From contig JADZCT010000047.1 of NCBI GenBank assembly GCA_020851455.1, forward strand, positions 186,001-250,000: a DNA stretch of 64,000 nucleotides. The letters run 5' to 3'. Positions 1 to 64,000 of this stretch are shown here, piece by piece (position 1 is the first letter of the stretch; every line of letters starts with the position of its first letter). The DNA is from Gemmatimonadaceae bacterium (GTDB lineage: Bacteria > Gemmatimonadota > Gemmatimonadetes > Gemmatimonadales > Gemmatimonadaceae). Under the pieces are notes generated by a model that was not told where the DNA came from, ran no database searches, and saw only the letters and a list, made by a program, of their open reading frames with translations. Position numbers and translations under genes: made by a program.

Positions 1-1394
1 GCCACGAAATGGCGCCGGATGGCGGCTCGGACCGCCTCAGCGTCCTGCAGCTTCGCTACTTCGCCCTCGTCGAGCATGCGCGACAGGCAGTCGAGCGCGT
101 ACGCGACGGCGGCGTTCGCGTGCAAGGAGAACAGTTCCGAAGGCACCCCCGACAATGCCACGTCCGCCCGGTACAGCGGATAGTGCTCGTCGCGGCGCTC
201 GGCGATCTCGTCGGCTGCCAGGTACAGGGTGTCGGCGAGGACGGGCTCCTCGACGATTGCATCGTCCTCGGTGTCGCGAATGTAGCGGTCCGTTGCTATC
301 GGGTAGGCCGCCGCACCCTCGAGCGTGGCGCCGGGGGAGAAAAGCGTGCCGTCGAAGTAGTCCACCCCCTGGCCTGGAGCGTAGCCATGCACCTCGCAGA
401 TCCGCAGGATCAGTTCTCGCGCAAGCGGAGGATCGGCCAGTTGCACGGCCGGCACCGTCCAGGCAAGGGCCTCCCAGTCGCGGATCGTCGTGCCGTGCGT
501 CGCCCATGGGGCCCGGCTCCGCACCACATAGTACTGGGCGTCGTCCAGCGCGCGCGCGGCGGAATAGAAGTACGCGAACATCAGGTGACGATTGATCAGG
601 CCGTCGAGGGACTCCACTCCGCTCGACTGCTCGAGCGTGCCAAGCGCATCGCGGGTCCCGCCAAGGAGGTGCTTCCAGCCGCGCTTGCGCAGCACGGCAA
701 CCGTCGCCAGCGCGCCATCACGCTCTGGGCCAGCGCCAATGTAGAACGCTGCGTCGGCCCGCTGTCCAGCGCCGATCGCAACCTGCCGCTGAATGCTGTA
801 CCCGGCGCCCTTCACGGCCACAGTCGAGCCGTCGTCCGAGGAAATTGCGAGGGCGGCGAACCCAGGCGCGTCGTCCCCTTCCAGCACGACGGTGCCGTCG
901 CCGGCTGACGATACGATGTGCGCGCTCGTGATCGGGCGCGGCGTCCGCACGCGCAGTTGCCGGTGCCCCAGGGTGCCTTCGATGCCGATGGAGGCCTCGA
1001 CCGCTGCGCCGCCACGATTCTCCACCGCCACCGCGTACACCGCACCGGCGACGTCCACGTCGCGTCCGTACGGCGCAAAAATGCTCCCGCGAATCACCAG
1101 GGAGCCGGCCGTTGCGGTGAACGTCGGGATCCAGTGATGCGAACGCTCCCAGGCCATCGCATGACTCGAGAACTCGACCGGTTCGCCGTCCACCCGCAGC
1201 GTTGGACGGGCCAGCGCAGGCCCGTCCGCGTCGAGGAAGCGCGATGAACCGGCGAACTCCACCGAGGAACGCGCCCCGCGGTGGAGGAGGCCGATTGCGT
1301 GCAGGGCGCCGTCCGCCGGGTGGACGCAGGGCAGCGCCATCCAGTGGTTGCCCGTAACCTGCCATGGCACGGTGCCGATGGCGCTCTGTGTCAC
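1..1394 (-). CDS. Glycosidase-like protein, (alpha/alpha)-barrel type, C-terminus beyond window
   Basis: The reading frame is open from the left edge up to a GTG at 1394 and encodes at least 464 residues. The first ~190 residues are beta-rich, as in the N-terminal sandwich of amylo-alpha-1,6-glucosidase/trehalase-like enzymes. The following part is helical with conserved-looking aromatic and acidic runs such as WATHGTTIRDWEAL and GVDYFDGTLFSPG, typical of six-hairpin glycosidases. I cannot assign a family or substrate. The GTG is favoured because GGAGG lies 9 nt upstream and an in-frame TAA at 1410-1412 (read on the minus strand) closes the frame. No signal peptide is visible, suggesting a cytoplasmic enzyme. 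It is divergent from the secreted protein at 1510. Confidence 0.7.
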   Translation of the reverse strand, partial: MTQSAIGTVPWQVTGNHWMALPCVHPADGALHAIGLLHRGARSSVEFAGSSRFLDADGPALARPTLRVDGEPVEFSSHAMAWERSHHWIPTFTATAGSLVIRGSIFAPYGRDVDVAGAVYAVAVENRGGAAVEASIGIEGTLGHRQLRVRTPRPITSAHIVSSAGDGTVVLEGDDAPGFAALAISSDDGSTVAVKGAGYSIQRQVAIGAGQRADAAFYIGAGPERDGALATVAVLRKRGWKHLLGGTRDALGTLEQSSGVESLDGLINRHLMFAYFYSAARALDDAQYYVVRSRAPWATHGTTIRDWEALAWTVPAVQLADPPLARELILRICEVHGYAPGQGVDYFDGTLFSPGATLEGAAAYPIATDRYIRDTEDDAIVEEPVLADTLYLAADEIAERRDEHYPLYRADVALSGVPSELFSLHANAAVAYALDCLSRMLDEGEVAKLQDAEAVRAAIRRHFV

Positions 1395-1403
1395 CGCTGC
1401 GAA

Positions 1404-1408
1404 CCTCC
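1404..1408 (-). promoter_or_regulatory. Shine-Dalgarno GGAGG deciding the GTG start at 1394
   Basis: GGAGG on the minus strand, 9 nt before the GTG codon. The next in-frame ATG is 54 nt further in at 1340 and has no comparable site. Confidence 0.6.
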
Positions 1409-1509
1409 GTTAACTTGGCGCGGGTACGAAACTTACTCCTCCGCACCGCCTGCCGCCCTTGCACTCCACCCAGTACGCACCCCGAGTCCGCGCCGCCGCT
1501 GCCTGCCGC

Positions 1510-3147
1510 ATGGTTGCGAGGGCGTGCGTTGTGATTGGCTGGCTCAGTGCGAGCACGGCGTTCGCGCAGTGGCCGGCGGGCGTCGGCCCGGATGCCGCGA
1601 CGCTCCCGTCGCGGGCCCTGAGGATATCGTTTGGGATCGGGTGGGACCGCGCACCGGAACGGTATGAGAACGGCGTCCTGCGATCCCCTGGCGATCGCTA
1701 CTCCCTGGACACGCTCGGCGCGACCGTATTCCCGTTCCTCGGCGTTACGGAAGCCGCCACGCGCGCAGCGGCTGGGCTACCGGCATTTCGCGCATCGCTG
1801 GGCGCCAGTGTCGTCAAGGCGCGTGACGCGTTGGAGACGACGCCAGTCACGGTCGAATACGGCCTCACCAGTCGCGTGTCGCTCAGGGCGACCGTTCCGT
1901 TCGTCACCGCCGCCGCCCGCGTGGACGCGACGCTCAACCCGCTCGCCAGGGAAGCAACCGTCGGGCTCAACCCGGCGCTGGCGAACGCCGCAATCGCGAC
2001 GGCCTACAGCACCCTGTTGACGCAACTCGGCGCGGCGGGTTCGTTCCTCGGCGACCGGATCGCCTCATGTCCATCGAACCCCGCCGCGCCCGGCTGCGCA
2101 GCCGTGCTCGCGAGCCCGGCGACCGCACAGGCGCTCGTTGCCGAAGCGCGAACATTCGCGACGGCGCTGGCGGCGCTGTACGGAGGATCCGGAGCCAACC
2201 CAGGCGCACTGTTCATCCCGCTGGCCGGCAGCGCGACCCAGGCCGCGATCACGGCGCGGCTCGCTGGCATCAGGGGGCAGTTCGCTGCGTTCGGGGCACC
2301 CGCGATTACCGCCCTCGCCCCGATCGGGGCGCCAGCTCCGCTCACCATAGGTGGCTTCCAGGACTTCCTGGCCGATACGGCCTTCGGGATAGAGTCGCGC
2401 GGCCTGCGACCAGTCGTGCGCCGTGGCGTCGGCAACGCGGAGTTCGCGACAACAATCCGGCTCTTCGATTCCCGCCGGGGCGCCAAGGTCGGCGCGTCTC
2501 CCAGCGCCGGATTCTGGGTGCGGACGGCAGCCACGGTCGCGTATTCGCTGGGGGCTCCCAACCCCGCGGCTGACGAGCTGATCGGTGCGCCCCTCGGCAC
2601 GGTGGCGCGCGGGCTGCGGGTCGGGGCGATGGCAGACGGGGGCCACGGCAGCCGCTACTCGTTCTCGGTCGCGGCTTCGCGAGTTTCGTGGGCTGGCACC
2701 GCGATGGACGTGCGCGCCCTGACGCAGCCCGGCGCGCCATTCCCTTCGGCCGCGGGCACCGCCTCGGTCACTTACACGCCCGGTGCCGAGTGGCGGCTTG
2801 ACGCAGCTCCGCGGCTTGCGATAAGCGAAGCAATCGGCATCGCCGCTACGTGGACTTACCGCAGGCGCGATGCCGACGCGTTCGCCCTCACCGGCCAGAC
2901 GCCCTCCCCGTCGGCCTCCGCATTCGACGTACATCCCGGGATGAACAGCGTGGGACCGTCGTCAACGGAGCATCGGTTCGGCGCCAGCATCGGCTATTCC
3001 ACCATCGCGGCGTGGGAACGTGGCCAGGCGCAGTGGCCGCTCGACATCGTGCTGACGCATTACCAGACGACGACCGCCTCGGGCGGCACGGTGCCGAAGG
3101 TGTCGCACGACGATATCGTGCTGCGCTGGTACTGGCGCAGCCGCTGA
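1510..3147 (+). CDS. Secreted beta-rich protein, probable outer-membrane barrel, function unknown
   Basis: About 545 residues from the ATG at 1510. A TTG 51 nt upstream is possible, but the ATG places a classic signal peptide at the very start (MVARACVVIGWLSASTAFA, cleavage before Q). The mature protein has alternating strands such as EYGLTSRVSLRATVPF and ends DIVLRWYWRSR, like a membrane beta-barrel. A central Ala/Gly-rich helical segment of roughly 150 residues with two close cysteines (CPSNPAAPGC) interrupts the strands. No family is recognised. It is convergent with recN, only 20 nt apart. Confidence 0.7.
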   Translation: MVARACVVIGWLSASTAFAQWPAGVGPDAATLPSRALRISFGIGWDRAPERYENGVLRSPGDRYSLDTLGATVFPFLGVTEAATRAAAGLPAFRASLGASVVKARDALETTPVTVEYGLTSRVSLRATVPFVTAAARVDATLNPLAREATVGLNPALANAAIATAYSTLLTQLGAAGSFLGDRIASCPSNPAAPGCAAVLASPATAQALVAEARTFATALAALYGGSGANPGALFIPLAGSATQAAITARLAGIRGQFAAFGAPAITALAPIGAPAPLTIGGFQDFLADTAFGIESRGLRPVVRRGVGNAEFATTIRLFDSRRGAKVGASPSAGFWVRTAATVAYSLGAPNPAADELIGAPLGTVARGLRVGAMADGGHGSRYSFSVAASRVSWAGTAMDVRALTQPGAPFPSAAGTASVTYTPGAEWRLDAAPRLAISEAIGIAATWTYRRRDADAFALTGQTPSPSASAFDVHPGMNSVGPSSTEHRFGASIGYSTIAAWERGQAQWPLDIVLTHYQTTTASGGTVPKVSHDDIVLRWYWRSR

Positions 3148-3167
3148 GCGCGTCCGGCACGTTTCGG

Positions 3168-4862
3168 CTAGCCGGCCCTCGCCCGTCGCTGTCGCGTCGG
3201 CGGCTGCGCTCCGAGCAGCTCTCGTGCATGCGCCCGGCTCACCTCACTCGCGGGATCGCCACCGAGCATCCGGGCCACTTCATCCACGCGCGCATCGCCG
3301 TCGAGCACGGTGACGTCGGCTGAGGTGACGCCCTCACGTGCGCCCTTGCGCACCACGACGTGATGGGCGGCGCGCGACCCGATCTGTGCGAGGTGCGTGA
3401 TGGCAAAGACCTGCCGGCGCAGCGACACCGCACGGAGCGCATCCGCCACCATGAGGGCCACGGCCCCGCCAATGCCGGAGTCAACTTCGTCGAACACGAG
3501 TGTCGGCACTCGCTCCATGTCTGCGAGAATCACCTGCAGGGCGAGCATCACGCGCGCCAGTTCCCCGCCAGACGCCACGCGGGCGAGAGGCCGGTCTTCG
3601 TGGCCGACGTTCAGCGCCACACGATACTCGACCCACTCGGCGCCGGTCGCGCGTGGCGACTCGTGCGGTACGAGGCGCACGAGGAAACTCCCTCCGTCCA
3701 TCCCGAGCGCAGGCAACTGCGCTGCCACCGCCCGTGAGAGCGCCGCCGCTCCGCGGGCGCGCGATGCAGTGAGCGCCTGCGCGGCTTCGGCGACCCGCGT
3801 CTCGGACGTGCGCACCGCCGCCTCCATAGCGCCAATATCGTGCGCCGCCGTGTCGAGGGCATCGAGCTCGGCCCGCGCTTCGCGTCCTGCGGCCAGTGCG
3901 CGCTCCATCGTGCCTCCGTACTTCTTGAGGAGGCGGAAGATGACGTCGCGCCGTCGCTGGACTTCCTCGAGACGGGCCGGGTCGTGCTCGATGCTTTCCG
4001 CGTACGCCGCCGCTTCACGCGCCAGTTCCTCGATTGCGTAGTAGGCCGCATCGTACGCGGCCTGGATCTTCGCGGCAGACGGATCTATGCGCTGGAGCAC
4101 GCCAAGCAGTCGCTGCAGGTGGCCCAGGCGCGTAAGGACCGCCTCGTCGCTTCCGTCGAGCGCCTCCGACATCTGCGCGGTGGCCGTCGTCAGTTCCTCG
4201 GCGTGCGCGAGCCGCGCGGCCTCGCCTTCCAGCGCCTCCTCCTCACCAGTCACGAGGCGGGCACGTTCGACTTCGTCGGCAACGTGGCGGAGGTAGTCCG
4301 CACGCTTCTCCGCGTCGTCGCGGCGCGCGACCCGCCGCGCCAGGTTCGCCCGGCTCTCCTCGAGGCCCGCGTGCGCATCCGCGAGCGCACGCGCTTCGCC
4401 TGTCGCACGCGCGTAGCGGTCGAGCATCTGGCGCTGGGAGTCTTCGTCGAGCAACGCACGGGCATCGTTCTGCCCATGGATGGTGAAGAGAGTCCGGCCG
4501 ATTGCCGCGAGCACGGACGCGGTGACGACGGTACCGTTGACCCACGCGCGCGAGCGTCCCGATGCGGTCACTTCACGCCTCAGTGTGACGACGCCACCTT
4601 CCGCCTCGATTCCGTGTGCGTCCAGCGCGGCCAGCACGTCGGCATTGTCGCGCGCGTGAAACTCCCCTTCCACCGTCGCCCTGTCGGTGCCCGTGCGCAC
4701 GTCGTCGGCCGACCAGCGTCCGCCGCCGAGCAGGCCAAGCGCGCCAATGATGATTGACTTGCCGGCGCCAGTCTCGCCGGTGAGGACGTTCAGCCCCGGG
4801 CCGAACGGCACCTTGACCGACTCGATGATGGCGACGTTCCGGATGCGCAGCTCGGCGAGCAC
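3168..4862 (-). CDS. recN: DNA repair protein RecN
   Basis: SMC-like ATPase that acts in recombinational repair of double-strand breaks. It is 564 residues, the usual RecN length. The Walker A motif GETGAGKS is at residues 29-36, a long coiled coil fills the middle, and the C-terminal ATPase half carries the ABC signature SGGELAR and Walker B VFDEVDSGIGG. The start is GTG at 4862, with GGAGG 7 nt upstream. It lies 15 nt downstream of nadK, the same recN-nadK neighbourhood seen in many bacteria. Confidence 0.96.
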   Translation of the reverse strand: MLAELRIRNVAIIESVKVPFGPGLNVLTGETGAGKSIIIGALGLLGGGRWSADDVRTGTDRATVEGEFHARDNADVLAALDAHGIEAEGGVVTLRREVTASGRSRAWVNGTVVTASVLAAIGRTLFTIHGQNDARALLDEDSQRQMLDRYARATGEARALADAHAGLEESRANLARRVARRDDAEKRADYLRHVADEVERARLVTGEEEALEGEAARLAHAEELTTATAQMSEALDGSDEAVLTRLGHLQRLLGVLQRIDPSAAKIQAAYDAAYYAIEELAREAAAYAESIEHDPARLEEVQRRRDVIFRLLKKYGGTMERALAAGREARAELDALDTAAHDIGAMEAAVRTSETRVAEAAQALTASRARGAAALSRAVAAQLPALGMDGGSFLVRLVPHESPRATGAEWVEYRVALNVGHEDRPLARVASGGELARVMLALQVILADMERVPTLVFDEVDSGIGGAVALMVADALRAVSLRRQVFAITHLAQIGSRAAHHVVVRKGAREGVTSADVTVLDGDARVDEVARMLGGDPASEVSRAHARELLGAQPPTRQRRARAG

Positions 4863-4877
4863 GGAACTACCTCCTGG

Positions 4878-5738
4878 CTATTCGTCGCGGTCGGCCAACC
4901 CGCCCCATCCCAGCTTGCGCCGGAGCCGCCCGATGAACGTCGTGCCGTGGAAGCGGACGATGCGTACGGGCCGCGTGGCGCGGCGGACGGTAAGCGCGTG
5001 GCCATTGGACAGTGTTGCCCCGACCTGCCCGTCCACCGTTACCAGAACATCGCCCGGGGCATCTTCCGGCTGCAGCGTGATCACGGATTCGGGCTTCAGT
5101 ACGAGGGGCCGGATGGACAGGGTGTGTGCCGCTATGGGCGTCACGGTGATGGAATGGACCCCCGGCTCGATGATGGGGCCGCCGGCCGAGAGCGAGTATG
5201 CCGTCGAGCCCGTCGGCGTTGAGATGACGATCCCATCGGCCGCGAGCACGCCCAACGGCTCGCCGTTCACCGTCATGCGCAGCCGTAGCACGCGGGCGAA
5301 GCCGCCCTTGTGGACGACAACGTCGTTGACGGCGCGGTGCACCGGCCCGTGCGGACCGTCGGCCGGGCCAGAAGTGGCTTCGAGGACCATCCGTACGTCC
5401 GATGCATAGCTCCCCTTGGCCAGTCGCGGGAGGACGCGCGGGAACTCCCGGCTGGAGCAACTTGCCAGGTATCCAAGCTTTCCGAGATTGACGCCGAGAA
5501 GCGGAACGTCCGCGCCGTCGAGAAAGCGCGCACAGCGCAATAGCGTTCCGTCTCCGCCAAGCGAAACGACGGCGTCGATGTCCTGCGGTGTCTGCACCTC
5601 ACGCGCGCCGGCGGCAATGGTCAGCAGGTCGTGTTCCACGAGCACCTCGATGCCGAGCCGGGGCGCCTCGCGCAGGGCCATGGCCACGATGTCCGCGAGG
5701 CCGTCGAAGTCCTTGTGCCCGAACACGCCAAGCCGCAT
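4878..5738 (-). CDS. nadK: NAD kinase
   Basis: Phosphorylates NAD+ to NADP+. The product is 286 residues with GGDGT at 61-65, NLGKLGYL shortly after, and the conserved TPTGSTAYSLSAGGPI block. The ATG at 5738 is chosen because it gives the typical N-terminus MRLGVFGHK and overlaps the dxs stop codon by one base (TGATG), implying translational coupling. A longer frame upstream only runs into dxs. The gene belongs to the xse-isp-dxs-nadK-recN block. Confidence 0.95.
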   Translation of the reverse strand: MRLGVFGHKDFDGLADIVAMALREAPRLGIEVLVEHDLLTIAAGAREVQTPQDIDAVVSLGGDGTLLRCARFLDGADVPLLGVNLGKLGYLASCSSREFPRVLPRLAKGSYASDVRMVLEATSGPADGPHGPVHRAVNDVVVHKGGFARVLRLRMTVNGEPLGVLAADGIVISTPTGSTAYSLSAGGPIIEPGVHSITVTPIAAHTLSIRPLVLKPESVITLQPEDAPGDVLVTVDGQVGATLSNGHALTVRRATRPVRIVRFHGTTFIGRLRRKLGWGGLADRDE

Positions 5739-7636
5739 CAGCCGGTCATGGCCTCGCTTCCGTACAGCGAACGTACGCTGGCGGCTATGCCCGCCGCATC
5801 GAGCCCGCACTGCTCCAGCTGCCGCGCGCGCGATGCGGCGTAGACGATCCTGTCAGGAACGCCGAGGGTGGCAACGCGAACCGACGCATTCAACGCGCCG
5901 ATCACCCGTGCCATCATCGCACCGAAGCCATTCACGACGGTTCCTTCCTCGACCACGAGCACCTGCCCATGGCTCGCCACGACTTCTGAAAGAACCGTCG
6001 CGTCGTACGGCTTCAGGAAGCGGCAGTTTACGACCGACACGCCGAGGCCCTCGGCCGCGAGCGATTCCGCCGCCTGCAGCGACGGCACGACCATCGCGCC
6101 AACCGCCAGGATGGCGACCTCGCCGCCGGTGCGGAGCACTTCCCACGTTCCGTACGGGACGGCCGCGACCTCTTTCATGGCAGGCACCGTGTCGGGCGCC
6201 GCGTCGCGGGGATAACGAATCGCGAACGCGCCGTCGTGTGCCGCCGCCGACCGCATCAACGCGAGAAGTTCGCGCCCGTCCTTCGGCGCCGTGACCGTCA
6301 CATTGGGCACGGCGAGCAAATAGGCAATATCGTAGAGTCCGGCGTGCGTCTCGCCATCCTCGCCAACCAATCCGGCGCGGTCGAGGCACAGCACGACGGG
6401 AAGGTGCTGGATCGCCACGTCGTGAATGATGCTGTCGTACGCGCGTTGCATGAACGTCGAGTAGACGGCCACGAACGGCCTCGCCCCGCGCGCCGCCATC
6501 CCGGCTGCCATCGTCACGGCGTGCGCCTCGGCGATTCCCACGTCGAAAAACCGGTCCGGGAGTGCGCTTGCGACAGCCGACGCGCCCGTCCCGCTGGGCA
6601 TCGCAGCCGTGATCACGGCAAGCCGCCGGTCCTCGTCCATCAACTCGGCCAACCCCTTCCCGAATACCGTCGTGTAGTTGGCGTTGCCTGTGGATGGCTT
6701 CCGAAGCTTGCCGGTGCCCGGATCATGCCCCGGCGGCAGCGCGTGCCACTTCTCCGTATTCTCGCCCGCCGGGAACCCCTTCCCCTTCTGCGTGATCACG
6801 TGCACGAGCATCGTGCCCTTCATCTCGCGCATCGCCTTGAACGTCTCCGCCATCTGGCCGATATCGTGCCCGTCTATCGGGCCGAAGTAGCGAAACCCGA
6901 GTTCTTCGAACAGCACACCGGGCGTCAGGAAACCCTTCAGGCTCTCCTCCCACTTGTGAATGAGCCGTTCGGCGTCCTTGAGGGGCCAGGGCGCCTGGCG
7001 CGCCAGGTCGCCGATCTTCTGGCGAATCCGGTTGTAGAGCGAGTTGCGCTGCACCGACGTGAGGTACTTGTGCATCGCGCCGACGTTCGGCGCGATCGAC
7101 ATCTCGTTGTCGTTCAGCACGACGATCATGTCGCGGCGCGACGCGCCGGCGTTGTTCAGCCCTTCGTAGGCGAGGCCGCTGCCGAGCGAGCCATCTCCAA
7201 TGATGGCGACGACCTTGTAGTCGGCGCCGTCCATGTCGCGGGCGACGGCCATGCCGTATGCGGCTGATATTGACGTGGCGGCGTGGCCCGCGCCGAACGA
7301 GTCGTACTCGCTCTCGGCGCGCTTGAGGAAACCCGACAGCCCTCCCTCCTGGCGCAGCGTCGCCATCCGGCTTGCGCGTCCTGTGAGCAGCTTGTGCGGA
7401 TAACCCTGGTGGCCGACGTCCCAGACGAGCTGATCGCGCGGCGTATCGAACGCGAAATGCAGCGCGACCGTCAGCTCCACGACCCCGAGCCCGGCGCCGA
7501 TGTGGCCTCCGGTGCTCGAGCAGGTTTCGATGAGCGAGGCGCGCATCTCGTCGGCGAGCTCCTGAAGCTGATGCACGCTCAGGCCCTTCAGGTCGGCCGG
7601 GGACGCTATCGTATCGAGCAGCGGGGATGAAGACAT
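5738..7636 (-). CDS. dxs: 1-deoxy-D-xylulose-5-phosphate synthase
   Basis: Thiamine-diphosphate enzyme joining pyruvate and glyceraldehyde 3-phosphate, the first step of the MEP isoprenoid pathway. The product is 632 residues. Visible motifs are GHQGYPHKLLTGR, the ThDP/Mg site GDGSLGSG with NDNEMSI, and in the second domain DRAGLVGEDGETHAG and DVGIAEAHAVTMAAG. The ATG at 7636 gives MSSSPLLDTI, the normal DXS N-terminus; about 40 upstream codons in frame look non-homologous. It follows a polyprenyl synthase gene, so both supply isoprenoids. Confidence 0.97.
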   Translation of the reverse strand: MSSSPLLDTIASPADLKGLSVHQLQELADEMRASLIETCSSTGGHIGAGLGVVELTVALHFAFDTPRDQLVWDVGHQGYPHKLLTGRASRMATLRQEGGLSGFLKRAESEYDSFGAGHAATSISAAYGMAVARDMDGADYKVVAIIGDGSLGSGLAYEGLNNAGASRRDMIVVLNDNEMSIAPNVGAMHKYLTSVQRNSLYNRIRQKIGDLARQAPWPLKDAERLIHKWEESLKGFLTPGVLFEELGFRYFGPIDGHDIGQMAETFKAMREMKGTMLVHVITQKGKGFPAGENTEKWHALPPGHDPGTGKLRKPSTGNANYTTVFGKGLAELMDEDRRLAVITAAMPSGTGASAVASALPDRFFDVGIAEAHAVTMAAGMAARGARPFVAVYSTFMQRAYDSIIHDVAIQHLPVVLCLDRAGLVGEDGETHAGLYDIAYLLAVPNVTVTAPKDGRELLALMRSAAAHDGAFAIRYPRDAAPDTVPAMKEVAAVPYGTWEVLRTGGEVAILAVGAMVVPSLQAAESLAAEGLGVSVVNCRFLKPYDATVLSEVVASHGQVLVVEEGTVVNGFGAMMARVIGALNASVRVATLGVPDRIVYAASRARQLEQCGLDAAGIAASVRSLYGSEAMTG

Positions 7637-7677
7637 GATTGACGTGTTGTAATCTCGCGCATTGCGCGGCCGAACGC

Positions 7678-8583
7678 CTACGACGGCCTCGCAACCACGT
7701 AGTGGGCGAGGTACTCGAGATCGGGTGAGCGAATGTCGCCCCTGCGGAGCGACCTGCATGCTTCATCGGCGAGCGCGACCGCCCGGGAGCGCGCGCCATC
7801 GAGGCCCAGCGCCGCGGGGTATGTGCTCTTGCCGTGGGATGCGTCCTTGCCGGCGGTCTTGCCTAGCTGCGTCGTGGTCGCCGTCACGTCGAGCACGTCG
7901 TCGGCGATCTGGAACGCGAGCCCGATGGCACTCCCGTACCGCAGCAGTGCTTCCATCGTTCGCGCGCCGGCGCCGGCGGCAACGCCGCCGATGCGGACCG
8001 CCTCGAGGATGAGCGCGCCCGTCTTCATGCGGTGAATGCGCTCCAGCTCGCACACGTCGAGGCCTACGCCCTCGGCAAGCAAGTCGAGAAGCTGTCCGCC
8101 GATCATGCCGCCCGCGCCCGCCGCCTGCATGAGAAGCCGCACCACTTCACCCTGCGTGCCTGCACTCAGGCCCAGGCTTCCGGCGGCTTCCGCCGCGGCG
8201 CGCGCCGCCAGGGGCACCATCGCGACGCCGGCGGCCGTCGCTGCTGCCACGCCGTGCTTGCGATGCACCGTCGGCTGCCCGCGCCGCACGTCGTCATCGT
8301 CCATGCACGGAAGGTCGTCGTGCACGAGCGAATAGGCGTGAACGACTTCGAGGGCGGCAGCCAGCGCGCTCGCGTCGCCGCTCCCACCGCACGCCCGGTA
8401 GGCGGCAATGAGGAGCACGGCGCGGAACCGTTTGCCAGCGCCGAGGAGCGCGTACTCTATGGCCTCCGCGACGCGAGGGTCGAGGTCGCGCCGCGCGGTA
8501 GCCGCCAGGGCTGCGAGCGCAGCCGCAACGGCGGCGCGGTCGGCCACGAACCGGGCGCCTTCACGCGCATCAGTCGTCGCCAT
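7678..8583 (-). CDS. ispA: Polyprenyl (farnesyl/geranylgeranyl) diphosphate synthase
   Basis: Short-chain trans-prenyl transferase of about 301 residues that extends dimethylallyl diphosphate with IPP. The first aspartate-rich motif is DDLPCMDDDD, with the two-residue insertion typical of bacterial IspA-type enzymes; the second is DDVLD. GKRFRAVLL and the GQ-type motif GGQLLDLL are also present. The exact product chain length (C15 or C20) cannot be read safely. The ATG at 8583 overlaps the xseB stop by 14 nt. The xseA-xseB-ispA-dxs order is widespread. Confidence 0.93.
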   Translation of the reverse strand: MATTDAREGARFVADRAAVAAALAALAATARRDLDPRVAEAIEYALLGAGKRFRAVLLIAAYRACGGSGDASALAAALEVVHAYSLVHDDLPCMDDDDVRRGQPTVHRKHGVAAATAAGVAMVPLAARAAAEAAGSLGLSAGTQGEVVRLLMQAAGAGGMIGGQLLDLLAEGVGLDVCELERIHRMKTGALILEAVRIGGVAAGAGARTMEALLRYGSAIGLAFQIADDVLDVTATTTQLGKTAGKDASHGKSTYPAALGLDGARSRAVALADEACRSLRRGDIRSPDLEYLAHYVVARPS

Positions 8584-8812
8584 CCGCCTCCAGAGGAACA
8601 CCCCCGGTCAGCTCGATCGAGCCGTCGGTGAGCTGGACGAGCTCGCGCAATCGGCCGTCGGCGGCATCGAGGGCCACCGCGGCGGAACGCAGGCGGGCGA
8701 TACCCTCCTCGAAGAGCTGCAATGCGCGGTCGAGCGGCACGTCCGGCCGGTCGAGCTGCGCGGCGATCTCATCGAGCCGTGCCAGGTGCTGTTCGAATGA
8801 CTCGCCTGTCAC
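8570..8812 (-). CDS. xseB: Exodeoxyribonuclease VII small subunit
   Basis: About 80 residues. It carries the XseB signature FEQHLARLDEIAAQLD followed by PLDRALQLFEEGIARLR and is almost entirely helical. It pairs with XseA to degrade single-stranded DNA. The GTG at 8812 is chosen because it overlaps the xseA stop codon as GTGA and gives MTGESFEQHL; an in-frame start 24 nt upstream would lengthen the overlap without improving the match. Confidence 0.93.
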   Translation of the reverse strand: MTGESFEQHLARLDEIAAQLDRPDVPLDRALQLFEEGIARLRSAAVALDAADGRLRELVQLTDGSIELTGGVPLEADGDD

Positions 8813-10032
8813 CGCAGTCCCCCTGGACGCACACACACGGCTTCTGCGTCCACGCAGCCGTCAATCAGCACCAGTTCAAACCGCGCACCAGGCGCATAAT
8901 GTGCCACGCGCGACATCGCCGCTCCTCCGACGCTGCGCGGAAACGCGTACCCGCGCTGCAGGATCGCCAGCGGCGAAAGGGCATTCACGCGGCTGGCCGC
9001 CCCGCCAAGTCGCTCCCGCCCCCGGTCGAGCACCCGCTGCGCGCGGCCGCGGATCTCGCGTGCGGCCCGGGCTGAATCGTTGCGCCCGGCCTCGACCCGC
9101 CGCCGGAGCGACGCCCCCATCGAAGCCGAGAGCGCCTGCAGGTCGCGCCGCAAGTCATTGAGCATCGGCGTCACGAGTTCCGCGGCTGCGCTCGGGGTGG
9201 CGGCGCGTACGTCGGCCACGAGGTCGGCGATCGTGATATCAATTTCATGGCCCACCGCGCTCACCGTCGGTGTTGGCGAGGCCGCTATTGCGCGCGCCAC
9301 CCCTTCGTCGTTGAACGCCCACAGGTCCTCGCGGGAGCCGCCGCCCCGCCCGATGATCAGCACGTCGGCGCCACCCCACCGCGCCGCCATCTCCAGCGCG
9401 CGCACAAGCGAGGCAGGAGCCGCCTCACCCTGGACGGCCGCCGGAATCACCACGACGTCAATGGATGGGTTTCGCCGCGCGATCACCGACACGACGTCGT
9501 GCATCGCGGCCCCGTCAACGCTGGTGACGACGCCGACTACCCGCGGAAAACGCGGAATGGGTCGCTTCCGGGCGGGGTCGAGAAGCCCGTCCGCCTCCAG
9601 CGCGGCCTTTACCCGCTCGAGCGCCTTCCTCCAGAGCCCCTCGCCTTCGGCCTCCATCCCCCGGACAGCGAACTGCACCCGGCTTCGCGCGGCCCACATG
9701 GTGAGCTGGCCGAATGCCACGACCTGCATTCCGTCGTCGGGCGCCGCCGGGAGCGCGCGCTGGTCGCGCGACCAGACCACGCAGTCCATCGAGGCGAGCC
9801 GATCCTTGAGCGTGAAGTACCAGTGGCCGTTCCGGTGGCGCGTGAAGTTACTCACCTCGCCCGAGACCCACAGCGGCGGGAACGCTCCTTCGAGTGCGTC
9901 CTTGGCCGCCGTTGCAAGGGCCGATACAGGCAGCGCGCGTTCCGGCGCTCCGCCTGGAGTGACCGCCGGCTCGGCGCGCTCCCGCCCGCGCCGTGCACCC
10001 GCCGCCGATCCGCCGGCGCGCGCTGCCCCCAT
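8809..10032 (-). CDS. xseA: Exodeoxyribonuclease VII large subunit
   Basis: Catalytic subunit of the single-strand DNA exonuclease, 407 residues. An OB-fold (WVSGEVSNF to about residue 130) is followed by the XseA core with GVVTSVDGAAMHD, IIGRGGGSREDLWAFNDE and VGHEIDITIAD. The N-terminal ~30 residues are Ala/Arg-rich and poorly conserved. The ATG at 10032 shares one base with the folD stop (TGATG). It is coupled downstream to xseB. Confidence 0.96.
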   Translation of the reverse strand: MGAARAGGSAAGARRGRERAEPAVTPGGAPERALPVSALATAAKDALEGAFPPLWVSGEVSNFTRHRNGHWYFTLKDRLASMDCVVWSRDQRALPAAPDDGMQVVAFGQLTMWAARSRVQFAVRGMEAEGEGLWRKALERVKAALEADGLLDPARKRPIPRFPRVVGVVTSVDGAAMHDVVSVIARRNPSIDVVVIPAAVQGEAAPASLVRALEMAARWGGADVLIIGRGGGSREDLWAFNDEGVARAIAASPTPTVSAVGHEIDITIADLVADVRAATPSAAAELVTPMLNDLRRDLQALSASMGASLRRRVEAGRNDSARAAREIRGRAQRVLDRGRERLGGAASRVNALSPLAILQRGYAFPRSVGGAAMSRVAHYAPGARFELVLIDGCVDAEAVCVRPGGLR

Positions 10033-10919
10033 CAGACCTGCTGCTCCGCCGCGCGAACCGTGTTTCGCCGCAGCATCGCGATCGTCCTCGGCCCCACACC
10101 ACCGGGGACGGGCGTTATGCGCGACGCCACCTGCCGCACCGACTCGTAGTGCACGTCTCCAACAAGCCGCGTGCCGGACTTCGCCGACGGATCCGCGATC
10201 CGGTTGATGCCCACGTCTATGACGACGGCTCCCGACCGCACCATATCACCCGTGACCATCTCCGGACGGCCGACGGCGGCGATTACGATGTCTGCCCGCT
10301 TCACGTGCCAGGCGAGGTCGTTGGTCCGGGAATGGCAGATGGTCACCGTCGCGTCGCCGCCAGGACCCGGCTGGATGAGCAGCGACGCCATCGGCTTCCC
10401 CACGATGTTGCTGCGGCCAATGATCACGGCGTGGCGGCCGGCGGTCTCGACGCCTGCCTCGGCAAGCAACACCTGGACCCCGGCGGGGGTGCATGGTGCA
10501 AACCCGTCCTTCTCGCCGATCAGCACCTTGCCAACGTTCACCGGGTGAAAGCCATCCACGTCCTTCGCCGGAGAGATGCGGCGAATCACCGTCTGCGGGT
10601 CAATGTGCTTCGGAAGCGGCATCTGCACCAGGATGCCGTGCACCGCACGGTCGCCATTGAGCCGGTCAACCAGGGCGAGCAGTTCCTCCTGCGTCGTGGA
10701 TGCTGGCAACCGAATCGTCTCGCTCTTCATCCCCGCCTCGACGCTCGCCTTTTCTTTGTTGCGCACGTAGACGGCGCTTGCGGGGTCCTCGCCCACGAGC
10801 ACTACCGTGAGGCCCGGCACGATGCCGCGCGTGGCGAGCATGGCGCACTGATCTGCCACATCGCCACGGATCTTCCTTGCGACGGCCGCGCCGTCAATGA
10901 TTTCAGCGAGCAATGTCAA
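10032..10919 (-). CDS. folD: Bifunctional methylenetetrahydrofolate dehydrogenase/cyclohydrolase
   Basis: Interconverts 5,10-methylene-, methenyl- and 10-formyl-THF with NADP(H). The product is about 295 residues. Motifs seen are [14 protein letters not shown] (catalytic Tyr/Lys), [20 protein letters not shown] (nucleotide loop) and [14 protein letters not shown]. No ATG or GTG suits the start. TTG at 10919 or TTG at 10913 gives (M)TLLAEIIDG, and both lie inside the 3' end of rny, 11-17 nt before its stop. AGAGG lies 4-5 nt before the first TTG. The gene is therefore probably coupled to rny translation. Confidence 0.93.
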
Positions 10920-12492
10920 CGGCCCTCTTCTCACGGATGGCGACGACTTTGATCTGGCCGGGGTACTGAAGTTCCGACTCGACCCGCCGCGCAATCTCCT
11001 CGGTGAGGGACTGCATCCGGGCGTCATCAATGTCGTCAGGGTTCACCAGCACGCGGATCTCGCGGCCGGCCTGAATCGCGAAAACGCGATCCACGCCCCG
11101 ATAGCTCGACGCGATCTTCTCGAGCCCCTCGAGGCGCTTCACGTACGTCTCGAACGCCTCGCGCCTCGCCCCGGGGCGCGACCCCGAAATGGCGTCGGCG
11201 GCCTGCACGAGCACGCTCACCTCGCTCTCGTGCGGCACGTCGTCGTGGTGCGCGGCAATGCAGTTCACCACCAGCGGGTGCTCGCCGTACTTGGTCGCGA
11301 TTTCGACGCCAAGCTGCACATGCGTGCCCTCCTGCTCGTGCGTGAGCACCTTCCCGATATCGTGCAGCAACGCTCCGCGGCGCGCCATGGCGGCGTCGAG
11401 GCCAAGCTCGTCCGCCATGCTCCCCGCCAGCCAGGCGACCTCCTTCGAGTGCTGGAGGATGTTCTGCCCGTAGCTCGTCCGCCACTTCATCCTGCCAATG
11501 AGCTTGATGATCTCGGGGTGCAGGCCATGGACGTTCACGTCGTACGCAGCCCGCTCGCCGGTCTCGACGATCCCCGCCTCCACTTCCTTTCGTGCCTTCT
11601 CCACGACTTCCTCGATCCGGCCGGGGTGGATCCGCCCGTCGGCGACCAACTTCTCCAGCGCGAGGCGCGCCACCTCGCGCCGCACTGGGTCGAAGCACGA
11701 CACCACGACGGTGTCCGGAGTGTCGTCAATGATGACGTCAACGCCGGTGGCCAGCTCGAATGCCCGGATGTTCCTGCCTTCGCGCCCGATGATGCGGCCC
11801 TTCATGTCGTCCTTGGGCAGCGACACGGCGCTCACGGTGATCTCGGCCGTGTGCTCCGCCGCGATCCGCTGGACTGCAAGGGCCACGATCTTCCGCGCCT
11901 CGCGGTCAGCGTTGCGCTTGGCCGTCTCGCGCACCTCGCGAAGCCGGCTGGCCGCGTCGGCTGCGGCCTCCTCTTCCATGCGGCGCATCAGCTCTGCCTT
12001 CGCCTCGCCAGCCGAAATCCCGGCAAGCTGCTCGATTCGCCGGCGTTCGTCCGTGATGAGCCGGTCAAGCTCCGCCTGGCGCTCGTCAACGGCCTTTTCC
12101 TTCCGGCCAATGTCCGTCGCCCTGCGACCGGCCTCCTTCTCGCGTGTCTCGATCAGGTCGAACCGTCGGTCAAGGATCGTCTCGCGCTCCTGGATGCGGC
12201 GTTCCTCCCGCTCCATCTCTTCGCGCCGGCGCCGCGCCTCACCTTCCCACTCCTCGCGGGCGCGCATCGCCTCTTCCCGGCCCGCGAGCGTCGCCTGCTT
12301 GCGAAGCGTGTCGGCGTCCCGCTCCGCATCCCCGAGGAGGCGCTTGGCCAGGTCTTCGGCCGTGTCGCGCGCCGCGCGGCGCGCGGTCAGCTCGGTCTCG
12401 CGGCCGCTGGCCGCCCCCACACGGTAAGCAATAATCGCCCCGAGTGGGCCGGCGACGGCGAGTACGATCGCCGCCACTTCCAGTCCGGTCAT
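10903..12492 (-). CDS. rny: Ribonuclease Y
   Basis: Membrane-anchored endoribonuclease that starts mRNA decay, about 529 residues. It has an N-terminal transmembrane helix (about residues 5-25), a long charged coiled coil to about residue 200, a KH domain ([16 protein letters not shown]) and an HD domain with HSKEVAW and LLHDIGKVL, ending with the usual Y-family tail. The ATG at 12492 ([10 protein letters not shown]) puts the anchor directly at the N-terminus; an in-frame start 15 nt upstream is possible. The 5' region of about 240 nt should hold the promoter. Confidence 0.96.
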
Positions 12493-12751
12493 TTCAGTAT
12501 GCCCCAAAGCGCCACGCGGCCAACCCCTGCCCCGGACGCGGTTTCAGGAAGTCCTTCACGCCCGGTACGCACCGCAGTTCAGGAGGCAGGGGCAAGCAAT
12601 GACCGCCCGGCCAAGCGCCGCCGGCAACCAGCGGAGGGCGCGTGGCAGGAGGGGCTAACCGCGCCTGACACTTGAACCTACGGTGCGCCTGAGGAGCGCA
12701 GTCGCAAGATACGGCCGAACGGTGTGGGCGGCAACGCCCCGCGCGCCGGCC

Positions 12752-14698
12752 CTAGCCGGCCCTACCCCTGATGGCCTCCGCCACGGCGGCGCCGAGCTCC
12801 GACGGCAGGAATGGCTTCCGGAGCAGAAGGCCCGGCAGCTCCGTCGCCGGCCCGCCCCGTACTTCCTCAGGAGCGTAGGCCGTGGTGAACAGGACCCGCA
12901 GTTCCGGCCAGCGCTCGCGAAGCCGACTCGCCAGCACGGTACCGTTCATCCGCGGCATGATCACGTCGGTCACGACCAGTTCGGGTGGCACCGGATCGGC
13001 TTCCGCGATGCCGAGCGCCTCGACCCCGTCCGCCGCCTCCACCACGGCGTAGCCGCGTCCGCGGAGCGCGTCTCCCACGATTCGCCGAACCTGCGCGTCA
13101 TCTTCGACGACCAGGATCCGTCCGCTCCCGTGCGTATCGGCTCCCGCATTGCCTGCAGACACCGCCGCGTGCTCGCCCGAGGCCACCCGGGGCAGCAGCA
13201 CCTCCATCGCGGTACCAACGCCCACTTCGGATGCTGCCCTGATGAAGCCGCCGCTCTGCCGCACGATGCCATGGATCGTGGATAGCCCCAGCCCCGTGCC
13301 CTGCCCCGGCGGCTTCGTGGTGAAGAACGGCTCGAACACGCGCGCCAGGACCTCCGGCGGCATTCCCGATCCAGTGTCGGTGACGGCAATGCGCACCATC
13401 TCCACCGGAGTTCCTGCACGCTCGGATGGACGCGCCAACTCGGTTGCATCCGGAACCACCCAGACATTCCCCGTCTCGATCCGGATCGTCCCGCCGTCGG
13501 GCATTGCATCGCGCGCGTTCACGACGAGGTTCATGACAACCTGCTCCAGCTGGCTTGAGTCGCCATGGATGGCGCCGAGGTGCTCGTCGAGCCGCACGTC
13601 CAGGAGGATTTCAGCCGAAAGCACGCGCCGCAGCATCTTCTCCACGGATCGCACGACTTCGTTGACGTCCATCACGCGCACGTCGAGCAGTTGCCTGCGC
13701 CCAAAGGCGAGCAACTGCCGCGTGAGCGCAGCGGCGCGCTTGGCGGCGGCGAAGACCTCCTCGAGGTCGAGGCGCCGCGGGTCGCCCTGGGGGGTGTCCT
13801 CGATGAGGAGGCTCGAGTACGTCCCGATCACGGTGAGCAGGTTATTGAAGTCATGTGCGACGCCCCCGGCAAGCTGCGCGACCGCCTCCATCTTCTGCGC
13901 AACCCGAAGCTGCGCCTCGAGGCCGCGCCGCGCGGTCAGATCCTCCGCCATGAGCACCAGTGACATCGCTCCGCGTCGCCGCACCGTCAGGAACTCGCAG
14001 TTCACCGTCAGCGTTCGGCCCGCCGCTGTCGAGACGACGGACTCGCACCGGGCCATCGCGCCGCTCGCTATCGCATGTTCAGCGCACGCCAGCATGCCGG
14101 ACTGCCGCCATGATGCGATCTCGCGAAAGCGCTGACCGAGAAGTTGTTCTTCGCGCAGGCCGCTCATCCTGCAGGCGGCAGGATTCGCCAGCTCGCACTG
14201 CCCCGTCACGACGTCGTAGACGAGAATGCCAAAGGGCGCCTCGCGAATGACCGTCTTCTTGAACTCGTCCGCCTCGACCGCTGCCTGGTACTCTGCCGCT
14301 GCCCTCGCCTCGGCGCCGTGGCGGCCGGTGTTGTCCATCAGGGTGACCACCTGGAGCGGTCTGCCGCCGAGGTGCCACGGCGCCACGCTGACCAGCACCC
14401 ATACCGCTGCGCCGTCCCTGCGGCGCAGCGCCAGTTCGCTCGCCGGCGTGCCTGAGCCAAAGCCTGCGCGAAGCAACGCGTCATCGGCGGAACCGCCGGC
14501 ACCATGGCTCTCCGGCATGAGGTCAGCCAGCGTCAGCCCGCGCAACTCGCATGGAGAATAGCCGAGCAGGGTCCCGGCCAACCGGTTTGCATGGACGATC
14601 GCGCCATCCGGATCCGCGAGCACGACGGCGTGGGGCACTGCGTCAATGACCGACAACAGTTCCGCGCCGACAGCCATTCCGGGTGCCGCGTCGTTCAT
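12752..14698 (-). CDS. Hybrid histidine kinase, PAS-PAS-HisKA-HATPase-REC
   Basis: 648 residues with no membrane segment, so a cytoplasmic sensor. PAS domains lie at about 10-125 and 145-260. HisKA carries the phospho-acceptor H282 in GGVAHDFNNLL, followed by the N box NLVVNARDAMP (about 390-400), DTGSGM (441-446) and GTGLGLSTI (467-475). The C-terminal receiver (about 527-645) has the acidic pocket at 533-534, phospho-acceptor D578 and K628. The order kinase then receiver resembles NtrB-like hybrid kinases that lack a histidine phosphotransfer domain. No PAS cofactor residue can be named. It is divergent from the receiver protein at 15007, a likely partner. Confidence 0.93.
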   Translation of the reverse strand: MNDAAPGMAVGAELLSVIDAVPHAVVLADPDGAIVHANRLAGTLLGYSPCELRGLTLADLMPESHGAGGSADDALLRAGFGSGTPASELALRRRDGAAVWVLVSVAPWHLGGRPLQVVTLMDNTGRHGAEARAAAEYQAAVEADEFKKTVIREAPFGILVYDVVTGQCELANPAACRMSGLREEQLLGQRFREIASWRQSGMLACAEHAIASGAMARCESVVSTAAGRTLTVNCEFLTVRRRGAMSLVLMAEDLTARRGLEAQLRVAQKMEAVAQLAGGVAHDFNNLLTVIGTYSSLLIEDTPQGDPRRLDLEEVFAAAKRAAALTRQLLAFGRRQLLDVRVMDVNEVVRSVEKMLRRVLSAEILLDVRLDEHLGAIHGDSSQLEQVVMNLVVNARDAMPDGGTIRIETGNVWVVPDATELARPSERAGTPVEMVRIAVTDTGSGMPPEVLARVFEPFFTTKPPGQGTGLGLSTIHGIVRQSGGFIRAASEVGVGTAMEVLLPRVASGEHAAVSAGNAGADTHGSGRILVVEDDAQVRRIVGDALRGRGYAVVEAADGVEALGIAEADPVPPELVVTDVIMPRMNGTVLASRLRERWPELRVLFTTAYAPEEVRGGPATELPGLLLRKPFLPSELGAAVAEAIRGRAG

Positions 14699-15006
14699 GG
14701 CCGCGCCGCGGTTCTACCTGCCGGTGTGGATCCGCTCAGATGAACGCGTGGCGTACAGTGCATCGTGCATCTTCGCAAGACTGCACGCCCCCGCGCAAGC
14801 GCAGCCGCCGCTGACGCACGCCGACAGCCGCCCGCGCGCCCCTGCACGGTGGTCCGGATTCCGCTCGCAGCGCGCGAGAGTCCGTGGCTCGATACGGTAT
14901 TTCATCCCTACCGCACAGTCTCGCGCGCCGCTAGCCTACTGGCATCGGACGGGCGCTCGGAGGCGCAACAGGGCAAGTCTGCCGCGCGCCCGCCAGACAC
15001 GATTCC
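14699..15006. other. Divergent intergenic region, 308 nt
   Basis: Lies between the minus-strand hybrid kinase and the plus-strand receiver gene and must hold both promoters. Short open frames here are GC-rich noise without plausible start sites. I see no RNA gene, no strong hairpin and no confident -35/-10 pair. Confidence 0.5.
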
Positions 15007-15390
15007 ATGACTGCACAACCGCTGAGCCGCCGGTTCATCCTCGTGATCGAGGACGAGCCCGGCATTAGAAGCATCATTGACCGCCTGCTCAAGCAGTTCG
15101 GCTACCCGACGCTTCTTGCGGCCAGCGGGTCCGAAGCGCTCCGCCTGTTCGACATGCACGCGCCCGACATAGCGCTCGTGCTCCTCGACTGGACCATGCC
15201 AGGCATCGGCGGCAAGCAGACGCTTGCCGAGCTTCTTGCGCGGCGACCCGAACTGCGCGTGATTCTCGTGACGGGGTCGCGCGAAGCCACGACGGACGAC
15301 GAAGCGACGCAGGGGACCATCTCGATTCTGCTGAAGCCGTTCACCCCTACGGAACTGATGCTGGCCGTGCGCACCGTACTGGAAGCGTAG
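15007..15390 (+). CDS. Single-domain response regulator (CheY-like receiver)
   Basis: 127 residues consisting only of a receiver domain. Acidic pocket E15/D16, phospho-acceptor D61 in LLDWTMPG, and K110 in LLKPFTP are all present. There is no output domain, so it acts by protein contact or as a phosphate relay. It is divergent from the hybrid kinase, whose own receiver has the same FTTAY/LVTG-type architecture, suggesting a local phosphorelay. The start ATG at 15007 gives MTAQPLSRRFILVIEDE. Confidence 0.93.
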   Translation: MTAQPLSRRFILVIEDEPGIRSIIDRLLKQFGYPTLLAASGSEALRLFDMHAPDIALVLLDWTMPGIGGKQTLAELLARRPELRVILVTGSREATTDDEATQGTISILLKPFTPTELMLAVRTVLEA

Positions 15391-15411
15391 GGCGCCGGCG
15401 CACTCGGCAAG

Positions 15412-15714
15412 TCAGGCAGTCGGCCCGCGCTTCCCGGGCGGCAACCACCGACGCAACTCAGCCGCCAGCGAGCGCATTGATCCGGCCACCGCCTCGCGCT
15501 CCTCACGCTCGCGGAAGAGCTCGTCTGCGATCGCAAATGCCGCGAGGATAGCCGCCTTGTGAGACTCGACCACCGACGCATTCCCGGTTACGTCGCGGAC
15601 GGCCTTGTCCACATGTTCAGCCAGTGCCTTCGTACGTTCAGGAGCCGCGTCGCTACGAATCGTGTACTCCTCGCCACCGATCGTCACGCGCGTCGAGTGC
15701 TTGGGCCCGCTCAC
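15412..15714 (-). CDS. zapA: Cell division protein ZapA
   Basis: 100 residues. The N-terminus STRVTIGGEEYTIRSDAAPERTK is the ZapA beta-hairpin and start of helix, followed by the long helix with HVDKAV and a hydrophobic stretch AAILAAFAIADEL. ZapA binds and bundles FtsZ at the division ring. The ATG overlaps the stop of the upstream coiled-coil gene by 4 nt (ATGA). It is convergent with the receiver gene 21 nt away. Confidence 0.88.
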   Translation of the reverse strand: MSGPKHSTRVTIGGEEYTIRSDAAPERTKALAEHVDKAVRDVTGNASVVESHKAAILAAFAIADELFREREEREAVAGSMRSLAAELRRWLPPGKRGPTA

Positions 15715-16001
15715 CTGGATTCCTCCTCGTGCTGCTGGCGAAGGAACCGGAGCTTCTCGATCGCATCGTCCGTGCGGCCGGCCGCCTCCGCCAGGCGGGC
15801 GCGTAATGACGCATTCTCCGCTTCGAGCCCTGCCACGCGCTCTTCCGCCGCGGCGTCCCCGCCGCCGCCCCGCGTCGCAATAGCCTTCAGGCGCGCCTCT
15901 GCCACCTGCGCGCGCTTGCGGAACGCTGCGACCTCCTCGCCCAGATTGCGAACGAGGGTCTCGAGTTCGCGGAACGCCAGCGCGTCAGCCCGCTCGGACA
16001 C
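15711..16001 (-). CDS. Small coiled-coil protein, possible ZapB-like partner of ZapA
   Basis: 96 residues, nearly all heptad-like helix from residue 5 to 90, with a Gly-rich break (RGGGGDAAAE) in the middle. No signal peptide or membrane segment. It overlaps pheT upstream by 17 nt and zapA downstream by 4 nt, so it is made together with ZapA. Size, coiled-coil nature and position recall ZapB, but sequence similarity cannot be judged by eye, so the function is inferred. Confidence 0.75.
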   Translation of the reverse strand: MSERADALAFRELETLVRNLGEEVAAFRKRAQVAEARLKAIATRGGGGDAAAEERVAGLEAENASLRARLAEAAGRTDDAIEKLRFLRQQHEEESR

Positions 16002-18417
16002 TGATCCCCAGTTCCTGGCCGAGCATCTTCAGCACCTGCGCGCGCCGGCCTTCGACTTCCTTGTCGCGTAGCGTGCGCTCCGGATGGCGGAACGTCAACC
16101 GCCAGGCAAGCGAGCGGGTGCCGACGGGAATCCCGCTGCCGCGGTATTCATCGAACAATGCGATGGATTCCAGCGTTTCACCCGCCGTGCGCCGCATCAA
16201 GCGTTCGACCTCGGTGGCCGGAACACCGTCAGGAACGACCAGGGCAAGGTCAAACTCCGCGGCCGGTGTCGTGGGCAACGCGACGTACCGCCTCGGAACA
16301 CGCACAGAAGGTATCTCGCCCCGTGAATAGTCGTGGGTTCCGCGGGCCGCCACGGCAGCCGTGGCCACCCGCCCGAGCGTGACTTCCACGCCAAACGCCG
16401 GTGCGGCCCACACCGGCGCATCGAGTTCCACGGAACGAACGACACCCCGCGCCGCGCCGTCAACTGCAACCGACCAGAGCGTTCCCGCGCTTCCCTCGGT
16501 GATGTCAACCCGCGCGCCACGCCACGCAGCGCGCGCGATGAGCTCGGCCAGCCCCTTCGCGTCCCATGCGTCGAATGCGGGCGGCTCCGCCTCCGTGAAA
16601 TGGGACGGCCTGCGGGCCCCCATCACGAGGGCGCCAACGCGCATCTCCTCGCGCACGTCGCCACTGGCAGCTACGACAAACGAAGTCCCGATCTCGAACA
16701 GGCGTACGTCCCGCTGCATCCGCGACAGGTTGTATTCAGCGCGGCGCGCAAGCGTCGTCAGGATCTGCGTCCGGAGGTACGGCTCATCCTCGCCAATCGG
16801 ATTCCGCACGCGCACGGCCCCAAGCGAGCCGCTGTCGGGCGATGCGATGTACGGCAGCGGACGCACTTCGCAAAGACCGGCTGCCACGAGCGCGTCTCGC
16901 ACGCGCACGCCCACTGCGTAGAGCGGGTGATCCGGCACGCTGCTCGGTCGCGAGCCCGCAAGCGCGTCTGGCAGGCGGTCGTATCCTCGCAACCGCGCGA
17001 CTTCCTCGACCAGATCCACGTCGCGCGAGACGTCGTGCCTCCACGAAGGCGGGGTCACGCGCAGGCCGGCGTCTCCCTTTGCGACCGAGAATCCCACGGA
17101 CTCAAGAATCTTCACCGTCTCGGCGGAGCCAACGCGGTCACCGAGAAGCTTCCCGACCTTTGTCGGCTGTAGCAGCACGCTCTTTCGCGCCGTCGGCTTC
17201 GCGCCCACATCTATCAGCGCTTCAATGACGCCGCCCGCTACTGCAATCACGAGCCCCCCGGCGAGCGCAGCCATCCTCGCGACGGCCGCGTCGTCTATCC
17301 CGCGCTCGAACCGATAGCTCGCGTCGGTGGACATGCCAAGCTGCCGACGCCCCGCGCGCACGACACGCGGCGAGAATGTCGCCACCTCGAGGAGAATGTC
17401 GGTCGTCGCGCCGGTCACCTCGCTTGCCTGCCCGCCCATGATCCCGGCAAGCGCACTCGCGGCGTTCCCGTCGCCGATCACGAGAACCTCCGGCGACAGC
17501 GCCCGATCCACCCCGTCGAGAGTAACGATCCGCTCGCCCGGGCGAGCCCGCCGCACGATCACCTTCGCGCCGGCCAGCTTCGCGAGGTCGAAGGCATGCA
17601 CTGGCTGGCCGAACCCGTGCAGCAGATAATTGGTCGCATCCACGACGTTGCTGATTGACCGCCCGCCAACCGCCTCGATGCGCCGCCGCAGCCAGTCAGG
17701 GCTCGGCCCGACCTTCACGCCTCGGATGATCGCCGCACAGTACCGCGGGCAGTCGGCGGCGTCCTCAATCGTCACGCTCACTCCACCCGCGGATTCGGAC
17801 GACTCGCCCCGCACGGCCCGCTTCACACCCTTCACAGCGGCAAGTTCGGCGGGCATCCCTGCCGGCTTCCCGGTGAGCGCGGCAACCTCGCGCGCGATTC
17901 CGAGGTGCGAGAGCAGGTCCGGCCTGTTGGGCAGCACGTCCACGGCAAGCCGGACATCGCCAAGCTTGAGGACGTCGAGCAGCGGCGTTCCGGGCGCGGC
18001 ATCCGTATCGAGCGTCATGATGCCGTCGTGGTCGTCGCCCAGCATGAGCTCGCGTGGCGAGCAGAGCATACCGTTCGACGTGAACCCGCGGATCTTCCGC
18101 TTTTCGATGACGAGACCCCCGGGCATCCGCGTGCCCGTGCGCGCAAACGGATAACTGGCGCCGACGGTCACGTTAGGCGCGCCGCACACCACATCGAGCA
18201 GCGTACCGGATCCATCGTCCACCTTGTTGAACGAGAGGCGGGTATCGGGAATCTTCTCGCTTTCCACCACGCGCCCCACGACAAACGGATCCAGCTCTGC
18301 CCGAATGCGCTCGAATCCCTCCACCGTGGCAACGTGCATGGTGAGAAGGTCGCGCACCGCTTCCGCCGAGAGGTCGTGGGGGACGAACGCCTTCAGCCAC
18401 TCGAAGGAGATGTTCAT
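15985..18417 (-). CDS. pheT: Phenylalanyl-tRNA synthetase beta subunit
   Basis: 810 residues from the ATG at 18417 (MNISFEWLKAFVP). An N-terminal tRNA-binding OB domain (VVGRVVESEKIPDTRLSF) is followed by B3/4 and B5 editing/structural domains, and the C-terminal ferredoxin-fold anticodon-binding domain with FRHPERTLRDKEV. It forms the heterotetramer with PheS. The start overlaps the pheS stop as ATGA. The same open frame continues far upstream into pheS, but that part is a shadow. Confidence 0.97.
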   Translation of the reverse strand: MNISFEWLKAFVPHDLSAEAVRDLLTMHVATVEGFERIRAELDPFVVGRVVESEKIPDTRLSFNKVDDGSGTLLDVVCGAPNVTVGASYPFARTGTRMPGGLVIEKRKIRGFTSNGMLCSPRELMLGDDHDGIMTLDTDAAPGTPLLDVLKLGDVRLAVDVLPNRPDLLSHLGIAREVAALTGKPAGMPAELAAVKGVKRAVRGESSESAGGVSVTIEDAADCPRYCAAIIRGVKVGPSPDWLRRRIEAVGGRSISNVVDATNYLLHGFGQPVHAFDLAKLAGAKVIVRRARPGERIVTLDGVDRALSPEVLVIGDGNAASALAGIMGGQASEVTGATTDILLEVATFSPRVVRAGRRQLGMSTDASYRFERGIDDAAVARMAALAGGLVIAVAGGVIEALIDVGAKPTARKSVLLQPTKVGKLLGDRVGSAETVKILESVGFSVAKGDAGLRVTPPSWRHDVSRDVDLVEEVARLRGYDRLPDALAGSRPSSVPDHPLYAVGVRVRDALVAAGLCEVRPLPYIASPDSGSLGAVRVRNPIGEDEPYLRTQILTTLARRAEYNLSRMQRDVRLFEIGTSFVVAASGDVREEMRVGALVMGARRPSHFTEAEPPAFDAWDAKGLAELIARAAWRGARVDITEGSAGTLWSVAVDGAARGVVRSVELDAPVWAAPAFGVEVTLGRVATAAVAARGTHDYSRGEIPSVRVPRRYVALPTTPAAEFDLALVVPDGVPATEVERLMRRTAGETLESIALFDEYRGSGIPVGTRSLAWRLTFRHPERTLRDKEVEGRRAQVLKMLGQELGISVRAG

Positions 18418-19457
18418 CGGCTGAACTGGCCGAGGAACCGGACGTCGGAGTCGTAGAGAATCCGTATATCCGGAATGCCATGCCGGGCGAGCGCCGTCCG
18501 GCCGGGACCCATCCCAAACGCCCAGCCGGTGTACCGCTCGCTGTCCACCCCTGCCGATTCGAGGACGGCGGGATGCACGAGCCCGCTGCCAAGGATCTCG
18601 ATCCACCCCGTCTGCTTGCACACGCCGCATCCCGACCCGTTGCAGACGCCGCACACGACGTCCATTTCGGCGCTCGGTTCGGTGAAGGGGAAGTACGATG
18701 GGCGGAAGCGTGTCTTCGCCGCGCCGAAGAAGCGCCGCGCAAAATGATTCAGCGTCGCCTTGAGATCCGCGAAGCCGATCCCTTCGTCCACGACGAGGCC
18801 TTCGACCTGGGTGAAGGCGGGCGCGTGCGACGCGTCGAACGGATCGCGCCGGTGCACGTTGCCGGGGATGAGCACCCGTATGGGCGGAGGGTACGCCTGG
18901 AGCGTCCGCACCTGCACGGGCGACGTATGCGTGCGAAGGAGCACGTCGTCGCTCACGTACAGCGTGTCGTGCAGATCCATCGCCGGGTGGTCGGCCGGGA
19001 AGTTCAGCGCGCCGAAGTTGTACCACGGGCTCTCGGTCTCCGGCCCCAGCGCTATGGTGAAGCCCAGTTCCCGGAAGATGGCAATCATCTCGTCGAGGAC
19101 CTGCGACACCGGGTGCACGACGCCGGCCCACGAATGTCTGGCAGGCATCGTCGGATCGGCGAGCGCGCCGCCTTCACGCGCTGGGGCCAGAGTCTGCTGG
19201 CGCTCGGCGAGTGCGTCCTCGACGCGCACGCGCACCTCGTTGAAGGCGCGTCCAGCCGCTGCCCGGTCGCCACGGTCGAGTTCACCGAGTCTGGCCGACA
19301 GCGTTCGCAGCCATCCGTGCGCGCGGCCAAGGTGCTTCGCGCGAACCGCTTCCAGTGCGTCAACGGAATCGGCGCCCGCAATGGCAGGCATCGCCTCCGC
19401 CTCGAAGGCGGAGACGAGTGCCTGGTAGTCCCCGATCGTCAGCGTGGCGCCGGACAT
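18414..19457 (-). CDS. pheS: Phenylalanyl-tRNA synthetase alpha subunit
   Basis: 347 residues. An N-terminal coiled coil (to about residue 90) is followed by the class II catalytic core with FPADHPAMDLHDTLY (motif 2 region), RTHTSPVQVRTLQ, NVHRRD and motif 3 GWAFGMGPGRTAL. A cysteine-rich insert CGVCNGSGCGVCKQTGW lies in the usual place and may bind metal. The gene ends 7 nt before rplT... read in transcription order it follows rplT directly and is coupled to pheT. Confidence 0.97.
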   Translation of the reverse strand: MSGATLTIGDYQALVSAFEAEAMPAIAGADSVDALEAVRAKHLGRAHGWLRTLSARLGELDRGDRAAAGRAFNEVRVRVEDALAERQQTLAPAREGGALADPTMPARHSWAGVVHPVSQVLDEMIAIFRELGFTIALGPETESPWYNFGALNFPADHPAMDLHDTLYVSDDVLLRTHTSPVQVRTLQAYPPPIRVLIPGNVHRRDPFDASHAPAFTQVEGLVVDEGIGFADLKATLNHFARRFFGAAKTRFRPSYFPFTEPSAEMDVVCGVCNGSGCGVCKQTGWIEILGSGLVHPAVLESAGVDSERYTGWAFGMGPGRTALARHGIPDIRILYDSDVRFLGQFSR

Positions 19458-19464
19458 GGCGGCC

Positions 19465-19827
19465 CTACGCCGCCGCGAGCGCCTTCTTGGCCTGCTCGGC
19501 GAGCGCCGCGAACGCCATCGGATCGGTCACCGCGAGGTCAGCGAGGATCTTGCGGTCAACCTCGACTCCAGCCTTCTTGAGACCATTGATCAGCGCGTTG
19601 TAGCTGAGTTCGTTCTGGTGCGCCGCCGCGTTGATACGAATGATCCAGAGGCGCCGGAACTCGCGCTTTTTGTTCTTCCGGTCGCGGTATGCGTACACCC
19701 AGCCACGCTCGACGGTCTCCTTGGCGGGACCCCAGAGCTTGCTCCTGCCGCCGAATGCGCCACGGGCGGCCTTCATTACCTGCTTCTTGCGCTTGTGCTT
19801 TGCGACGTTCGACTTGACGCGTGGCAT
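19465..19827 (-). CDS. rplT: 50S ribosomal protein L20
   Basis: 120 residues beginning [20 protein letters not shown], with [11 protein letters not shown] and [12 protein letters not shown], the canonical L20 pattern. L20 is needed for early 50S assembly and in many bacteria represses its own operon by binding the leader mRNA. It lies between rpmI (12 nt upstream) and pheS (7 nt downstream), the classic infC-rpmI-rplT-pheST order. Confidence 0.98.
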
Positions 19828-19839
19828 GTTAGGTCTCCG

Positions 19840-20037
19840 TTATGCCTGCAGGAGGCGCTTCAGGTGCTTCGCCTCGCCAACCGTTGTGACGTAGTCCGCC
19901 CGGCGGAGGCGGCGCTTCCGCTTGGCGTCCTTCTTCGTGAGGATGTGGCTCTTGTACGCTCGCAGGCGGCGAACCTTGCCCTTCCCCGTCACGGAGAAGC
20001 GCTTCTTCGCCCCCTTGTGGGTCTTCATCTTCGGCAT
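19840..20037 (-). CDS. rpmI: 50S ribosomal protein L35
   Basis: 65 residues, very basic, starting [18 protein letters not shown] with the usual [18 protein letters not shown] run. Follows infC after a 78 nt gap that contains a small inverted repeat. Confidence 0.98.
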
Positions 20038-20078
20038 TTGTGGGCCTCGTTATCGGGCAACGGACTGCAACTCGCGGC

Positions 20079-20097
20079 CGGCGCTCGTCCGGCGCCG
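20079..20097 (-). promoter_or_regulatory. Small hairpin between infC and rpmI
   Basis: Six-base-pair G+C stem (20079-20084 with 20092-20097) and 7-nt loop, just after the infC stop. There is no U tract, so it is not a terminator; it could be part of an L20 autoregulatory site, but that is a guess. Confidence 0.25.
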
Positions 20098-20115
20098 CTG
20101 CTGCCCGCCTCCCGT

Positions 20116-20634
20116 CTACTTCGGTGTGAGTATCATCGTCAGGGCCTTCCCTTCCAGCCTGGCATCCGTCTCGATCTTCGCAACGTCGGTGAGCGACGCC
20201 GCTACGCGATCCACCACGGCCTTGCCGAGCTCCGGATGCGCGATCTGTCGGCCGCGGAACATCAACGTCACCTTCACCTTGTTTCCGTCGGAGAGGAATC
20301 GGCGCGCGTGGCGCGTCTTCGTCTCGAAGTCGTGTTCTTCGATCCCGGGCCGGTACTTCACTTCCTTGATCTGGATCACGTGCTGCTTCTTCTTCGCAAG
20401 GCGCGCCTGCTTGGCCATTTCAAACTTGTACTTCCCGTAGTCCATGATCCGGACCACCGGCGGCCTCGCCATCGGGGCGACTTCGACCAGGTCATACCCC
20501 TGCTCGTGCGCGGCCGAGAGTGCCGCATCAACTTCCATAATTCCGAGTTGCGACCCGTCGGCGCCGATGACGCGGACCGGGCTTATGCGGATCTGCCGAT
20601 TGACGCGCGGCGGCCGCTTGGCTGTGTCCTGAAT
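20116..20634 (-). CDS. infC: Translation initiation factor IF-3, AUU start
   Basis: 172 residues when started at the ATT codon at 20634. The first ATG in frame (20538) would cut off the conserved N-terminal part RVNRQIRISPVRVIGADGSQ, which is typical IF-3. From 20634 the N-terminus is complete and GGAGG lies 9 nt upstream; there is no ATG, GTG or TTG at the right place. AUU is the known start of infC in E. coli and many bacteria, where IF-3 discriminates against it and so represses its own synthesis. The C-terminal domain has DYGKYKFEMAKQ and MFRGRQIAHPELG. Confidence 0.93.
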   Translation of the reverse strand: MQDTAKRPPRVNRQIRISPVRVIGADGSQLGIMEVDAALSAAHEQGYDLVEVAPMARPPVVRIMDYGKYKFEMAKQARLAKKKQHVIQIKEVKYRPGIEEHDFETKTRHARRFLSDGNKVKVTLMFRGRQIAHPELGKAVVDRVAASLTDVAKIETDARLEGKALTMILTPK

Positions 20635-20643
20635 CTGGTAACT

Positions 20644-20648
20644 CCTCC
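20644..20648 (-). promoter_or_regulatory. Shine-Dalgarno GGAGG supporting the AUU start of infC
   Basis: GGAGG on the minus strand, 9 nt before the ATT codon; it decides the start against the internal ATG 96 nt further on. Confidence 0.8.
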
Positions 20649-20656
20649 GAATGCGG

Positions 20657-20695
20657 GAAAAAACAAATCGCGAACCCCCGGTCAGGGCCCGCGAT
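20657..20695 (-). terminator. Terminator-like hairpin in the infC leader (possible attenuator)
   Basis: On the minus strand, arm 20695-20685 pairs with arm 20677-20667 as an 11-bp stem (two G-U pairs), with a 7-nt loop, directly followed by a U-rich tract TTGTTTTTT. It ends about 10 nt before the infC Shine-Dalgarno. This is an intrinsic terminator by form. Its position, after a ~185 nt spacer and right in front of infC, fits an attenuator of the infC-rpmI-rplT operon better than the end of the upstream gene. Confidence 0.75.
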
Positions 20696-20880
20696 CATGG
20701 CGTCGCGCCGGCACACGAGCCGGGAACATGACGCTTCATTGCGGACGCCTGCAGCACAACACGCTTTCTGGGCGTGAGGCCAGAGGGTGGGACCGGCGGC
20801 GAGGCCGGGCCGCTTGCCAGCGATTTAGCCGTGAAAACTACGCGCCTTGCCGCGTTGCTGCAAGCCTCCCCGATGCCGGC

Positions 20881-21780
20881 TCAGGCTTGGTCGAGCCCGT
20901 ATGCCTTGCCGTCGTGCCGCGCGTACCCCCAGGCGTTCACGGCGTCGTGCTCGAAGATGAGCAACCATCGCTCCGCGGCTGCGGCCGCAAGCAGCGACCG
21001 CTTGGACTCGAGGGTCACGAGCGGCTCGACGTCGTACCCCATGATCCACGGGAGCGGCAGGTGCGCGGCCGTGGGGCACACGTCGCCAAGGAAACACGCC
21101 ACCTCCGCCCCGCCGCCGTCTATGAGGATGCTCTGGTGGAACGGCGTGTGGCCCGGCGTCAGCCGTGAGCTGATCCCGGGGATGATCTCGCGGTCGCCCT
21201 CGATGAAATCGAACCTGCCCGCCGCGATCACGGGATCCCAGTTCCTGCCGAAATAGCTGGCGGCGGTGCGCTCGTTGGTGTTCGTGGCCCAGGCGTGTTC
21301 GCCGCGCTGCACCACGTAGCGCGCGTTGGGAAAGCTCGGCAGCACCGCGCCTGCGGCGTCCATGTACGTATTCCCGCCGGCGTGATCGAAATGCAGGTGC
21401 GTGTTGATCACCAGACGCACGTCCTCTACGGCGAAGCCGGCAGCGCGAATCCCGGCCTCGAGCGCCGTCCGTCGGACCTGGTCGGCGCCCCCGGACGGCG
21501 CTGCGTTCTCGATCCCGTAGATGTCCATGAACTTCGCGTCTTCCTTGTTGCCAGCGCCCGTGTCAATGAGTACGAGGCCTTCGTCGTGCTCCACGAGCAG
21601 GCACCGCATGCCCAGCGGAATCCGGTTGCGGTCATCGGCGGGGATGCGCCGCTGCCACAGCGGCTTCGGGACGACGCCAAACATCGCGCCGCCATCGAGC
21701 TTCTGCCCGCCTGCCTGCACCGCATGCACGCGGAAGCGCCCGACCTGGCGGGTTTGGACGAGAGGGGTGGGAGCGGCCAT
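20881..21780 (-). CDS. Metallo-beta-lactamase fold hydrolase
   Basis: About 299 residues from the ATG at 21780 (MAAPTPLVQTRQVGRFRV). The zinc motif THLHFDHAGG is intact, and further metal ligands are likely in LTPGHTPFHQ, FLGDVCPT and the late FEHD. The RCLLVEHDEGLVLIDTGAG opening is typical of the quorum-quenching lactonase/glyoxalase II-like branch. The substrate cannot be told. No signal peptide. It lies 23 nt downstream of the exonuclease gene. An in-frame start at 21831 would overlap that gene and is less likely. Confidence 0.88.
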   Translation of the reverse strand: MAAPTPLVQTRQVGRFRVHAVQAGGQKLDGGAMFGVVPKPLWQRRIPADDRNRIPLGMRCLLVEHDEGLVLIDTGAGNKEDAKFMDIYGIENAAPSGGADQVRRTALEAGIRAAGFAVEDVRLVINTHLHFDHAGGNTYMDAAGAVLPSFPNARYVVQRGEHAWATNTNERTAASYFGRNWDPVIAAGRFDFIEGDREIIPGISSRLTPGHTPFHQSILIDGGGAEVACFLGDVCPTAAHLPLPWIMGYDVEPLVTLESKRSLLAAAAAERWLLIFEHDAVNAWGYARHDGKAYGLDQA

Positions 21781-21803
21781 GCCAGGGAATATGGTGAACT
21801 GCG

Positions 21804-22484
21804 CTACGCGCCAGGGCGTCCGTCCGTCCACGACGGGAGCGCACGCCGTGCGCGTGGCGACCTGCTGCTCCCCGGCCGCAGCAGGTCGCCGAGCGAGCGG
21901 GTACCCGCGCTCGCGGCGTCACCGAGCAGGCACACGAGCGCTTCCGCGGTTGCGCGGGCATCGCCCATCGCGCGGTGACGGTTGTCAACGACGATCCCGT
22001 AGTGCGCGCATACTGCGTCGAGATTGCGCCGCGGAAGGTGCCGCAAGAAGCGCCGTGCCAGCTGCACAGTGCACACGCGCGTAACTGCCAGGCGCCCGAT
22101 CCCCGGCTGCACCATGCGCAGGTACTCGGCGTCGAGAAACGACCAGTCGAACGCGGCATTGTGGGCGACGAACACACGCCCTGCCAGGTGCGCGGCAAGT
22201 TCCTCGGCGATCGCCTCGAACGGCGGCGCGTCGTACACCATCGCGTCGCTGATTCCCGTGAGCCGAGTGATCCAGTGCGGCACCGGACTGCGCGGATTGA
22301 CCAGCGACTCGAAGAGCGGCGTCGCAACGCCGCGGCGCACGCCGACGGCAGCGACCTCGGTTACCCGATGGCCTTGGGCCGGGCTGGTCCCGGTCGTCTC
22401 CAGGTCCACGACGACGAACTCAACGTCATCCAGCGCGGTCTCCTCCCATGCTGCGCTTCCCTCGCTGCCTCCCGTCTCGTCCAT
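21804..22484 (-). CDS. DnaQ-like 3'-5' exonuclease (DEDDh family)
   Basis: 226 residues. Exo I motif VDLETTGTSP, Exo II FVAHNAAFDWSFLD, and Exo III with HRAMGDARATAEAL give the D-E-D-D-h set. Looks like a stand-alone Pol III epsilon-type proofreading or RNase T-like nuclease; there is no BRCT or UvrC domain. The ATG at 22484 (MDETGGSEG) is chosen; upstream codons lie in the regulatory region in front of rex. The C-terminus is Arg-rich. Divergent from rex, so the Rex operator at 22558 lies in the shared upstream region. Confidence 0.88.
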   Translation of the reverse strand: MDETGGSEGSAAWEETALDDVEFVVVDLETTGTSPAQGHRVTEVAAVGVRRGVATPLFESLVNPRSPVPHWITRLTGISDAMVYDAPPFEAIAEELAAHLAGRVFVAHNAAFDWSFLDAEYLRMVQPGIGRLAVTRVCTVQLARRFLRHLPRRNLDAVCAHYGIVVDNRHRAMGDARATAEALVCLLGDAASAGTRSLGDLLRPGSSRSPRARRALPSWTDGRPGA

Positions 22485-22557
22485 TACGGGAATCTGCACG
22501 CCTGTCCAGCCTGGGGCGGCCCGATCCGCTTCCCCCCCTCCGGGGGTCGCGCTAATC

Positions 22558-22575
22558 TTGTGAAATGATTCACAA
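22558..22575. promoter_or_regulatory. Rex operator
   Basis: TTGTGAAATGATTCACAA, two perfect 7-nt arms (TTGTGAA / TTCACAA) around four bases, matching the established Rex consensus. It ends 12 nt before the rex GTG start, so bound Rex would block rex transcription, and it is 73 nt upstream of the divergent exonuclease gene. Confidence 0.9.
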
Positions 22576-22587
22576 GCCCCGAGTCGC

Positions 22588-23211
22588 GTGAAGCACATAG
22601 CGGAATCCACGGTCCGCCGGCTCTCTCGCTATCTGCGGTTCCTCGAAGGGGAGGAGGAACTGGGCGCCGAGACGATATCGAGCGACGACCTGGCCACGCT
22701 GGGCGGCACCACCTCGGCCCAGGTTCGCAAGGATCTGTCTTTCTTCGGGTCCTTCGGCACCCGCGGGCGCGGCTATTCCGTTCCAGCGCTCGCGCGCAGG
22801 ATCAGGGAAATCCTCGGCCTGGAGCGTGAGTGGCGCGTCGTGATCGTGGGCGCTGGCAGGGTCGGCGCCGCGCTGGCGCAGTACAGGGGCTTCCGCGAAC
22901 GGCGCTTCAATGTCGTGGCCGCGTACGACGCAGATCCAGCCAGGATCGGGACGTCGCTCAACGGCATCGTCGTGCGTGACCAACGCACGCTCGACGCCGA
23001 CCTGCAGGCGCTCAATCCCGGCATCGTGCTCATCGCCGTCCCGCCGGAGGCGGCGCAGCCGATAGTGGACAGGGTGGCGCGGGCAGGCGTGCGCGGCATC
23101 CTGAACTTCGCGCCCACCGCGCTTCGCGTCCCCGACGGCGTCGTGGTGCGGTCCGTGGACATGGCCCTCGAACTCGAGATTCTCGCGTACGCCCTGACCG
23201 CTGCGAAGTGA
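22588..23211 (+). CDS. rex: Redox-sensing transcriptional repressor Rex
   Basis: 207 residues. N-terminal winged helix with SAQVRKDLSFFGSFGTRGRGYSV (recognition helix), then a Rossmann domain with VIVGAGRVGAAL that senses the NADH/NAD+ ratio, and the C-terminal swapped helix. Rex represses respiration and fermentation genes until NADH rises. The start is GTG at 22588 (MKHIAESTVRRLSRYLR). The Rex operator just upstream indicates autoregulation. It is the only plus-strand gene in a long minus-strand region and is convergent with rsmA. Confidence 0.96.
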   Translation: MKHIAESTVRRLSRYLRFLEGEEELGAETISSDDLATLGGTTSAQVRKDLSFFGSFGTRGRGYSVPALARRIREILGLEREWRVVIVGAGRVGAALAQYRGFRERRFNVVAAYDADPARIGTSLNGIVVRDQRTLDADLQALNPGIVLIAVPPEAAQPIVDRVARAGVRGILNFAPTALRVPDGVVVRSVDMALELEILAYALTAAK

Positions 23212-23227
23212 TCCTCGGCGCCGCACC

Positions 23228-24058
23228 TCATCGCTCCCATGCGCGAAGAATCCGGGCGAAGTCGGCCGGCGCCAGCACCTCCGGCCGCGCCGTCGAATCA
23301 ACCCCGGCCCGCTCCAGGATTCCCGCAGCGTCCGATGCCGCGAGGCCAAAGGCTTCGCGGACGGCACGGCAAAGCTGCTTGCGGCGAAACGAGAACAGCC
23401 GCACCACCATGGCGCGGTAGGCCGGCTCCTCAGCCGGACTGACCACCGGATCCGCGCGCGGCGTGATCCTGACCACCGCGCTCTCCACCTTCGGAGCAGG
23501 CGAAAAGGCGCCCGCCGCCACTCCGAAGAGTGTTTCGACGGCCGCGACGGCCTGGACATTCGCGCTGAGAGCGCCGTAGAAGTGCGACCCGGCGCGCGCC
23601 GAGAGCCGTTCGGCGACCTCGCGCTGCACGAGCAGCACCATCCGTGTGGCTCGCGGCGCGTCGAGGGCCTTGAAGATGATAGGCGTCGTGATGTTGTACG
23701 GGATGTTCCCGGCCAGGAGGAACGGCCCCGCCACATGCGTACCAATGTCAACGGCCAGGAAGTCGCCTTCGACGAGTTCGAAGGCCGGGCTGTGGCCGTA
23801 TCGCGCGCGGAGCGCGGAGGCGAGGTCGCGATCCACTTCCACGCCGACCACGCGGCCACCCGGCCCGACGCGGTCCAGAAGGGCCGCGGTCAGAGCGCCG
23901 CGGCCGGGGCCGACTTCAACGACCGTGTCGCCTGGCGCGGCAGCCAGCGCATCGGCGATGCGGCCGAGGATGCGCGGGTCGGTGAGGAAGTGCTGCCCGA
24001 AGCGCTTGCGGGGGCGGGGCGGTTCGCCCGGGATGCGGCGGGCGTTCTCGCGCGCCAC
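23228..24058 (-). CDS. rsmA: 16S rRNA dimethyladenosine methyltransferase KsgA/RsmA
   Basis: 276 residues. N-terminal RKRFGQHFLTDP, SAM loop VVEVGPGRGALTAAL, acidic VEVDRDL, and catalytic motif IV NIPYNITTPI. Dimethylates A1518 and A1519 in helix 45 of 16S rRNA. It is 2 nt downstream of the RsbU-type phosphatase gene, at the end of a long co-directional block. Confidence 0.96.
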   Translation of the reverse strand: MARENARRIPGEPPRPRKRFGQHFLTDPRILGRIADALAAAPGDTVVEVGPGRGALTAALLDRVGPGGRVVGVEVDRDLASALRARYGHSPAFELVEGDFLAVDIGTHVAGPFLLAGNIPYNITTPIIFKALDAPRATRMVLLVQREVAERLSARAGSHFYGALSANVQAVAAVETLFGVAAGAFSPAPKVESAVVRITPRADPVVSPAEEPAYRAMVVRLFSFRRKQLCRAVREAFGLAASDAAGILERAGVDSTARPEVLAPADFARILRAWER

Positions 24059-24060
24059 GA

Positions 24061-25356
24061 TCAGGTACGGACTACGACGATTGCCTGGTCGTCGGAAGGC
24101 GCCACCCCGCTCATGTGACCCTCGAGCAGCGCGAACACCCCATCAACGATGCGTGACGGAGCGTCTCGCCTCCGCGCCACTACGACCTCCAGCACGCGGC
24201 GTTCACCGAGCGCGCGGCCCTCGGGATCCAGCGCATCTGGAATGCCGTCGGTGAAGAGCACCAGCGTATCACCCCCTGGGTCCCACGCGCGGACCGATTC
24301 CGCTGCGGGCACGGGGGTGAGTCCCAGCGGAGGGTTCGTCGCTCCCAGCCGCACTGCCACGCCGTCAGCGCCAATCACGAACGCGTGCGGCTGGCCGGCG
24401 TTCACCCAGCGAATCTCCCCGGCGGCCGGATCGATTACCGCGTAGCAAAGAGCGAGGAACATCTCGGTCTCGCTGAGTTCGCCGGCGAGCGTCTCAAAGA
24501 GGGCGTCAACCGTGGCAGCCGCGTCGGTGCCGCGCTGCGCGTGGATCGCCATCGCGCTCATCGTAAGCGCCATGATCAGCGCGGCCTGGTAGCCGTGGCT
24601 CGAAACGTCGCCGATGAGGACGCCCACGCGCCCGCCCGACAGGCGAAACAGATGATAGAAGTCGCCGCCGACGCTGCGCGCCGGCTCCACTCTCGCTGCG
24701 CACCTGGCTTCGGGCGCCAGCGCCGCAGGCGACGGCAGCAGTCGCATCTGCAGGTTGTGCGCGAGCTGCATCTCCCGCTCGAGCTGCTCCTGCTCCACGG
24801 ATGCGCGCACCAGGCGGGTGATCTGGATGGCTGCGCCGATCTGCGACGCGATCGCCGCCACGAGCTTGAGGTCGCCGGCGGAGAACCCCTCGGCGCCGCG
24901 AGGCGCCGAGAGCGTCACCACGCCAAGCCCCACCGGGCCGCCTGGCGTCGTCCACGTTATCGGGCTGGCAAGCGCAGCGCCGCGCCGTAGCGAGGCCTCG
25001 CGCGGCGACTCCCTCTCGCCCGGCGCGTAGAGTCGCGGCACCGATTCACGAAACACGTGAGCGGCGACGGCCAGATCGTCGTCCACCCCAATCGAGTACG
25101 CATCATGCGGCGCGAGCCCGCGCGCGGCGATGGGGTCGAGCAGGCCGGCAGCCGCGTCGTACAGGTAGATGGCGCCGAGATCCGCGCCAACAACGTCGGA
25201 GATCTCGCCGAGGATCGTGCCCGCGGCGTCGTCGAGCTCCACCGTCCGGCCGAGTATCTCGCCGATCGAATAGAGAAGGTTGATCTCCTCCCAGCTGTCG
25301 GCAAGTGCCTGCGCAGCAAGGCGGATCTCGTCGCGTGCCTGCTCCATCGCGTCCAT
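24061..25356 (-). CDS. GAF domain-PP2C phosphatase (RsbU/SpoIIE type)
   Basis: 431 residues. A GAF domain covers about 20-185, with a short linker helix of heptads (QEQLEREMQLAHNLQMRLLP). The PPM/SpoIIE phosphatase domain runs to the C-terminus with metal-binding GGDFYHLF, GVLIGDVSSHG, VNAGQPHAFV and LVLFTDGIPDA. It should dephosphorylate the STAS protein encoded just upstream and so release the anti-anti-sigma factor. The ATG at 25356 is 4 nt after the RsbW-type gene stop. The signal sensed by GAF is unknown. Confidence 0.93.
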   Translation of the reverse strand: MDAMEQARDEIRLAAQALADSWEEINLLYSIGEILGRTVELDDAAGTILGEISDVVGADLGAIYLYDAAAGLLDPIAARGLAPHDAYSIGVDDDLAVAAHVFRESVPRLYAPGERESPREASLRRGAALASPITWTTPGGPVGLGVVTLSAPRGAEGFSAGDLKLVAAIASQIGAAIQITRLVRASVEQEQLEREMQLAHNLQMRLLPSPAALAPEARCAARVEPARSVGGDFYHLFRLSGGRVGVLIGDVSSHGYQAALIMALTMSAMAIHAQRGTDAAATVDALFETLAGELSETEMFLALCYAVIDPAAGEIRWVNAGQPHAFVIGADGVAVRLGATNPPLGLTPVPAAESVRAWDPGGDTLVLFTDGIPDALDPEGRALGERRVLEVVVARRRDAPSRIVDGVFALLEGHMSGVAPSDDQAIVVVRT

Positions 25357-25360
25357 CGGC

Positions 25361-25780
25361 CTACTCCCGGATGAGGACGAGCCGCACGACGTTCCCCCCG
25401 TCAGTATAGCGCTCAACCTCGTCCATCAGCTGCTGCATGAGGTAGAGGCCCCGGCCGTCCTCGCGCACCAGGTTCTCGGGCAGAGTCGCGTCGGTCGTAC
25501 ACGCGGCAAGGTCGAACCCGCCGCCCTCGTCCCGGACCGCAACCACCAGGCGTGCGTGGTCAATCTCCACCCTGACTTCGACCGACCGCGCAGGGTCGTC
25601 GAGATTGCCACGCAGGATCGCGTTCGAAAGCGCCTCGGTCAGCGCAACAGGCACGTTCAGGGCCAGGTGCCTGGGCGAGAACGCCATCGCCCGGCAGCGC
25701 TGCACCACCTGCCCGACGACCTCCTCGATGTACCGGACGTCGCTCGGGATGCGGAAGTCCAGCGATTCAGCTGTGGGCAT
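25361..25780 (-). CDS. Anti-sigma factor kinase RsbW/SpoIIAB-like
   Basis: 139 residues, a GHKL ATPase fold: the N box LTEALSNAILRGN, G1 box VRDEGGGFD, and the G2 region REDGRGLYLMQQLMDEV. The family phosphorylates a STAS partner and sequesters a sigma factor or another target. The STAS gene is 65 nt upstream and the phosphatase gene 4 nt downstream, a complete partner-switching trio. No sigma factor gene is in the window. Confidence 0.93.
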   Translation of the reverse strand: MPTAESLDFRIPSDVRYIEEVVGQVVQRCRAMAFSPRHLALNVPVALTEALSNAILRGNLDDPARSVEVRVEIDHARLVVAVRDEGGGFDLAACTTDATLPENLVREDGRGLYLMQQLMDEVERYTDGGNVVRLVLIRE

Positions 25781-25845
25781 CTACTCGCGGGCGCAAGCGC
25801 GCGCCTGCCGGTGCCAGTCTCCCCCCCAGCGGACCGGCACGCCCA

Positions 25846-26178
25846 TCAGAAGCTCTCGATCGCGTGTTCGCGGGTCTTGGATATCTGGAACAGCGTATCG
25901 AGCTTCGTCAGCTCGAACAGCGTCTGCAGCTCGTCGTGCAGGCACGCGAGGCGAAGCTCGCCCCCAACGTCCCGGATCCGCTTCGCAAGCGACACAAGGA
26001 CTCCGAGTCCGGAGCTGTCTATGTAGCCAGTGCGCTCAAAGTCAATCAGCACCTTGCGGACGCCGCCATCGAGCTCGTCCACGATCTTCTGCTTGAGCTC
26101 CTGCCGGTTCCCGACGATGAGTTGCCCCTCGACCTCGACGATGGCGATGTCGCCCTTGCGTGAGATGGTGAAGCTCAT
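25846..26178 (-). CDS. STAS domain anti-anti-sigma factor
   Basis: 110 residues covering one STAS domain. DSSGLGVLVSLAKRIRD contains the phosphorylatable serine (residues 54-57 DSSG). MSFTISRKGDIAIVEVEGQL is the usual beta-hairpin start. The ATG at 26178 is preferred over far upstream in-frame starts that lie in the gap to coaD. When dephosphorylated it should bind the adjacent RsbW-type kinase. Confidence 0.93.
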   Translation of the reverse strand: MSFTISRKGDIAIVEVEGQLIVGNRQELKQKIVDELDGGVRKVLIDFERTGYIDSSGLGVLVSLAKRIRDVGGELRLACLHDELQTLFELTKLDTLFQISKTREHAIESF

Positions 26179-26272
26179 GGCGTGCCCGGCTCCGGTGACG
26201 GTGTGGGTGAAGTTAGCAAAGATGAACCAGGCAGGCACGGCAAGGCAGGCCCCGCCAGCCCGCGCGGCCCGC

Positions 26273-26761
26273 TCAGCCGCCATTCCCGTACTTGCGGCGC
26301 AGCGCAGCGGCGACGTCCGGGTGGACAAGGGTGGAGACGTCGCCGCCGAAGCGCGCTACCTCGCGCACGAGACTGGAGCTCACGTGCGTCGTTTCCAGCG
26401 ACGGGATCATGAATACCGTCTCGACTTCCGGCGCGAGGTGGCGGTTCATGAGCGCCATCTGGTATTCGTACTCGAAGTCGCTCACCGCCCTGAGCCCGCG
26501 GATGACCATCCTGATCCCCTCGGCGCGCGCGAAGTCCACCAGCAGCCCACCGAACTGACGGACATCCACCCTCGGCTCGCCGCCCATTGCCGCCGAGATG
26601 AGTTCCATCCGCTCGGCCACGGCGAAGAGGGGCTGCTTGCTCGCATTGGTGGCAACCGCAACCACGACCCGGTCCACGAACGCGAGGCTCCGGCGGACGA
26701 GGTCGGTGTGGCCGTTGGTGATCGGGTCGAAACTTCCGGCGTAGAGCGCGACAGTTGGCAT
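26273..26761 (-). CDS. coaD: Phosphopantetheine adenylyltransferase
   Basis: 162 residues. LYAGSFDPITNGHTDLVRRS holds the nucleotidyltransferase TxGH motif, with further VIRGLRAVSDFEYEYQMA and the late SSLVREVA. Makes dephospho-CoA from 4'-phosphopantetheine and ATP. It follows rsmD, the common rsmD-coaD pair. Confidence 0.97.
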   Translation of the reverse strand: MPTVALYAGSFDPITNGHTDLVRRSLAFVDRVVVAVATNASKQPLFAVAERMELISAAMGGEPRVDVRQFGGLLVDFARAEGIRMVIRGLRAVSDFEYEYQMALMNRHLAPEVETVFMIPSLETTHVSSSLVREVARFGGDVSTLVHPDVAAALRRKYGNGG

Positions 26762-26808
26762 CGGGAGTTCGTGTGCCGGCAGGGGAACGCGCCCTGTCCC
26801 GGGCTTGC

Positions 26809-27336
26809 TCAGGGTTCCAAGCCGAAGAACGTAACGCCTGTGTCACCATAGCGCCGCACCCGCCCCCCGCCGGGGAGGCCGACGGCGGAATCGTGCTCGA
26901 CTCCGAGAAGCGCCGCGAACGGCTGGGCGAGCCACGCCTCCGCCACGCGGGTGGCGTCGTCGGTGCGGTACGGAGGGTCTGCGAACGCAACGTCGAAATG
27001 GACTCCCGTGCCGGCGAGCCGGGCGACGTACTTGTGCGCGTCCGTCACGTGAACGGCGCTCCGTCCCTCGGCGCCGAGTGATGCGATATTGCGCCGGAGC
27101 ACCCGCGCCGCCCGTGGAGAACGCTCGACGAACTCCGCGAACGCGGCGCCCCGCGACAGGGCCTCGAGCCCGAGCGCGCCAGTGCCTGCGAAGAGGTCGA
27201 GCACCCGTGCGCCCGGGATGTGCGGCTGCACGATGCTCATCCACGCCTCGCGGGCGCGGTCCGAGGTCGGACGCACAGCGCGTCCTCCCGGCGCCGCGAT
27301 ACCGCGCCCGCCCCACTCACCGGCAATGATCCGCAC
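26809..27336 (-). CDS. rsmD: 16S rRNA (guanine-966-N2)-methyltransferase RsmD
   Basis: 175 residues. It begins MRIIAGEWGGRGI, the typical RsmD start, with RPTSDRAREAWMSI, SAM loop VLDLFAGTGALGLEALSRGA and catalytic DPPY. Starts 2 nt after the recJ stop and is followed by coaD after 47 nt. Confidence 0.96.
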   Translation of the reverse strand: MRIIAGEWGGRGIAAPGGRAVRPTSDRAREAWMSIVQPHIPGARVLDLFAGTGALGLEALSRGAAFAEFVERSPRAARVLRRNIASLGAEGRSAVHVTDAHKYVARLAGTGVHFDVAFADPPYRTDDATRVAEAWLAQPFAALLGVEHDSAVGLPGGGRVRRYGDTGVTFFGLEP

Positions 27337-27338
27337 GC

Positions 27339-29051
27339 TCAGCCCCGCCTGAAGTCAACGACGTTGAGCTGCAACCGGTTGGCCCCGCGGAACGTGTTCC
27401 GCTCGATGCGGTACGCCAGCGACAGTTCCACCCCCGCAGCCAGGTCCCGCGCGCGGGGTGCGAGTCCCCAGCCAACGGCTTCCACCGGGCCCGACCCGGA
27501 CTCGACGAGGAACTTCACGCCGTCCGTACCGATCCTCGTGGCCCCGGACACGAGCCGCGTGACGGGCGACACGAACGTGGGCCCGGGATTCGCAACGCCG
27601 AAGGGCTCGAAGCTCCGGAGCATCCGCTCGAGGTCGTCCGTCGCCTCGGATACGGGCAGCACCAGGTCAACGTGCACCACCCGGAGGAGGTCGGCCTCGG
27701 TGAGCTTCCCGCGCGCGATCGCGTTGAAGCGCTCGGCAAAAAGCTCAACGCGGTGCGGCTCGATTGTGAGCCCCGCCGCGGCGCGATGGCCGCCGTGTTT
27801 CACCAGAAGGTCGGCGCACTCGCCAAGCGCGGCATGCAGATCGAACGCCGGGATCGAACGGCCGGAACCTTTGCCGACACCGCCCTGGACCGCAACGAGG
27901 AAGGTTGGCCGGCCCGTCTGCTCGACCACGCGCGACGCCACTATCCCGATGACCCCGGGGTGCCACCGTTCGTCCGCGAGCGCGATCCCCCAGGTATCCG
28001 ACGGGAGGGCGCGCACGCGTTCGAGCACGCTCTCGAGGATGGAGCGGTCCATCTCCTGCCGCTCACGATTCCGCTCCTCGCAGTGGCGCGCGATTGCCAT
28101 CGCCTCATCGTCGCCTCCGGCCAGGAGGAGTTGTACGCCGCGCAAGGCGCTGTCGATCCGCCCCAGTGCGTTCAGCCGCGGCGCGAGCGTGTAGCCGACC
28201 CTGCCTGCGGTGATCTCACGGCCGTCGAGCCCGGACGAGCGGATGAGGGCGCGCAACCCGGGGTTCTTCGTTTCGCGCATGAGCGCAAGTCCGCGGCGCA
28301 CGAACACGCGATTCTCGCCCCTGAGCGGCGCTACGTCGGCCACGGTCGCGAGGGCAACCAGGTCGAGCTGGTTGAGCACCACGTTGGGGTTTCCGTCGAG
28401 CGCGCCGGTGACCGCCATCGCGAGCTTGTACGCCACGCCCACGGCGGCAAGGTCCTTGTCGGGCGACGTGTCTCCCTCCTGGCGCGGGTTCAGCACGGCG
28501 TACGCCTCGGGCAACGCCGACCCCGGCAGGTGATGATCGGTAACGATGCAGTCCACCCCGGCTGAAGCGAGGTCCGCAACCGGACCGACCGCCGTTGTTC
28601 CGCAGTCGCACGTCACTACGAGCCCCGCGCCCGCGGCCCGCGCGGCCGCGACGCCTGCAGTCCCGAGGTCGTAGCCGTCGCGCTGGCGATCCGGGATGAA
28701 CGGCGCCACGCGTCCGCCAAGCGCGCGAAATGACCTGGTCAGGAGCGCCGTGGAGCAGATGCCGTCCACATCGTAATCGCCGTGGACCAGTATCACCTCA
28801 CCAGCCCTGATGGCTCGCGCGATCCGCTCGACCGCCGCGTCCATGCCAGCCATCGCGAAGGGGTCGGCGAGATGGTCGAGTTCAGGGCGCAGGTACCGCC
28901 GCGCGTTGTCCTCGGCGGGAAAGCCGCGCGTCACCAGTAGGCCAGCGAGCGGGCGCGGGACCGAAAGTGAGCGGGCGAGCGCGGTAGTTGCGTCCTCGTC
29001 GGGTGGCGCCGCATACTCCCATCGCGCGCCCGGCCGCTGCGGTCCGGTCAC
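27339..29051 (-). CDS. recJ: Single-stranded-DNA-specific exonuclease RecJ
   Basis: 570 residues. DHH motifs VHGDYDVDGICS, TDHHLPGSALPEAYAVLNPR, CDCGTTA, and the DHHA1 part with KHGGHRAAAGLTI, then an OB domain. Degrades single-stranded DNA 5' to 3' in mismatch, base-excision and RecF-type repair. The GTG at 29051 is chosen because it forms GTGA with the stop of the upstream zinc-ribbon gene; it gives MTGPQRPGARWEY, where the conserved part begins. Confidence 0.95.
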   Translation of the reverse strand: MTGPQRPGARWEYAAPPDEDATTALARSLSVPRPLAGLLVTRGFPAEDNARRYLRPELDHLADPFAMAGMDAAVERIARAIRAGEVILVHGDYDVDGICSTALLTRSFRALGGRVAPFIPDRQRDGYDLGTAGVAAARAAGAGLVVTCDCGTTAVGPVADLASAGVDCIVTDHHLPGSALPEAYAVLNPRQEGDTSPDKDLAAVGVAYKLAMAVTGALDGNPNVVLNQLDLVALATVADVAPLRGENRVFVRRGLALMRETKNPGLRALIRSSGLDGREITAGRVGYTLAPRLNALGRIDSALRGVQLLLAGGDDEAMAIARHCEERNRERQEMDRSILESVLERVRALPSDTWGIALADERWHPGVIGIVASRVVEQTGRPTFLVAVQGGVGKGSGRSIPAFDLHAALGECADLLVKHGGHRAAAGLTIEPHRVELFAERFNAIARGKLTEADLLRVVHVDLVLPVSEATDDLERMLRSFEPFGVANPGPTFVSPVTRLVSGATRIGTDGVKFLVESGSGPVEAVGWGLAPRARDLAAGVELSLAYRIERNTFRGANRLQLNVVDFRRG

Positions 29052-29755
29052 TCCGGGCTGTAGTACATCAGGACGCCGCATCCCTCGCACATCTCGATGG
29101 CCGCACTCGCGGTCATTACATGGCGCCGCTGCAACGGAATTGCCGTGTCGCAGTTTCCGCACGACATACCGTGCATCGGGAACACAGCTTCGACCCGCTT
29201 CCTGCCGCGTATCCGGTCATACCTGGACAGGAGCGGTACCGGCACTCGCGCAGCGGCCTCTGCACGCTTGGCGCGCGCCAGGCTGAGATCTGCGGCGATC
29301 TCGCCGCGTTCGGTGGCAACGCATGCCCGCGCGGATTCCTGCTCGGTTTCCAGCGCCGCCAGCTCGCCCTTGAGCCCCTGCTGCGCTGCGCGATACTCCT
29401 CGAGCCGCCGGTTGAGCGCGAGGAGATCACTCTCCTCGCCGGCCACTATCTGCTGCGCCTGCTCCATCTGCGCCGCAGCGGCGGTGGCCTGCTTCATGGT
29501 CTTCACGGCACCCATCTGCGCCTGATTGCGCTCGATCAGTTGCTTGTGCTCTGCGATCTTGTCGCGCAGGTACGCCTGCTTCTTCTCTTCCGCCTCCACC
29601 GCGGCAGCAGCCCGCGCGACGGCGTCGGCGAGATGCTGGCGCCGCCGGTCCAGTTCCTGGATGCGCGGATCGAGCGCCGCGAGGCGGGCTTCGAGCCCGT
29701 ATACAACGACATCATCGGCCTGCAACGCAAGCAACGCTACCAATTCCGTCTGCAC
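29048..29755 (-). CDS. Coiled-coil protein with C4 zinc ribbon
   Basis: 235 residues. Residues 1-170 form a long antiparallel-type coiled coil; the C-terminus has CGNCDTAIPL and later CEGCGVLMYYSP, two CxxC knuckles of a C4 zinc ribbon. This is the conserved bacterial coiled-coil/zinc-ribbon family of unknown role (old DUF164), thought to bind nucleic acid. Start: GTG at 29755, with GGAGG 6 nt upstream; a second GTG at 29761 abuts the GGAGG and is less likely. Located between dnaG (34 nt) and recJ (4-nt overlap). Confidence 0.85.
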   Translation of the reverse strand: MQTELVALLALQADDVVVYGLEARLAALDPRIQELDRRRQHLADAVARAAAAVEAEEKKQAYLRDKIAEHKQLIERNQAQMGAVKTMKQATAAAAQMEQAQQIVAGEESDLLALNRRLEEYRAAQQGLKGELAALETEQESARACVATERGEIAADLSLARAKRAEAAARVPVPLLSRYDRIRGRKRVEAVFPMHGMSCGNCDTAIPLQRRHVMTASAAIEMCEGCGVLMYYSPE

Positions 29756-29761
29756 CGCCAC

Positions 29762-29766
29762 CCTCC
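29762..29766 (-). promoter_or_regulatory. Shine-Dalgarno GGAGG deciding the GTG start at 29755
   Basis: GGAGG 6 nt before the GTG at 29755. The alternative GTG at 29761 would leave no spacing. Confidence 0.6.
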
Positions 29767-29789
29767 GGGTTGAAACGATTGAGTACCGC

Positions 29790-31727
29790 CTACACCACCT
29801 GCCGCCTGACACTGTGCCAGTCCCGCCCACCCACCGCGCGTAGTTCCTCGCGCAACTCGGCCTCCCGGCGCAGCAGCGCCGGCTTCTCGGCCTCCTCGGC
29901 AAGAGGAAGCATCCGCGCGAGTTCGTCCAGACGCTCGCGGAGAGACCGCGCGCGCAGCAATGCCAGGCTGTCGGACACAGTCTTCTCCGGATCCACGATT
30001 GCGCCCGGCTCCGCGCGGAGCGCCTCAACGATGCCGTTCTCCGCGACGCCGAGTTGCTCGGCCAGCGCCTCGGCCTCCACGCCCGGCCCGGCCGCAAGAG
30101 CAGCGAAAATCGCCGCGTACGCAGGGTGCCGGATTGCCCCCGCGGAGGCGCTGTCCCCGTCCACGTCGGGCTGCTCGCCGCCGTCTGCCTCCATGCGCGC
30201 CACTTCTTCCACCACCAGCTCGGAGTAGTCTGGACGAACCAGCATGACCCGGATCAGCTCCCGCTCCGCGCTGCCCTCCGGAGCGATGGCGGCTGCCGGG
30301 AGAGCGACATCGCCCTGCAACGGCTCATCGTCCCTGGGCAGAAGGCGCGAGTCGCCAGGGCTGCCCCGGCGCGCGTCCCGTCGCTGCGCCTCGCCGCGTG
30401 CGGGGCCTTCCGGCCCCCCCCGCGACGCATGGCGCGCGGCCGGCCGCCGGGGCGCAAGCTCGAGTTCCCGCGCTATCACGGCCTTGTCCACTCCGGCTGC
30501 TTCCGCCGTGCGAGCGACGTAGAGGTCGCGCGTGAGTGGATCGCTCGCAGCGCGAATCGTCGGAAGCAGGCGGTCCAGCGCGCGCCGCTTCCGCTGCAGG
30601 TCGCCGAACCATCCACCCCGTTCGAGCATCTGGATCTTGCGGTCGAACACGTCGAGCGACTGGCCCATGACGGCGTCCAGTGCGGCGCGCCCGCGAAGCG
30701 CTACGAATGTGTCCGGATCGTCACCGTCCGGCAGCGTGACGATCCGCACCGTCAACCCGTGCGCAAGCAGCACGTCCGCCGTTCGGAAGCTGGCCCGCTG
30801 CCCGGGGCCGTCGCTGTCGTACAGGAGAAATGCCGCCCGCGCGCAGCGTGCGAGGAGATCCGCCTGGGAGTCCGTGAGGGCGGTGCCCATTGGCGCCACC
30901 ACTTCTTCCAGCCCCGCCTCCACGAGCCGGATGACGTCGAAGTACCCTTCGACCAGGATGACCCGCTCCGCGCGGCGCGCAGCGTTGCGCGCCTGGTGGT
31001 AGTTGTACAGGAGGCGCCCCTTCGAAAATACCGGGCCCTCGGGCGAGTTCAGGTACTTCGGTTCGCCGGCGCCAAGCAGCCGCCCACCGAACCCGACGAC
31101 GTGCCCTGTCGCATCCGAGATCGGAAACATGAGCCGGTCACGAAACCGGGGGCGCGGCTCGTCCGACTCGTCACGCCTTGCGAGCAGCCCCGCCTCGATG
31201 AGCCGGCCGTCGTCATACCCAAGTCCGTTCAGATACCCGCGCATGCGGCCGACCTCCGGAGGCGCGAAGCCGAGCGAGAACCGCTCCGATGTGGCGCGGC
31301 TCAACCCACGCCTTTCGAGGTAGTCCCGCGCCGCCTTGCCCCCGGCGCCATCCCACATCGTGGTCGAAAACCAGGCAGCAGCAGCAGCATTCAGTTCCCA
31401 CAACGGCTCGCGCGGGTCCGGGCCGTCACGGCGCCGATCCCCCTCGCGCACCTCGATTCCCGATTTCGCGCCGACATACTTGACTGCCTCGACGAACGTC
31501 AGCCCGAGCCGCTTCTGCACGAAGGTGAACACGGATCCCTTCTCGTGACAGACGAAGCAGTGGTAGCCCCCGCCAGGCACCACGGAGAAGTTGGCGTTCG
31601 TCCCCTGGTGGAACGGGCACGGTCCGCGAAACACCGAACCCACGCGCTTGAGGCGCACATGCTCGCCAATGATGCCGACGATGTCGGCCGCCGCCTGCAC
31701 CTGCTCGACAACCTCGTCGGGAATCAT
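29790..31727 (-). CDS. dnaG: DNA primase DnaG
   Basis: 645 residues. The N-terminal CHC2 zinc finger has CPFHQGTNANFSV and YHCFVCHEKG. The TOPRIM core has VEGYFDVI and the acidic DSDGPGQRA, and the EGPVFSKGRLLYN motif is present. The C-terminal DnaB-interacting region is divergent and contains a Pro/Arg-rich spacer at about 430-490. The ATG overlaps the mutS2 stop by 4 nt. Synthesises RNA primers at the replication fork. Confidence 0.97.
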   Translation of the reverse strand: MIPDEVVEQVQAAADIVGIIGEHVRLKRVGSVFRGPCPFHQGTNANFSVVPGGGYHCFVCHEKGSVFTFVQKRLGLTFVEAVKYVGAKSGIEVREGDRRRDGPDPREPLWELNAAAAAWFSTTMWDGAGGKAARDYLERRGLSRATSERFSLGFAPPEVGRMRGYLNGLGYDDGRLIEAGLLARRDESDEPRPRFRDRLMFPISDATGHVVGFGGRLLGAGEPKYLNSPEGPVFSKGRLLYNYHQARNAARRAERVILVEGYFDVIRLVEAGLEEVVAPMGTALTDSQADLLARCARAAFLLYDSDGPGQRASFRTADVLLAHGLTVRIVTLPDGDDPDTFVALRGRAALDAVMGQSLDVFDRKIQMLERGGWFGDLQRKRRALDRLLPTIRAASDPLTRDLYVARTAEAAGVDKAVIARELELAPRRPAARHASRGGPEGPARGEAQRRDARRGSPGDSRLLPRDDEPLQGDVALPAAAIAPEGSAERELIRVMLVRPDYSELVVEEVARMEADGGEQPDVDGDSASAGAIRHPAYAAIFAALAAGPGVEAEALAEQLGVAENGIVEALRAEPGAIVDPEKTVSDSLALLRARSLRERLDELARMLPLAEEAEKPALLRREAELREELRAVGGRDWHSVRRQVV

Positions 31728-34216
31728 GCGATTTCCGCCACCGTGACGCCCGCTCCGCCTTCGTTCCAGGCACCCAGCCGGTAACTGCGCACGCGGGGGT
31801 CGCCGTGAAGGAGTTCGCCAACGCGATCCCGGAGCGCGCCCGTTCCCTTGCCGTGAATGATGCGAAGCATCCGAAGGTCCGCGCGCACGGCACTGTCCAG
31901 CGCGCGCAGGAGCGCGTCATCCACTTCAGCAGCCCGCATCCCGCGCAGGTCCACTTCCGGTCTGGCGTCCATTTCCGGGGCGGATCCCGCCACGGCCACG
32001 CGATCGGCGGCGTCAAGATGCCGGCGCCCTGAGCGCGACACCGAGCCTCGCCTGACGGTCGTGCGCAGCGATCCCGCTACGACCACCAGCTCGTCGCCCC
32101 GTATTTCGAGCACCTGGGCCGTCGCGCCGCCGAGCGACGAGACGGTCACGTCGTCACCCACGGCCAGCCCCGCCCCCCCCCGGTCGCGCGCCTCTGCCGT
32201 TCCCCTCGCCGCCCGCGCCTCGCCCGCCTGTATGGCGCCCGCGGCCTCAGCTTCATCGAGCGCCCGCGCGGCCTCGCGCTCAGATGCCAGCAGCCGCTCG
32301 GCCGTTCGCCGCGCCGCCGCGGCCGCATCGGCCACATGGGCGCTGTCGGCGCTGCGAAGCGCCGCGATGACTCCCTCGATCTCCCGCCGCGCATCGAGGA
32401 TGTAACGACGGCTTGCAACGCGAGCGTCCCGCTCGAACGCGCGCTCGCGGTCGCTCACGTGCCGCTCGCGCTCTGCCATGCGCGCTGCCCGGGCCGCGTA
32501 GCTCTCCTCGCGGACGGCCACGTTGCGCTCGCGCTCCTCGAGCGCCCGCTGCCTGATCTCCATGTCGGCGAGCAGCGCCTCGGCGGCGCGGTCTGCTTCC
32601 GGCACGCGCTCCTCGGCCCGCGAGATGATCGCGCGATGCATATGCAGTCGCCGGGCGATCTGGATTCCGTACGACCGGCCCGGGATACCTTTCAGCAGGC
32701 GGTAGGTTGGCGCCAGTTCCCGCTCGTCAAACTGCAGCGATGCGTTCACGACGCCCGGCACCTCGTGGGCGAGGTCCTTGAGCGCGCCAAGGTGCGTGGT
32801 GGCAACTGTCATCGTTCCGCGGGCCGTGAGCGCCTCGATAACGGCTCCGGCGATCGCGGCGCCTTCCGTCGGATCGGTCCCCGATCCCAGTTCGTCGGCG
32901 AGCACGAGCGACTCGGCGCTCGCATGCTCCATGACTTCCACGAGGTTGCGGATGTGGCCGCTGAACGTGGACAGGGACGCCTCGATGCTCTGCTCGTCGC
33001 CGATGTCGGCGAACACGCGGTCGAACAACGGGATGGTCGAACCCGCCCCTACCGTCGGAGGCACACCTGCCTGCGCCATCAGCGACAACAGCGCGAGCGC
33101 TTTGAGGAGTACCGTCTTTCCGCCGGTGTTGGGGCCGCTCACGAGCAGCGTGCGCTCGCCCGGTTCAAGCGACAGGTCGAACGGGACGACTTCACGCTGC
33201 GCCTGCACCACCAGCAGCGGGTGCTTCCCTTCAACGACCTGCACTCCGTCGGCGGGCATGACCAGCGCTGGCGGTTCGCAGCGGTAGTGCAGCGCGAATC
33301 GTGCGCGCGCTACGAGTGAGTCCAGTTCGGTGAGTGCGTCCAGCGCCCCCGCAAGCTGCGGCGCGAGCGGCCGAAGCGTTTCCGTCGCGGCGGCCAGGAT
33401 GCGCTCGACTTCACGTGACTCCGCCGCCTCGATTTCGCGGATGCGGTTCCCGAATTCCACTGCCGCGGGCGGCTCGACGAACACGGTCGCGCCGGATCCC
33501 GAGGCATCGTGAACGATGCCGCCCACTGCTCCGCGGCCTTCACGGCGCACGGGAATCACCCAGCGGCCGTTCCGCATCGTCACGGACGCGTCGTCAACAC
33601 GGAAGCGTGCGTCGAGCCCGCCCATGACCTTCTCCAGCAGTCGAATCAGGTCGGCCTCCGCCCCGCGCATCTGTCTTCGCAGCCGGCGCAACTCGGGCGA
33701 CGCCGAGTCGCGCACCGCGCCGGCATCGTCCACGACGCGGTCTATCTCTGCCTCTGCATCCGGCGCGTCGGGAAGCGCGGCGGCAAGAGCAGCCAGAGCC
33801 GCAAGGTCGGTCCCGCGCGAGGCCGCGCCCTTCAAGGACGCCGCCGTGACCCGCGCGCTCGCGAGGAGGGTTGCTCCAGCCCGCAGTTCTGCACCCGTCC
33901 AGCGGCTCCCTGCAACGCCGAGGCGCTCGATGGCAGCGCCGACGTCCGGAATCGGCGCCGAAGGCCACGGCTCCTCTCCCGCCAGCAGCCGGCGCGCTGC
34001 CCCGACCCGCTCGTGCTCAGCGCGTATCACCTCGCGCGCGACTGTATCGCCGGTCCTCACGGCGGCCGGGCGCAGGCCGCGCACGCGCGCGGCACCAGGC
34101 TGCGTGGAAGCATGTCCAGCAACTGCGTCGAGCACTGATCCGAACTCGAGCGCCGCCAGCGTGCGCGCGTCCGCCGCCAAAACACAAAACCCGAACGGGC
34201 GATCGTGATCGCTCAT
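31724..34216 (-). CDS. mutS2: MutS2 family ATPase with Smr endonuclease domain
   Basis: About 830 residues. The MutS-type core has Walker A GPNTGGKTVLLKAL, DELGSGTDPTEGAA and TTHLGALKDLA, then a long coiled coil (residues about 500-650), and a C-terminal Smr domain with VDLRGMRAAEVDDAL and IIHGKGTGALRD. MutS2 lacks the mismatch-recognition domain; in other bacteria it limits recombination or rescues collided ribosomes. The ATG at 34216 (MSDHDRPFGF) is the likely start. It stands between rpsU (70 nt) and dnaG (4-nt overlap). Confidence 0.95.
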   Translation of the reverse strand: MSDHDRPFGFCVLAADARTLAALEFGSVLDAVAGHASTQPGAARVRGLRPAAVRTGDTVAREVIRAEHERVGAARRLLAGEEPWPSAPIPDVGAAIERLGVAGSRWTGAELRAGATLLASARVTAASLKGAASRGTDLAALAALAAALPDAPDAEAEIDRVVDDAGAVRDSASPELRRLRRQMRGAEADLIRLLEKVMGGLDARFRVDDASVTMRNGRWVIPVRREGRGAVGGIVHDASGSGATVFVEPPAAVEFGNRIREIEAAESREVERILAAATETLRPLAPQLAGALDALTELDSLVARARFALHYRCEPPALVMPADGVQVVEGKHPLLVVQAQREVVPFDLSLEPGERTLLVSGPNTGGKTVLLKALALLSLMAQAGVPPTVGAGSTIPLFDRVFADIGDEQSIEASLSTFSGHIRNLVEVMEHASAESLVLADELGSGTDPTEGAAIAGAVIEALTARGTMTVATTHLGALKDLAHEVPGVVNASLQFDERELAPTYRLLKGIPGRSYGIQIARRLHMHRAIISRAEERVPEADRAAEALLADMEIRQRALEERERNVAVREESYAARAARMAERERHVSDRERAFERDARVASRRYILDARREIEGVIAALRSADSAHVADAAAAARRTAERLLASEREAARALDEAEAAGAIQAGEARAARGTAEARDRGGAGLAVGDDVTVSSLGGATAQVLEIRGDELVVVAGSLRTTVRRGSVSRSGRRHLDAADRVAVAGSAPEMDARPEVDLRGMRAAEVDDALLRALDSAVRADLRMLRIIHGKGTGALRDRVGELLHGDPRVRSYRLGAWNEGGAGVTVAEIA

Positions 34217-34286
34217 TCGGGCTTGCGGGTCCTGCCATCCTTCGGGGCTCACGCCAATACCAACTCCCTGCAGGGGGCGGCCAGCA

Positions 34287-34475
34287 TCAAACTGACCGGG
34301 TGCGGCGGTTCTTCCGCATCGCGGCATTCAACTTCCGCTTGCGGCGTTCACTGGGCTTCTCGTAGTGACGGTGCTTCCTGAGGTCCGAGAGGATTCCGGC
34401 CTTCTCGCACTTCTTCTTGAAGCGCTTGAGGGCACGTTCAAAGTTCTCGTCCTCGTGGATGATTATTTCCGACAG
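34287..34475 (-). CDS. rpsU: 30S ribosomal protein S21, apparent CUG start
   Basis: 62 residues, highly basic. [20 protein letters not shown] and [17 protein letters not shown] are unmistakable S21. In the right frame there is no ATG, GTG or TTG near the start. The only near-cognate codon is CTG at 34475, immediately before Ser-Glu-Ile, with a purine-rich AAGGGGGG 9 nt upstream. The frame stays open far upstream, but that part has no S21 similarity and overlaps a divergent lipoprotein gene. The gene heads the mutS2-dnaG block, recalling the rpsU-dnaG-rpoD operon of E. coli. Confidence 0.92.
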
Positions 34476-34484
34476 ACTCTTATT

Positions 34485-34492
34485 CCCCCCTT
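34485..34492 (-). promoter_or_regulatory. Purine-rich ribosome binding site supporting the CUG start of rpsU
   Basis: AAGGGGGG on the minus strand, 9 nt before the CTG codon. No other start-like codon lies within useful distance in the S21 frame. Confidence 0.6.
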
Positions 34493-34617
34493 GAGTGGCG
34501 CATCGGCGCCCGATGGAAGCCATGTAAGCTACGCAACCGGCGCGACTTGGCGCAAGCCGCCGCAGCGTGGGATCGCGTGGCGCGGCCACGCGACCCGACG
34601 CTAACTTGCCAGCCGTC

Positions 34618-35154
34618 ATGGTCAGCGCGCTCGGCGCCTCACGCCTTTCGGTTCCGGCAGTCGCCGCCCTGGTGGTGGCTGCGTGGGCTTGTTCAGGCGA
34701 CCGGAAGCCGTCCTCAGGCACGGACGCCGCCAGCGCATCGAGGGCGGCAGGCACCCCGGTTGCCACGCGCCCCGAAGGCACCGGAATGCTCGACTCGGGA
34801 ACGGCAATCCGCGCGATGCTTCCCGAACCACTGTCGTCGCTGATTGACCGGCGTGGACAGGTCGTGCAGGCCATAGTCACTGGTGACGTGATCGGCCCGG
34901 ACGGTAAGGTGGCGGTTCCATCCGGATCGCGCCTGGACATCCGCATTGACCGCCTCGAGGCGGCGCGAACGCCAGCGGGTCCGAGCGGTGTCGTCCGGCT
35001 CTCCCCTCTGGCCGTGTACATCCAGGATGATACGGTCGGCGTGGAGGGAACCGTTGACTCGGTTCCTTTCCTCGCCCGCGACGCCAACGTGATCGTCGAG
35101 CGTGCGACTCCGCTGATCGTCCGGATCGCCACCCGGCTCCCGCGGCGCCGCTGA
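34618..35154 (+). CDS. Putative lipoprotein
   Basis: 178 residues from the ATG at 34618. The signal peptide ends with the lipobox AWAC, so Cys would be lipidated. The mature part has a short low-complexity Ser/Ala/Gly linker (about 25-60), then a domain with [25 protein letters not shown], which looks like a small beta-barrel such as those in TrbI/VirB10-type or conjugal 'SAF-like' proteins, but I am not sure. Divergent from rpsU; convergent with the HIT gene. Confidence 0.7.
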
Positions 35155-35189
35155 CGCGCCAGCCCGGCGGGTGCGACGCGCCTGGCGCG
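35155..35189. terminator. Inverted repeat between convergent genes
   Basis: CGCGCCAG (35155-35162) and CTGGCGCG (35182-35189) can pair as 8 bp over a 19-nt loop between the lipoprotein and HIT gene ends. There is no U tract, so a bidirectional terminator is only possible. Confidence 0.35.
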
Positions 35190-35201
35190 AGACCGCAGGG
35201 A

Positions 35202-35543
35202 TCAGCCGGGAGGCCACTGCATCCTGCGGCCTCCGAGCACGTGCAGGTGCAGGTGGAAGACCGTCTGCCCGCCTTCGACGTTCGTGTTGATCACGACACG
35301 GTAGCCGCGGTCAACTAGTCCCTCGGCCCGCGCAACGTCGCGAGCCATGGCCAGCAACTCGGCAGTCAGGGAGTCGTCGGCAACGTCGTCGAGCGACGAC
35401 ACGTGCGCCTTCGGAATCACGAGGACGTGCACTGGCGCCTGCGGGCTGACGTCCCGGAATGCCACGCAGCGGGCGGACTCCGCAACCCTTGCAGACGGTA
35501 TCTCGCCGGTGGCGATACGGCAGAAGAGGCACTCCGAAGCCAT
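35202..35543 (-). CDS. HIT family nucleotide-binding protein (HinT-like)
   Basis: 113 residues. CLFCRIATGEIPSARV at the N-terminus and the histidine triad HLHLHVLGG near the C-terminus. Members hydrolyse AMP-lysine-type adducts or nucleoside phosphoramidates. The ATG at 35543 shares one base with the rsmE stop (TGATG). Last gene of the hemW-hrcA-dnaJ-prmA-rsmE block. Confidence 0.93.
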   Translation of the reverse strand: MASECLFCRIATGEIPSARVAESARCVAFRDVSPQAPVHVLVIPKAHVSSLDDVADDSLTAELLAMARDVARAEGLVDRGYRVVINTNVEGGQTVFHLHLHVLGGRRMQWPPG

Positions 35544-36313
35544 CAATCGCCTCCATGTGCGTGTAACAACGATTGCACGGCACCAAGCGCAGCGACAGCC
35601 GCGGTCTCGAAGCGCAGGGTGTTCCGGCCGATTGCCGCGGGCACGAATCCGGCGGCCTCGAACGCCCCAAGCTCGTCGGGCTCGATGCCACCCTCGGGAC
35701 CGACGACCACGCTGACCGCCAGCGGAGCGGAAACAGAGCCCATGGACAGTCCTGGTTCGCCGCGCAGAGCCACGCCCGCGACGGCCATCAGCGGCCGGCC
35801 AGCCGGAGAAAGCACAATGCGGGTTCCGTCCGGGACGCCGGAGATCGCGCGCTCAACGTTGGCGTCGGGGTAAATGACCGGCAGCCACGCTCCGCCCGAT
35901 TGCTCGAGCGCCGCGGTCATCCTAGCCTGAACCTTCCGGACGAACATAGGCCCCTCACCCCGCCCGGCAACGCTGCGGGAGCGACGGAACACAACCGGGC
36001 GCCAGCTTGCGGCCTGCAGTTCAGCCGCCTTCTCGGCCACCAGCAGCATCCGCTCCTTGTCCGCCACCGGGACGAGAAGATGCACCGGCACGGGCCGCGG
36101 CTCGTGGGCCGCCTCTTCCACTTCTACGCATGCGCTCCGGGTTGCCACGCGCACCAGGACGCCATGCGCCCTGGCTCCCTGCCCGTCCACGAGCGCGATC
36201 CGCGCGCCAACGTCGAGGCGGCGAACACGAATATGATGGGCGTCGGCCTCGCCGAGGGTCACCTGTTGGCCTCGGCCAAACGGCCCGGGGGCAACGAACG
36301 TCGGCGGGCTCAC
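35543..36313 (-). CDS. rsmE: 16S rRNA (uracil-1498-N3)-methyltransferase RsmE
   Basis: About 256 residues. PUA-like N-terminal part (HHIRVRRLDVGARIALVDG), then the SPOUT knot with VVVGPEGGIEPDELGAFEAAG and IGRNTLRFETAAVAAL. The GTG at 36313 (MSPPTFVAPG) is chosen, 43 nt after the prmA stop; earlier in-frame codons lie inside prmA. No clear ribosome site precedes it, so translation may rely on prmA. Confidence 0.93.
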   Translation of the reverse strand: MSPPTFVAPGPFGRGQQVTLGEADAHHIRVRRLDVGARIALVDGQGARAHGVLVRVATRSACVEVEEAAHEPRPVPVHLLVPVADKERMLLVAEKAAELQAASWRPVVFRRSRSVAGRGEGPMFVRKVQARMTAALEQSGGAWLPVIYPDANVERAISGVPDGTRIVLSPAGRPLMAVAGVALRGEPGLSMGSVSAPLAVSVVVGPEGGIEPDELGAFEAAGFVPAAIGRNTLRFETAAVAALGAVQSLLHAHGGD

Positions 36314-36356
36314 GGGCGTCTGCCCACGCGTGAGGCCGCCGATGCTGCGCGCGAGG

Positions 36357-37211
36357 TCATTGCGCCGCCATCGCCAACGCGCGCACGTGAAACGTGAGCC
36401 ACCCGTCCTCTTCGCGCGCGCCTGCGACGCGGAAGCCGTTGTCAGCGAACGCACGCTCCATCCCGCTCCGTTCAGCGGAGAGTATCCCGCTGCACACGGC
36501 CTCTCCGCCATCGGCGAGTGAGCGCCGAATCACCGGCAGCAGATCCTCGATCACCCCTGAAACGATGTTGGCGAGCACCACGCGAACTGGCGCGACGAGC
36601 GGAAGCAGGACCGCCGCGTCACCTTCGATCACGGTCACCGCGTCCGCGACTTCATTCGCCGCCACGTTGGACTCCGCGTTGCCGATCGCGTCAGGGTCCG
36701 CCTCGATCGCGGCGACACGCGACGCGCCGAGCCGGGCAGCCGCGATCGCCAGTACCGCGCTGCCCGTACCAAGATCGGCGACTGTGTCACCCGGCCTGAC
36801 CACGCCCTGCATGAGGTCGAGCACGCCTCGCGTAGTTGCATGGTCACCCGTGCCGAACGCCATCGCCGGCTCGATCACGATTCGCCGCGCAGGGAGGAAC
36901 GGGGCGGCCAGCCAGGGAGGGGTGACTGTAAGGAAGCCCACCGTGTGCGCGCGAAGCGCGGCACGCCACGCACTCGTCCAGTCAACCTCGGGAACTTCCG
37001 TCAGCGTAACCGACGCCGACCGGTCCACGGCCCGCGCGGCGGCAGCGAGCGCCCCGGCAGCGGCCGCGCCCTTCACCAGCGTCACGAGGGCAGCACCGTC
37101 GTCCTGGAGCGCTTCGGCGCCAGCTGCGAACATCGCGCCCGACACCGCTTCCCGAGCCCGCTCTCCCGGCCGGACCTCGACCCGCGTCAGCACTGGATCC
37201 GGCATCCTCAC
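36357..37211 (-). CDS. prmA: Ribosomal protein L11 methyltransferase PrmA
   Basis: 284 residues. [20 protein letters not shown] and [18 protein letters not shown] with the late [12 protein letters not shown] define PrmA. The N-terminal L11-recognition part is present but divergent. GTG at 37211 overlaps the dnaJ stop as GTGA; an ATG lies two codons further in at 37205. Confidence 0.93.
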
Positions 37212-38341
37212 GCGCCGAGCGCTTCCTTCATCTTCTGCCAGAAGCCCTTTTCACGCCTTTCGGGCGGAGGCGCAAGGACCGCGGCGAGGGCATCCACCGC
37301 ACTCGATTCATCGGGGGACAGCTCGGTCGGCGTCCAGACCTGCACACGAACGTGCATATCGCCCACGCCGCTGGCGTTCACGCGCGGAAGTCCGCGGCCC
37401 CGCAACTGGAACACGTGACCACTCTGCGTGCCCGCCGGCACCCGCAATGACAGCGGCCCCAGTATCCCCGGAACTTCCACGTCCGCACCCTTCACCGCCT
37501 GGGGAAACGAGATCAGCACCTCGGCATACAGGTCTTCACCGTCGCGCTCGAAACGTTCGTCTTCCTTCACGTCGAAGAGCACGAGAATGTCGCCGCGCGG
37601 CCCGCCGCGCGCGCCCGCGTTCCCCGCGCCGCGGAGATTCATGTACTGGCCCGTGGCAACACCCGCCGGCACGTCAATCGGGATCGTGTGGTCACCGCGC
37701 TGGCGACCCTCGCCACGACAGGACTTGCATGGCGACGCGATCACGACGCCCTCGCCGCTGCAGGCCGGGCACGGCGCGACGCTGACGAACTGCCCGAAGA
37801 ACGAACGCTGCGCGCGGCGCACCTCGCCGGCGCCGTTGCACGTCGCGCATCGCTTCGGTCTGGTTCCAGACTCCGCCCCGCTGCCGCCACACCGCTCGCA
37901 CGGGTCGAGGAGCTTGATCTTCACCATCTTCGTGACGCCAGTCGCGACTTCGGGAAGCGTGAGCGCGAGATCCACCTTCACGTCCGCGCCACTCCGCGGC
38001 CCGGCCTGCTGGCGCGAGCCTCCCTGCCCGAAAATGTCGCCCAGGCCAAAGTCGCGCATGAAGATGTTCAGCGCTTCACTCAGATCCACGTGGTGGAAGC
38101 CAGCGCCTCCACCGCCAGCGCCTCGAATCCCCGCCTCGCCGTATCGGTCGTAGGCCGCGCGCTTCTGCGGGTCGCGGAGCACGTCGTACGCCTCGATGAT
38201 CTCCTTGAACTTCTCCTCGGCCTCCTTCGACCCACCGTTCTTGTCCGGATGATACCGGGTGGCGAGCCGGCGGTACGCGTTCTTGATGTCGTCGTCGCTC
38301 GCACCGCGCTCGACGCCGAGGGCCGCATAGAAATCAGCCAT
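37208..38341 (-). CDS. dnaJ: Chaperone protein DnaJ
   Basis: 377 residues. The J domain has the HPD motif in [10 protein letters not shown]. After a Gly-rich linker come four zinc repeats of CxxCxGxG type ([32 protein letters not shown]) and the two C-terminal substrate-binding beta domains. Co-chaperone of DnaK. It overlaps hrcA by 8 nt; neither grpE nor dnaK is present here. Confidence 0.96.
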
Positions 38342-39380
38342 CGAGCAGGTCCGTCAGTAGTGATGAGGTGTGCGAGACCAGCGATACGACCTTCTCGTAC
38401 GGCATCCGCGTCGGCCCGATCACGCCGATCACACCCTGAAGACTCCCCGCCGAATACGCGGCGGTCACCACGGTGAGCCCTCCGGGAAGCATGTCGCCAT
38501 GCTCGCTACCGATGGAGATCTGGACGCCCGAATGCGTGGGTCGCGCCCGCAGCAGTTGCGCGATCTGGGTGCGGGTCTCCGTCAGGTGCAGCAGCCGCTT
38601 CATGCGGCTCGCGTCGCTGAACTCCGGCTGGTCTGCGAGCACCGATGCCTGCCCAAGCACCACGCCCTCGGGATCGGAAGGATCTGGGGCGTCGAACAGT
38701 TGCTCGCCCTCCTGGAGGAAGATGTTCAGCAGGTCGTGGCGCCCGCCAACCGCGGCGACGTCGCGAAGACGCTCCCCGAACGTCGCGCGCACTTCCGACA
38801 GTCGCAGGCCAGCCAGTCGCTCGTTCAGCACCACCTGGACCTCGGCCATTGCCCCGTCGCCAATCTCGGCGCTCACTTCGATGAAGATCGTGCGAACGGC
38901 TCCCCCGCCGAGCGCAAGCACCAGCATTATCCGTTCGGCGGACAGACGCACGAGCTCCACGCGGACCAGGATTGCGTCGTCGAACCGGGGACCAAGGGCA
39001 ACCCCAAGTTCCTGGGAGAGGATGCCAAGGCTCTCCGCCGCCCGCCGAAGGATGCTCTCCGTCGTCGTAGTGCCCTGCGAGATCGCCTGCTCGAGCCGCT
39101 CCCGCCCCTTTCGGTCGAGCGGCGTAACGCGCAGCAGCTCGTCCACATACAACCGGTAGGCCTTCTCCGTCGGGATCCGGCCCGCCGACGTGTGCGGATG
39201 AAACAGGAAACCCTTTGCCTCGAGGTCGCTCATCGTGCTGCGCACGGTCGCCGCCGATACGCCAAGCCCGAACCGCCGGGACACCATCTGCGATCCCGCC
39301 GGCTCGGCAGTCTGTACATAAGAGCGGATGACAGCAGAAAGCACCTTCCGCTCGCGCTCCGTCAGCTCAGTCGCAACCAT
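38334..39380 (-). CDS. hrcA: Heat-inducible transcription repressor HrcA
   Basis: 348 residues. The N-terminal winged helix has [25 protein letters not shown] and [20 protein letters not shown], then [18 protein letters not shown], and the GAF-like core ending [17 protein letters not shown]. It represses class I heat-shock genes via CIRCE elements. I see no CIRCE in the upstream regions here. The ATG at 39380 is preferred over a TTG two codons upstream. dnaJ follows with an 8-nt overlap. Confidence 0.95.
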
Positions 39381-39440
39381 ATTCAATGAATTGTAAGGGC
39401 ACAGAACAGCGGATAGAAGCCAGACGCGCCTGGCGCCGCT

Positions 39441-40586
39441 TCAACGGGCACCCAACGTGACCGCCAGAGCGTCGAGGCGCAGCCATCCTTCAGCCGTGAG
39501 CCGCACGCGGTTGCCCTGCATGGTCGCCCACCCTTCGCGCACCCAGCGCGCACCCGTGGCAATGTCGGCACCGGACGCCAATTCCACGCCGGTGTCCGTC
39601 CGAAGCCCCAGGTACGTCTCTTCGGCGAGTTGTTCGCCGTCTCCAAGCGCCTCCGCGCCCGCGAGCGGGTCGGCACCCTTCGCCAACGCCGCCGTCCACG
39701 CAGTGTAGGCGGCCACATTCCACCGCCGCGAAGTGCCGTCGAAGGAGTGCGCAGACGGGCCAAGGCCAAGGTACGGCACCCTCAGCCAATAGGCGGAGTT
39801 GTGCCGGCCGCGCATTCCCGGCCGCGCGTAGTTCGACACCTCATAGTGCTCGTACCCCGCCGACGTGAGGGTATCGTGGGCCTCGAGGAACTCGTCGGCG
39901 GCCTGCTCGGCCGGCCGCGCCACTACGTCACCGCGGGCCGTCCAGCGGCCCAGCGGGGTGTGGGCCTCGACAGTCAGGCCGTACACGGAGATGTGATCCG
40001 GGCCCAAATCCACCACACGCCGCAGATCGTCGCTCCACGACCGCCCGACAGACCCCGGCAAGGCGTAGATGAGGTCAACTGAGACGTTCCGGAACCCAGC
40101 CAGTCTGGCAGCCCTTACCGCCCCCGCCGCCTCTTCCGGCCCATGCGTCCGATGCATCCACTGGAGCGCCGCGGACGACAACGATTGCACGCCAACGGAA
40201 AGCCGGGTGATCCCCAAGCGCAGCCAAGCCGCAGCTGCGGACGCGCTCACGTCCTCCGGGTTCACCTCGATCGTCACCTCGGAGTCGCCGTCGAACGAGA
40301 TTCCGGAATCGCCAAGCACCCGGATCAAGGCTTCAACGCCGTCTACCCCGAGCTTGCTCGGCGTCCCGCCTCCCAAGAAGAGAGTATCCGCCGTGCGCGC
40401 CGAATCGGAGTCACTGTTTGCTTTACGAACATCGCGCACGTCCAGTTCGCGGCCAACGGATGTGGAAAACTCAGCCCATGGAACGTGCTTCCGCACGGCG
40501 ATGGAGAAGTCGCAGTAGCTGCAGCGCCGACTACAGAATGGCACGTGCACGTACACGTGGCTGCCTGTGCGATCCGAATCGGTCAC
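39441..40586 (-). CDS. hemW: Radical SAM heme chaperone HemW-like protein
   Basis: 381 residues. VYVHVPFCSRRCSYCDFS carries the CxxxCxxC iron-sulfur motif plus the fourth Cys-adjacent CDF of HemW-type proteins, followed by LFLGGGTPSKL, EVNPEDV and GVQSL. HemW (formerly 'oxygen-independent coproporphyrinogen oxidase-like') inserts heme into respiratory enzymes. First gene of the block hemW-hrcA-dnaJ-prmA-rsmE-HIT, with its promoter probably in the AT-rich patch upstream. Confidence 0.93.
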   Translation of the reverse strand: MTDSDRTGSHVYVHVPFCSRRCSYCDFSIAVRKHVPWAEFSTSVGRELDVRDVRKANSDSDSARTADTLFLGGGTPSKLGVDGVEALIRVLGDSGISFDGDSEVTIEVNPEDVSASAAAAWLRLGITRLSVGVQSLSSAALQWMHRTHGPEEAAGAVRAARLAGFRNVSVDLIYALPGSVGRSWSDDLRRVVDLGPDHISVYGLTVEAHTPLGRWTARGDVVARPAEQAADEFLEAHDTLTSAGYEHYEVSNYARPGMRGRHNSAYWLRVPYLGLGPSAHSFDGTSRRWNVAAYTAWTAALAKGADPLAGAEALGDGEQLAEETYLGLRTDTGVELASGADIATGARWVREGWATMQGNRVRLTAEGWLRLDALAVTLGAR

Positions 40587-40637
40587 TGGGCTTGCTGCGC
40601 TCGCGGTGCGGGCGACAGCAAACAGATCACGCCGCCT

Positions 40638-40713
40638 GATAATGACTTAAAGTATTTTCTCAAACTATTATACAATATACCGTTAGCCAGTATTAGGTAG
40701 AGATTACCTTATA
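40638..40713. promoter_or_regulatory. AT-rich patch with perfect -10 hexamer, probable promoter of the hemW block
   Basis: About 27% G+C by my count, in a window that is otherwise very GC-rich. On the minus strand it holds a perfect TATAAT (40672-40667), about 75 nt upstream of the hemW ATG; no good TTGACA is 15-19 nt upstream. A 5-bp inverted repeat AGGTA/TACCT (40695-40709) sits right at the dprA stop. Probable promoter of the hemW operon; no ORF is present. Confidence 0.5.
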
Positions 40714-41596
40714 TCGCCGCGCCACGGTCCAGGTTCATGGTACTTGCGAGAGTTCCGTCAGCGCCAAACGACACGATTCCAGCAAGTTCCAGTCGCGCCA
40801 GTGCCGCCGCCACCGCCCCGGCTGGGATGTCGAGCGTATCGGCGACCCCGGCGGCAGTCATGCCGCCCGCCCTGACCGCGTCCCACACCGCAGCCTCCTC
40901 CAATCGGAGCGGCGGGATGCCTGTCTGGTTTCGCGACAGCCCAATGAGGCCAAATGCATCGGCAATGGAAGCAAGCACGTGCGCTCCGTCGCGAAGCAGC
41001 ATATTGGATCCTGCACACCCCTGATGGTCAATCGGCCCTGGCACGGCAGCGACGGTGCGTCCCAGCTCCAGCGCCTGCGTCGCGGTGTTGAGTGCACCGG
41101 ACTTGAACGGCGCCTCTACCACAATGGTTACCTGAGCTAACGCGGCAATTATCCGGTTGCGCCGAGGGAAGCAGCCCCTGTAGGGCTGTCTGCCTGGCGG
41201 ATTCTCAGATACGACAAGGCCGTGCGCCACGATCGCGCTGTGCAGCGCCCGATTTCGAGCGGGATATGGCACGTCCGGGCCCGTTCCAAGGACTGCGACC
41301 GTGCGGCCTCCGCCCGCGAGCGCACCTTCGTGCACCGCGGAGTCTATGCCGCGCGCCAGTCCCGACACCACCAGCGCGCCTGACTCCGCCAATGCTTTGG
41401 CGAACGCTCTGGCCACGCGGAGACCATACGGGCTGGCCGCTCTGGTTCCCACGATGGCGACGGTCTGGCCCTGTAACCCGCCAAGGCACTGGAGGTCGCC
41501 AATCGCGTAGAGCGGATCCGGCGCCTGCGCCAGGTCGCGGAGTGCGGCCGGGTATATCCCGTCACCTGGCCGCAGGGTGTGCACCGTCCCCGTCAC
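40709..41596 (-). CDS. dprA: DNA processing protein DprA
   Basis: 295 residues. Rossmann-like core with VAIVGTRAASPYGLRVARAFA, SGLARGIDSAVHEGAL, AVLGTGPDVPYPARN, FPRRNRIIAALA and KSGALNTA, then a small winged-helix C-terminal domain. Loads RecA on incoming single-stranded DNA in natural transformation. The GTG at 41596 overlaps the obgE stop as GTGA; an ATG 36 nt earlier lies within obgE. The stop codon TAA falls in the AT-rich patch. Confidence 0.95.
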   Translation of the reverse strand: MTGTVHTLRPGDGIYPAALRDLAQAPDPLYAIGDLQCLGGLQGQTVAIVGTRAASPYGLRVARAFAKALAESGALVVSGLARGIDSAVHEGALAGGGRTVAVLGTGPDVPYPARNRALHSAIVAHGLVVSENPPGRQPYRGCFPRRNRIIAALAQVTIVVEAPFKSGALNTATQALELGRTVAAVPGPIDHQGCAGSNMLLRDGAHVLASIADAFGLIGLSRNQTGIPPLRLEEAAVWDAVRAGGMTAAGVADTLDIPAGAVAAALARLELAGIVSFGADGTLASTMNLDRGAAI

Positions 41597-42585
41597 CCCC
41601 CGCCCTTCCGGAGTTCCAGGAGGCGCCGCCATATGATCTCCTTGAACTCGTCGAGCCCCTTTCGTCCTGCCGCGGAAATCGAGAGCACGGCGAACGCCCC
41701 ATCGGTATGTATCTCCGGTGTATAGTCCTCACCGTACAGGTCCAACTTGGTGAACACTACGCAGTGGGGCTTGCCGGCGAGTTCGGTTGAGTAATCCCGC
41801 ACTTCTGAGCGAAGCTTGTCGTATTCGTCCTGCCAGTCCATCGAGTCTATGGGAATCATGAACACGAGGAGGCGCGTCCGCTCGATGTGACGGAGGAACC
41901 GCAGGCCAAGCCCTTTGCCCTCATGCGCCCCCTCGATGATTCCGGGAATGTCGGCGACAACGAACGTCCGGTGGTCGGAGAGCTGCACCACTCCGAGGTT
42001 CGGCGTTATGGTCGTGAACGGGTAGTCGGCGATCTTCGGACGGGCCGCAGAAACCACCGAGAGCAGCGTTGACTTGCCCGCGTTGGGCTGCCCGACGAGC
42101 CCGACGTCGGCGATGAGCTTGAGCTCGAGCTCCAGCGTGCGGTTCTGACCTTCCTCGCCCGGCTGCCATTCGCGTGGTGCCTGGTGCGTTGCGGTGACGA
42201 AGAATGCGTTTCCCTTGCCTCCGCGCCCTCCCTTGGCCACGACCAGTTCATCGCCATCGTGGAGGATCTCGCCCACGAGCTCTCCGGAGTCCACGTCGCG
42301 GATCACGGTACCGGGTGGGACTGGAAGGGTGATGGACTTCCCCGAGCGCCCCGTCATGTTCGACCCCATGCCGTGATCCCCGCGGCCGGCCTCCCATCGG
42401 TCGCGGTACGTATAGTCGAGGAGGGTGCTCAGGTTGGCGTCACCGCGCACGATTATGTCGCCGCCGCGGCCCCCATCGCCGCCGTCGGGGCCCCCCATCG
42501 GCATGCGCCATTCACGGCGGAACGATGCACAGCCCGAGCCACCGGCACCGGCGCTCACGCGGATGCGTGCAACATCAATGAACAA
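41593..42585 (-). CDS. obgE: GTPase Obg
   Basis: 330 residues. The glycine-rich Obg fold has GAGGSGCASFRREW and GGPDGGDGGRGGD. The G domain has G1 GQPNAGKSTLLS, G3 DIPGIIEGA, and TKLD. Essential GTPase linked to 50S assembly and stress. The start appears to be TTG at 42585 (MFIDVARIRV), with AGGGGG 6 nt upstream; no ATG suits. The C-terminal OCT domain is absent, ending soon after the G domain. Confidence 0.95.
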   Translation of the reverse strand: MFIDVARIRVSAGAGGSGCASFRREWRMPMGGPDGGDGGRGGDIIVRGDANLSTLLDYTYRDRWEAGRGDHGMGSNMTGRSGKSITLPVPPGTVIRDVDSGELVGEILHDGDELVVAKGGRGGKGNAFFVTATHQAPREWQPGEEGQNRTLELELKLIADVGLVGQPNAGKSTLLSVVSAARPKIADYPFTTITPNLGVVQLSDHRTFVVADIPGIIEGAHEGKGLGLRFLRHIERTRLLVFMIPIDSMDWQDEYDKLRSEVRDYSTELAGKPHCVVFTKLDLYGEDYTPEIHTDGAFAVLSISAAGRKGLDEFKEIIWRRLLELRKGGG

Positions 42586-42609
42586 CGACGCCCCCTGCTG
42601 AAGTGTTCC

Positions 42610-43272
42610 TCACGTTCGCATCACCCTCTGCCACAGCATTCGCGCATCGTTGAGCGCTTCCGAAGTGACCGCGCCGTCCAGCGCATCGAGCGATGCGGAG
42701 ACCACAGCCTCGGCCACCCCGGCGTTGCGTGCCCCGTACAGGTGCGAGTGCAACTGCCTCTTCTGCATGGTCGCCGCACACGCGGCGACTATGCAGAGTT
42801 CGCGCCTGCCGAGGTCAAGCCCGCCTCTCGACAGCACCTTGCCATACCCCTCCACGATCATCCATGCGTCCAGTTCCGGATGCAGATCACGGATGTTCTC
42901 CCGGAGTTTCCGGTAGTTGCGCCCATAGACCACCGCGCACGTCTGTTCGCCCGCGGCCCGCCACGCGGATGCCATGCCATCCCCGAAGCCCTCCTGCCCG
43001 GACGCTGCGGGGCTTCCGCCCCGTGAGCGCCACTCCCGAGCGGCGTTGAGGGTGCGCGGGAACCCTGAAAACAGGTATGACTGCAGGATCAGTTCTTCGA
43101 TCCACCGGTCGGGCACCGCGGCCGCGGCGCACGCATCGAGGCCGTCGCGGACGTCAGCGTCGGATCCCGCTGCCACCCAGGCAGCCAGGCGGATCAGCGC
43201 GCCCGTAGCCGCATCGAGCGCATCGCCAGGCCCCGGAGGAATCATGCCGCCCGGCCCGTCGTAATCCAGCAT
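42610..43272 (-). CDS. Carboxymuconolactone decarboxylase-like (AhpD fold) protein
   Basis: 220 residues. The C-terminal half has the CMD pattern GLDLGRRELCIVAACAATMQ followed by QLHSHLYGARNAG; the N-terminal half is a related helical repeat. The CxxC plus His of peroxidase-type AhpD is not present, so a disulfide-reducing role is unlikely. The function is unknown. It is 24 nt upstream of obgE and divergent from the lipoprotein at 43439. Confidence 0.75.
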   Translation of the reverse strand: MLDYDGPGGMIPPGPGDALDAATGALIRLAAWVAAGSDADVRDGLDACAAAAVPDRWIEELILQSYLFSGFPRTLNAAREWRSRGGSPAASGQEGFGDGMASAWRAAGEQTCAVVYGRNYRKLRENIRDLHPELDAWMIVEGYGKVLSRGGLDLGRRELCIVAACAATMQKRQLHSHLYGARNAGVAEAVVSASLDALDGAVTSEALNDARMLWQRVMRT

Positions 43273-43438
43273 CGGAACATTTCCGCCGCGATTGTTTTAT
43301 TGCAATTGGCAGGCAAGTCGCGGCGAAAGGGAGGATGCGCCGCCGGTGAACACCGCAAGATACGTCACAGTGCGTAGGACGACGCCGCCCTGGCGGTCAG
43401 CGCCTGGATCGTCAGGCGGGCCAACTCACCGGAGTCGC

Positions 43439-43957
43439 GTGACGGCGCTCCATGCGTTGCGTTGGGCGGTGCTGGCCATGGCTGCCGCGAGCGCGGCCGC
43501 CTGCGGCCCCAACGGGGCTAACGATGGCACGGTCCAGGAGCCCGCCCGCCCTGCAACGGCTCAATCGCCCGAGGCCTACCGGCTGAGACAGGCGCGCGTC
43601 GCGGATTCGCTGCTCCGCGACGCGATGCCGGCTTCGGGCCTGGTCCGCCAGCTTGGCGCGGGGTTCGCTGTCGCGCCCGCTCCACTTGCCAGGGAGCTTG
43701 CCCGGCTCGCAGGAAGCGCCGGCTGCTTCGATGAAGGGCGGAAGGCCGACCCATACCTCGCCGGGGCAGTGTCGTTACAGGTATCGGCGAGCGATACCGG
43801 TACGGTGGTCATTCGCGTGCTGGAGTCGGGGACGAGCTGGACGTCGGCCGCGGGAAACGTCGTGAACTCATGCCTGACCGTGGCCGCGAGCGGCTGGAAG
43901 ATCCGCCAAGGCGTCGCGCGCGGGCTAGCCTACGTGGCGCAGGTGGAGTTCAGGTAG
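43439..43957 (+). CDS. Lipoprotein with AgmX/PglI-like C-terminal domain
   Basis: 172 residues from the GTG at 43439 (GGAG a few nt upstream). The signal peptide ends in a lipobox with lipidated C22. After a ~70-residue linker comes a domain with paired Cys96 and Cys145, a Trp 11 residues before the second Cys (W134) and another 8 after it (W153), plus the early D-P-x-L-x-G. Exactly the same spacing occurs in the lipoprotein at 45998 and the TonB-like protein at 46584, so they are homologous. It is likely an outer-membrane-anchored partner of the nearby Tol-like machine, though on the opposite strand. Confidence 0.7.
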   Translation: MTALHALRWAVLAMAAASAAACGPNGANDGTVQEPARPATAQSPEAYRLRQARVADSLLRDAMPASGLVRQLGAGFAVAPAPLARELARLAGSAGCFDEGRKADPYLAGAVSLQVSASDTGTVVIRVLESGTSWTSAAGNVVNSCLTVAASGWKIRQGVARGLAYVAQVEFR

Positions 43958-43962
43958 CCGTT

Positions 43963-43977
43963 GGGGCCTTCAGCCCC
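43963..43977. terminator. Weak hairpin at convergent gene ends
   Basis: GGGGC (43963-43967) and GCCCC (43973-43977) around a 5-nt loop, overlapping the asparaginase stop. Short and without a U run, so uncertain. Confidence 0.25.
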
Positions 43978-44971
43978 CCGCGGCGCGGATGACGCCAACT
44001 CCCTCCCCGCGGGTGTTCCAGACACGCTTTGACGCCCACTCCTGCAGCTGCTCGGGCACGGGGTTGGGCAGCGCGCCGATGTCCTGCAGGACCCGGATGA
44101 GCGCAACGTGCTGGGCGCGGGCGGCGCCGTCCTCGACCTTGATCGCTACACCGATGCCCATCTCGGGAATGGCGGCACAATGGACGCCCTCGGCGCCAAC
44201 CTTGGTGAGCACCCGCCCGCGAGTCGTCTCGATCAGCACCGTGTCGAAGCGATCCGTACCGCCGAAGAGGTGCGGATGCGCCCGGATCGCGTTCGCGATA
44301 CGCGCGGGATACCCGTCGCCCGTGGACACCGCGTGCGCCCAACGCGCCCACGCCAGCGCCATCCGGTGCAGCGGCAGTCCCATGACCATAGCGCCGCACC
44401 CGTCCACGGCGAGCGCCATGTCGTCCGGGGACACGCCGGTCCACGCGGCGACCTCGCCCAGGATCGAGCGCTGGACAGGATGATCGGCGCGCTCGTAGCC
44501 GGGCACCTGCCACCCGGCGGTGACCGCGCGTGCGAGCATTGCGGCATGCTTGCCGGAGCAGTTGTTGTGGAGGCGCGACCAGCGGACGCCAAGGTCGCGC
44601 GCCATCTTCACGCCCCGCGCGGAAAGCGGTTCGTGCGGCCCGCAAGCGAGGTCAGCCTCCTCGAGCCCGATCGAACCGAGCATTTTCGCCGCGAGCGCAA
44701 CGTGCTCCGGTTCACCCCCATGCGAGGCGCACGCAAGCGCGAGCTCCTCGTCTCCCCATCGAACCTGGTCGAAGCCACCGCTCGCGAGAAAGGGCAGCAC
44801 CTGAAACGGCTTTGCGCACGAGCGCCACATGGTCGCGACCCGAGGGTCGTGCGACCGCGCCATTACGTTGCCCCCGTCGCCGACCACCGCGGCGTGCACG
44901 CGGTGACGCGACTCGACGAGATCGCCGCGGGTGACCTCAACGACCACCGACAGGTCGGGCGGCAGGTTCAT
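43970..44971 (-). CDS. L-asparaginase II family protein
   Basis: 333 residues. MNLPPDLSVVVEVTRGDLVESRH start, WRSCAKPFQ, HNNCSGKHAAML and DGCGAMVMGLPL match the stand-alone asparaginase II family (thermolabile, ReAV/Rhizobium type), not the EcAII type. It should hydrolyse asparagine to aspartate and ammonia. No signal peptide. It overlaps the upstream heptose kinase gene by 4 nt and is the last gene of the envelope-machine block, where its role is unclear. Confidence 0.88.
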   Translation of the reverse strand: MNLPPDLSVVVEVTRGDLVESRHRVHAAVVGDGGNVMARSHDPRVATMWRSCAKPFQVLPFLASGGFDQVRWGDEELALACASHGGEPEHVALAAKMLGSIGLEEADLACGPHEPLSARGVKMARDLGVRWSRLHNNCSGKHAAMLARAVTAGWQVPGYERADHPVQRSILGEVAAWTGVSPDDMALAVDGCGAMVMGLPLHRMALAWARWAHAVSTGDGYPARIANAIRAHPHLFGGTDRFDTVLIETTRGRVLTKVGAEGVHCAAIPEMGIGVAIKVEDGAARAQHVALIRVLQDIGALPNPVPEQLQEWASKRVWNTRGEGVGVIRAAGG

Positions 44972-45966
44972 CGCGCCGAGTGGCGTGCGACCGCGGCGAG
45001 CAGTTCCTCAGGACTGACGCTTGCGGCCCCGCTCTTGCCCACCTCCACACCCGCGGCATAGTTGGCGATCGTCGCCGCCTCGACAGCGCTCGCGCCTGCC
45101 GCGAGCATGACGGCGACGTAGGCCGTCACGGTATCGCCGGCCCCCACGACGTCGTACACCTCGAGGGCGGTGGTCGGCACGCGGTACACGTGATCGGCGC
45201 CGCGCTCGGCAAGGGCCATCCCCTGTTCTCCGAGCGTGAGGAGCAGCGCGCCCACGTTCAGGTGCGCCGCCTCGGCGAGGAGCGCGGCGTCGCTGCTGAA
45301 ATCGTGCTCCGTACCGCGGGAAAGCTGGAGTTCCCTTCGGTTCGGCTTGAACACGGTAGCTCCGGCGAAGGCCGCGTAATGGCGCGTCTTCGGGTCAACG
45401 ACGATGGGTAGGTTGCGCGCCTTGGCTGCGGCGATGACCGCGAAGATCAACGGCACGGTCAGCACGCCCTTTTCGTAGTCCTCGAGGATCAAGGCGTCGG
45501 CGGCGGCAATCGCGGCGTTGGCGGATGCGCGCAGCCGCGCCGCGTCATCGCCGTCCAGGTCGGCGTCGGTTTCCTCGTCGAAACGCAGGAGCTGCTGGGC
45601 GCGCGCCACTACCCGCGTCTTTGTGGTGGTTGGGCCATCAATGGCCACCAGCCCGCTTACCGGGGCACCGATGCTTGTGAGCGCGGAGCGCAGATCTGCC
45701 GCGGCCTTGTCGCGGCCGGTCGTGGCCACGAGGGTAGGAATGGCGCCGAGCGCTGCGACATTCTGCGCGACGTTGGCTGCGCCGCCCAGCGCGAGGCGGC
45801 GATCGCGCACACGCACGACCGGCACCGGGGCCTCTGGGGACACGCGGTCCACGTCGCCGCGCAAGTAGACGTCGAGCATCGCATCGCCCACTACGGCGAC
45901 GCGCTTTCCCCTCGCCGATGCGAGGAGCAGGTTCAGGCGGTCTGGGGCTATGAGGTCGTTGGGCAT
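44968..45966 (-). CDS. D-glycero-beta-D-manno-heptose 7-phosphate kinase (HldE kinase domain only)
   Basis: 332 residues of PfkB/ribokinase fold. VAVVGDAMLDVYLRGDVDRVSPEAPVPV is the RfaE domain I signature, followed by ALGGAANVAQNVAALG and the catalytic VVGAGDTVTAY. The nucleotidyltransferase domain of bifunctional HldE is missing. It makes heptose 1,7-bisphosphate for the LPS inner core, so the organism probably has LPS heptose. Placed directly downstream of the Tol-like envelope machine genes. Confidence 0.9.
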   Translation of the reverse strand: MPNDLIAPDRLNLLLASARGKRVAVVGDAMLDVYLRGDVDRVSPEAPVPVVRVRDRRLALGGAANVAQNVAALGAIPTLVATTGRDKAAADLRSALTSIGAPVSGLVAIDGPTTTKTRVVARAQQLLRFDEETDADLDGDDAARLRASANAAIAAADALILEDYEKGVLTVPLIFAVIAAAKARNLPIVVDPKTRHYAAFAGATVFKPNRRELQLSRGTEHDFSSDAALLAEAAHLNVGALLLTLGEQGMALAERGADHVYRVPTTALEVYDVVGAGDTVTAYVAVMLAAGASAVEAATIANYAAGVEVGKSGAASVSPEELLAAVARHSAR

Positions 45967-45997
45967 TTCGAGTACAAGGTAGGCACGTTCTCGAGCA

Positions 45998-46573
45998 TCA
46001 GCCCGGGTGGAACTGAAGCTGAATCACATACGATCCGTTTGGCACGTGCGCGCCCGGGAGCAGCTTCCACGCCTGCGGGGCCTTCTGGATGAGGCACTGG
46101 GCAACAGCACGTCCCGCCTTGCCCGACCAGTCATCGGCGCCAATGCGAACGGACTTGACGGTGTCGGCCTCGACGGCCACCACGACCGCCACCGCGCCGA
46201 CGAGGCGCGGGTCTGCCTTCTGTCCGTACTCCTGGTAACAGAATCTGGAAATGCCCTGCTCGCGCTCGGCGGCCTCCATGAGAGCCGGGGGAGCCTCGGG
46301 TATGCGCTCGACGCGAAGCGGACGGAATGTAAACGTGTCAGGCCTGGCTTCAGGGATATTCGAACTCAGCCGCGAGAGGTCAACCGGCGCGTCCGGCGGA
46401 GAGCTGACGATCGCGCTGGCCGCGTCGGAGGCTCCCGGAGCCGCGTCGCGCCTGCCACACCCCAGCGGCCCGATTGCAGCCATCAGCGCAAAGGCGACGG
46501 AAAGGGCAGGATAGCTTTGTGCCCCTCGGGCGGCGAGGTCGCGCGGGGCCGGGCGCGTGGTTACGGAGGCCAT
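45998..46573 (-). CDS. Lipoprotein with AgmX/PglI-like C-terminal domain
   Basis: 191 residues from the ATG at 46573. The signal peptide ends in the lipobox GPLGC (C39). After a spacer, the C-terminal domain has C112 and C160, W149 exactly 11 residues before the second Cys, W169 after it, and DPRLVGAVAV. This matches the domain of the TonB-like protein encoded 10 nt upstream and of the lipoprotein at 43439. Probably an outer-membrane or periplasmic partner of the Exb/Tol-like motor. Last envelope-specific gene before the heptose kinase. Confidence 0.75.
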   Translation of the reverse strand: MASVTTRPAPRDLAARGAQSYPALSVAFALMAAIGPLGCGRRDAAPGASDAASAIVSSPPDAPVDLSRLSSNIPEARPDTFTFRPLRVERIPEAPPALMEAAEREQGISRFCYQEYGQKADPRLVGAVAVVVAVEADTVKSVRIGADDWSGKAGRAVAQCLIQKAPQAWKLLPGAHVPNGSYVIQLQFHPG

Positions 46574-46583
46574 ACTATGCACC

Positions 46584-47447
46584 CTACCGATTAAAGACGA
46601 ACGAAAAGCTGTACGTCTCGGCGCCAGGCGTCGAGGATACCGGGAAGGTCCACTGGCGCACACGCGTGATGATGCACTGCTCCGTCTCCGGCACGCCCGT
46701 GCCGCTCCATGTTCGTTGCGCGACGTGTGCGTCGGTAACCTGCCCGGAGGCATCGAGCGTTATGCTGACGTTAGCGGATCCGGCCAACGCGGGATTGGCG
46801 GCTAGTCCAACGTCGCGGTAGCAGTACTGCAGCTGGGCCTGCCTGCCACGCACGAAGGTACCGAGGCGCGCCATGTCACGACCAACCCGACCGCCGCCGG
46901 CAGAGCGGACCACCGTGGGAGCCGCAACGGCGATAGTCGCGCGGGCCACGCTGCCCGTGGCGTTGACGGCGCCGATGTTCTCGCCGGCCGCGGCGACCGA
47001 GGGATCAATGCCGCGGCCGGGTGTACGCACGCCGGTCCCGCCCTGCCCGTAGGCGATCACCGCCTTGCCGCTGCCAGCCGTGCTCCCCTTGGAAACTTCC
47101 ACTCCGCGCAACGCATTCGTGACATCGCCCACCAGCGCGGAACTTGCGCCGCCAAACGCATCCCCGGCGGCCGCGGCTTCGCGCTTCGCGGCGGCTGCCG
47201 CCTTCTCCGGGGCCGCAGCAGCAACCGGGACGGACGGGGACTCTTCCGGCTGCTCGTGCTGCTTCGGTCGTTCATCCTCGAACTCGACCTCCACGGCAGC
47301 GGCCTCCTCCGGCCTCAGCAAGGCGATCGTGGGAGGAGGCGGTGGCGCGACGTACACCAGCACGAGCCATCCGAGGCCGAGGGATGCGGCGATGACGTTC
47401 GAGATGAAGAGCGGCCTGGTCTCGTCCACGCTAATTACCTGTTCCAA
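46584..47447 (-). CDS. AgmX/PglI C-terminal domain protein, TonB-like energy transducer
   Basis: 287 residues. One N-terminal transmembrane helix (about 15-33) is followed by a proline run (APPPPPT), an acidic/alanine-rich spacer (45-100) and Gly-rich spans, then a compact C-terminal domain (about 200-287) with C209 and C258, W247, W266 and NPALAGS. TM-Pro-linker-periplasmic domain is TonB/TolA-like architecture; the C-terminal domain has the pattern of the AgmX/PglI family of Myxococcus gliding proteins. It overlaps the ExbD gene at 47431 by 17 nt, as expected for a motor-driven transducer. Confidence 0.8.
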   Translation of the reverse strand: MEQVISVDETRPLFISNVIAASLGLGWLVLVYVAPPPPPTIALLRPEEAAAVEVEFEDERPKQHEQPEESPSVPVAAAAPEKAAAAAKREAAAAGDAFGGASSALVGDVTNALRGVEVSKGSTAGSGKAVIAYGQGGTGVRTPGRGIDPSVAAAGENIGAVNATGSVARATIAVAAPTVVRSAGGGRVGRDMARLGTFVRGRQAQLQYCYRDVGLAANPALAGSANVSITLDASGQVTDAHVAQRTWSGTGVPETEQCIITRVRQWTFPVSSTPGAETYSFSFVFNR

Positions 47448-47982
47448 CTTCGACGCCGTCGGGCGACGCCGACCGCTGGACCTGGAGCGACAGCCGGCGG
47501 AAGCCGGCCAGCCGGGCGGTCTGCATGAAACGCGACAGGAGGTCGAAGCGCATCGTCTTGTCGGCCTGGATCGCCAGCGGCTGGTCGAGGTCCTGCGTCG
47601 GTGCGAGGCCGCGCGCTGCGCGCAGGGAGTCGGCCATTCGCCTCAGCTCGCCGTAGAGGACCGGGATCTTCAGCGGCTGCGCCGGGTCGTCACTCGCCGC
47701 CGCGGCCGCGTCCTGCGTGGTCATGACGGGGCGGTTCGCGACGGTGACGTTTGCGCCCACGCCGAGCGTGAGTTGCGACAGGGCGTTGAGCCCTACGCTG
47801 GCCTCGGGAAGGGTGACGCCCGGCACGATCGGCGCCAACTCCCCGACAGTGGTGGTCGTGAGAGCGAAGAAGACGATCGAGACAAACGTGTCCACAAGCG
47901 GCACGAGGTTTAGCTGTGTGACGCGGAACTTCGCGAACTGGCGCACGCGCCGGAGCTTTCGCTCCTCGCGCGCGCGGCTCAC
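47431..47982 (-). CDS. ExbD/TolR family protein 2
   Basis: 183 residues. A basic N-terminus is followed by NLVPLVD with the conserved membrane Asp (D31) and one transmembrane helix (about 27-48). The periplasmic part has an insertion with TTQDAAAAASDD, then QADKTMRFD and the final beta segment. Stator half of a TolQR/ExbBD proton channel. Second of two tandem ExbD genes; it overlaps the AgmX-like gene. Confidence 0.93.
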   Translation of the reverse strand: MSRAREERKLRRVRQFAKFRVTQLNLVPLVDTFVSIVFFALTTTTVGELAPIVPGVTLPEASVGLNALSQLTLGVGANVTVANRPVMTTQDAAAAASDDPAQPLKIPVLYGELRRMADSLRAARGLAPTQDLDQPLAIQADKTMRFDLLSRFMQTARLAGFRRLSLQVQRSASPDGVEVGTGN

Positions 47983-48028
47983 CGCCGGCTCCCGCGGCCA
48001 TGGAACGCCACCGCCGATGCAGGCACGC

Positions 48029-48541
48029 TCACTTTCGCGCCCTCGTGCCCAGTGCGATCGCGCTGTAGCGCGCCCGCTTCAGCCGCTCCAGTATGCCCAC
48101 GACCGCGTCGTAGCTTATCCCGTCGGCCGGCACCACGAGGACATCCCTGTTCTGCGGATACTGCGCGCGAATCGCGGCCATCTGCGATTCGAGTGTGTCA
48201 AGCGACGCACCCGTGATTCCCTCAATTCTGCGATGGAACCCTCCCGCTGCCGAGTGCTCGACCTCCATGTGGTCGTCGTACACCCGCACGGCGAGGAGCA
48301 GGTTGAGTGCATCCTTTTCCCTGAGCTTCGCGATCTGTTCCGGCTTCTCGACGATTGCAGGGGGCAGCGTGAGGTCGAAGCTCGTCAGGGCCGCGAGGGC
48401 GCTTCCGGCGTACGTGAGAAGCGAGAAGAACACGATGGAAGTGAGGATATCCACCAACGGGACGAGGTTGATCTGCTCGCCCGATGCGGCCTTGCGTGCG
48501 GCCCGGCGGATGCGCGTGCGATGGAAATACGTGGACGCCAC
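48029..48541 (-). CDS. ExbD/TolR family protein 1
   Basis: 170 residues. NLVPLVDILTSIVFF holds the conserved Asp (D31) at the start of the single transmembrane helix; the periplasmic domain ends with VVPADGISYDAVVGILERLK, the TolR/ExbD signature. The two ExbD proteins share this motif but differ elsewhere, so they may form a heterodimer like AglQ and AglS of Myxococcus. Confidence 0.93.
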   Translation of the reverse strand: MASTYFHRTRIRRAARKAASGEQINLVPLVDILTSIVFFSLLTYAGSALAALTSFDLTLPPAIVEKPEQIAKLREKDALNLLLAVRVYDDHMEVEHSAAGGFHRRIEGITGASLDTLESQMAAIRAQYPQNRDVLVVPADGISYDAVVGILERLKRARYSAIALGTRARK

Positions 48542-48586
48542 GTCAGCGCGCTCTTTCGCCTGAGCGCAAGCGCATGCGCGCGTGGC

Positions 48587-49213
48587 TCAAGCCGCATCCC
48601 TCGCGCTCAGGGCGTTGATGAGGCGCACGGAGAACTCGTCTGCCCGCTCGATGAGCAGTTCGGTTCGGCCCGTCAGCCATCCATGCGCGAGCGACAGCGG
48701 AATCGCCACCATCAGCCCGAACCCGGTTGCGTTCAGTGCGACGGCGATGCCGCTTGCAAGTCGTCCCGAGCGTTCAGCGGCGCTCACGAGGGCAACGGAA
48801 CTGAACGCCTCGCGGAGGCCGAAGATGGTTCCGAGCAAGCCGATGAGCGTTGCTACGTTGGCCAGCATCGGCAGGTAGTGGAGGCGCCGCGTCAGGGCGG
48901 GCATCGCGGCAACGCTCGCGGCGTCGGCGGCATTCTGCAGGTCGCCCTCAGAGCGGCTCGGGCTCCTGAGGATCAGTTCGCCGATGTAGGTGAGCGCGGT
49001 CCGATGTTCGCCGCACGCGCGCACGGCCTCGTCGGTCTTGCCGGCGCGGGCCATCTGCACGACGCGGTCAATGAACGCGCGTTCGCTGCCGCGGGAGTTG
49101 CTGAAGATCACATACACGCGCTCCAGGAAGACCGCTAGGCCGAGGACGCCCACCGTGAGGATGGCGTGCATGACCGGCCCGCCGCTGCGGTAGTACTCCA
49201 GTATCGTGTTCAT
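48587..49213 (-). CDS. MotA/TolQ/ExbB proton channel family protein
   Basis: 208 residues, three transmembrane helices (about 18-38, 115-140 and 155-180). LPMLANVATLIGLLGTIFGL and the later VALNATGFGLMVAIPLSLAHGWL are classic TolQ/ExbB sequences with the conserved Thr. Proton channel of the motor. Only one TolQ accompanies two TolR genes. It overlaps the small secreted protein gene by 4 nt (ATGA). Confidence 0.95.
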   Translation of the reverse strand: MNTILEYYRSGGPVMHAILTVGVLGLAVFLERVYVIFSNSRGSERAFIDRVVQMARAGKTDEAVRACGEHRTALTYIGELILRSPSRSEGDLQNAADAASVAAMPALTRRLHYLPMLANVATLIGLLGTIFGLREAFSSVALVSAAERSGRLASGIAVALNATGFGLMVAIPLSLAHGWLTGRTELLIERADEFSVRLINALSARDAA

Positions 49214-49578
49214 TCAGGTGGTTGACTCGAAGTGTCCGTACCGACCGGCGGCGTGCGTGCACCCCGCTCGGGGATGGTCCCCGGAAAGATGACGACTGTG
49301 GCGGGCGGACGGACGTCCCCGGCCGGAGGCGTGATCATGGCCGGAACCAGCAGGGACCTCGGGAATCGCGGAATCTCGCGGGGGCGAATCGTCACAACCT
49401 CCGGCGCGGGGGCGGTGGCGCGGACGTCAATGGCCCTGCGCTTTGCCTGTTGGATCGTGGAATCCCGGCGGGTCGGCTGGGTCGTGCTCTGCCCCTGCCC
49501 CCTTGCTGCCTCACCGGGCACGGCGAGCGCCGCCGAGGCGATCACCGCCGCGATAACCGCAGTTGCGCGGAGTGTCAT
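49210..49578 (-). CDS. Small secreted protein, function unknown
   Basis: 122 residues. A signal peptide (MTLRATAVIAAVIASAALAV, cleavage near AAR) is followed by a Thr/Pro-rich, basic mature part (IRPREIPRFPR, MITPPAGDVRPP). No recognised domain. It overlaps the giant repeat protein by 4 nt upstream and ExbB by 4 nt downstream, so translation is tightly coupled, suggesting an accessory periplasmic part of the machine. Confidence 0.7.
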   Translation of the reverse strand: MTLRATAVIAAVIASAALAVPGEAARGQGQSTTQPTRRDSTIQQAKRRAIDVRATAPAPEVVTIRPREIPRFPRSLLVPAMITPPAGDVRPPATVVIFPGTIPERGARTPPVGTDTSSQPPE

Positions 49579-52500
49579 GGAGCCTTCACCCGTGCCGGGA
49601 TGCCGTCGCCCTGTATGGCCGCGCGAGCACGGGCGACCCATTCGTTGTCGAAGTTGCCGGCGTCGGCCTTTTCCACGAGCGCAGTCCACGTCTTGATCGC
49701 GAGGTCGAAATACTGCTGAGCCTGCTGGGCAGATCCCTGCTCCGCGCCGGTGCGCTGCGCTTCCGAGATGTCGGGCGGCAGGGCCACATCGCGCAGGAAG
49801 AGTCCATAGTACCACTGGGCAAGGCCGGTCTGGAAAGTTCCCGCGGCCACCCACTGCGGCACGCCGGTAGCAATGGCCTGGGTGAACGCGCGCGTGATCG
49901 CCCTGAACGCTGCAAGCTTGGGCGCCGACGCGGCGTCCACGCCCGCGCGAGTGAGCTGGGCCCGCGTACGCACCTCGAGTTGCATGGCAGCATAGGCATC
50001 CCACCGCGCCAGTCCGGCATGGAATGCCGCAGCGCCCGCACGGTCGGCGCACGTTGCCGCCATGGCCGGGGCCGGCTTCGCGCACAACTGCGCCAGTACC
50101 GCGCCGACTCCAGCCGTGTCGCCGGCGGCGCGGAGTGCGGCCACGCGGGCCGCGGTCGCTTCGGCCGCCCGTGCGTCCCGAGGGAAGCGAGTGGAGAACG
50201 CAAGGAAGGAGCGCGCGGCGCCCGCCGCATCGCCGGCGTCGCGACGGATCACGGCGGCGTTGTACTGAGCGTCTGCCGCGCGTCTGTCTGAGGGGAAGGC
50301 GCCGCTGAACTTCTCGTACGCCTGGGCGGCCTCGGCCGGCCGGCCCAGGGAGTCGAGTATCGCGGCGACGCGAACCATGCCGTCGGCGCGGCCGGGCCAT
50401 TTCGGGTTTGCGTCTGCGAGGGCATCCAGCGCGGCCGCCGCTTCGGCTGGCCGCCCGACATCAGAGAGCAGTCGCGCGCGAAGCGCGCTGTAGGCGAGGA
50501 TGTGCTCGTATGCCGGAAAGCCGGCAGACAGGGCTTCAATCCCCGCGATCGCCCGGAGGCGAGCCGCGCGGCTGGCCGCGGCGTCCCCGGCGGCCCGTGC
50601 TGCAGAATCAGCGGCCATGTGCACCTCGACCGCATTCCGCAGCAGATCGGCGGCCCGCGCCGCGTCGCCGATATCGCGCGCGAGCGGCGCGAGTATCGAG
50701 TCGGCTGCCGCCGCGTAGGCGCCGCGCCGCGCGAGCGAGTCAGCTACCTGCGACGCTGCCGCAACGCGCACTGTGGCTATCGAGTCGGCGAGCCTGGCGC
50801 GCCCACTCCCGGCCGCGTCCGCGTAGGCGCGCGCCCACTCTGCTTGCGCCCCCGCATAGCGCCCCTGCCTGTAGGCCGCGTCGCCCACGAGCTTGCGGGC
50901 GTCAGCGGCGCCCGGGTCGGCAGGCCATCGGTCGGCGACAAGCGCAAAAGTCTCCTCAACGACGTCCCATCGCTGCGCCTCGGAGGCCCGTCTGCCCATC
51001 GCCACAAGCGCCGCCCGGCCATCGGTGGGCGAGGCGCCGTCGGCGAACCGGCGCGTGGCGGCGAAGAGGGAGTCCTCGATCGTTCGAGTGACCGGCGCTG
51101 CGCCTGCGCCACCCGCGGGTGATCCCTCGGCGCCCACAGCCGCAGCGGAACTGTTGCGGCGAGAGAACACCAGGGCAGAGTCGAACGCCACCACCGCGTT
51201 CCTCCGCGCAACTGCCGCAAGGACCGAGTCGCGGGGCCAACGTGCGGAAGTGCGCGAGTAGGCCAGGCCAGATGCGAACCAGTCGCGGGCGCCAAACCGC
51301 GCGTCACCCTCGAGTGCGCTAATGTGCGCGGCGCTGTCGCTGGCCGGGAACTCCGCGAGGTAGCGTCCGAAGATGCGCGCGGCCACGTCGAACCTCCCCT
51401 GTCCGCCGCGCTCGCGCGCAGAGGCAAGTTCGTATGCGCCGGCGTCGCGGAGCGCCTTCTCCCGTGCGGCCTCTGCGTCGGCGCGGCGCGCTGGATTGGC
51501 CGCGGCCCACGCGCCGCCAGGCGCGAGCGAATCCACGAGTTCCATACGCGCTTCCTGGGCCCGCGCCGGTTCGATCATTCGCGACTGGAAGAGGTCCACG
51601 AGCTCCACGCGGGTTTCGAGCACCGCCGGGTGCAGCGGGGCCTGGGCAAGCGCTCCGCGGAACGCGATAATGGCGTTATTGAACTCGCCCTGGTCACGAA
51701 GCGCGTGTGCCACGCGGCGGAGCACCAGCATTCGCGTGCCGACGTCGGCGATGCCGCCCAGATATCGCACGCCTTCGTCGGGCCCGCCCAACTGCGTGAT
51801 AGCGATGGCGAGATAGTCTATGGCCTCCTGGCGGAGGGCAAGCCGGGCCTGTTTCGCTGGCGGAAGCGAGTCCATCTCGCGCACGAGCCGGGCGAACACG
51901 TCCACGGCGCGGCGGTATTCGTCTGAACTCTGCCGCTCCGCCTGCATGTAATCGCTCCAGCCGAGCTTGTACAGCGACAGGAAGTAGACGTCACCGCCCT
52001 CCGGCGAACCAGCGAGCGCCTGTTCGTAGGCACGGGCGGCATTCGCGAAGCGCGCACGCCGCGCGTCGCCCGCGAGCTTCACCGCCTGCTCGAACTGGCC
52101 GTCGCCGTCGCGGAAGAATGCCTCTGCGCGGTACGGCGAGCTGGCGCGCGATTCGACGAGCGTGAAGGCCCGCGCAGCATCGTCATATCGCTGCGCGATG
52201 AGCGCGATGGTGCCCATCGTGTAGGCAGCGGCGTCGGCGCGCGGGTCGGCCGGATAGTCGCGGATGAGTTCGTCGAACCGCGCGATGGCAGCCCGGTAGT
52301 CCGGCCTCTCGGGCGCCGCGGGGCCGGCCACGCGCTGGGCTCCGGCGTAATCGGCATCCGCCTTGCGGACGAGCAGTTCACCGGTCTCCTCCAGCAACGC
52401 CGGCCTCAGGCCGCTCCGTGGCCACGCGCCAAGCGCACCGGTGAGGGCGGCAAGCGCACGTTCGCGGTGCTGCGCCGCTTCCGCCTCCACGGCCCCGGCC

Positions 52501-54257
52501 GAATCTGCCTCGATCGCGACGAAGAACAACGCCGCGGCGGCTCCGTGCGCCGCCGCTTCCGTGAGGGCGGCCAGGCGCCCGCGCAAGGCAGGGAGCCGGC
52601 TCGCAAGGGCTTCACGGACAGAATCCACCGCATGCCGCGTGACCGCCGCCTGGGCCTCGCGCGCCGAGGCAAGCTCGGCCGCGGACAAGGCCCGCACGGC
52701 CTCCAGGCCGGCCGTGCGCGCGGCAGAATCGGCGACCGCCTTGGCGAGGGCCGAGTCCAACTCGGCCTCTGCCGTACGCAGGCTTGCGGCGAACCGCTCG
52801 TATCTGGCGTGCGCGGCGTCGCGCTCCAGGACGATGTCGAGGCGCGTCATTCCCCCATCGAGCCCGCCTTCCGCGGCGGCGGCAACGGCGAGATAAGCCG
52901 AATCGGTTCCCTGTTCCGCCTCGAGTATGCGCGCGGTCAGCGCGCCGGCGGCACGCGCAGCGAGCGCGACGCTATCGAGCCGCGCCTGATTCTGCTGCGC
53001 GAGCTCACGCGCGGTGGCGATCTTGCGCTCGATCAGCCTGCGGTACTCGGAAATCGTCGCGCCGATCGCGCTATCGCGCCGCGCCAGAGAATCAGCGAGT
53101 GCCGAACGCTCGCGAGCGGCCGCCGAGAGCGTGTCGCGGATGCCGCGGATCGTCCCCAGGAGAGACGCAGCGCCGGCGAGGCGGGCCGGCCGTTCGGCGT
53201 CGAGCCGCGCCAGGCGCGCGCTCCCGCGCGCGACGCGCGCGTCGGCCTCGCCCAGTGTGTCGGCAAGCGCACGCACGGCACCCAGCCCGCTTCCTCCCGC
53301 TGTCCACGCCAAAGCACTGGCGCCTGCATCGGCTGCCGCAGGCCCCAGCGCGGTGAATCCGGCACCGATGGCGTCGCGCGTCAGGATGCGGGGCTCACCG
53401 CCGGGCCCGGTCATTACAAGGCGCCCGTCCGCGGCATCGGATGACCAGAGCAGGCCGATTCCGCGTCGCGCGACCAGCGCCTCGGCCAGTGCAGCGATGG
53501 CCGCCGCGCGGCTGCCATCGCCGGCGGCGACCAGCGAGTCGAGGGCACGAGCCGAATCGAGCACGGACGCGAACAACCTTGCGGCGCGCTGCGATGTGCC
53601 CGCATCGAGGTCGGCCTGCGCACTCATGACGCGGACCTCGAGCCGCTCGACCAGGGACGGCGTCGAGTCCGCTGCCGACCCGAATAGAGTTGCCGCGGAA
53701 TCGAACGCGCGGCGCTCGTACGCCGCCCATGCCCCCCGCAGCCGAAGCGTCGTGGCATCGGCTGCGGCGTCAGCCAGAAAGAGCGTGCTCGCGGCAGTAG
53801 AATCCTGAACGACAGCCTGAGCCATCGCCCGCCGTGCGCGCAGCTCGGCCCCGAGCTCGCCCGGCAATGCGCCGGCGCCGGCGACCCCGCGCGCGAGCAA
53901 CGCAGCACGGCAGCCGACGCGGCCAAATGCCAGGTCCAGCGTCGCCTCGGCGAGGCTACCCGGCGTCGCGACCCGCTCAAGCCGGTCTATCGCGGCGAAT
54001 GGCGCGCCCGCCGCCAGGTCGCGCAGTGCAAGGGCACGCTCAGCGTCTGCCGTCCGAAGCGCTGACGAGTCCGCGCCGATGCGCGGCTGGGACCCGTCAG
54101 CGCCAGCTACCCCGGAATAGCAGGTGCGCGGACTCAACGCCTGGGCAAAAGCGGCATGCGGGGGCGCGCAAACCGCCAAGGCGAGCCCGCACAGTGGGAG
54201 GACCCACGGGGATCTCACCCCCAAGGCGCCCGCAACGCGAGCGGCAGATCCCCCCAT
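49575..54257 (-). CDS. Giant periplasmic coiled-coil/TPR protein, 1560 residues
   Basis: Start ATG at 54257 gives a signal peptide ending AHAAFAQ-like before residue 39 and lies 14 nt after the upstream stop. The first ~330 residues are helical repeats, then a coiled coil (about 330-610), then many tetratricopeptide-type repeats, for example around SLYKLGWSDYMQAERQ and repeated A-D-A-x-Y / D-A-A-R-A-F units, to the end. Composition is Ala/Arg/Asp-rich. Large TPR proteins (GltE/AglT, GltI/AgmK) scaffold the Agl-Glt system in Myxococcus; sequence homology cannot be proven by eye. Coupled to the flanking genes. Confidence 0.78.
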   Translation of the reverse strand: MGGSAARVAGALGVRSPWVLPLCGLALAVCAPPHAAFAQALSPRTCYSGVAGADGSQPRIGADSSALRTADAERALALRDLAAGAPFAAIDRLERVATPGSLAEATLDLAFGRVGCRAALLARGVAGAGALPGELGAELRARRAMAQAVVQDSTAASTLFLADAAADATTLRLRGAWAAYERRAFDSAATLFGSAADSTPSLVERLEVRVMSAQADLDAGTSQRAARLFASVLDSARALDSLVAAGDGSRAAAIAALAEALVARRGIGLLWSSDAADGRLVMTGPGGEPRILTRDAIGAGFTALGPAAADAGASALAWTAGGSGLGAVRALADTLGEADARVARGSARLARLDAERPARLAGAASLLGTIRGIRDTLSAAARERSALADSLARRDSAIGATISEYRRLIERKIATARELAQQNQARLDSVALAARAAGALTARILEAEQGTDSAYLAVAAAAEGGLDGGMTRLDIVLERDAAHARYERFAASLRTAEAELDSALAKAVADSAARTAGLEAVRALSAAELASAREAQAAVTRHAVDSVREALASRLPALRGRLAALTEAAAHGAAAALFFVAIEADSAGAVEAEAAQHRERALAALTGALGAWPRSGLRPALLEETGELLVRKADADYAGAQRVAGPAAPERPDYRAAIARFDELIRDYPADPRADAAAYTMGTIALIAQRYDDAARAFTLVESRASSPYRAEAFFRDGDGQFEQAVKLAGDARRARFANAARAYEQALAGSPEGGDVYFLSLYKLGWSDYMQAERQSSDEYRRAVDVFARLVREMDSLPPAKQARLALRQEAIDYLAIAITQLGGPDEGVRYLGGIADVGTRMLVLRRVAHALRDQGEFNNAIIAFRGALAQAPLHPAVLETRVELVDLFQSRMIEPARAQEARMELVDSLAPGGAWAAANPARRADAEAAREKALRDAGAYELASARERGGQGRFDVAARIFGRYLAEFPASDSAAHISALEGDARFGARDWFASGLAYSRTSARWPRDSVLAAVARRNAVVAFDSALVFSRRNSSAAAVGAEGSPAGGAGAAPVTRTIEDSLFAATRRFADGASPTDGRAALVAMGRRASEAQRWDVVEETFALVADRWPADPGAADARKLVGDAAYRQGRYAGAQAEWARAYADAAGSGRARLADSIATVRVAAASQVADSLARRGAYAAAADSILAPLARDIGDAARAADLLRNAVEVHMAADSAARAAGDAAASRAARLRAIAGIEALSAGFPAYEHILAYSALRARLLSDVGRPAEAAAALDALADANPKWPGRADGMVRVAAILDSLGRPAEAAQAYEKFSGAFPSDRRAADAQYNAAVIRRDAGDAAGAARSFLAFSTRFPRDARAAEATAARVAALRAAGDTAGVGAVLAQLCAKPAPAMAATCADRAGAAAFHAGLARWDAYAAMQLEVRTRAQLTRAGVDAASAPKLAAFRAITRAFTQAIATGVPQWVAAGTFQTGLAQWYYGLFLRDVALPPDISEAQRTGAEQGSAQQAQQYFDLAIKTWTALVEKADAGNFDNEWVARARAAIQGDGIPARVKAP

Positions 54258-54271
54258 GATCACGTCCTCAG

Positions 54272-54958
54272 TCAGGGCACCATCGAACGGCTGGCCCACG
54301 TCGTGGGCACAAGGCGCCCGTTCCTGAGTGCGAACTCCACGTACCTGACCTCACGCGGATTCGCAGGCAGAGTCACCGCCTCGCTGGCTGAAAGCCCGCG
54401 GGCCGCGAGGCTGACTACGATCTTATGGTCAACCGGGGCTACCTCGCCGCGGTACAGCTCGTCGGCGCCACCGGCTGCGAGCGTGCGCGCACGCTCCGTG
54501 CTCATCGCCACGGGTTTCTGCTGGTCACCGTCAATCATCACAACAGCGCCAACGTCGCCTTCGGGCAGGATGTCCACCCTGAGGAGGACCACCAGGACTG
54601 CCTTGTCGGTTTGCGTCGCGGCGTCCCGAAGCAGCCGGATGCGATCGCGTTGCACGAGGAGCCGCGCCTGCGCGGAGTCGAGCAACGTCTCGATCCGCTG
54701 GAGCGCACCGGCCTGCTCGCTCATCGCCAGGTTCTTCGCGCGGTCTGCAATGCTCGCCGCCATTTCACGATCGAGCGCCGCCTCGAGGGCGAGCCGCTGT
54801 CGCCGCGCCAGGTCGAGCGAGTCTTCGAGGGTGCGCGGAGCGCCTTGCCCTTGCGCAACGGCAGCGCCGAGCAGCCAGAGGCAGCCGAGCAATGCCATTG
54901 CAAGCGCACGACGGCGCGCAATCCTGCCGCGCGCCAGGGAAGTCGCATGCTGCATCAT
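54272..54958 (-). CDS. Secreted coiled-coil protein
   Basis: 228 residues. Signal peptide (residues about 1-36, ending VAQGQG), then a coiled coil (about 42-110) and a beta domain with LLRVDILPEGDVGAVVMIDG. Function unknown. Its ATG overlaps the stop of the upstream barrel gene (4 nt). Confidence 0.75.
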   Translation of the reverse strand: MMQHATSLARGRIARRRALAMALLGCLWLLGAAVAQGQGAPRTLEDSLDLARRQRLALEAALDREMAASIADRAKNLAMSEQAGALQRIETLLDSAQARLLVQRDRIRLLRDAATQTDKAVLVVLLRVDILPEGDVGAVVMIDGDQQKPVAMSTERARTLAAGGADELYRGEVAPVDHKIVVSLAARGLSASEAVTLPANPREVRYVEFALRNGRLVPTTWASRSMVP

Positions 54959-56139
54959 CGCGCCTCCGGCGGCTTTCTTGCCGCTTCGCGCGCACGCAGG
55001 AGTTCCTGCAGCCGCCGCAACGCGGCCTGCTCTTCCTGTAACTGCCGCTCGAGTACCGACCGCTCCGCATCGCGCTCCTGCATTGCAAGCGCGCGGAGCG
55101 CGTCTATCTGCCCTGAGATCACGTCAATGCGCTGCTGGGCGAGGCGCGCCTGCCGATCGAGGTCGCCCTGCTCCGCCTGCATCTGCTCTGTGCGGCGCGC
55201 GAGGGCATCGCCGCGCACGAGCGCCTGAACGTTGGCCTGCCAGCCGACCGTTAGCGCAACCTTCGGTCCCGTGTAGCGCCCGGCAGCCGATCCGGACGCC
55301 GCGGACTGGCTGCTGGCGCTCCCCATGTCGGTCGCCAGCGCAGCGATCCTCACGCCGCGCCATTCGATCCGCGCGCCGGCGTTCAGTCCCCATCCATCCT
55401 GCTCGGCCATGAACGACAAGGTGCCATACGGACCCGTCGCGAAATCTACCGATGCACCGCCGAAGGTACCGCCGGTCGCAGCGCCCGCGTAGCGATTCCC
55501 CATTCCGCCGTCGTCCGAGAAGAGCCCGGTGCCGCGCCCGGCGGTGAGGGAGATCTGGGAGGTGGGCCGATACGGATTCTCGCCCTGAACCAGGACGAAG
55601 GTGCGCGTGACGACCCCGTACACCGACCCCGCCGTCCTGAGAGAGGACGAAGGATCAGTCGTGGCGAGCCGGCTCAACGATCGCTCCGTTCCGACGTTGC
55701 GAATCCCAGCGGCGATGCTGGGCAGCCAGTGCACCAGACCCCGCCTCCAGGTCGCGTCTGTCTGGTCGAACAACATCAGCTTGCCGAACAGGCCGCTCTT
55801 GAGGTCTCCGGAGAAAACGGAGATGCCGACCTCTCCCCGGCCCCAGAGTGAGGCCGAAAGGGAGACGTTGTACGACGCAGTCTTCCCCGCCCCGACCGGG
55901 AGCGCTGCGCTGTCCAGCGCCAGGCGCGTGAAGGTGAATGCCAGGTCGCCGCCGAGCGGGGCGACGGCAGCCGCCGGTACGTTGATCAGCCCTCCGTCCC
56001 AGAATAGCGTTGGGCCGAATGTTGGCCGCTGAGCATCCGCCCGTGCAACGGGCCAGAGAAGCGCGGCAGAGCATGCCACTGCCAAGCATGCGCTCCAGGC
56101 ATCGGCAGCGGCGGGAAGCCAACCTCGCCGTAGAATCAC
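54955..56139 (-). CDS. Outer-membrane beta-barrel with C-terminal coiled coil (B)
   Basis: 394 residues. A signal peptide at the start (cut near ADAQ) precedes a barrel-like region of alternating strands with conserved-looking GGDLAFTFTR and many aromatic strand ends (about 40-300). The last ~90 residues form a coiled coil with Q/E-rich heptads, ending ARKPPEAR. A barrel followed by a coiled coil pointing into the periplasm is unusual. The neighbouring gene at 56136 encodes a paralogue with the same plan. Overlaps of 4 nt on both sides. Confidence 0.75.
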   Translation of the reverse strand: MILRRGWLPAAADAWSACLAVACSAALLWPVARADAQRPTFGPTLFWDGGLINVPAAAVAPLGGDLAFTFTRLALDSAALPVGAGKTASYNVSLSASLWGRGEVGISVFSGDLKSGLFGKLMLFDQTDATWRRGLVHWLPSIAAGIRNVGTERSLSRLATTDPSSSLRTAGSVYGVVTRTFVLVQGENPYRPTSQISLTAGRGTGLFSDDGGMGNRYAGAATGGTFGGASVDFATGPYGTLSFMAEQDGWGLNAGARIEWRGVRIAALATDMGSASSQSAASGSAAGRYTGPKVALTVGWQANVQALVRGDALARRTEQMQAEQGDLDRQARLAQQRIDVISGQIDALRALAMQERDAERSVLERQLQEEQAALRRLQELLRAREAARKPPEAR

Positions 56140-57347
56140 GGGATCCGCCCCCCTGGCTCTGGCGGTTTCTTGCCAAGCTCATCGAGCCGCTTCTGCGCGT
56201 CCTTCAGTGCCTCACGTTCTGCGTCCAGTTGGCGAATGAGAAGCTGCTGCTGTTTCCGCGACGCATCGTCCGCCACCCGCGCCGCCGTCTGCAACTGCTC
56301 CACCAGACGACGCGTGATCAGGCGGCGCTGCTCGATCTCCTGCTCGATGCGTTTCAGCTCAAGCCTGGCCTCGGCTGCCTCGGCGCGCTGCGTGCTGCCG
56401 CGGACGATGGACGGGAGACTGGCGTTATACGAGAATGCGATCGCTGCCTTGGTGAAGTTGGCGAGCGCTCCGTTGTCAGGAACCCCCTTCGCCTCTTCCA
56501 ACTCCGTGAGATAGATCCCCCCGCTCACATGTCCGAGCGTGAACCGCAATCCGGCGTTCCAGTCGAAGCCATTGTTCTCCAGCATGAATGTCATCTCACC
56601 GCCCTCGCCGGCCGGGACCACGTAGCGATAGCCGGCGAACAATCCTGGAAGGATCGTGCCTCGAGTGCTGTTGAGTGAGCCAAGTCCGCCGGTTTCCCTG
56701 AACAATCCGTTCCCGTACCCCACGGTGACAGAAGCGCCCCCGGAGGCGTACCTGAACTCACGGGTAGCCACCAGGTACGCCGTCGGGCTGCCGTTGTATA
56801 CACCGCGACCGCCCCGAAGGCCCGTGTCACCAAGGACGTCAACGATCCGGCGCTCGCCGGTCACGAAACGATCCTGGTACCTGCTGGATCCGATGTTGCG
56901 GGCGCCGATCGCAATTGCCGGGACCCAGGTGTCTCGATCCGTCCGCTGCTCGACGAGCAGGAACTGGCCGAAGCCGCCCACTTGCTGGGTACGTGTGCTG
57001 TACAGCGAGCCGCCGAAGGAGATCCGCCCGCGCAGGTGGAGCTCGAGGGACTGCGTCAGGTCCCAGAGCGACCCGCCTGCCGAGGGCCGGTACGAGCCAG
57101 CCCCCACCGCGCGCGCGCTGATGGATGCGAACAAGTCGCCGTCCGCAGGGGAGACCCAGGCGACCGGAATGCTTGCCAGCCCCGTGCCGAAGGTGAGCGT
57201 GGATCCGTAGGCCGGCAGGGGCGCCTGGTAGGACGATCCCTGTGCGTCCGCCGTCGCTGCGATGAGCGGCAGCAGCGCAACTGCCACCAGCGTAACGCTG
57301 ATGAACCTGAACGGCAGGCGCGCGGCAGGAGCAGATCTGGTGAGCAT
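56136..57347 (-). CDS. Outer-membrane beta-barrel with C-terminal coiled coil (A)
   Basis: 403 residues from the ATG at 57347 (a TTG start 12 nt upstream is possible). Signal peptide to about TADAQ, then a barrel-like beta region with LWDLTQSLELHLRG and repeated SVTVGYG-type strands to about residue 300, then a coiled coil of ~80 residues ending LDELGKKPPEPGGR. Shares the layout and the terminal K-P-P-E tail with the downstream protein, so they are probably paralogues. First gene of the machine operon; no strong ribosome site is visible. Confidence 0.75.
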   Translation of the reverse strand: MLTRSAPAARLPFRFISVTLVAVALLPLIAATADAQGSSYQAPLPAYGSTLTFGTGLASIPVAWVSPADGDLFASISARAVGAGSYRPSAGGSLWDLTQSLELHLRGRISFGGSLYSTRTQQVGGFGQFLLVEQRTDRDTWVPAIAIGARNIGSSRYQDRFVTGERRIVDVLGDTGLRGGRGVYNGSPTAYLVATREFRYASGGASVTVGYGNGLFRETGGLGSLNSTRGTILPGLFAGYRYVVPAGEGGEMTFMLENNGFDWNAGLRFTLGHVSGGIYLTELEEAKGVPDNGALANFTKAAIAFSYNASLPSIVRGSTQRAEAAEARLELKRIEQEIEQRRLITRRLVEQLQTAARVADDASRKQQQLLIRQLDAEREALKDAQKRLDELGKKPPEPGGRIP

Positions 57348-57495
57348 GGGCGGACTCAATAATAGACTAATGGCGCTTCAAGGCCGTAACCGCGTCCGAG
57401 TCATCAGCCGCCGCAGGCAATTGTTCTGCCACGGAGCGCGCGCGCCGCAGCCCCAGTAGGCCGTCACTGCTAAATTACCGCGCGGCGGAGGGCCG

Positions 57496-58161
57496 ATGCT
57501 GAACAGCGTACGATCCACAGTGTGGCGGGGCATGGCATGGCGCGCGGCATCTCCATTGTGCGCTGCCGCAATCGCTTGTCCTCTCGCGAGCGGAACGGTG
57601 ATGGCACAGGCGGCATGGCAGGCATCCGGGATCATCGGTGCCTCGGCGCGCGCGGAGGACGGACGCGCACTCCTCGGGGTCCGAATCGAGGCGGGCTTTC
57701 GGCGTGTGCCGTTGGCGGATGGCATCGCGATCGAGCCGGGTGTTGCAGTAGTCCAAGTGACATCCCGCGGAGGCTCGTTCGCCGGCGGGCGCAACATCAA
57801 GGAAAACTCCACCGAAGCATTCATCCGTTTTGGGCGCACGGTGCTCGCCGGAAACGCGCTGCGGCTGGACGGCTCGGTCGCACCGGTGATATCGGCCTCG
57901 CTGGGATGCGCTGGCGGCGGCACATTCCAGGCGGACACCGGTGGCACGTATGGGACCGTACAGTGCCGGAACTCGTTCGCCCGCAAGTCAACGATCCGGC
58001 CTGGGCTCGCGCTACGCCTCGTGATCGCCGATGGCAGCGGACGACGACACCCTCTGCCGCTGATCGCGGGGTTGGATGCGAGCGTCGGGACGGTGGCGGC
58101 CGGCCGTTCAGCGGCAATCACGATTTTCGCCGGATTTCGGGCACCCCCAATCACGCGTTGA
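57496..58161 (+). CDS. Secreted, probable outer-membrane beta-barrel protein
   Basis: 221 residues. A signal peptide with two possible cleavage sites ends near VMAQ; the mature part is beta-rich with strands such as GVAVVQVTSRGG and AITIFAGFRAP. Two cysteines (SLGCAGG and VQCRNS) could form a disulfide. No recognised family. Divergent from the machine operon and convergent with the secreted protein at 58243; a strong hairpin lies between them. Confidence 0.7.
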   Translation: MLNSVRSTVWRGMAWRAASPLCAAAIACPLASGTVMAQAAWQASGIIGASARAEDGRALLGVRIEAGFRRVPLADGIAIEPGVAVVQVTSRGGSFAGGRNIKENSTEAFIRFGRTVLAGNALRLDGSVAPVISASLGCAGGGTFQADTGGTYGTVQCRNSFARKSTIRPGLALRLVIADGSGRRHPLPLIAGLDASVGTVAAGRSAAITIFAGFRAPPITR

Positions 58162-58179
58162 CCAGAGGGGCGCAAGACG

Positions 58180-58214
58180 GAGAGGGGCGCGGACACCGCG
58201 TCCGCGCCCCTCTC
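58180..58214. terminator. Bidirectional intrinsic terminator
   Basis: A 15-bp perfect stem (arms 58180-58194 and 58200-58214, G+C-rich) with a 5-nt loop, exactly between two convergent genes. The U run is absent on both strands, yet the palindrome is symmetric and strong enough for a bidirectional terminator. Confidence 0.7.
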
Positions 58215-58242
58215 TGCGTCCGGAAACGGATGTGCGCCGGCG

Positions 58243-58797
58243 CTATCGCCCGACCATCTGCACCAAAGCAGCGTGGATCGCGAGGAACTGTGGCGGCAGC
58301 GTGCCAGCGGCAAAGAAACTCGCCGGGAGCGCACTGAGGAGACTGTTGAATGCATTCGCTGCCGCGGTAACCAAGCCCGGCGACGACGAAGAAGTAGCCC
58401 CCGCAAGCGCCGCAAGCGCCTGCGTAAGCGATGCCGTTGCGCCAGCAGGGGCGCCAGCGGATGTGAGCGCGGCACTCACCTGCGCAACGGCGGGCACGCT
58501 TCCGGACATCAGCGCCCCAACCTGCTGGGCGGCCGCCGGGGGAACCGCCTGCCCCGTCACGGGCGACGTCACGTTGCCGCTCGACAGACTGCCGGCGGTG
58601 GATGAGACCGAGGCGCCGCTGACGCCGCCGCTCACTCCACCGGTTCCACCGCCCGGCGTACCGAGCGGCGCGAAGGTGACCACGGTGCTCTGCGTCGGGC
58701 CTGCTACGTCGGACATGCTGCCGCTCTGGGCGTACGCGGCTGTCGCCGCGAAGGCGATGGCAGCCGCTGCGCTGATCCTGATGAATGGCTTCGTCAT
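58243..58797 (-). CDS. Small secreted Ala/Gly/Ser-rich protein
   Basis: 184 residues from the ATG at 58797. The signal peptide MTKPFIRISAAAAIAFAATA ends before AYAQ. The mature part begins with a Gly/Ser/Val-rich low-complexity stretch and continues as Ala-rich helices ending FLAIHAALVQMVGR. No family is recognised. The longer in-frame N-terminus upstream is Arg/Ser-rich and unlikely. It lies 70 nt after the barrel gene at 58868 and may be exported with it. Confidence 0.65.
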   Translation of the reverse strand: MTKPFIRISAAAAIAFAATAAYAQSGSMSDVAGPTQSTVVTFAPLGTPGGGTGGVSGGVSGASVSSTAGSLSSGNVTSPVTGQAVPPAAAQQVGALMSGSVPAVAQVSAALTSAGAPAGATASLTQALAALAGATSSSSPGLVTAAANAFNSLLSALPASFFAAGTLPPQFLAIHAALVQMVGR

Positions 58798-58867
58798 GGA
58801 GGGTCTCCTGGACAACGTCAATGGTCGGTGTGGGTCCGTACGTGCTGGTCGCGCCGCTGGGCCTGGG

Positions 58868-59737
58868 CTAGAAGTGAAGCCCGACGCCGGCGCCGATCGT
58901 GAAGCGCGGTGACTTGCTCGCCGTCCCCGTGAGGTCAACGAGCGCCGGCGTGATCGAGACCGGGAAGCTCTTGAAGGGAACGATGGACATGCCAACGTTG
59001 ACGTCCTGGCCGGTATAGTCGCCAATGAACGAAACCTGGTCGTGCACGAGCAGTGCTACCGATGCGAACGCGTTCACGGTCTTATTGTCCTTTCGCACGT
59101 CTGCCGTGGTACGGAACCGCCCGTTGCCGACGCCGGCCGAGACGGTCACTGCCTTCAGCCATGCCATGTCGGCGGACGGCTGCTGGTACACGTGGGAGAT
59201 GACACCATACCACGAATCGGCGCCATCCGTCTTCTGTCCGCCGGCGATGAACGCGTTCTCTACGCCGACCGCGACCGCCGTGGACGGATTCAGATTCCTG
59301 AACGCCTGAAACGAGAAGGCGGTACGATTGCCAAAGCCGGAACGGAAGGTGGACAGCGAGGTGATCACGGTAGTGAGGCCGATTCCATCGGTGGCGTCCC
59401 CAAGGCCGAAGCCCGCCGAGATCGAGCCGTCGTCTCCTCCGTTGTCGCTGAAGACCCCGTTTGAGCCCTTGTAGCCGCGGGTCGAGGCCTGGTAGCCGCC
59501 GCCGATGAAGAAGTCGCCCATCCCGGGGCCGAACGCCAGCGGCGTGCCCGTGTTGGTGCCGGGAGCGCCCCGGAACAGGTCGGCGAGGCCGCCGGCCGCC
59601 GCGGTCTGCGGCACCTTGATCGTGAACTGGCGACGGAGCGCCTCTGCGTCCTGCGCTGTCGCGACAGCCGAAGCCAGCGTCACCAGCGCCGCGGCTGCCA
59701 GAGCCGCGGGGAGGAATTTCGACGGAATGCTGATCAT
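58868..59737 (-). CDS. Secreted, probable outer-membrane beta-barrel protein
   Basis: 289 residues. A signal peptide (cut near ATAQ) is followed by beta strands with alternating aromatic ends (SAGFGLGDATDGIGL, FSFQAFRNLNPST) and a final strand ending in the aromatic F (RFTIGAGVGLHF), the C-terminal signature of many outer-membrane proteins. A GG-rich loop (GGDDGS) lies in the middle. Substrate unknown. A TTGACA promoter lies ~100 nt upstream. Confidence 0.75.
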   Translation of the reverse strand: MISIPSKFLPAALAAAALVTLASAVATAQDAEALRRQFTIKVPQTAAAGGLADLFRGAPGTNTGTPLAFGPGMGDFFIGGGYQASTRGYKGSNGVFSDNGGDDGSISAGFGLGDATDGIGLTTVITSLSTFRSGFGNRTAFSFQAFRNLNPSTAVAVGVENAFIAGGQKTDGADSWYGVISHVYQQPSADMAWLKAVTVSAGVGNGRFRTTADVRKDNKTVNAFASVALLVHDQVSFIGDYTGQDVNVGMSIVPFKSFPVSITPALVDLTGTASKSPRFTIGAGVGLHF

Positions 59738-59829
59738 TCGAGTGGCTCCATTAAACGGGTTGGCGCGCCGTGCACCTGGGCGCGCGCCGTGAGGCGAACG
59801 CGCACAGGTAACTGCCGACGATCACTCCA

Positions 59830-59858
59830 ATCTTCAGGGAGCCGGGGCGAGATGTCAA
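59830..59858 (-). promoter_or_regulatory. Candidate promoter of the barrel gene at 58868
   Basis: On the minus strand a perfect TTGACA (59858-59853) and GAAGAT (59835-59830), separated by 17 nt; the expected start is near 59823, about 85 nt upstream of the ATG. Confidence 0.5.
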
Positions 59859-59914
59859 TAGCGCGGCAAGCGCAGCACGCCCGAATCGCGCCAACGTCGT
59901 TCATCCGTCATTGA

Positions 59915-59986
59915 TGGGCCCTGCTGGATTCGAACCAGCGCACGCTCGATTATGAGTCGATCGCTCTACCGCTGAGCTAAGGGCCC
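59915..59986 (-). tRNA. tRNA with CAU anticodon, most likely tRNA-Ile2 (lysidine type)
   Basis: Cloverleaf of 72 nt: acceptor GGGCCCT/AGGGCCC, D stem GCTC/GAGC, anticodon loop CTCATAA (anticodon CAT), T arm with TTCGAAT, discriminator A; CCA is not encoded. CAU could be Met or Ile2. The acceptor pairs C4-G69 and C5-G68 are the TilS recognition pairs of tRNA-Ile2, and the sequence resembles the E. coli ileX acceptor, so Ile2 is preferred. One mismatch lies at the outer anticodon stem pair. Confidence 0.88.
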
Positions 59987-60033
59987 CGGGTGAACGGTAA
60001 GCTAAGCAGGCCGCGCGCGGTCCGAGAGGTGCT

Positions 60034-60061
60034 TTGCCGCAGGAGCGCCACGGATTACCTT
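60034..60061 (+). promoter_or_regulatory. Candidate promoter of the tRNA-Val gene
   Basis: TTGCCG (60034-60039) and TACCTT (60056-60061), 16 nt apart; the tRNA begins 14 nt after the -10 element. Confidence 0.4.
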
Positions 60062-60075
60062 TCCCGTCCTTGTCA

Positions 60076-60149
60076 GGGCGCGTAGCTCAGCTGGTTAGAG
60101 CGCTGCTTTCACACAGCAGAGGTCCGGGGTTCGAGTCCCTGCGCGCCCA
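60076..60149 (+). tRNA. tRNA-Val (CAC anticodon)
   Basis: Cloverleaf of 74 nt: acceptor GGGCGCG/CGCGCCC, D arm with GCTC...GAGC, anticodon stem CTGCT/AGCAG around TTCACAC (anticodon CAC), T arm with TTCGAGT, discriminator A. CCA is not encoded. Reads GUG. Divergent from the CAU tRNA 89 nt away. Confidence 0.95.
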
Positions 60150-60162
60150 CTGCCTCGCGGGG

Positions 60163-60756
60163 TCACCCGGCGCTCGGCATCTGCCGGGCCGCCGCAGCAC
60201 CCTCCCGACGGCGGTGAGAGCGCGCCAGGGTCAGCGCGCCCCACCCGACGACAGCCACCAGAACGACGGGGCTGAGGCCAACAAGCAGCCGGCCGGTCGC
60301 CTTCTGCTGGGCAAGATCGAACGTTCCGCAGAGCAGCGCGGAGTAGCTCGTGTAGAGCACACCCAGGGCGAATGTCATCGAGATGGCGTGAATGCCCAGC
60401 GCCCCGCGAACCACGAACGGCACGGCGGGCAGGCTGACCCCCAGGACCGCCCCCGCGGCGAGAAGACTCAGGTGCATCAGCTGGTTGGCCAGCGGCGACG
60501 CTCCCACGAGGTCCACCGATCGCGGCAGCATCCAGAACCACATCGTTCCCAGGAAGAGCACCAGCCCGGCTGCTCCGTACGGATCCCACCGCCGCAGGGC
60601 ATCGCCACGCCCGCGCGCAGCGAGCCAGCCGAGCGCCAGCCATGCCGGCATCTCGACCAGCAGCAGCCGTGGCATCGCGCGGTCCAGCCACGCGTCAATC
60701 GGCGGAGCTATGAGAGTCGCCGCGGCGACCGCCAGCGCCAGAGTGCGCGGCTTCAC
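60163..60756 (-). CDS. Small multi-pass membrane protein, 'orf1'-type partner of the heme-copper cluster
   Basis: 197 residues with about six transmembrane helices, including LLLVEMPAWLALGWLAA, WFWMLPRSVDLV and LMHLSLLAAGAVLGV. It has a conserved-looking His and aromatic residues (Trp, Met). Possibly a CtaG-like assembly factor, but I cannot name the family. The GTG start overlaps the SCO stop as GTGA, so it is co-translated with the heme-copper genes. In nitrifiers a small membrane ORF follows norSY-senC in the same position. Confidence 0.75.
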   Translation of the reverse strand: MKPRTLALAVAAATLIAPPIDAWLDRAMPRLLLVEMPAWLALGWLAARGRGDALRRWDPYGAAGLVLFLGTMWFWMLPRSVDLVGASPLANQLMHLSLLAAGAVLGVSLPAVPFVVRGALGIHAISMTFALGVLYTSYSALLCGTFDLAQQKATGRLLVGLSPVVLVAVVGWGALTLARSHRRREGAAAARQMPSAG

Positions 60757-61358
60757 GACGCGAGCCGCCTGATCTCCGCCGCAATGACCCCGGGGTCGCC
60801 GTCGGCCCGGAATACGCGTACAACGCGCCCTGCCCGGTCAATCAGCACCATGTCGGTGGAGTGGTTGATGAGGCCGTCACGGCGGCGATAGACCCAGATT
60901 CCGAGCCGTTCCATCGCATTCGCGCCATCGGTCGCTTCGAGCGATGCCATCGTCCAGCCCTCGGGCGAGCCGTGAGCTCGCCACCTGTCGAGCAGATCGC
61001 GGGGCGAGTCACCGTCAATGCTGAGGCTTACCACTTCAACCCTGCCGGGCGAGAGATCGCGGAGCGCGTACTGTACCTGCCCGAGATTCGCCATGGCGAT
61101 CGGGCAGACGTCGGGGCATCGCAGGTACATCGCCTGCACGAGCCGGAACGCCGGCCCGGGCGCCGCGAGGTCGTAGCGTGTGCCACGAGCGTCAACCACC
61201 AGGAGCGGCGGCGCGGGCCGCGGCAGCGGTCCCGCCGCGACTCGCGCCGCAGAAAAGCTCGTGAACGCCTGAAAGCCGTGGGTCCATGACGCCAGTACGA
61301 AGACAGCGGCGATCGCCATCCCGACGGGGAGGATGCGCGCCACGCCGGCGGGCTTCAT
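60753..61358 (-). CDS. SCO1/SenC family copper-delivery protein
   Basis: 201 residues. An N-terminal membrane anchor (about 8-28), then a thioredoxin-like domain with MYLRCPDVCPIAMANL: the CxxxC metal site of SCO proteins is intact, with the usual late His in INHSTDMVLID. It delivers copper to the CuA site of the terminal oxidase/reductase subunit II encoded in the same run. The ATG overlaps the subunit I stop as ATGA. Confidence 0.93.
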   Translation of the reverse strand: MKPAGVARILPVGMAIAAVFVLASWTHGFQAFTSFSAARVAAGPLPRPAPPLLVVDARGTRYDLAAPGPAFRLVQAMYLRCPDVCPIAMANLGQVQYALRDLSPGRVEVVSLSIDGDSPRDLLDRWRAHGSPEGWTMASLEATDGANAMERLGIWVYRRRDGLINHSTDMVLIDRAGRVVRVFRADGDPGVIAAEIRRLAS

Positions 61359-62854
61359 CCCCGCGCGCCCGCCCCGGCGACCGCCGCCTCGCCTGGGCTG
61401 CGGCGCCCGATGCCATTCGACAGGAAGAAGACCAGCGCCCCGAGGAGGAACAGCGACGCGAAGAGCGCGCCCCACAACGCGTAGTGCGTCCCTGGCTGCG
61501 ACACTGACGGGAGCGGTATTGCGGAGTAATCCGCGTAACGGCGCGGCACGGAGCTCAGGCCACCGAGGTAGAACATCAGCACGAAGCCATAGCCGCCGAC
61601 AAGCATAGTCACGAACCCCGTGCCCGCCAGCCGCTCAGCCCGCGAGTTGAGGTGATGGTGAAGGAAGCCGAAGAGGATGAGCACGAACCCGACAAGGAAG
61701 TAGGTGTGGAAGTGCGCCGGCACCCAGAGCGTGTTATGGAACACGCGGTTCACAGCGATCGTGGCGTCAATCACCGCCGCGGCCCCGCCGATGCCCCATC
61801 CGACGACGGACATCATGAATGCGAACGGCGTGAGCGTCCACTTGATTCCCGACCGGTAGAGCTGGCTCCCCACGCCGAAGATCGTTACCGCGGTGGCCGG
61901 CAATGCCGACCCGTACGACGCAATCTGGCCGAGGATCTGGATCGCCTTCGGCTGGGCGAAGTCCATGTACAGGTGGTGGAAGTACGCGAAGAGGATGAAC
62001 ACCAGCGTGGCATTCCACGAGATCACCAGCAGCCGGTTCACCTTCCACGGGCGCTTGGTGTACGCGGGCATCAACTGGTACATCACGCCAAGGCCGCAGT
62101 ACATCGCGACGTTCACGATGGTGTGGCCGAACATGAACATCGTGTTCTTGAGCAGGAGCGGGTCGAACTGCGTCGCCGGCGTCACCCACTTGAACAGGTA
62201 GATGATAAGCGTGGCCGCGCCCACGACCGTGCCCAGAATGCCGGCAGTTGCGCAGACGGCCGTGATCATGACGGCGGGCGGGAGCGGCTCGGCCGGCTCG
62301 CCCTTGTAGTACTCGAGGCCGAACATCCTCTTCAGCCCGTAGCCAGCCGCGAGGACGCGCATGATGTCCATCTGCATCACCAGCCATGCGACGCCAAGGA
62401 TCATCAGCGAGACGATCGTCGTCCCGATGGTCCAGCTGGGCCAAGCGGCGTTGACGAACGGCAGCGGGTAGAGCGCATACCATCCGGCGGCGAAGTGGCC
62501 AACCAACGTGGCCGCGAGCACCCCCACTACGCCGATAAGCACCAGCACGTAGCACACCCACATCACCGTGTGGTTCATCTGGAACCGCAGCGCGGTGAGG
62601 TACCAGATGAGCACGACGCCGGCCGTGAACAGGCCGCCGGCCATGCCCAGGCCGTGCATCGTCATCAGGGCATAAAACGTGTTCGGCATCAGTTTGATCG
62701 CGGCGCCCTGGTTCAGGCGCATCGTGATTCCGAGTATCACCATCACGACGAACGCCGCGAGCATCGTCGCGAGCCAGATCGTCACCAGCCGCCGGGAACG
62801 GGCGTCAATTTCCGGTACTTCGCGCGGCTTGAGTGCCCCCGTCGTCGTGCTCAT
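61355..62854 (-). CDS. Heme-copper oxygen/nitric oxide reductase subunit I
   Basis: 499 residues with about 12 transmembrane helices. Heme ligands: H67 (LMTMHGLGM), H381 and H383 (VPAHFHTYF). CuB ligands: H244 and H293/H294 (YFHHLY). The usual HPEVY motif that carries the redox-active Tyr is replaced by H244-T-I-V-N248, so the tyrosine is absent from this position. This is unlike A- and B-type oxidases and fits NO reductase-type families, for example the sNOR NorY. It overlaps subunit II and SCO by 4 nt each. A plain oxidase remains possible if a tyrosine is supplied from another helix. Confidence 0.9.
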   Translation of the reverse strand: MSTTTGALKPREVPEIDARSRRLVTIWLATMLAAFVVMVILGITMRLNQGAAIKLMPNTFYALMTMHGLGMAGGLFTAGVVLIWYLTALRFQMNHTVMWVCYVLVLIGVVGVLAATLVGHFAAGWYALYPLPFVNAAWPSWTIGTTIVSLMILGVAWLVMQMDIMRVLAAGYGLKRMFGLEYYKGEPAEPLPPAVMITAVCATAGILGTVVGAATLIIYLFKWVTPATQFDPLLLKNTMFMFGHTIVNVAMYCGLGVMYQLMPAYTKRPWKVNRLLVISWNATLVFILFAYFHHLYMDFAQPKAIQILGQIASYGSALPATAVTIFGVGSQLYRSGIKWTLTPFAFMMSVVGWGIGGAAAVIDATIAVNRVFHNTLWVPAHFHTYFLVGFVLILFGFLHHHLNSRAERLAGTGFVTMLVGGYGFVLMFYLGGLSSVPRRYADYSAIPLPSVSQPGTHYALWGALFASLFLLGALVFFLSNGIGRRSPGEAAVAGAGARG

Positions 62855-63381
62855 CGGACCGTGAACCCGTTGATCATCATGTGGTGGACCATTCCGCAGT
62901 ATTCCATGCAGAGGACGCTATAGTGACCGGGCTCGTCGAACTTGAGCCGCAGTCGGTTGGTGTATCCCGGCATCGCCTGTGTCTGGCCAACGAGGTGTCC
63001 TTCGCTGTCGTAGATCCCGAAGCCGTGATTGACGTCGGCAGCGGTAACCTCGAACTCGACGGCCTTCCCGAGCGGGATCACGAGCGAGTCAGCGGAGCTG
63101 CCATCCGATGGTTTGAACTCCCAGAACCACATCCTGCCGATCACTTCCACCCGCATCGCCGGCTCTTCGCTGGAATAGGCGCCGTACGGCGTGTGAGGAA
63201 GCGACCACGCCAGCGCGCCAAGGAGCGCGACGGCGAGCGCCGCCGCGTAGTACTTCCGCACGCGGTACACCGAGGCGTTTCCGTTCGGCACTGACTGGCG
63301 GGCGCGAGCGTACACGAAGGCCGCCACCCCCAGGATGACGAGCGCCACCGCGAGGGTCAGGTAACCTGCCATCTGAATCAT
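62851..63381 (-). CDS. Heme-copper reductase subunit II with CuA site
   Basis: 176 residues. Two N-terminal membrane helices (about 5-25 and 44-60), then a cupredoxin domain. The CuA ligands are complete: H119 (VNHGF), C158, E160, C162, H166 and M169 in C-x3-C-x3-H-x2-M. It passes electrons from a soluble cytochrome to subunit I. First gene of the four-gene cluster; purine-rich GGGTGG lies 5-6 nt before the ATG. The 216 nt upstream is divergent with the gene at 63598 and shows no complete regulator site that I recognise. Confidence 0.93.
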   Translation of the reverse strand: MIQMAGYLTLAVALVILGVAAFVYARARQSVPNGNASVYRVRKYYAAALAVALLGALAWSLPHTPYGAYSSEEPAMRVEVIGRMWFWEFKPSDGSSADSLVIPLGKAVEFEVTAADVNHGFGIYDSEGHLVGQTQAMPGYTNRLRLKFDEPGHYSVLCMEYCGMVHHMMINGFTVR

Positions 63382-63597
63382 CTATGCCACCCTCTGCACT
63401 GATTCTGGTTGTCTGGAAGCCGCCGTACCGGCGCGGCCTGGGACTCGCTGCACACGGGGAGAGTGCGAGTCGCGCACCGCGATAACTAACGTTGGGCACG
63501 GGGAGAATCAACGTGACGGATGTCATACCGGGTCTGGCGCGCCGAGCACGGTGCGCGACAAGTTTGCGATCACACCTCCCACGCGCCGAGGCACGCA

Positions 63598-64000
63598 ATG
63601 CCCGCACCGATCGCTTCGAGCTCAGAGATTGCCTCGTTCGTCCTCGCAGCCGGCGCACTTGGCACGGCCGCGTACGGCGTTGTCGAAGCGTCGAAGTACT
63701 TCGCTGCGATTGGCGAGGCGGGATATCCCTCCCTCACCGGTGTGCTCGGCGGGTTGATGGGCCCGCTGAGGACAGCGTACGGCGCGAACGCCGACGCACT
63801 CCTGCGGGCGCAGTACCGCGGCGATCAGCGCGCGCTCACCCGGCTCCTGCGCCAGGGAGTCCGGATTGGATTGTGCGGTGACAATGCGCAGTCAGTCGCG
63901 CGCGATCTGGCGTCGGTGGACCCCGAATCCCTCGCCCGGGCGATTCGCGTGGCGACCGGAGAGGACGAGCGCGCCACGGCGCAACTGCAGCGTGACGCAG
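63598..64000 (+). CDS. Unknown protein, 3' end beyond window
   Basis: At least 134 residues from the ATG at 63598, with GAGG 7 nt upstream; the frame is open to the right edge. One hydrophobic segment (about residues 12-30, ASFVLAAGALGTAAYGVV) may anchor it in the membrane. The rest is helical with an Asp-Pro-Glu-Ser / Ala-Arg-rich region. No family recognised. Divergent from the heme-copper cluster. Confidence 0.6.
   Translation, partial: MPAPIASSSEIASFVLAAGALGTAAYGVVEASKYFAAIGEAGYPSLTGVLGGLMGPLRTAYGANADALLRAQYRGDQRALTRLLRQGVRIGLCGDNAQSVARDLASVDPESLARAIRVATGEDERATAQLQRDA

Follow-up and report, generated by a model that had tools for sequence, protein, structure and literature searches.

A norSY-senC-orf1 cluster in a Gemmatimonadaceae genome probably encodes an sNOR-type nitric oxide reductase

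Main finding

The window, i.e., the whole stretch of 64,000 nucleotides of Gemmatimonadaceae DNA that was analysed, carries a four-gene cluster that seems to encode a nitric oxide reductase of the sNOR type (NorSY) together with helpers for copper insertion, a reading to which we give a probability of roughly 0.8. Judging from its sequence, the enzyme most likely turns nitric oxide (NO) into nitrous oxide (N2O). The sNOR family, its gene order and its characteristic Asn have already been described, and the cluster is a further sNOR member and not a new kind of system. The sNOR seems to have been gained horizontally, and the genome that carries it has a clade-II NosZ, but NirK and NirS were not found there.

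Gene organization and genomic context

As the earlier note had described, four genes coupled by 4-nt overlaps follow one another in the order CuA subunit II, subunit I, SCO/SenC and small membrane protein (Table 1). All are on the minus strand, and the three overlaps are 62851-62854, 61355-61358 and 60753-60756. The start of senC is placed at ATG 61358, which gives the 4-nt overlap with the norY stop; a longer, mechanically called senC reading frame begins at GTG 61475 and would share 121 nt with norY.

Table 1. Features of the cluster and its borders, in window coordinates
Feature	Position	Strand	Evidence and remarks
norS (CuA subunit II)	62851..63381	-	Pfam COX2 8e-10; CuA motif; two predicted TM segments
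norY (heme-copper subunit I)	61355..62854	-	Pfam COX1 2e-50; residue table; AF2 model; trees
senC/SCO (membrane-anchored copper chaperone)	60753..61358	-	Pfam SCO1-SenC 1e-7; CPDVC motif plus His, complete
orf1 (small polytopic membrane protein, GTG start)	60163..60756	-	conserved beside senC; AF2 pLDDT 95.0
tRNA-Val(cac)	60076..60150	+	ARAGORN; left border of lineage-specific insertion; adjoins hflX in congeners
hypothetical gene, start only	63520..64000	+	within tRNA-Val/hflX insertion, with DUF900 hydrolase beyond window

NorS has 176 aa, with two N-terminal TM helices and a complete CuA motif (C158-x-E-x-C-x3-H-x2-M), and NorY has 499 aa and 12 TM helices, with the motifs H244-x3-N248-x3-Y252, HH293-294 and H381-x-H383. 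The AF2 model of NorY shows 12 long helices (pLDDT 91.3, pTM 0.92) and is matched over its full length by structures of heme-copper oxidase subunit I (best Z 39), so that its fold is the ordinary one of this subunit. None of the four cluster proteins reached the cut-off of an NCBIfam model. The absence of subunit III and cytochrome c genes beside the cluster, which the earlier note had claimed, is borne out by both flanks, with two tRNAs followed by a protein without Pfam match on one side, and the hypothetical gene, the DUF900 hydrolase and hflX on the other.

The cluster is located between tRNA-Val and hflX, which lie 5.1 kb apart in the window genome, and this insert consists of the four genes, the hypothetical gene and the DUF900 hydrolase. 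In three congeners, tRNA-Met, tRNA-Val and hflX are consecutive and the site is empty, with ~110-150 bp from tRNA-Val to hflX; thus, the gain of the cluster seems to be lineage-specific and points to horizontal acquisition at a tRNA-flanked site. The cluster was not found in the other sampled genomes of the same genus, and the far side of the insert shows no direct repeat of the tRNA-Val end that could serve as an attachment site. Regarding the neighbouring tRNA-Met (window 59915-59986), it lies on the strand opposite to tRNA-Val, whereas both run in the same direction beside hflX in the three congeners, which is a local inversion or replacement. Elsewhere in the window, two consecutive minus-strand genes with a 4-nt overlap (54955-57359) encode similar-looking, secreted or outer-membrane-like products that have no Pfam match and probably form coiled coils at their C-termini.

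Active site and K-channel residues

NorY was aligned with MAFFT, with Thermus ba3 included as numbering reference (its His233 falling at index 233 as a check). An altered active site in subunit I, as had been claimed from the sequence alone, is what this alignment displays, since the three CuB His and both His of the H-x-H motif are retained (located in the alignment at H244, H293, H294, H381 and H383), and Asn248 occupies the position of ba3 Tyr237, the CuB-His cross-linked Tyr of oxygen reductases. This position is Tyr in oxygen reductases, Glu in cNOR and qNOR, Gln in eNOR, Asp in gNOR and Asn in sNOR and CuANOR (PMC8756737 Table A4). Asn is also found there in Ruegeria and in two amoA-bearing genomes, and the helix VI signature H-x3-N-x3-Y, comprising the equivalents of Asn248 and Tyr252, is present in 96/96 scorable relatives, being clade-wide in sNOR, whereas none of the oxygen reductases and eNORs in the comparison has it.

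A tyrosine supplied by another helix, which the earlier note had set against its own reading, was not seen at the C-family helix VII site. At this site, six residues before the His pair, the C-type CcoN of Ruegeria has Tyr, and none of the 96 scored relatives does, the residue being I, V, M, S or L. Tyr291, two residues before the His pair, was also considered as a substitute, and rejected as not conserved because Tyr occurs there in just 75/96 relatives and Phe, Val, Trp or Thr in the others. As for the K-channel of ba3, Tyr248, Thr312 and Thr302 correspond in NorY to Tyr259, Thr324 and Ser313, respectively, although the match of Thr324 to Thr312 is tentative because it needs a one-residue insertion in helix VIII, and Tyr244, Ser309 and Thr315 are without counterpart. 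Tyr259 is kept in 96/96 scored relatives.

Phylogenetic placement

In trees of 71 and 60 proteins, NorY falls inside an Asn-bearing clade (support 97/99 and 100/99) that stands apart from A-, B- and C-type oxidases and from eNOR; in a third tree, of 30 proteins, support for the sNOR clade is 100/100. No bNOR, nNOR or gNOR reference sequences were included in these trees. Members of the clade are a protein of the Ruegeria pomeroyi megaplasmid, a species formerly placed in the genus Silicibacter, and homologues from two Burkholderiales genomes that bear amoA-family genes and are probably Nitrosomonadaceae. Silicibacter has been given as an sNOR bearer (PMC8756737).

Approximately unbiased (AU) tests on the 30-protein tree rejected the placement of NorY with A-type (p 4e-5) and with B-type enzymes (p 5e-121), a placement that the earlier note had named as refuting its reading. 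A topology in which NorY and the three reference sNORs alone form a clade was rejected as well (p 8e-46), and NorY lies in a separate subclade of the sNOR clade. Its nearest relatives are sequences of Acidobacteriota, Myxococcota and Kiritimatiellota (identity up to 63%), and the subclade, as sampled here, consists mostly of metagenome-assembled genomes from many phyla. NorY shares gene order and clade with norSY of ammonia oxidisers, but its sNOR subclade is not that of the enzymes of ammonia oxidisers and Ruegeria. The deep branching among sNOR, A-type and B-type enzymes is unreadable since long branches meet in the trees.

Conservation of the operon and features of orf1

Profile searches on 80 relatives recovered the four genes in S-Y-senC-orf1 order, on the same strand, in 39, which rules out a chance arrangement; most of the remaining relatives have S-Y and a divergent SCO gene, with orf1 not recognised. 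The order norSY-senC-orf1, which the earlier note had named, is real, corresponding to NE0683-86 of N. europaea (PMC4940428), and was also seen directly, with all four genes, in Ruegeria and in both amoA-bearing genomes.

Pfam matches of orf1 are below threshold (Caa3_CtaG 1.4e-4, and DUF1404), and at 21.7 bits, below the curated Caa3_CtaG cut-off of 27.7, it does not qualify as CtaG; among 19 orf1 homologues, 8 match Caa3_CtaG at E <= 0.1. Its AF2 model is confident, but no known fold was assigned to it, given a best Foldseek E of 1.6 and a best VIA Z of 5.8.

Two side observations were made on related loci. On plasmid pW43B of Parasedimentitalea marina (L118, ~3405-4928), a norY homologue broken by stops lies unannotated beside annotated norS, senC and orf1 neighbours. 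In two Planctomycetota loci (L089 and L098), a second CuA-SCO block directly upstream of the S-Y-SCO cluster suggests two heme-copper clusters in tandem.

Nitrogen-oxide genes in the genome and the phylum

The window genome (2.96 Mb in 139 contigs, 97% complete) contains three kinds of subunit I, namely one aa3-type, the sNOR and one eNOR-type. The eNOR-type gene lies in two pieces at the ends of two contigs (G000:C56:77113-77925, L004; G000:C114:127743-128414, L003), and the pieces differ at a few residues in their short overlap. It encodes GHSSQQ, with Gln at the cross-link site, is preceded by a CuA domain and followed by an SCO protein, and groups with plasmid eNORs of Thermus, Defluviimonas and Thermomicrobium. 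The search for nirK and nosZ that the earlier note had suggested had a mixed outcome, since a clade-II (Sec-type) NosZ is present (G000:C76:141711-143513), but no member of the NirK, NirS or NrfA families was found in this genome and, thus, NO would need an outside source. Upstream of norS, no FNR/DNR or NsrR operator stood out above background.

Across 298 genomes of the phylum, with sNOR-clade subunit I counted at E <= 1e-60, 11 bear an sNOR. NosZ occurs in 10 of these 11 and in 93 of the 287 without one (Fisher p 1.4e-4, kinship ignored) or, by genus, in 9/10 with sNOR and 42/109 without (p 0.002, kinship likewise ignored).

On a Thermus thermophilus plasmid (L138, 1704-4645), a CuA subunit and a Gln-type (eNOR) subunit I labelled cbb3-type oxidase precede an Rrf2 regulator and a DUF542 protein; of ten Thermus plasmid records with matches in the same search, one was examined. 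A Thermomicrobium roseum plasmid (L105, L140) carries an Asn-type enzyme of the sNOR clade and a Gln-type eNOR together, both annotated as cbb3-type oxidase.

Proposed mechanism

From sequence features we infer NO reduction by NorSY, along with the electron donor, the proton path and the role of orf1. A periplasmic carrier would give electrons to the CuA centre of NorS, from which they would pass to the low-spin heme of NorY and on to the heme-CuB site, where 2 NO + 2 e- + 2 H+ would be converted into N2O + H2O. Asn248 takes the place of the Tyr that oxygen reductases use in O-O bond cleavage and, in the absence of this cross-link Tyr, four-electron cleavage of O2 should be poor. Protons would probably come from the cytoplasm via a remnant K-channel (Tyr259, Thr324 and Ser313), perhaps aided by the clade-specific Tyr252, and copper would be loaded by SenC and probably by orf1. 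Together with NosZ and the eNOR, the cluster would take outside NO to N2.

A more far-reaching proposal, which we consider possible but rather doubtful, is that Tyr252 and Tyr259 form a rebuilt proton path that makes NO reduction electrogenic, and that sNOR, eNOR and NosZ act as an energy-conserving NO scavenger. In such a path, protons from the cytoplasm would reach the active site via Tyr252 and, two turns below it, Tyr259, in place of the lost K-channel residues, and NO from other organisms would be used by two different NORs and NosZ in a genome where no nitrite reductase was found.

Alternative explanations

The main rival to NO reduction, although unlikely, is that NorSY works mainly as a high-affinity oxygen reductase that tolerates NO or reduces it slowly. 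An O2-reducing role has been argued for the N. europaea enzyme on the basis of its strong induction under O2 limitation, its heme-copper centre and its lack of the NorB glutamates (PMC6967387), and the ordinary heme-copper oxidase subunit I fold and the partly retained K-channel residues of NorY would fit such a role. Nevertheless, all 96 scored relatives lack a cross-link Tyr both on helix VI and at the helix VII position, an aa3-type oxidase is already present in the genome, and the co-occurrence with NosZ also argues against this role.

It is very unlikely that NorSY belongs to another NOR family, either bNOR (qCuANOR type I) or nNOR, instead of sNOR. The Asn that bNOR likewise has and the trees built without bNOR or nNOR references leave room for such an assignment, but published sNOR representatives share the clade of NorY, and the 499 aa and 12 TM of NorY and the 2 TM of NorS differ from the ~568 aa, 13 TM and one TM, respectively, of bNOR. 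Most improbable of all is that the cluster is a decayed or unexpressed horizontal acquisition; its insertion beside a tRNA gene is lineage-specific and no other sampled congener carries it, yet none of the four frames is interrupted, the overlaps are retained and the metal-binding motifs are intact. An sNOR-type nitric oxide reductase is, thus, the preferred reading.

Relevance for annotation

The usual annotation of sNOR genes is cytochrome c oxidase or cbb3-type oxidase (PMC11388526), as RefSeq labels seen in this analysis also show, with the consequence that genome surveys overlook NO reducers. The combination of H-x3-N-x3-Y with the S-Y-senC-orf1 order represents a simple signature and a candidate annotation rule.

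Comparison with known systems

Among oxygen reductases, the ba3-type (B-family) shares with NorY the fold, the metal ligands and part of the K-channel, whereas NorY lacks the cross-link Tyr, has one TM helix fewer and belongs to a separate clade (AU p 5e-121). A-type enzymes have the helix VI cross-linked Tyr in place of Asn248 (AU p 4e-5), and C-type (cbb3) enzymes have the helix VII Tyr six residues before the His pair that occurs in 0/96 scored relatives. Among NO reductases, cNOR and qNOR differ from NorSY in their active-site Glu and their NorC or fused quinol domain, as opposed to Asn248 and a CuA partner (PMC8756737 Table A4), and gNOR, by its definition in the same source, has Asp at the cross-link position instead of Asn248. 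The eNOR resembles NorSY in being a two-subunit, CuA-linked enzyme in which the cross-link Tyr is replaced, but the replacement is Gln and not Asn, and eNOR forms its own clade beside the B-type oxidases.

Three further groups of enzymes have Asn at this position. In bNOR (qCuANOR type I), which also has Asn there (PMC8756737, PMC3475470), subunit I has ~568 aa and 13 TM helices and subunit II one TM (PMC3475470), and this published description sets it apart from NorSY, with its 12 (AF2) and two. The qCuANOR type II of Bacillus azotoformans (BAZO_04695-04710) consists of CuA subunit, subunit I, SenC and a 4-5 TM protein, its subunit I having 12 TM helices and Asn for Tyr and its subunit II two TM helices (PMC3475470); going by this description, the cluster has the same order, topology and Asn, and similar gene sizes, in a different phylum. 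Finally, the sNOR of ammonia oxidisers and Ruegeria has in common with the cluster the gene order, the CuA subunit, the Asn, the H-x3-N-x3-Y signature and a well-supported clade, within which NorY, only ~35-37% identical to these enzymes, is placed in a sister subclade that also holds sequences of Acidobacteriota, Myxococcota, Kiritimatiellota and other groups.
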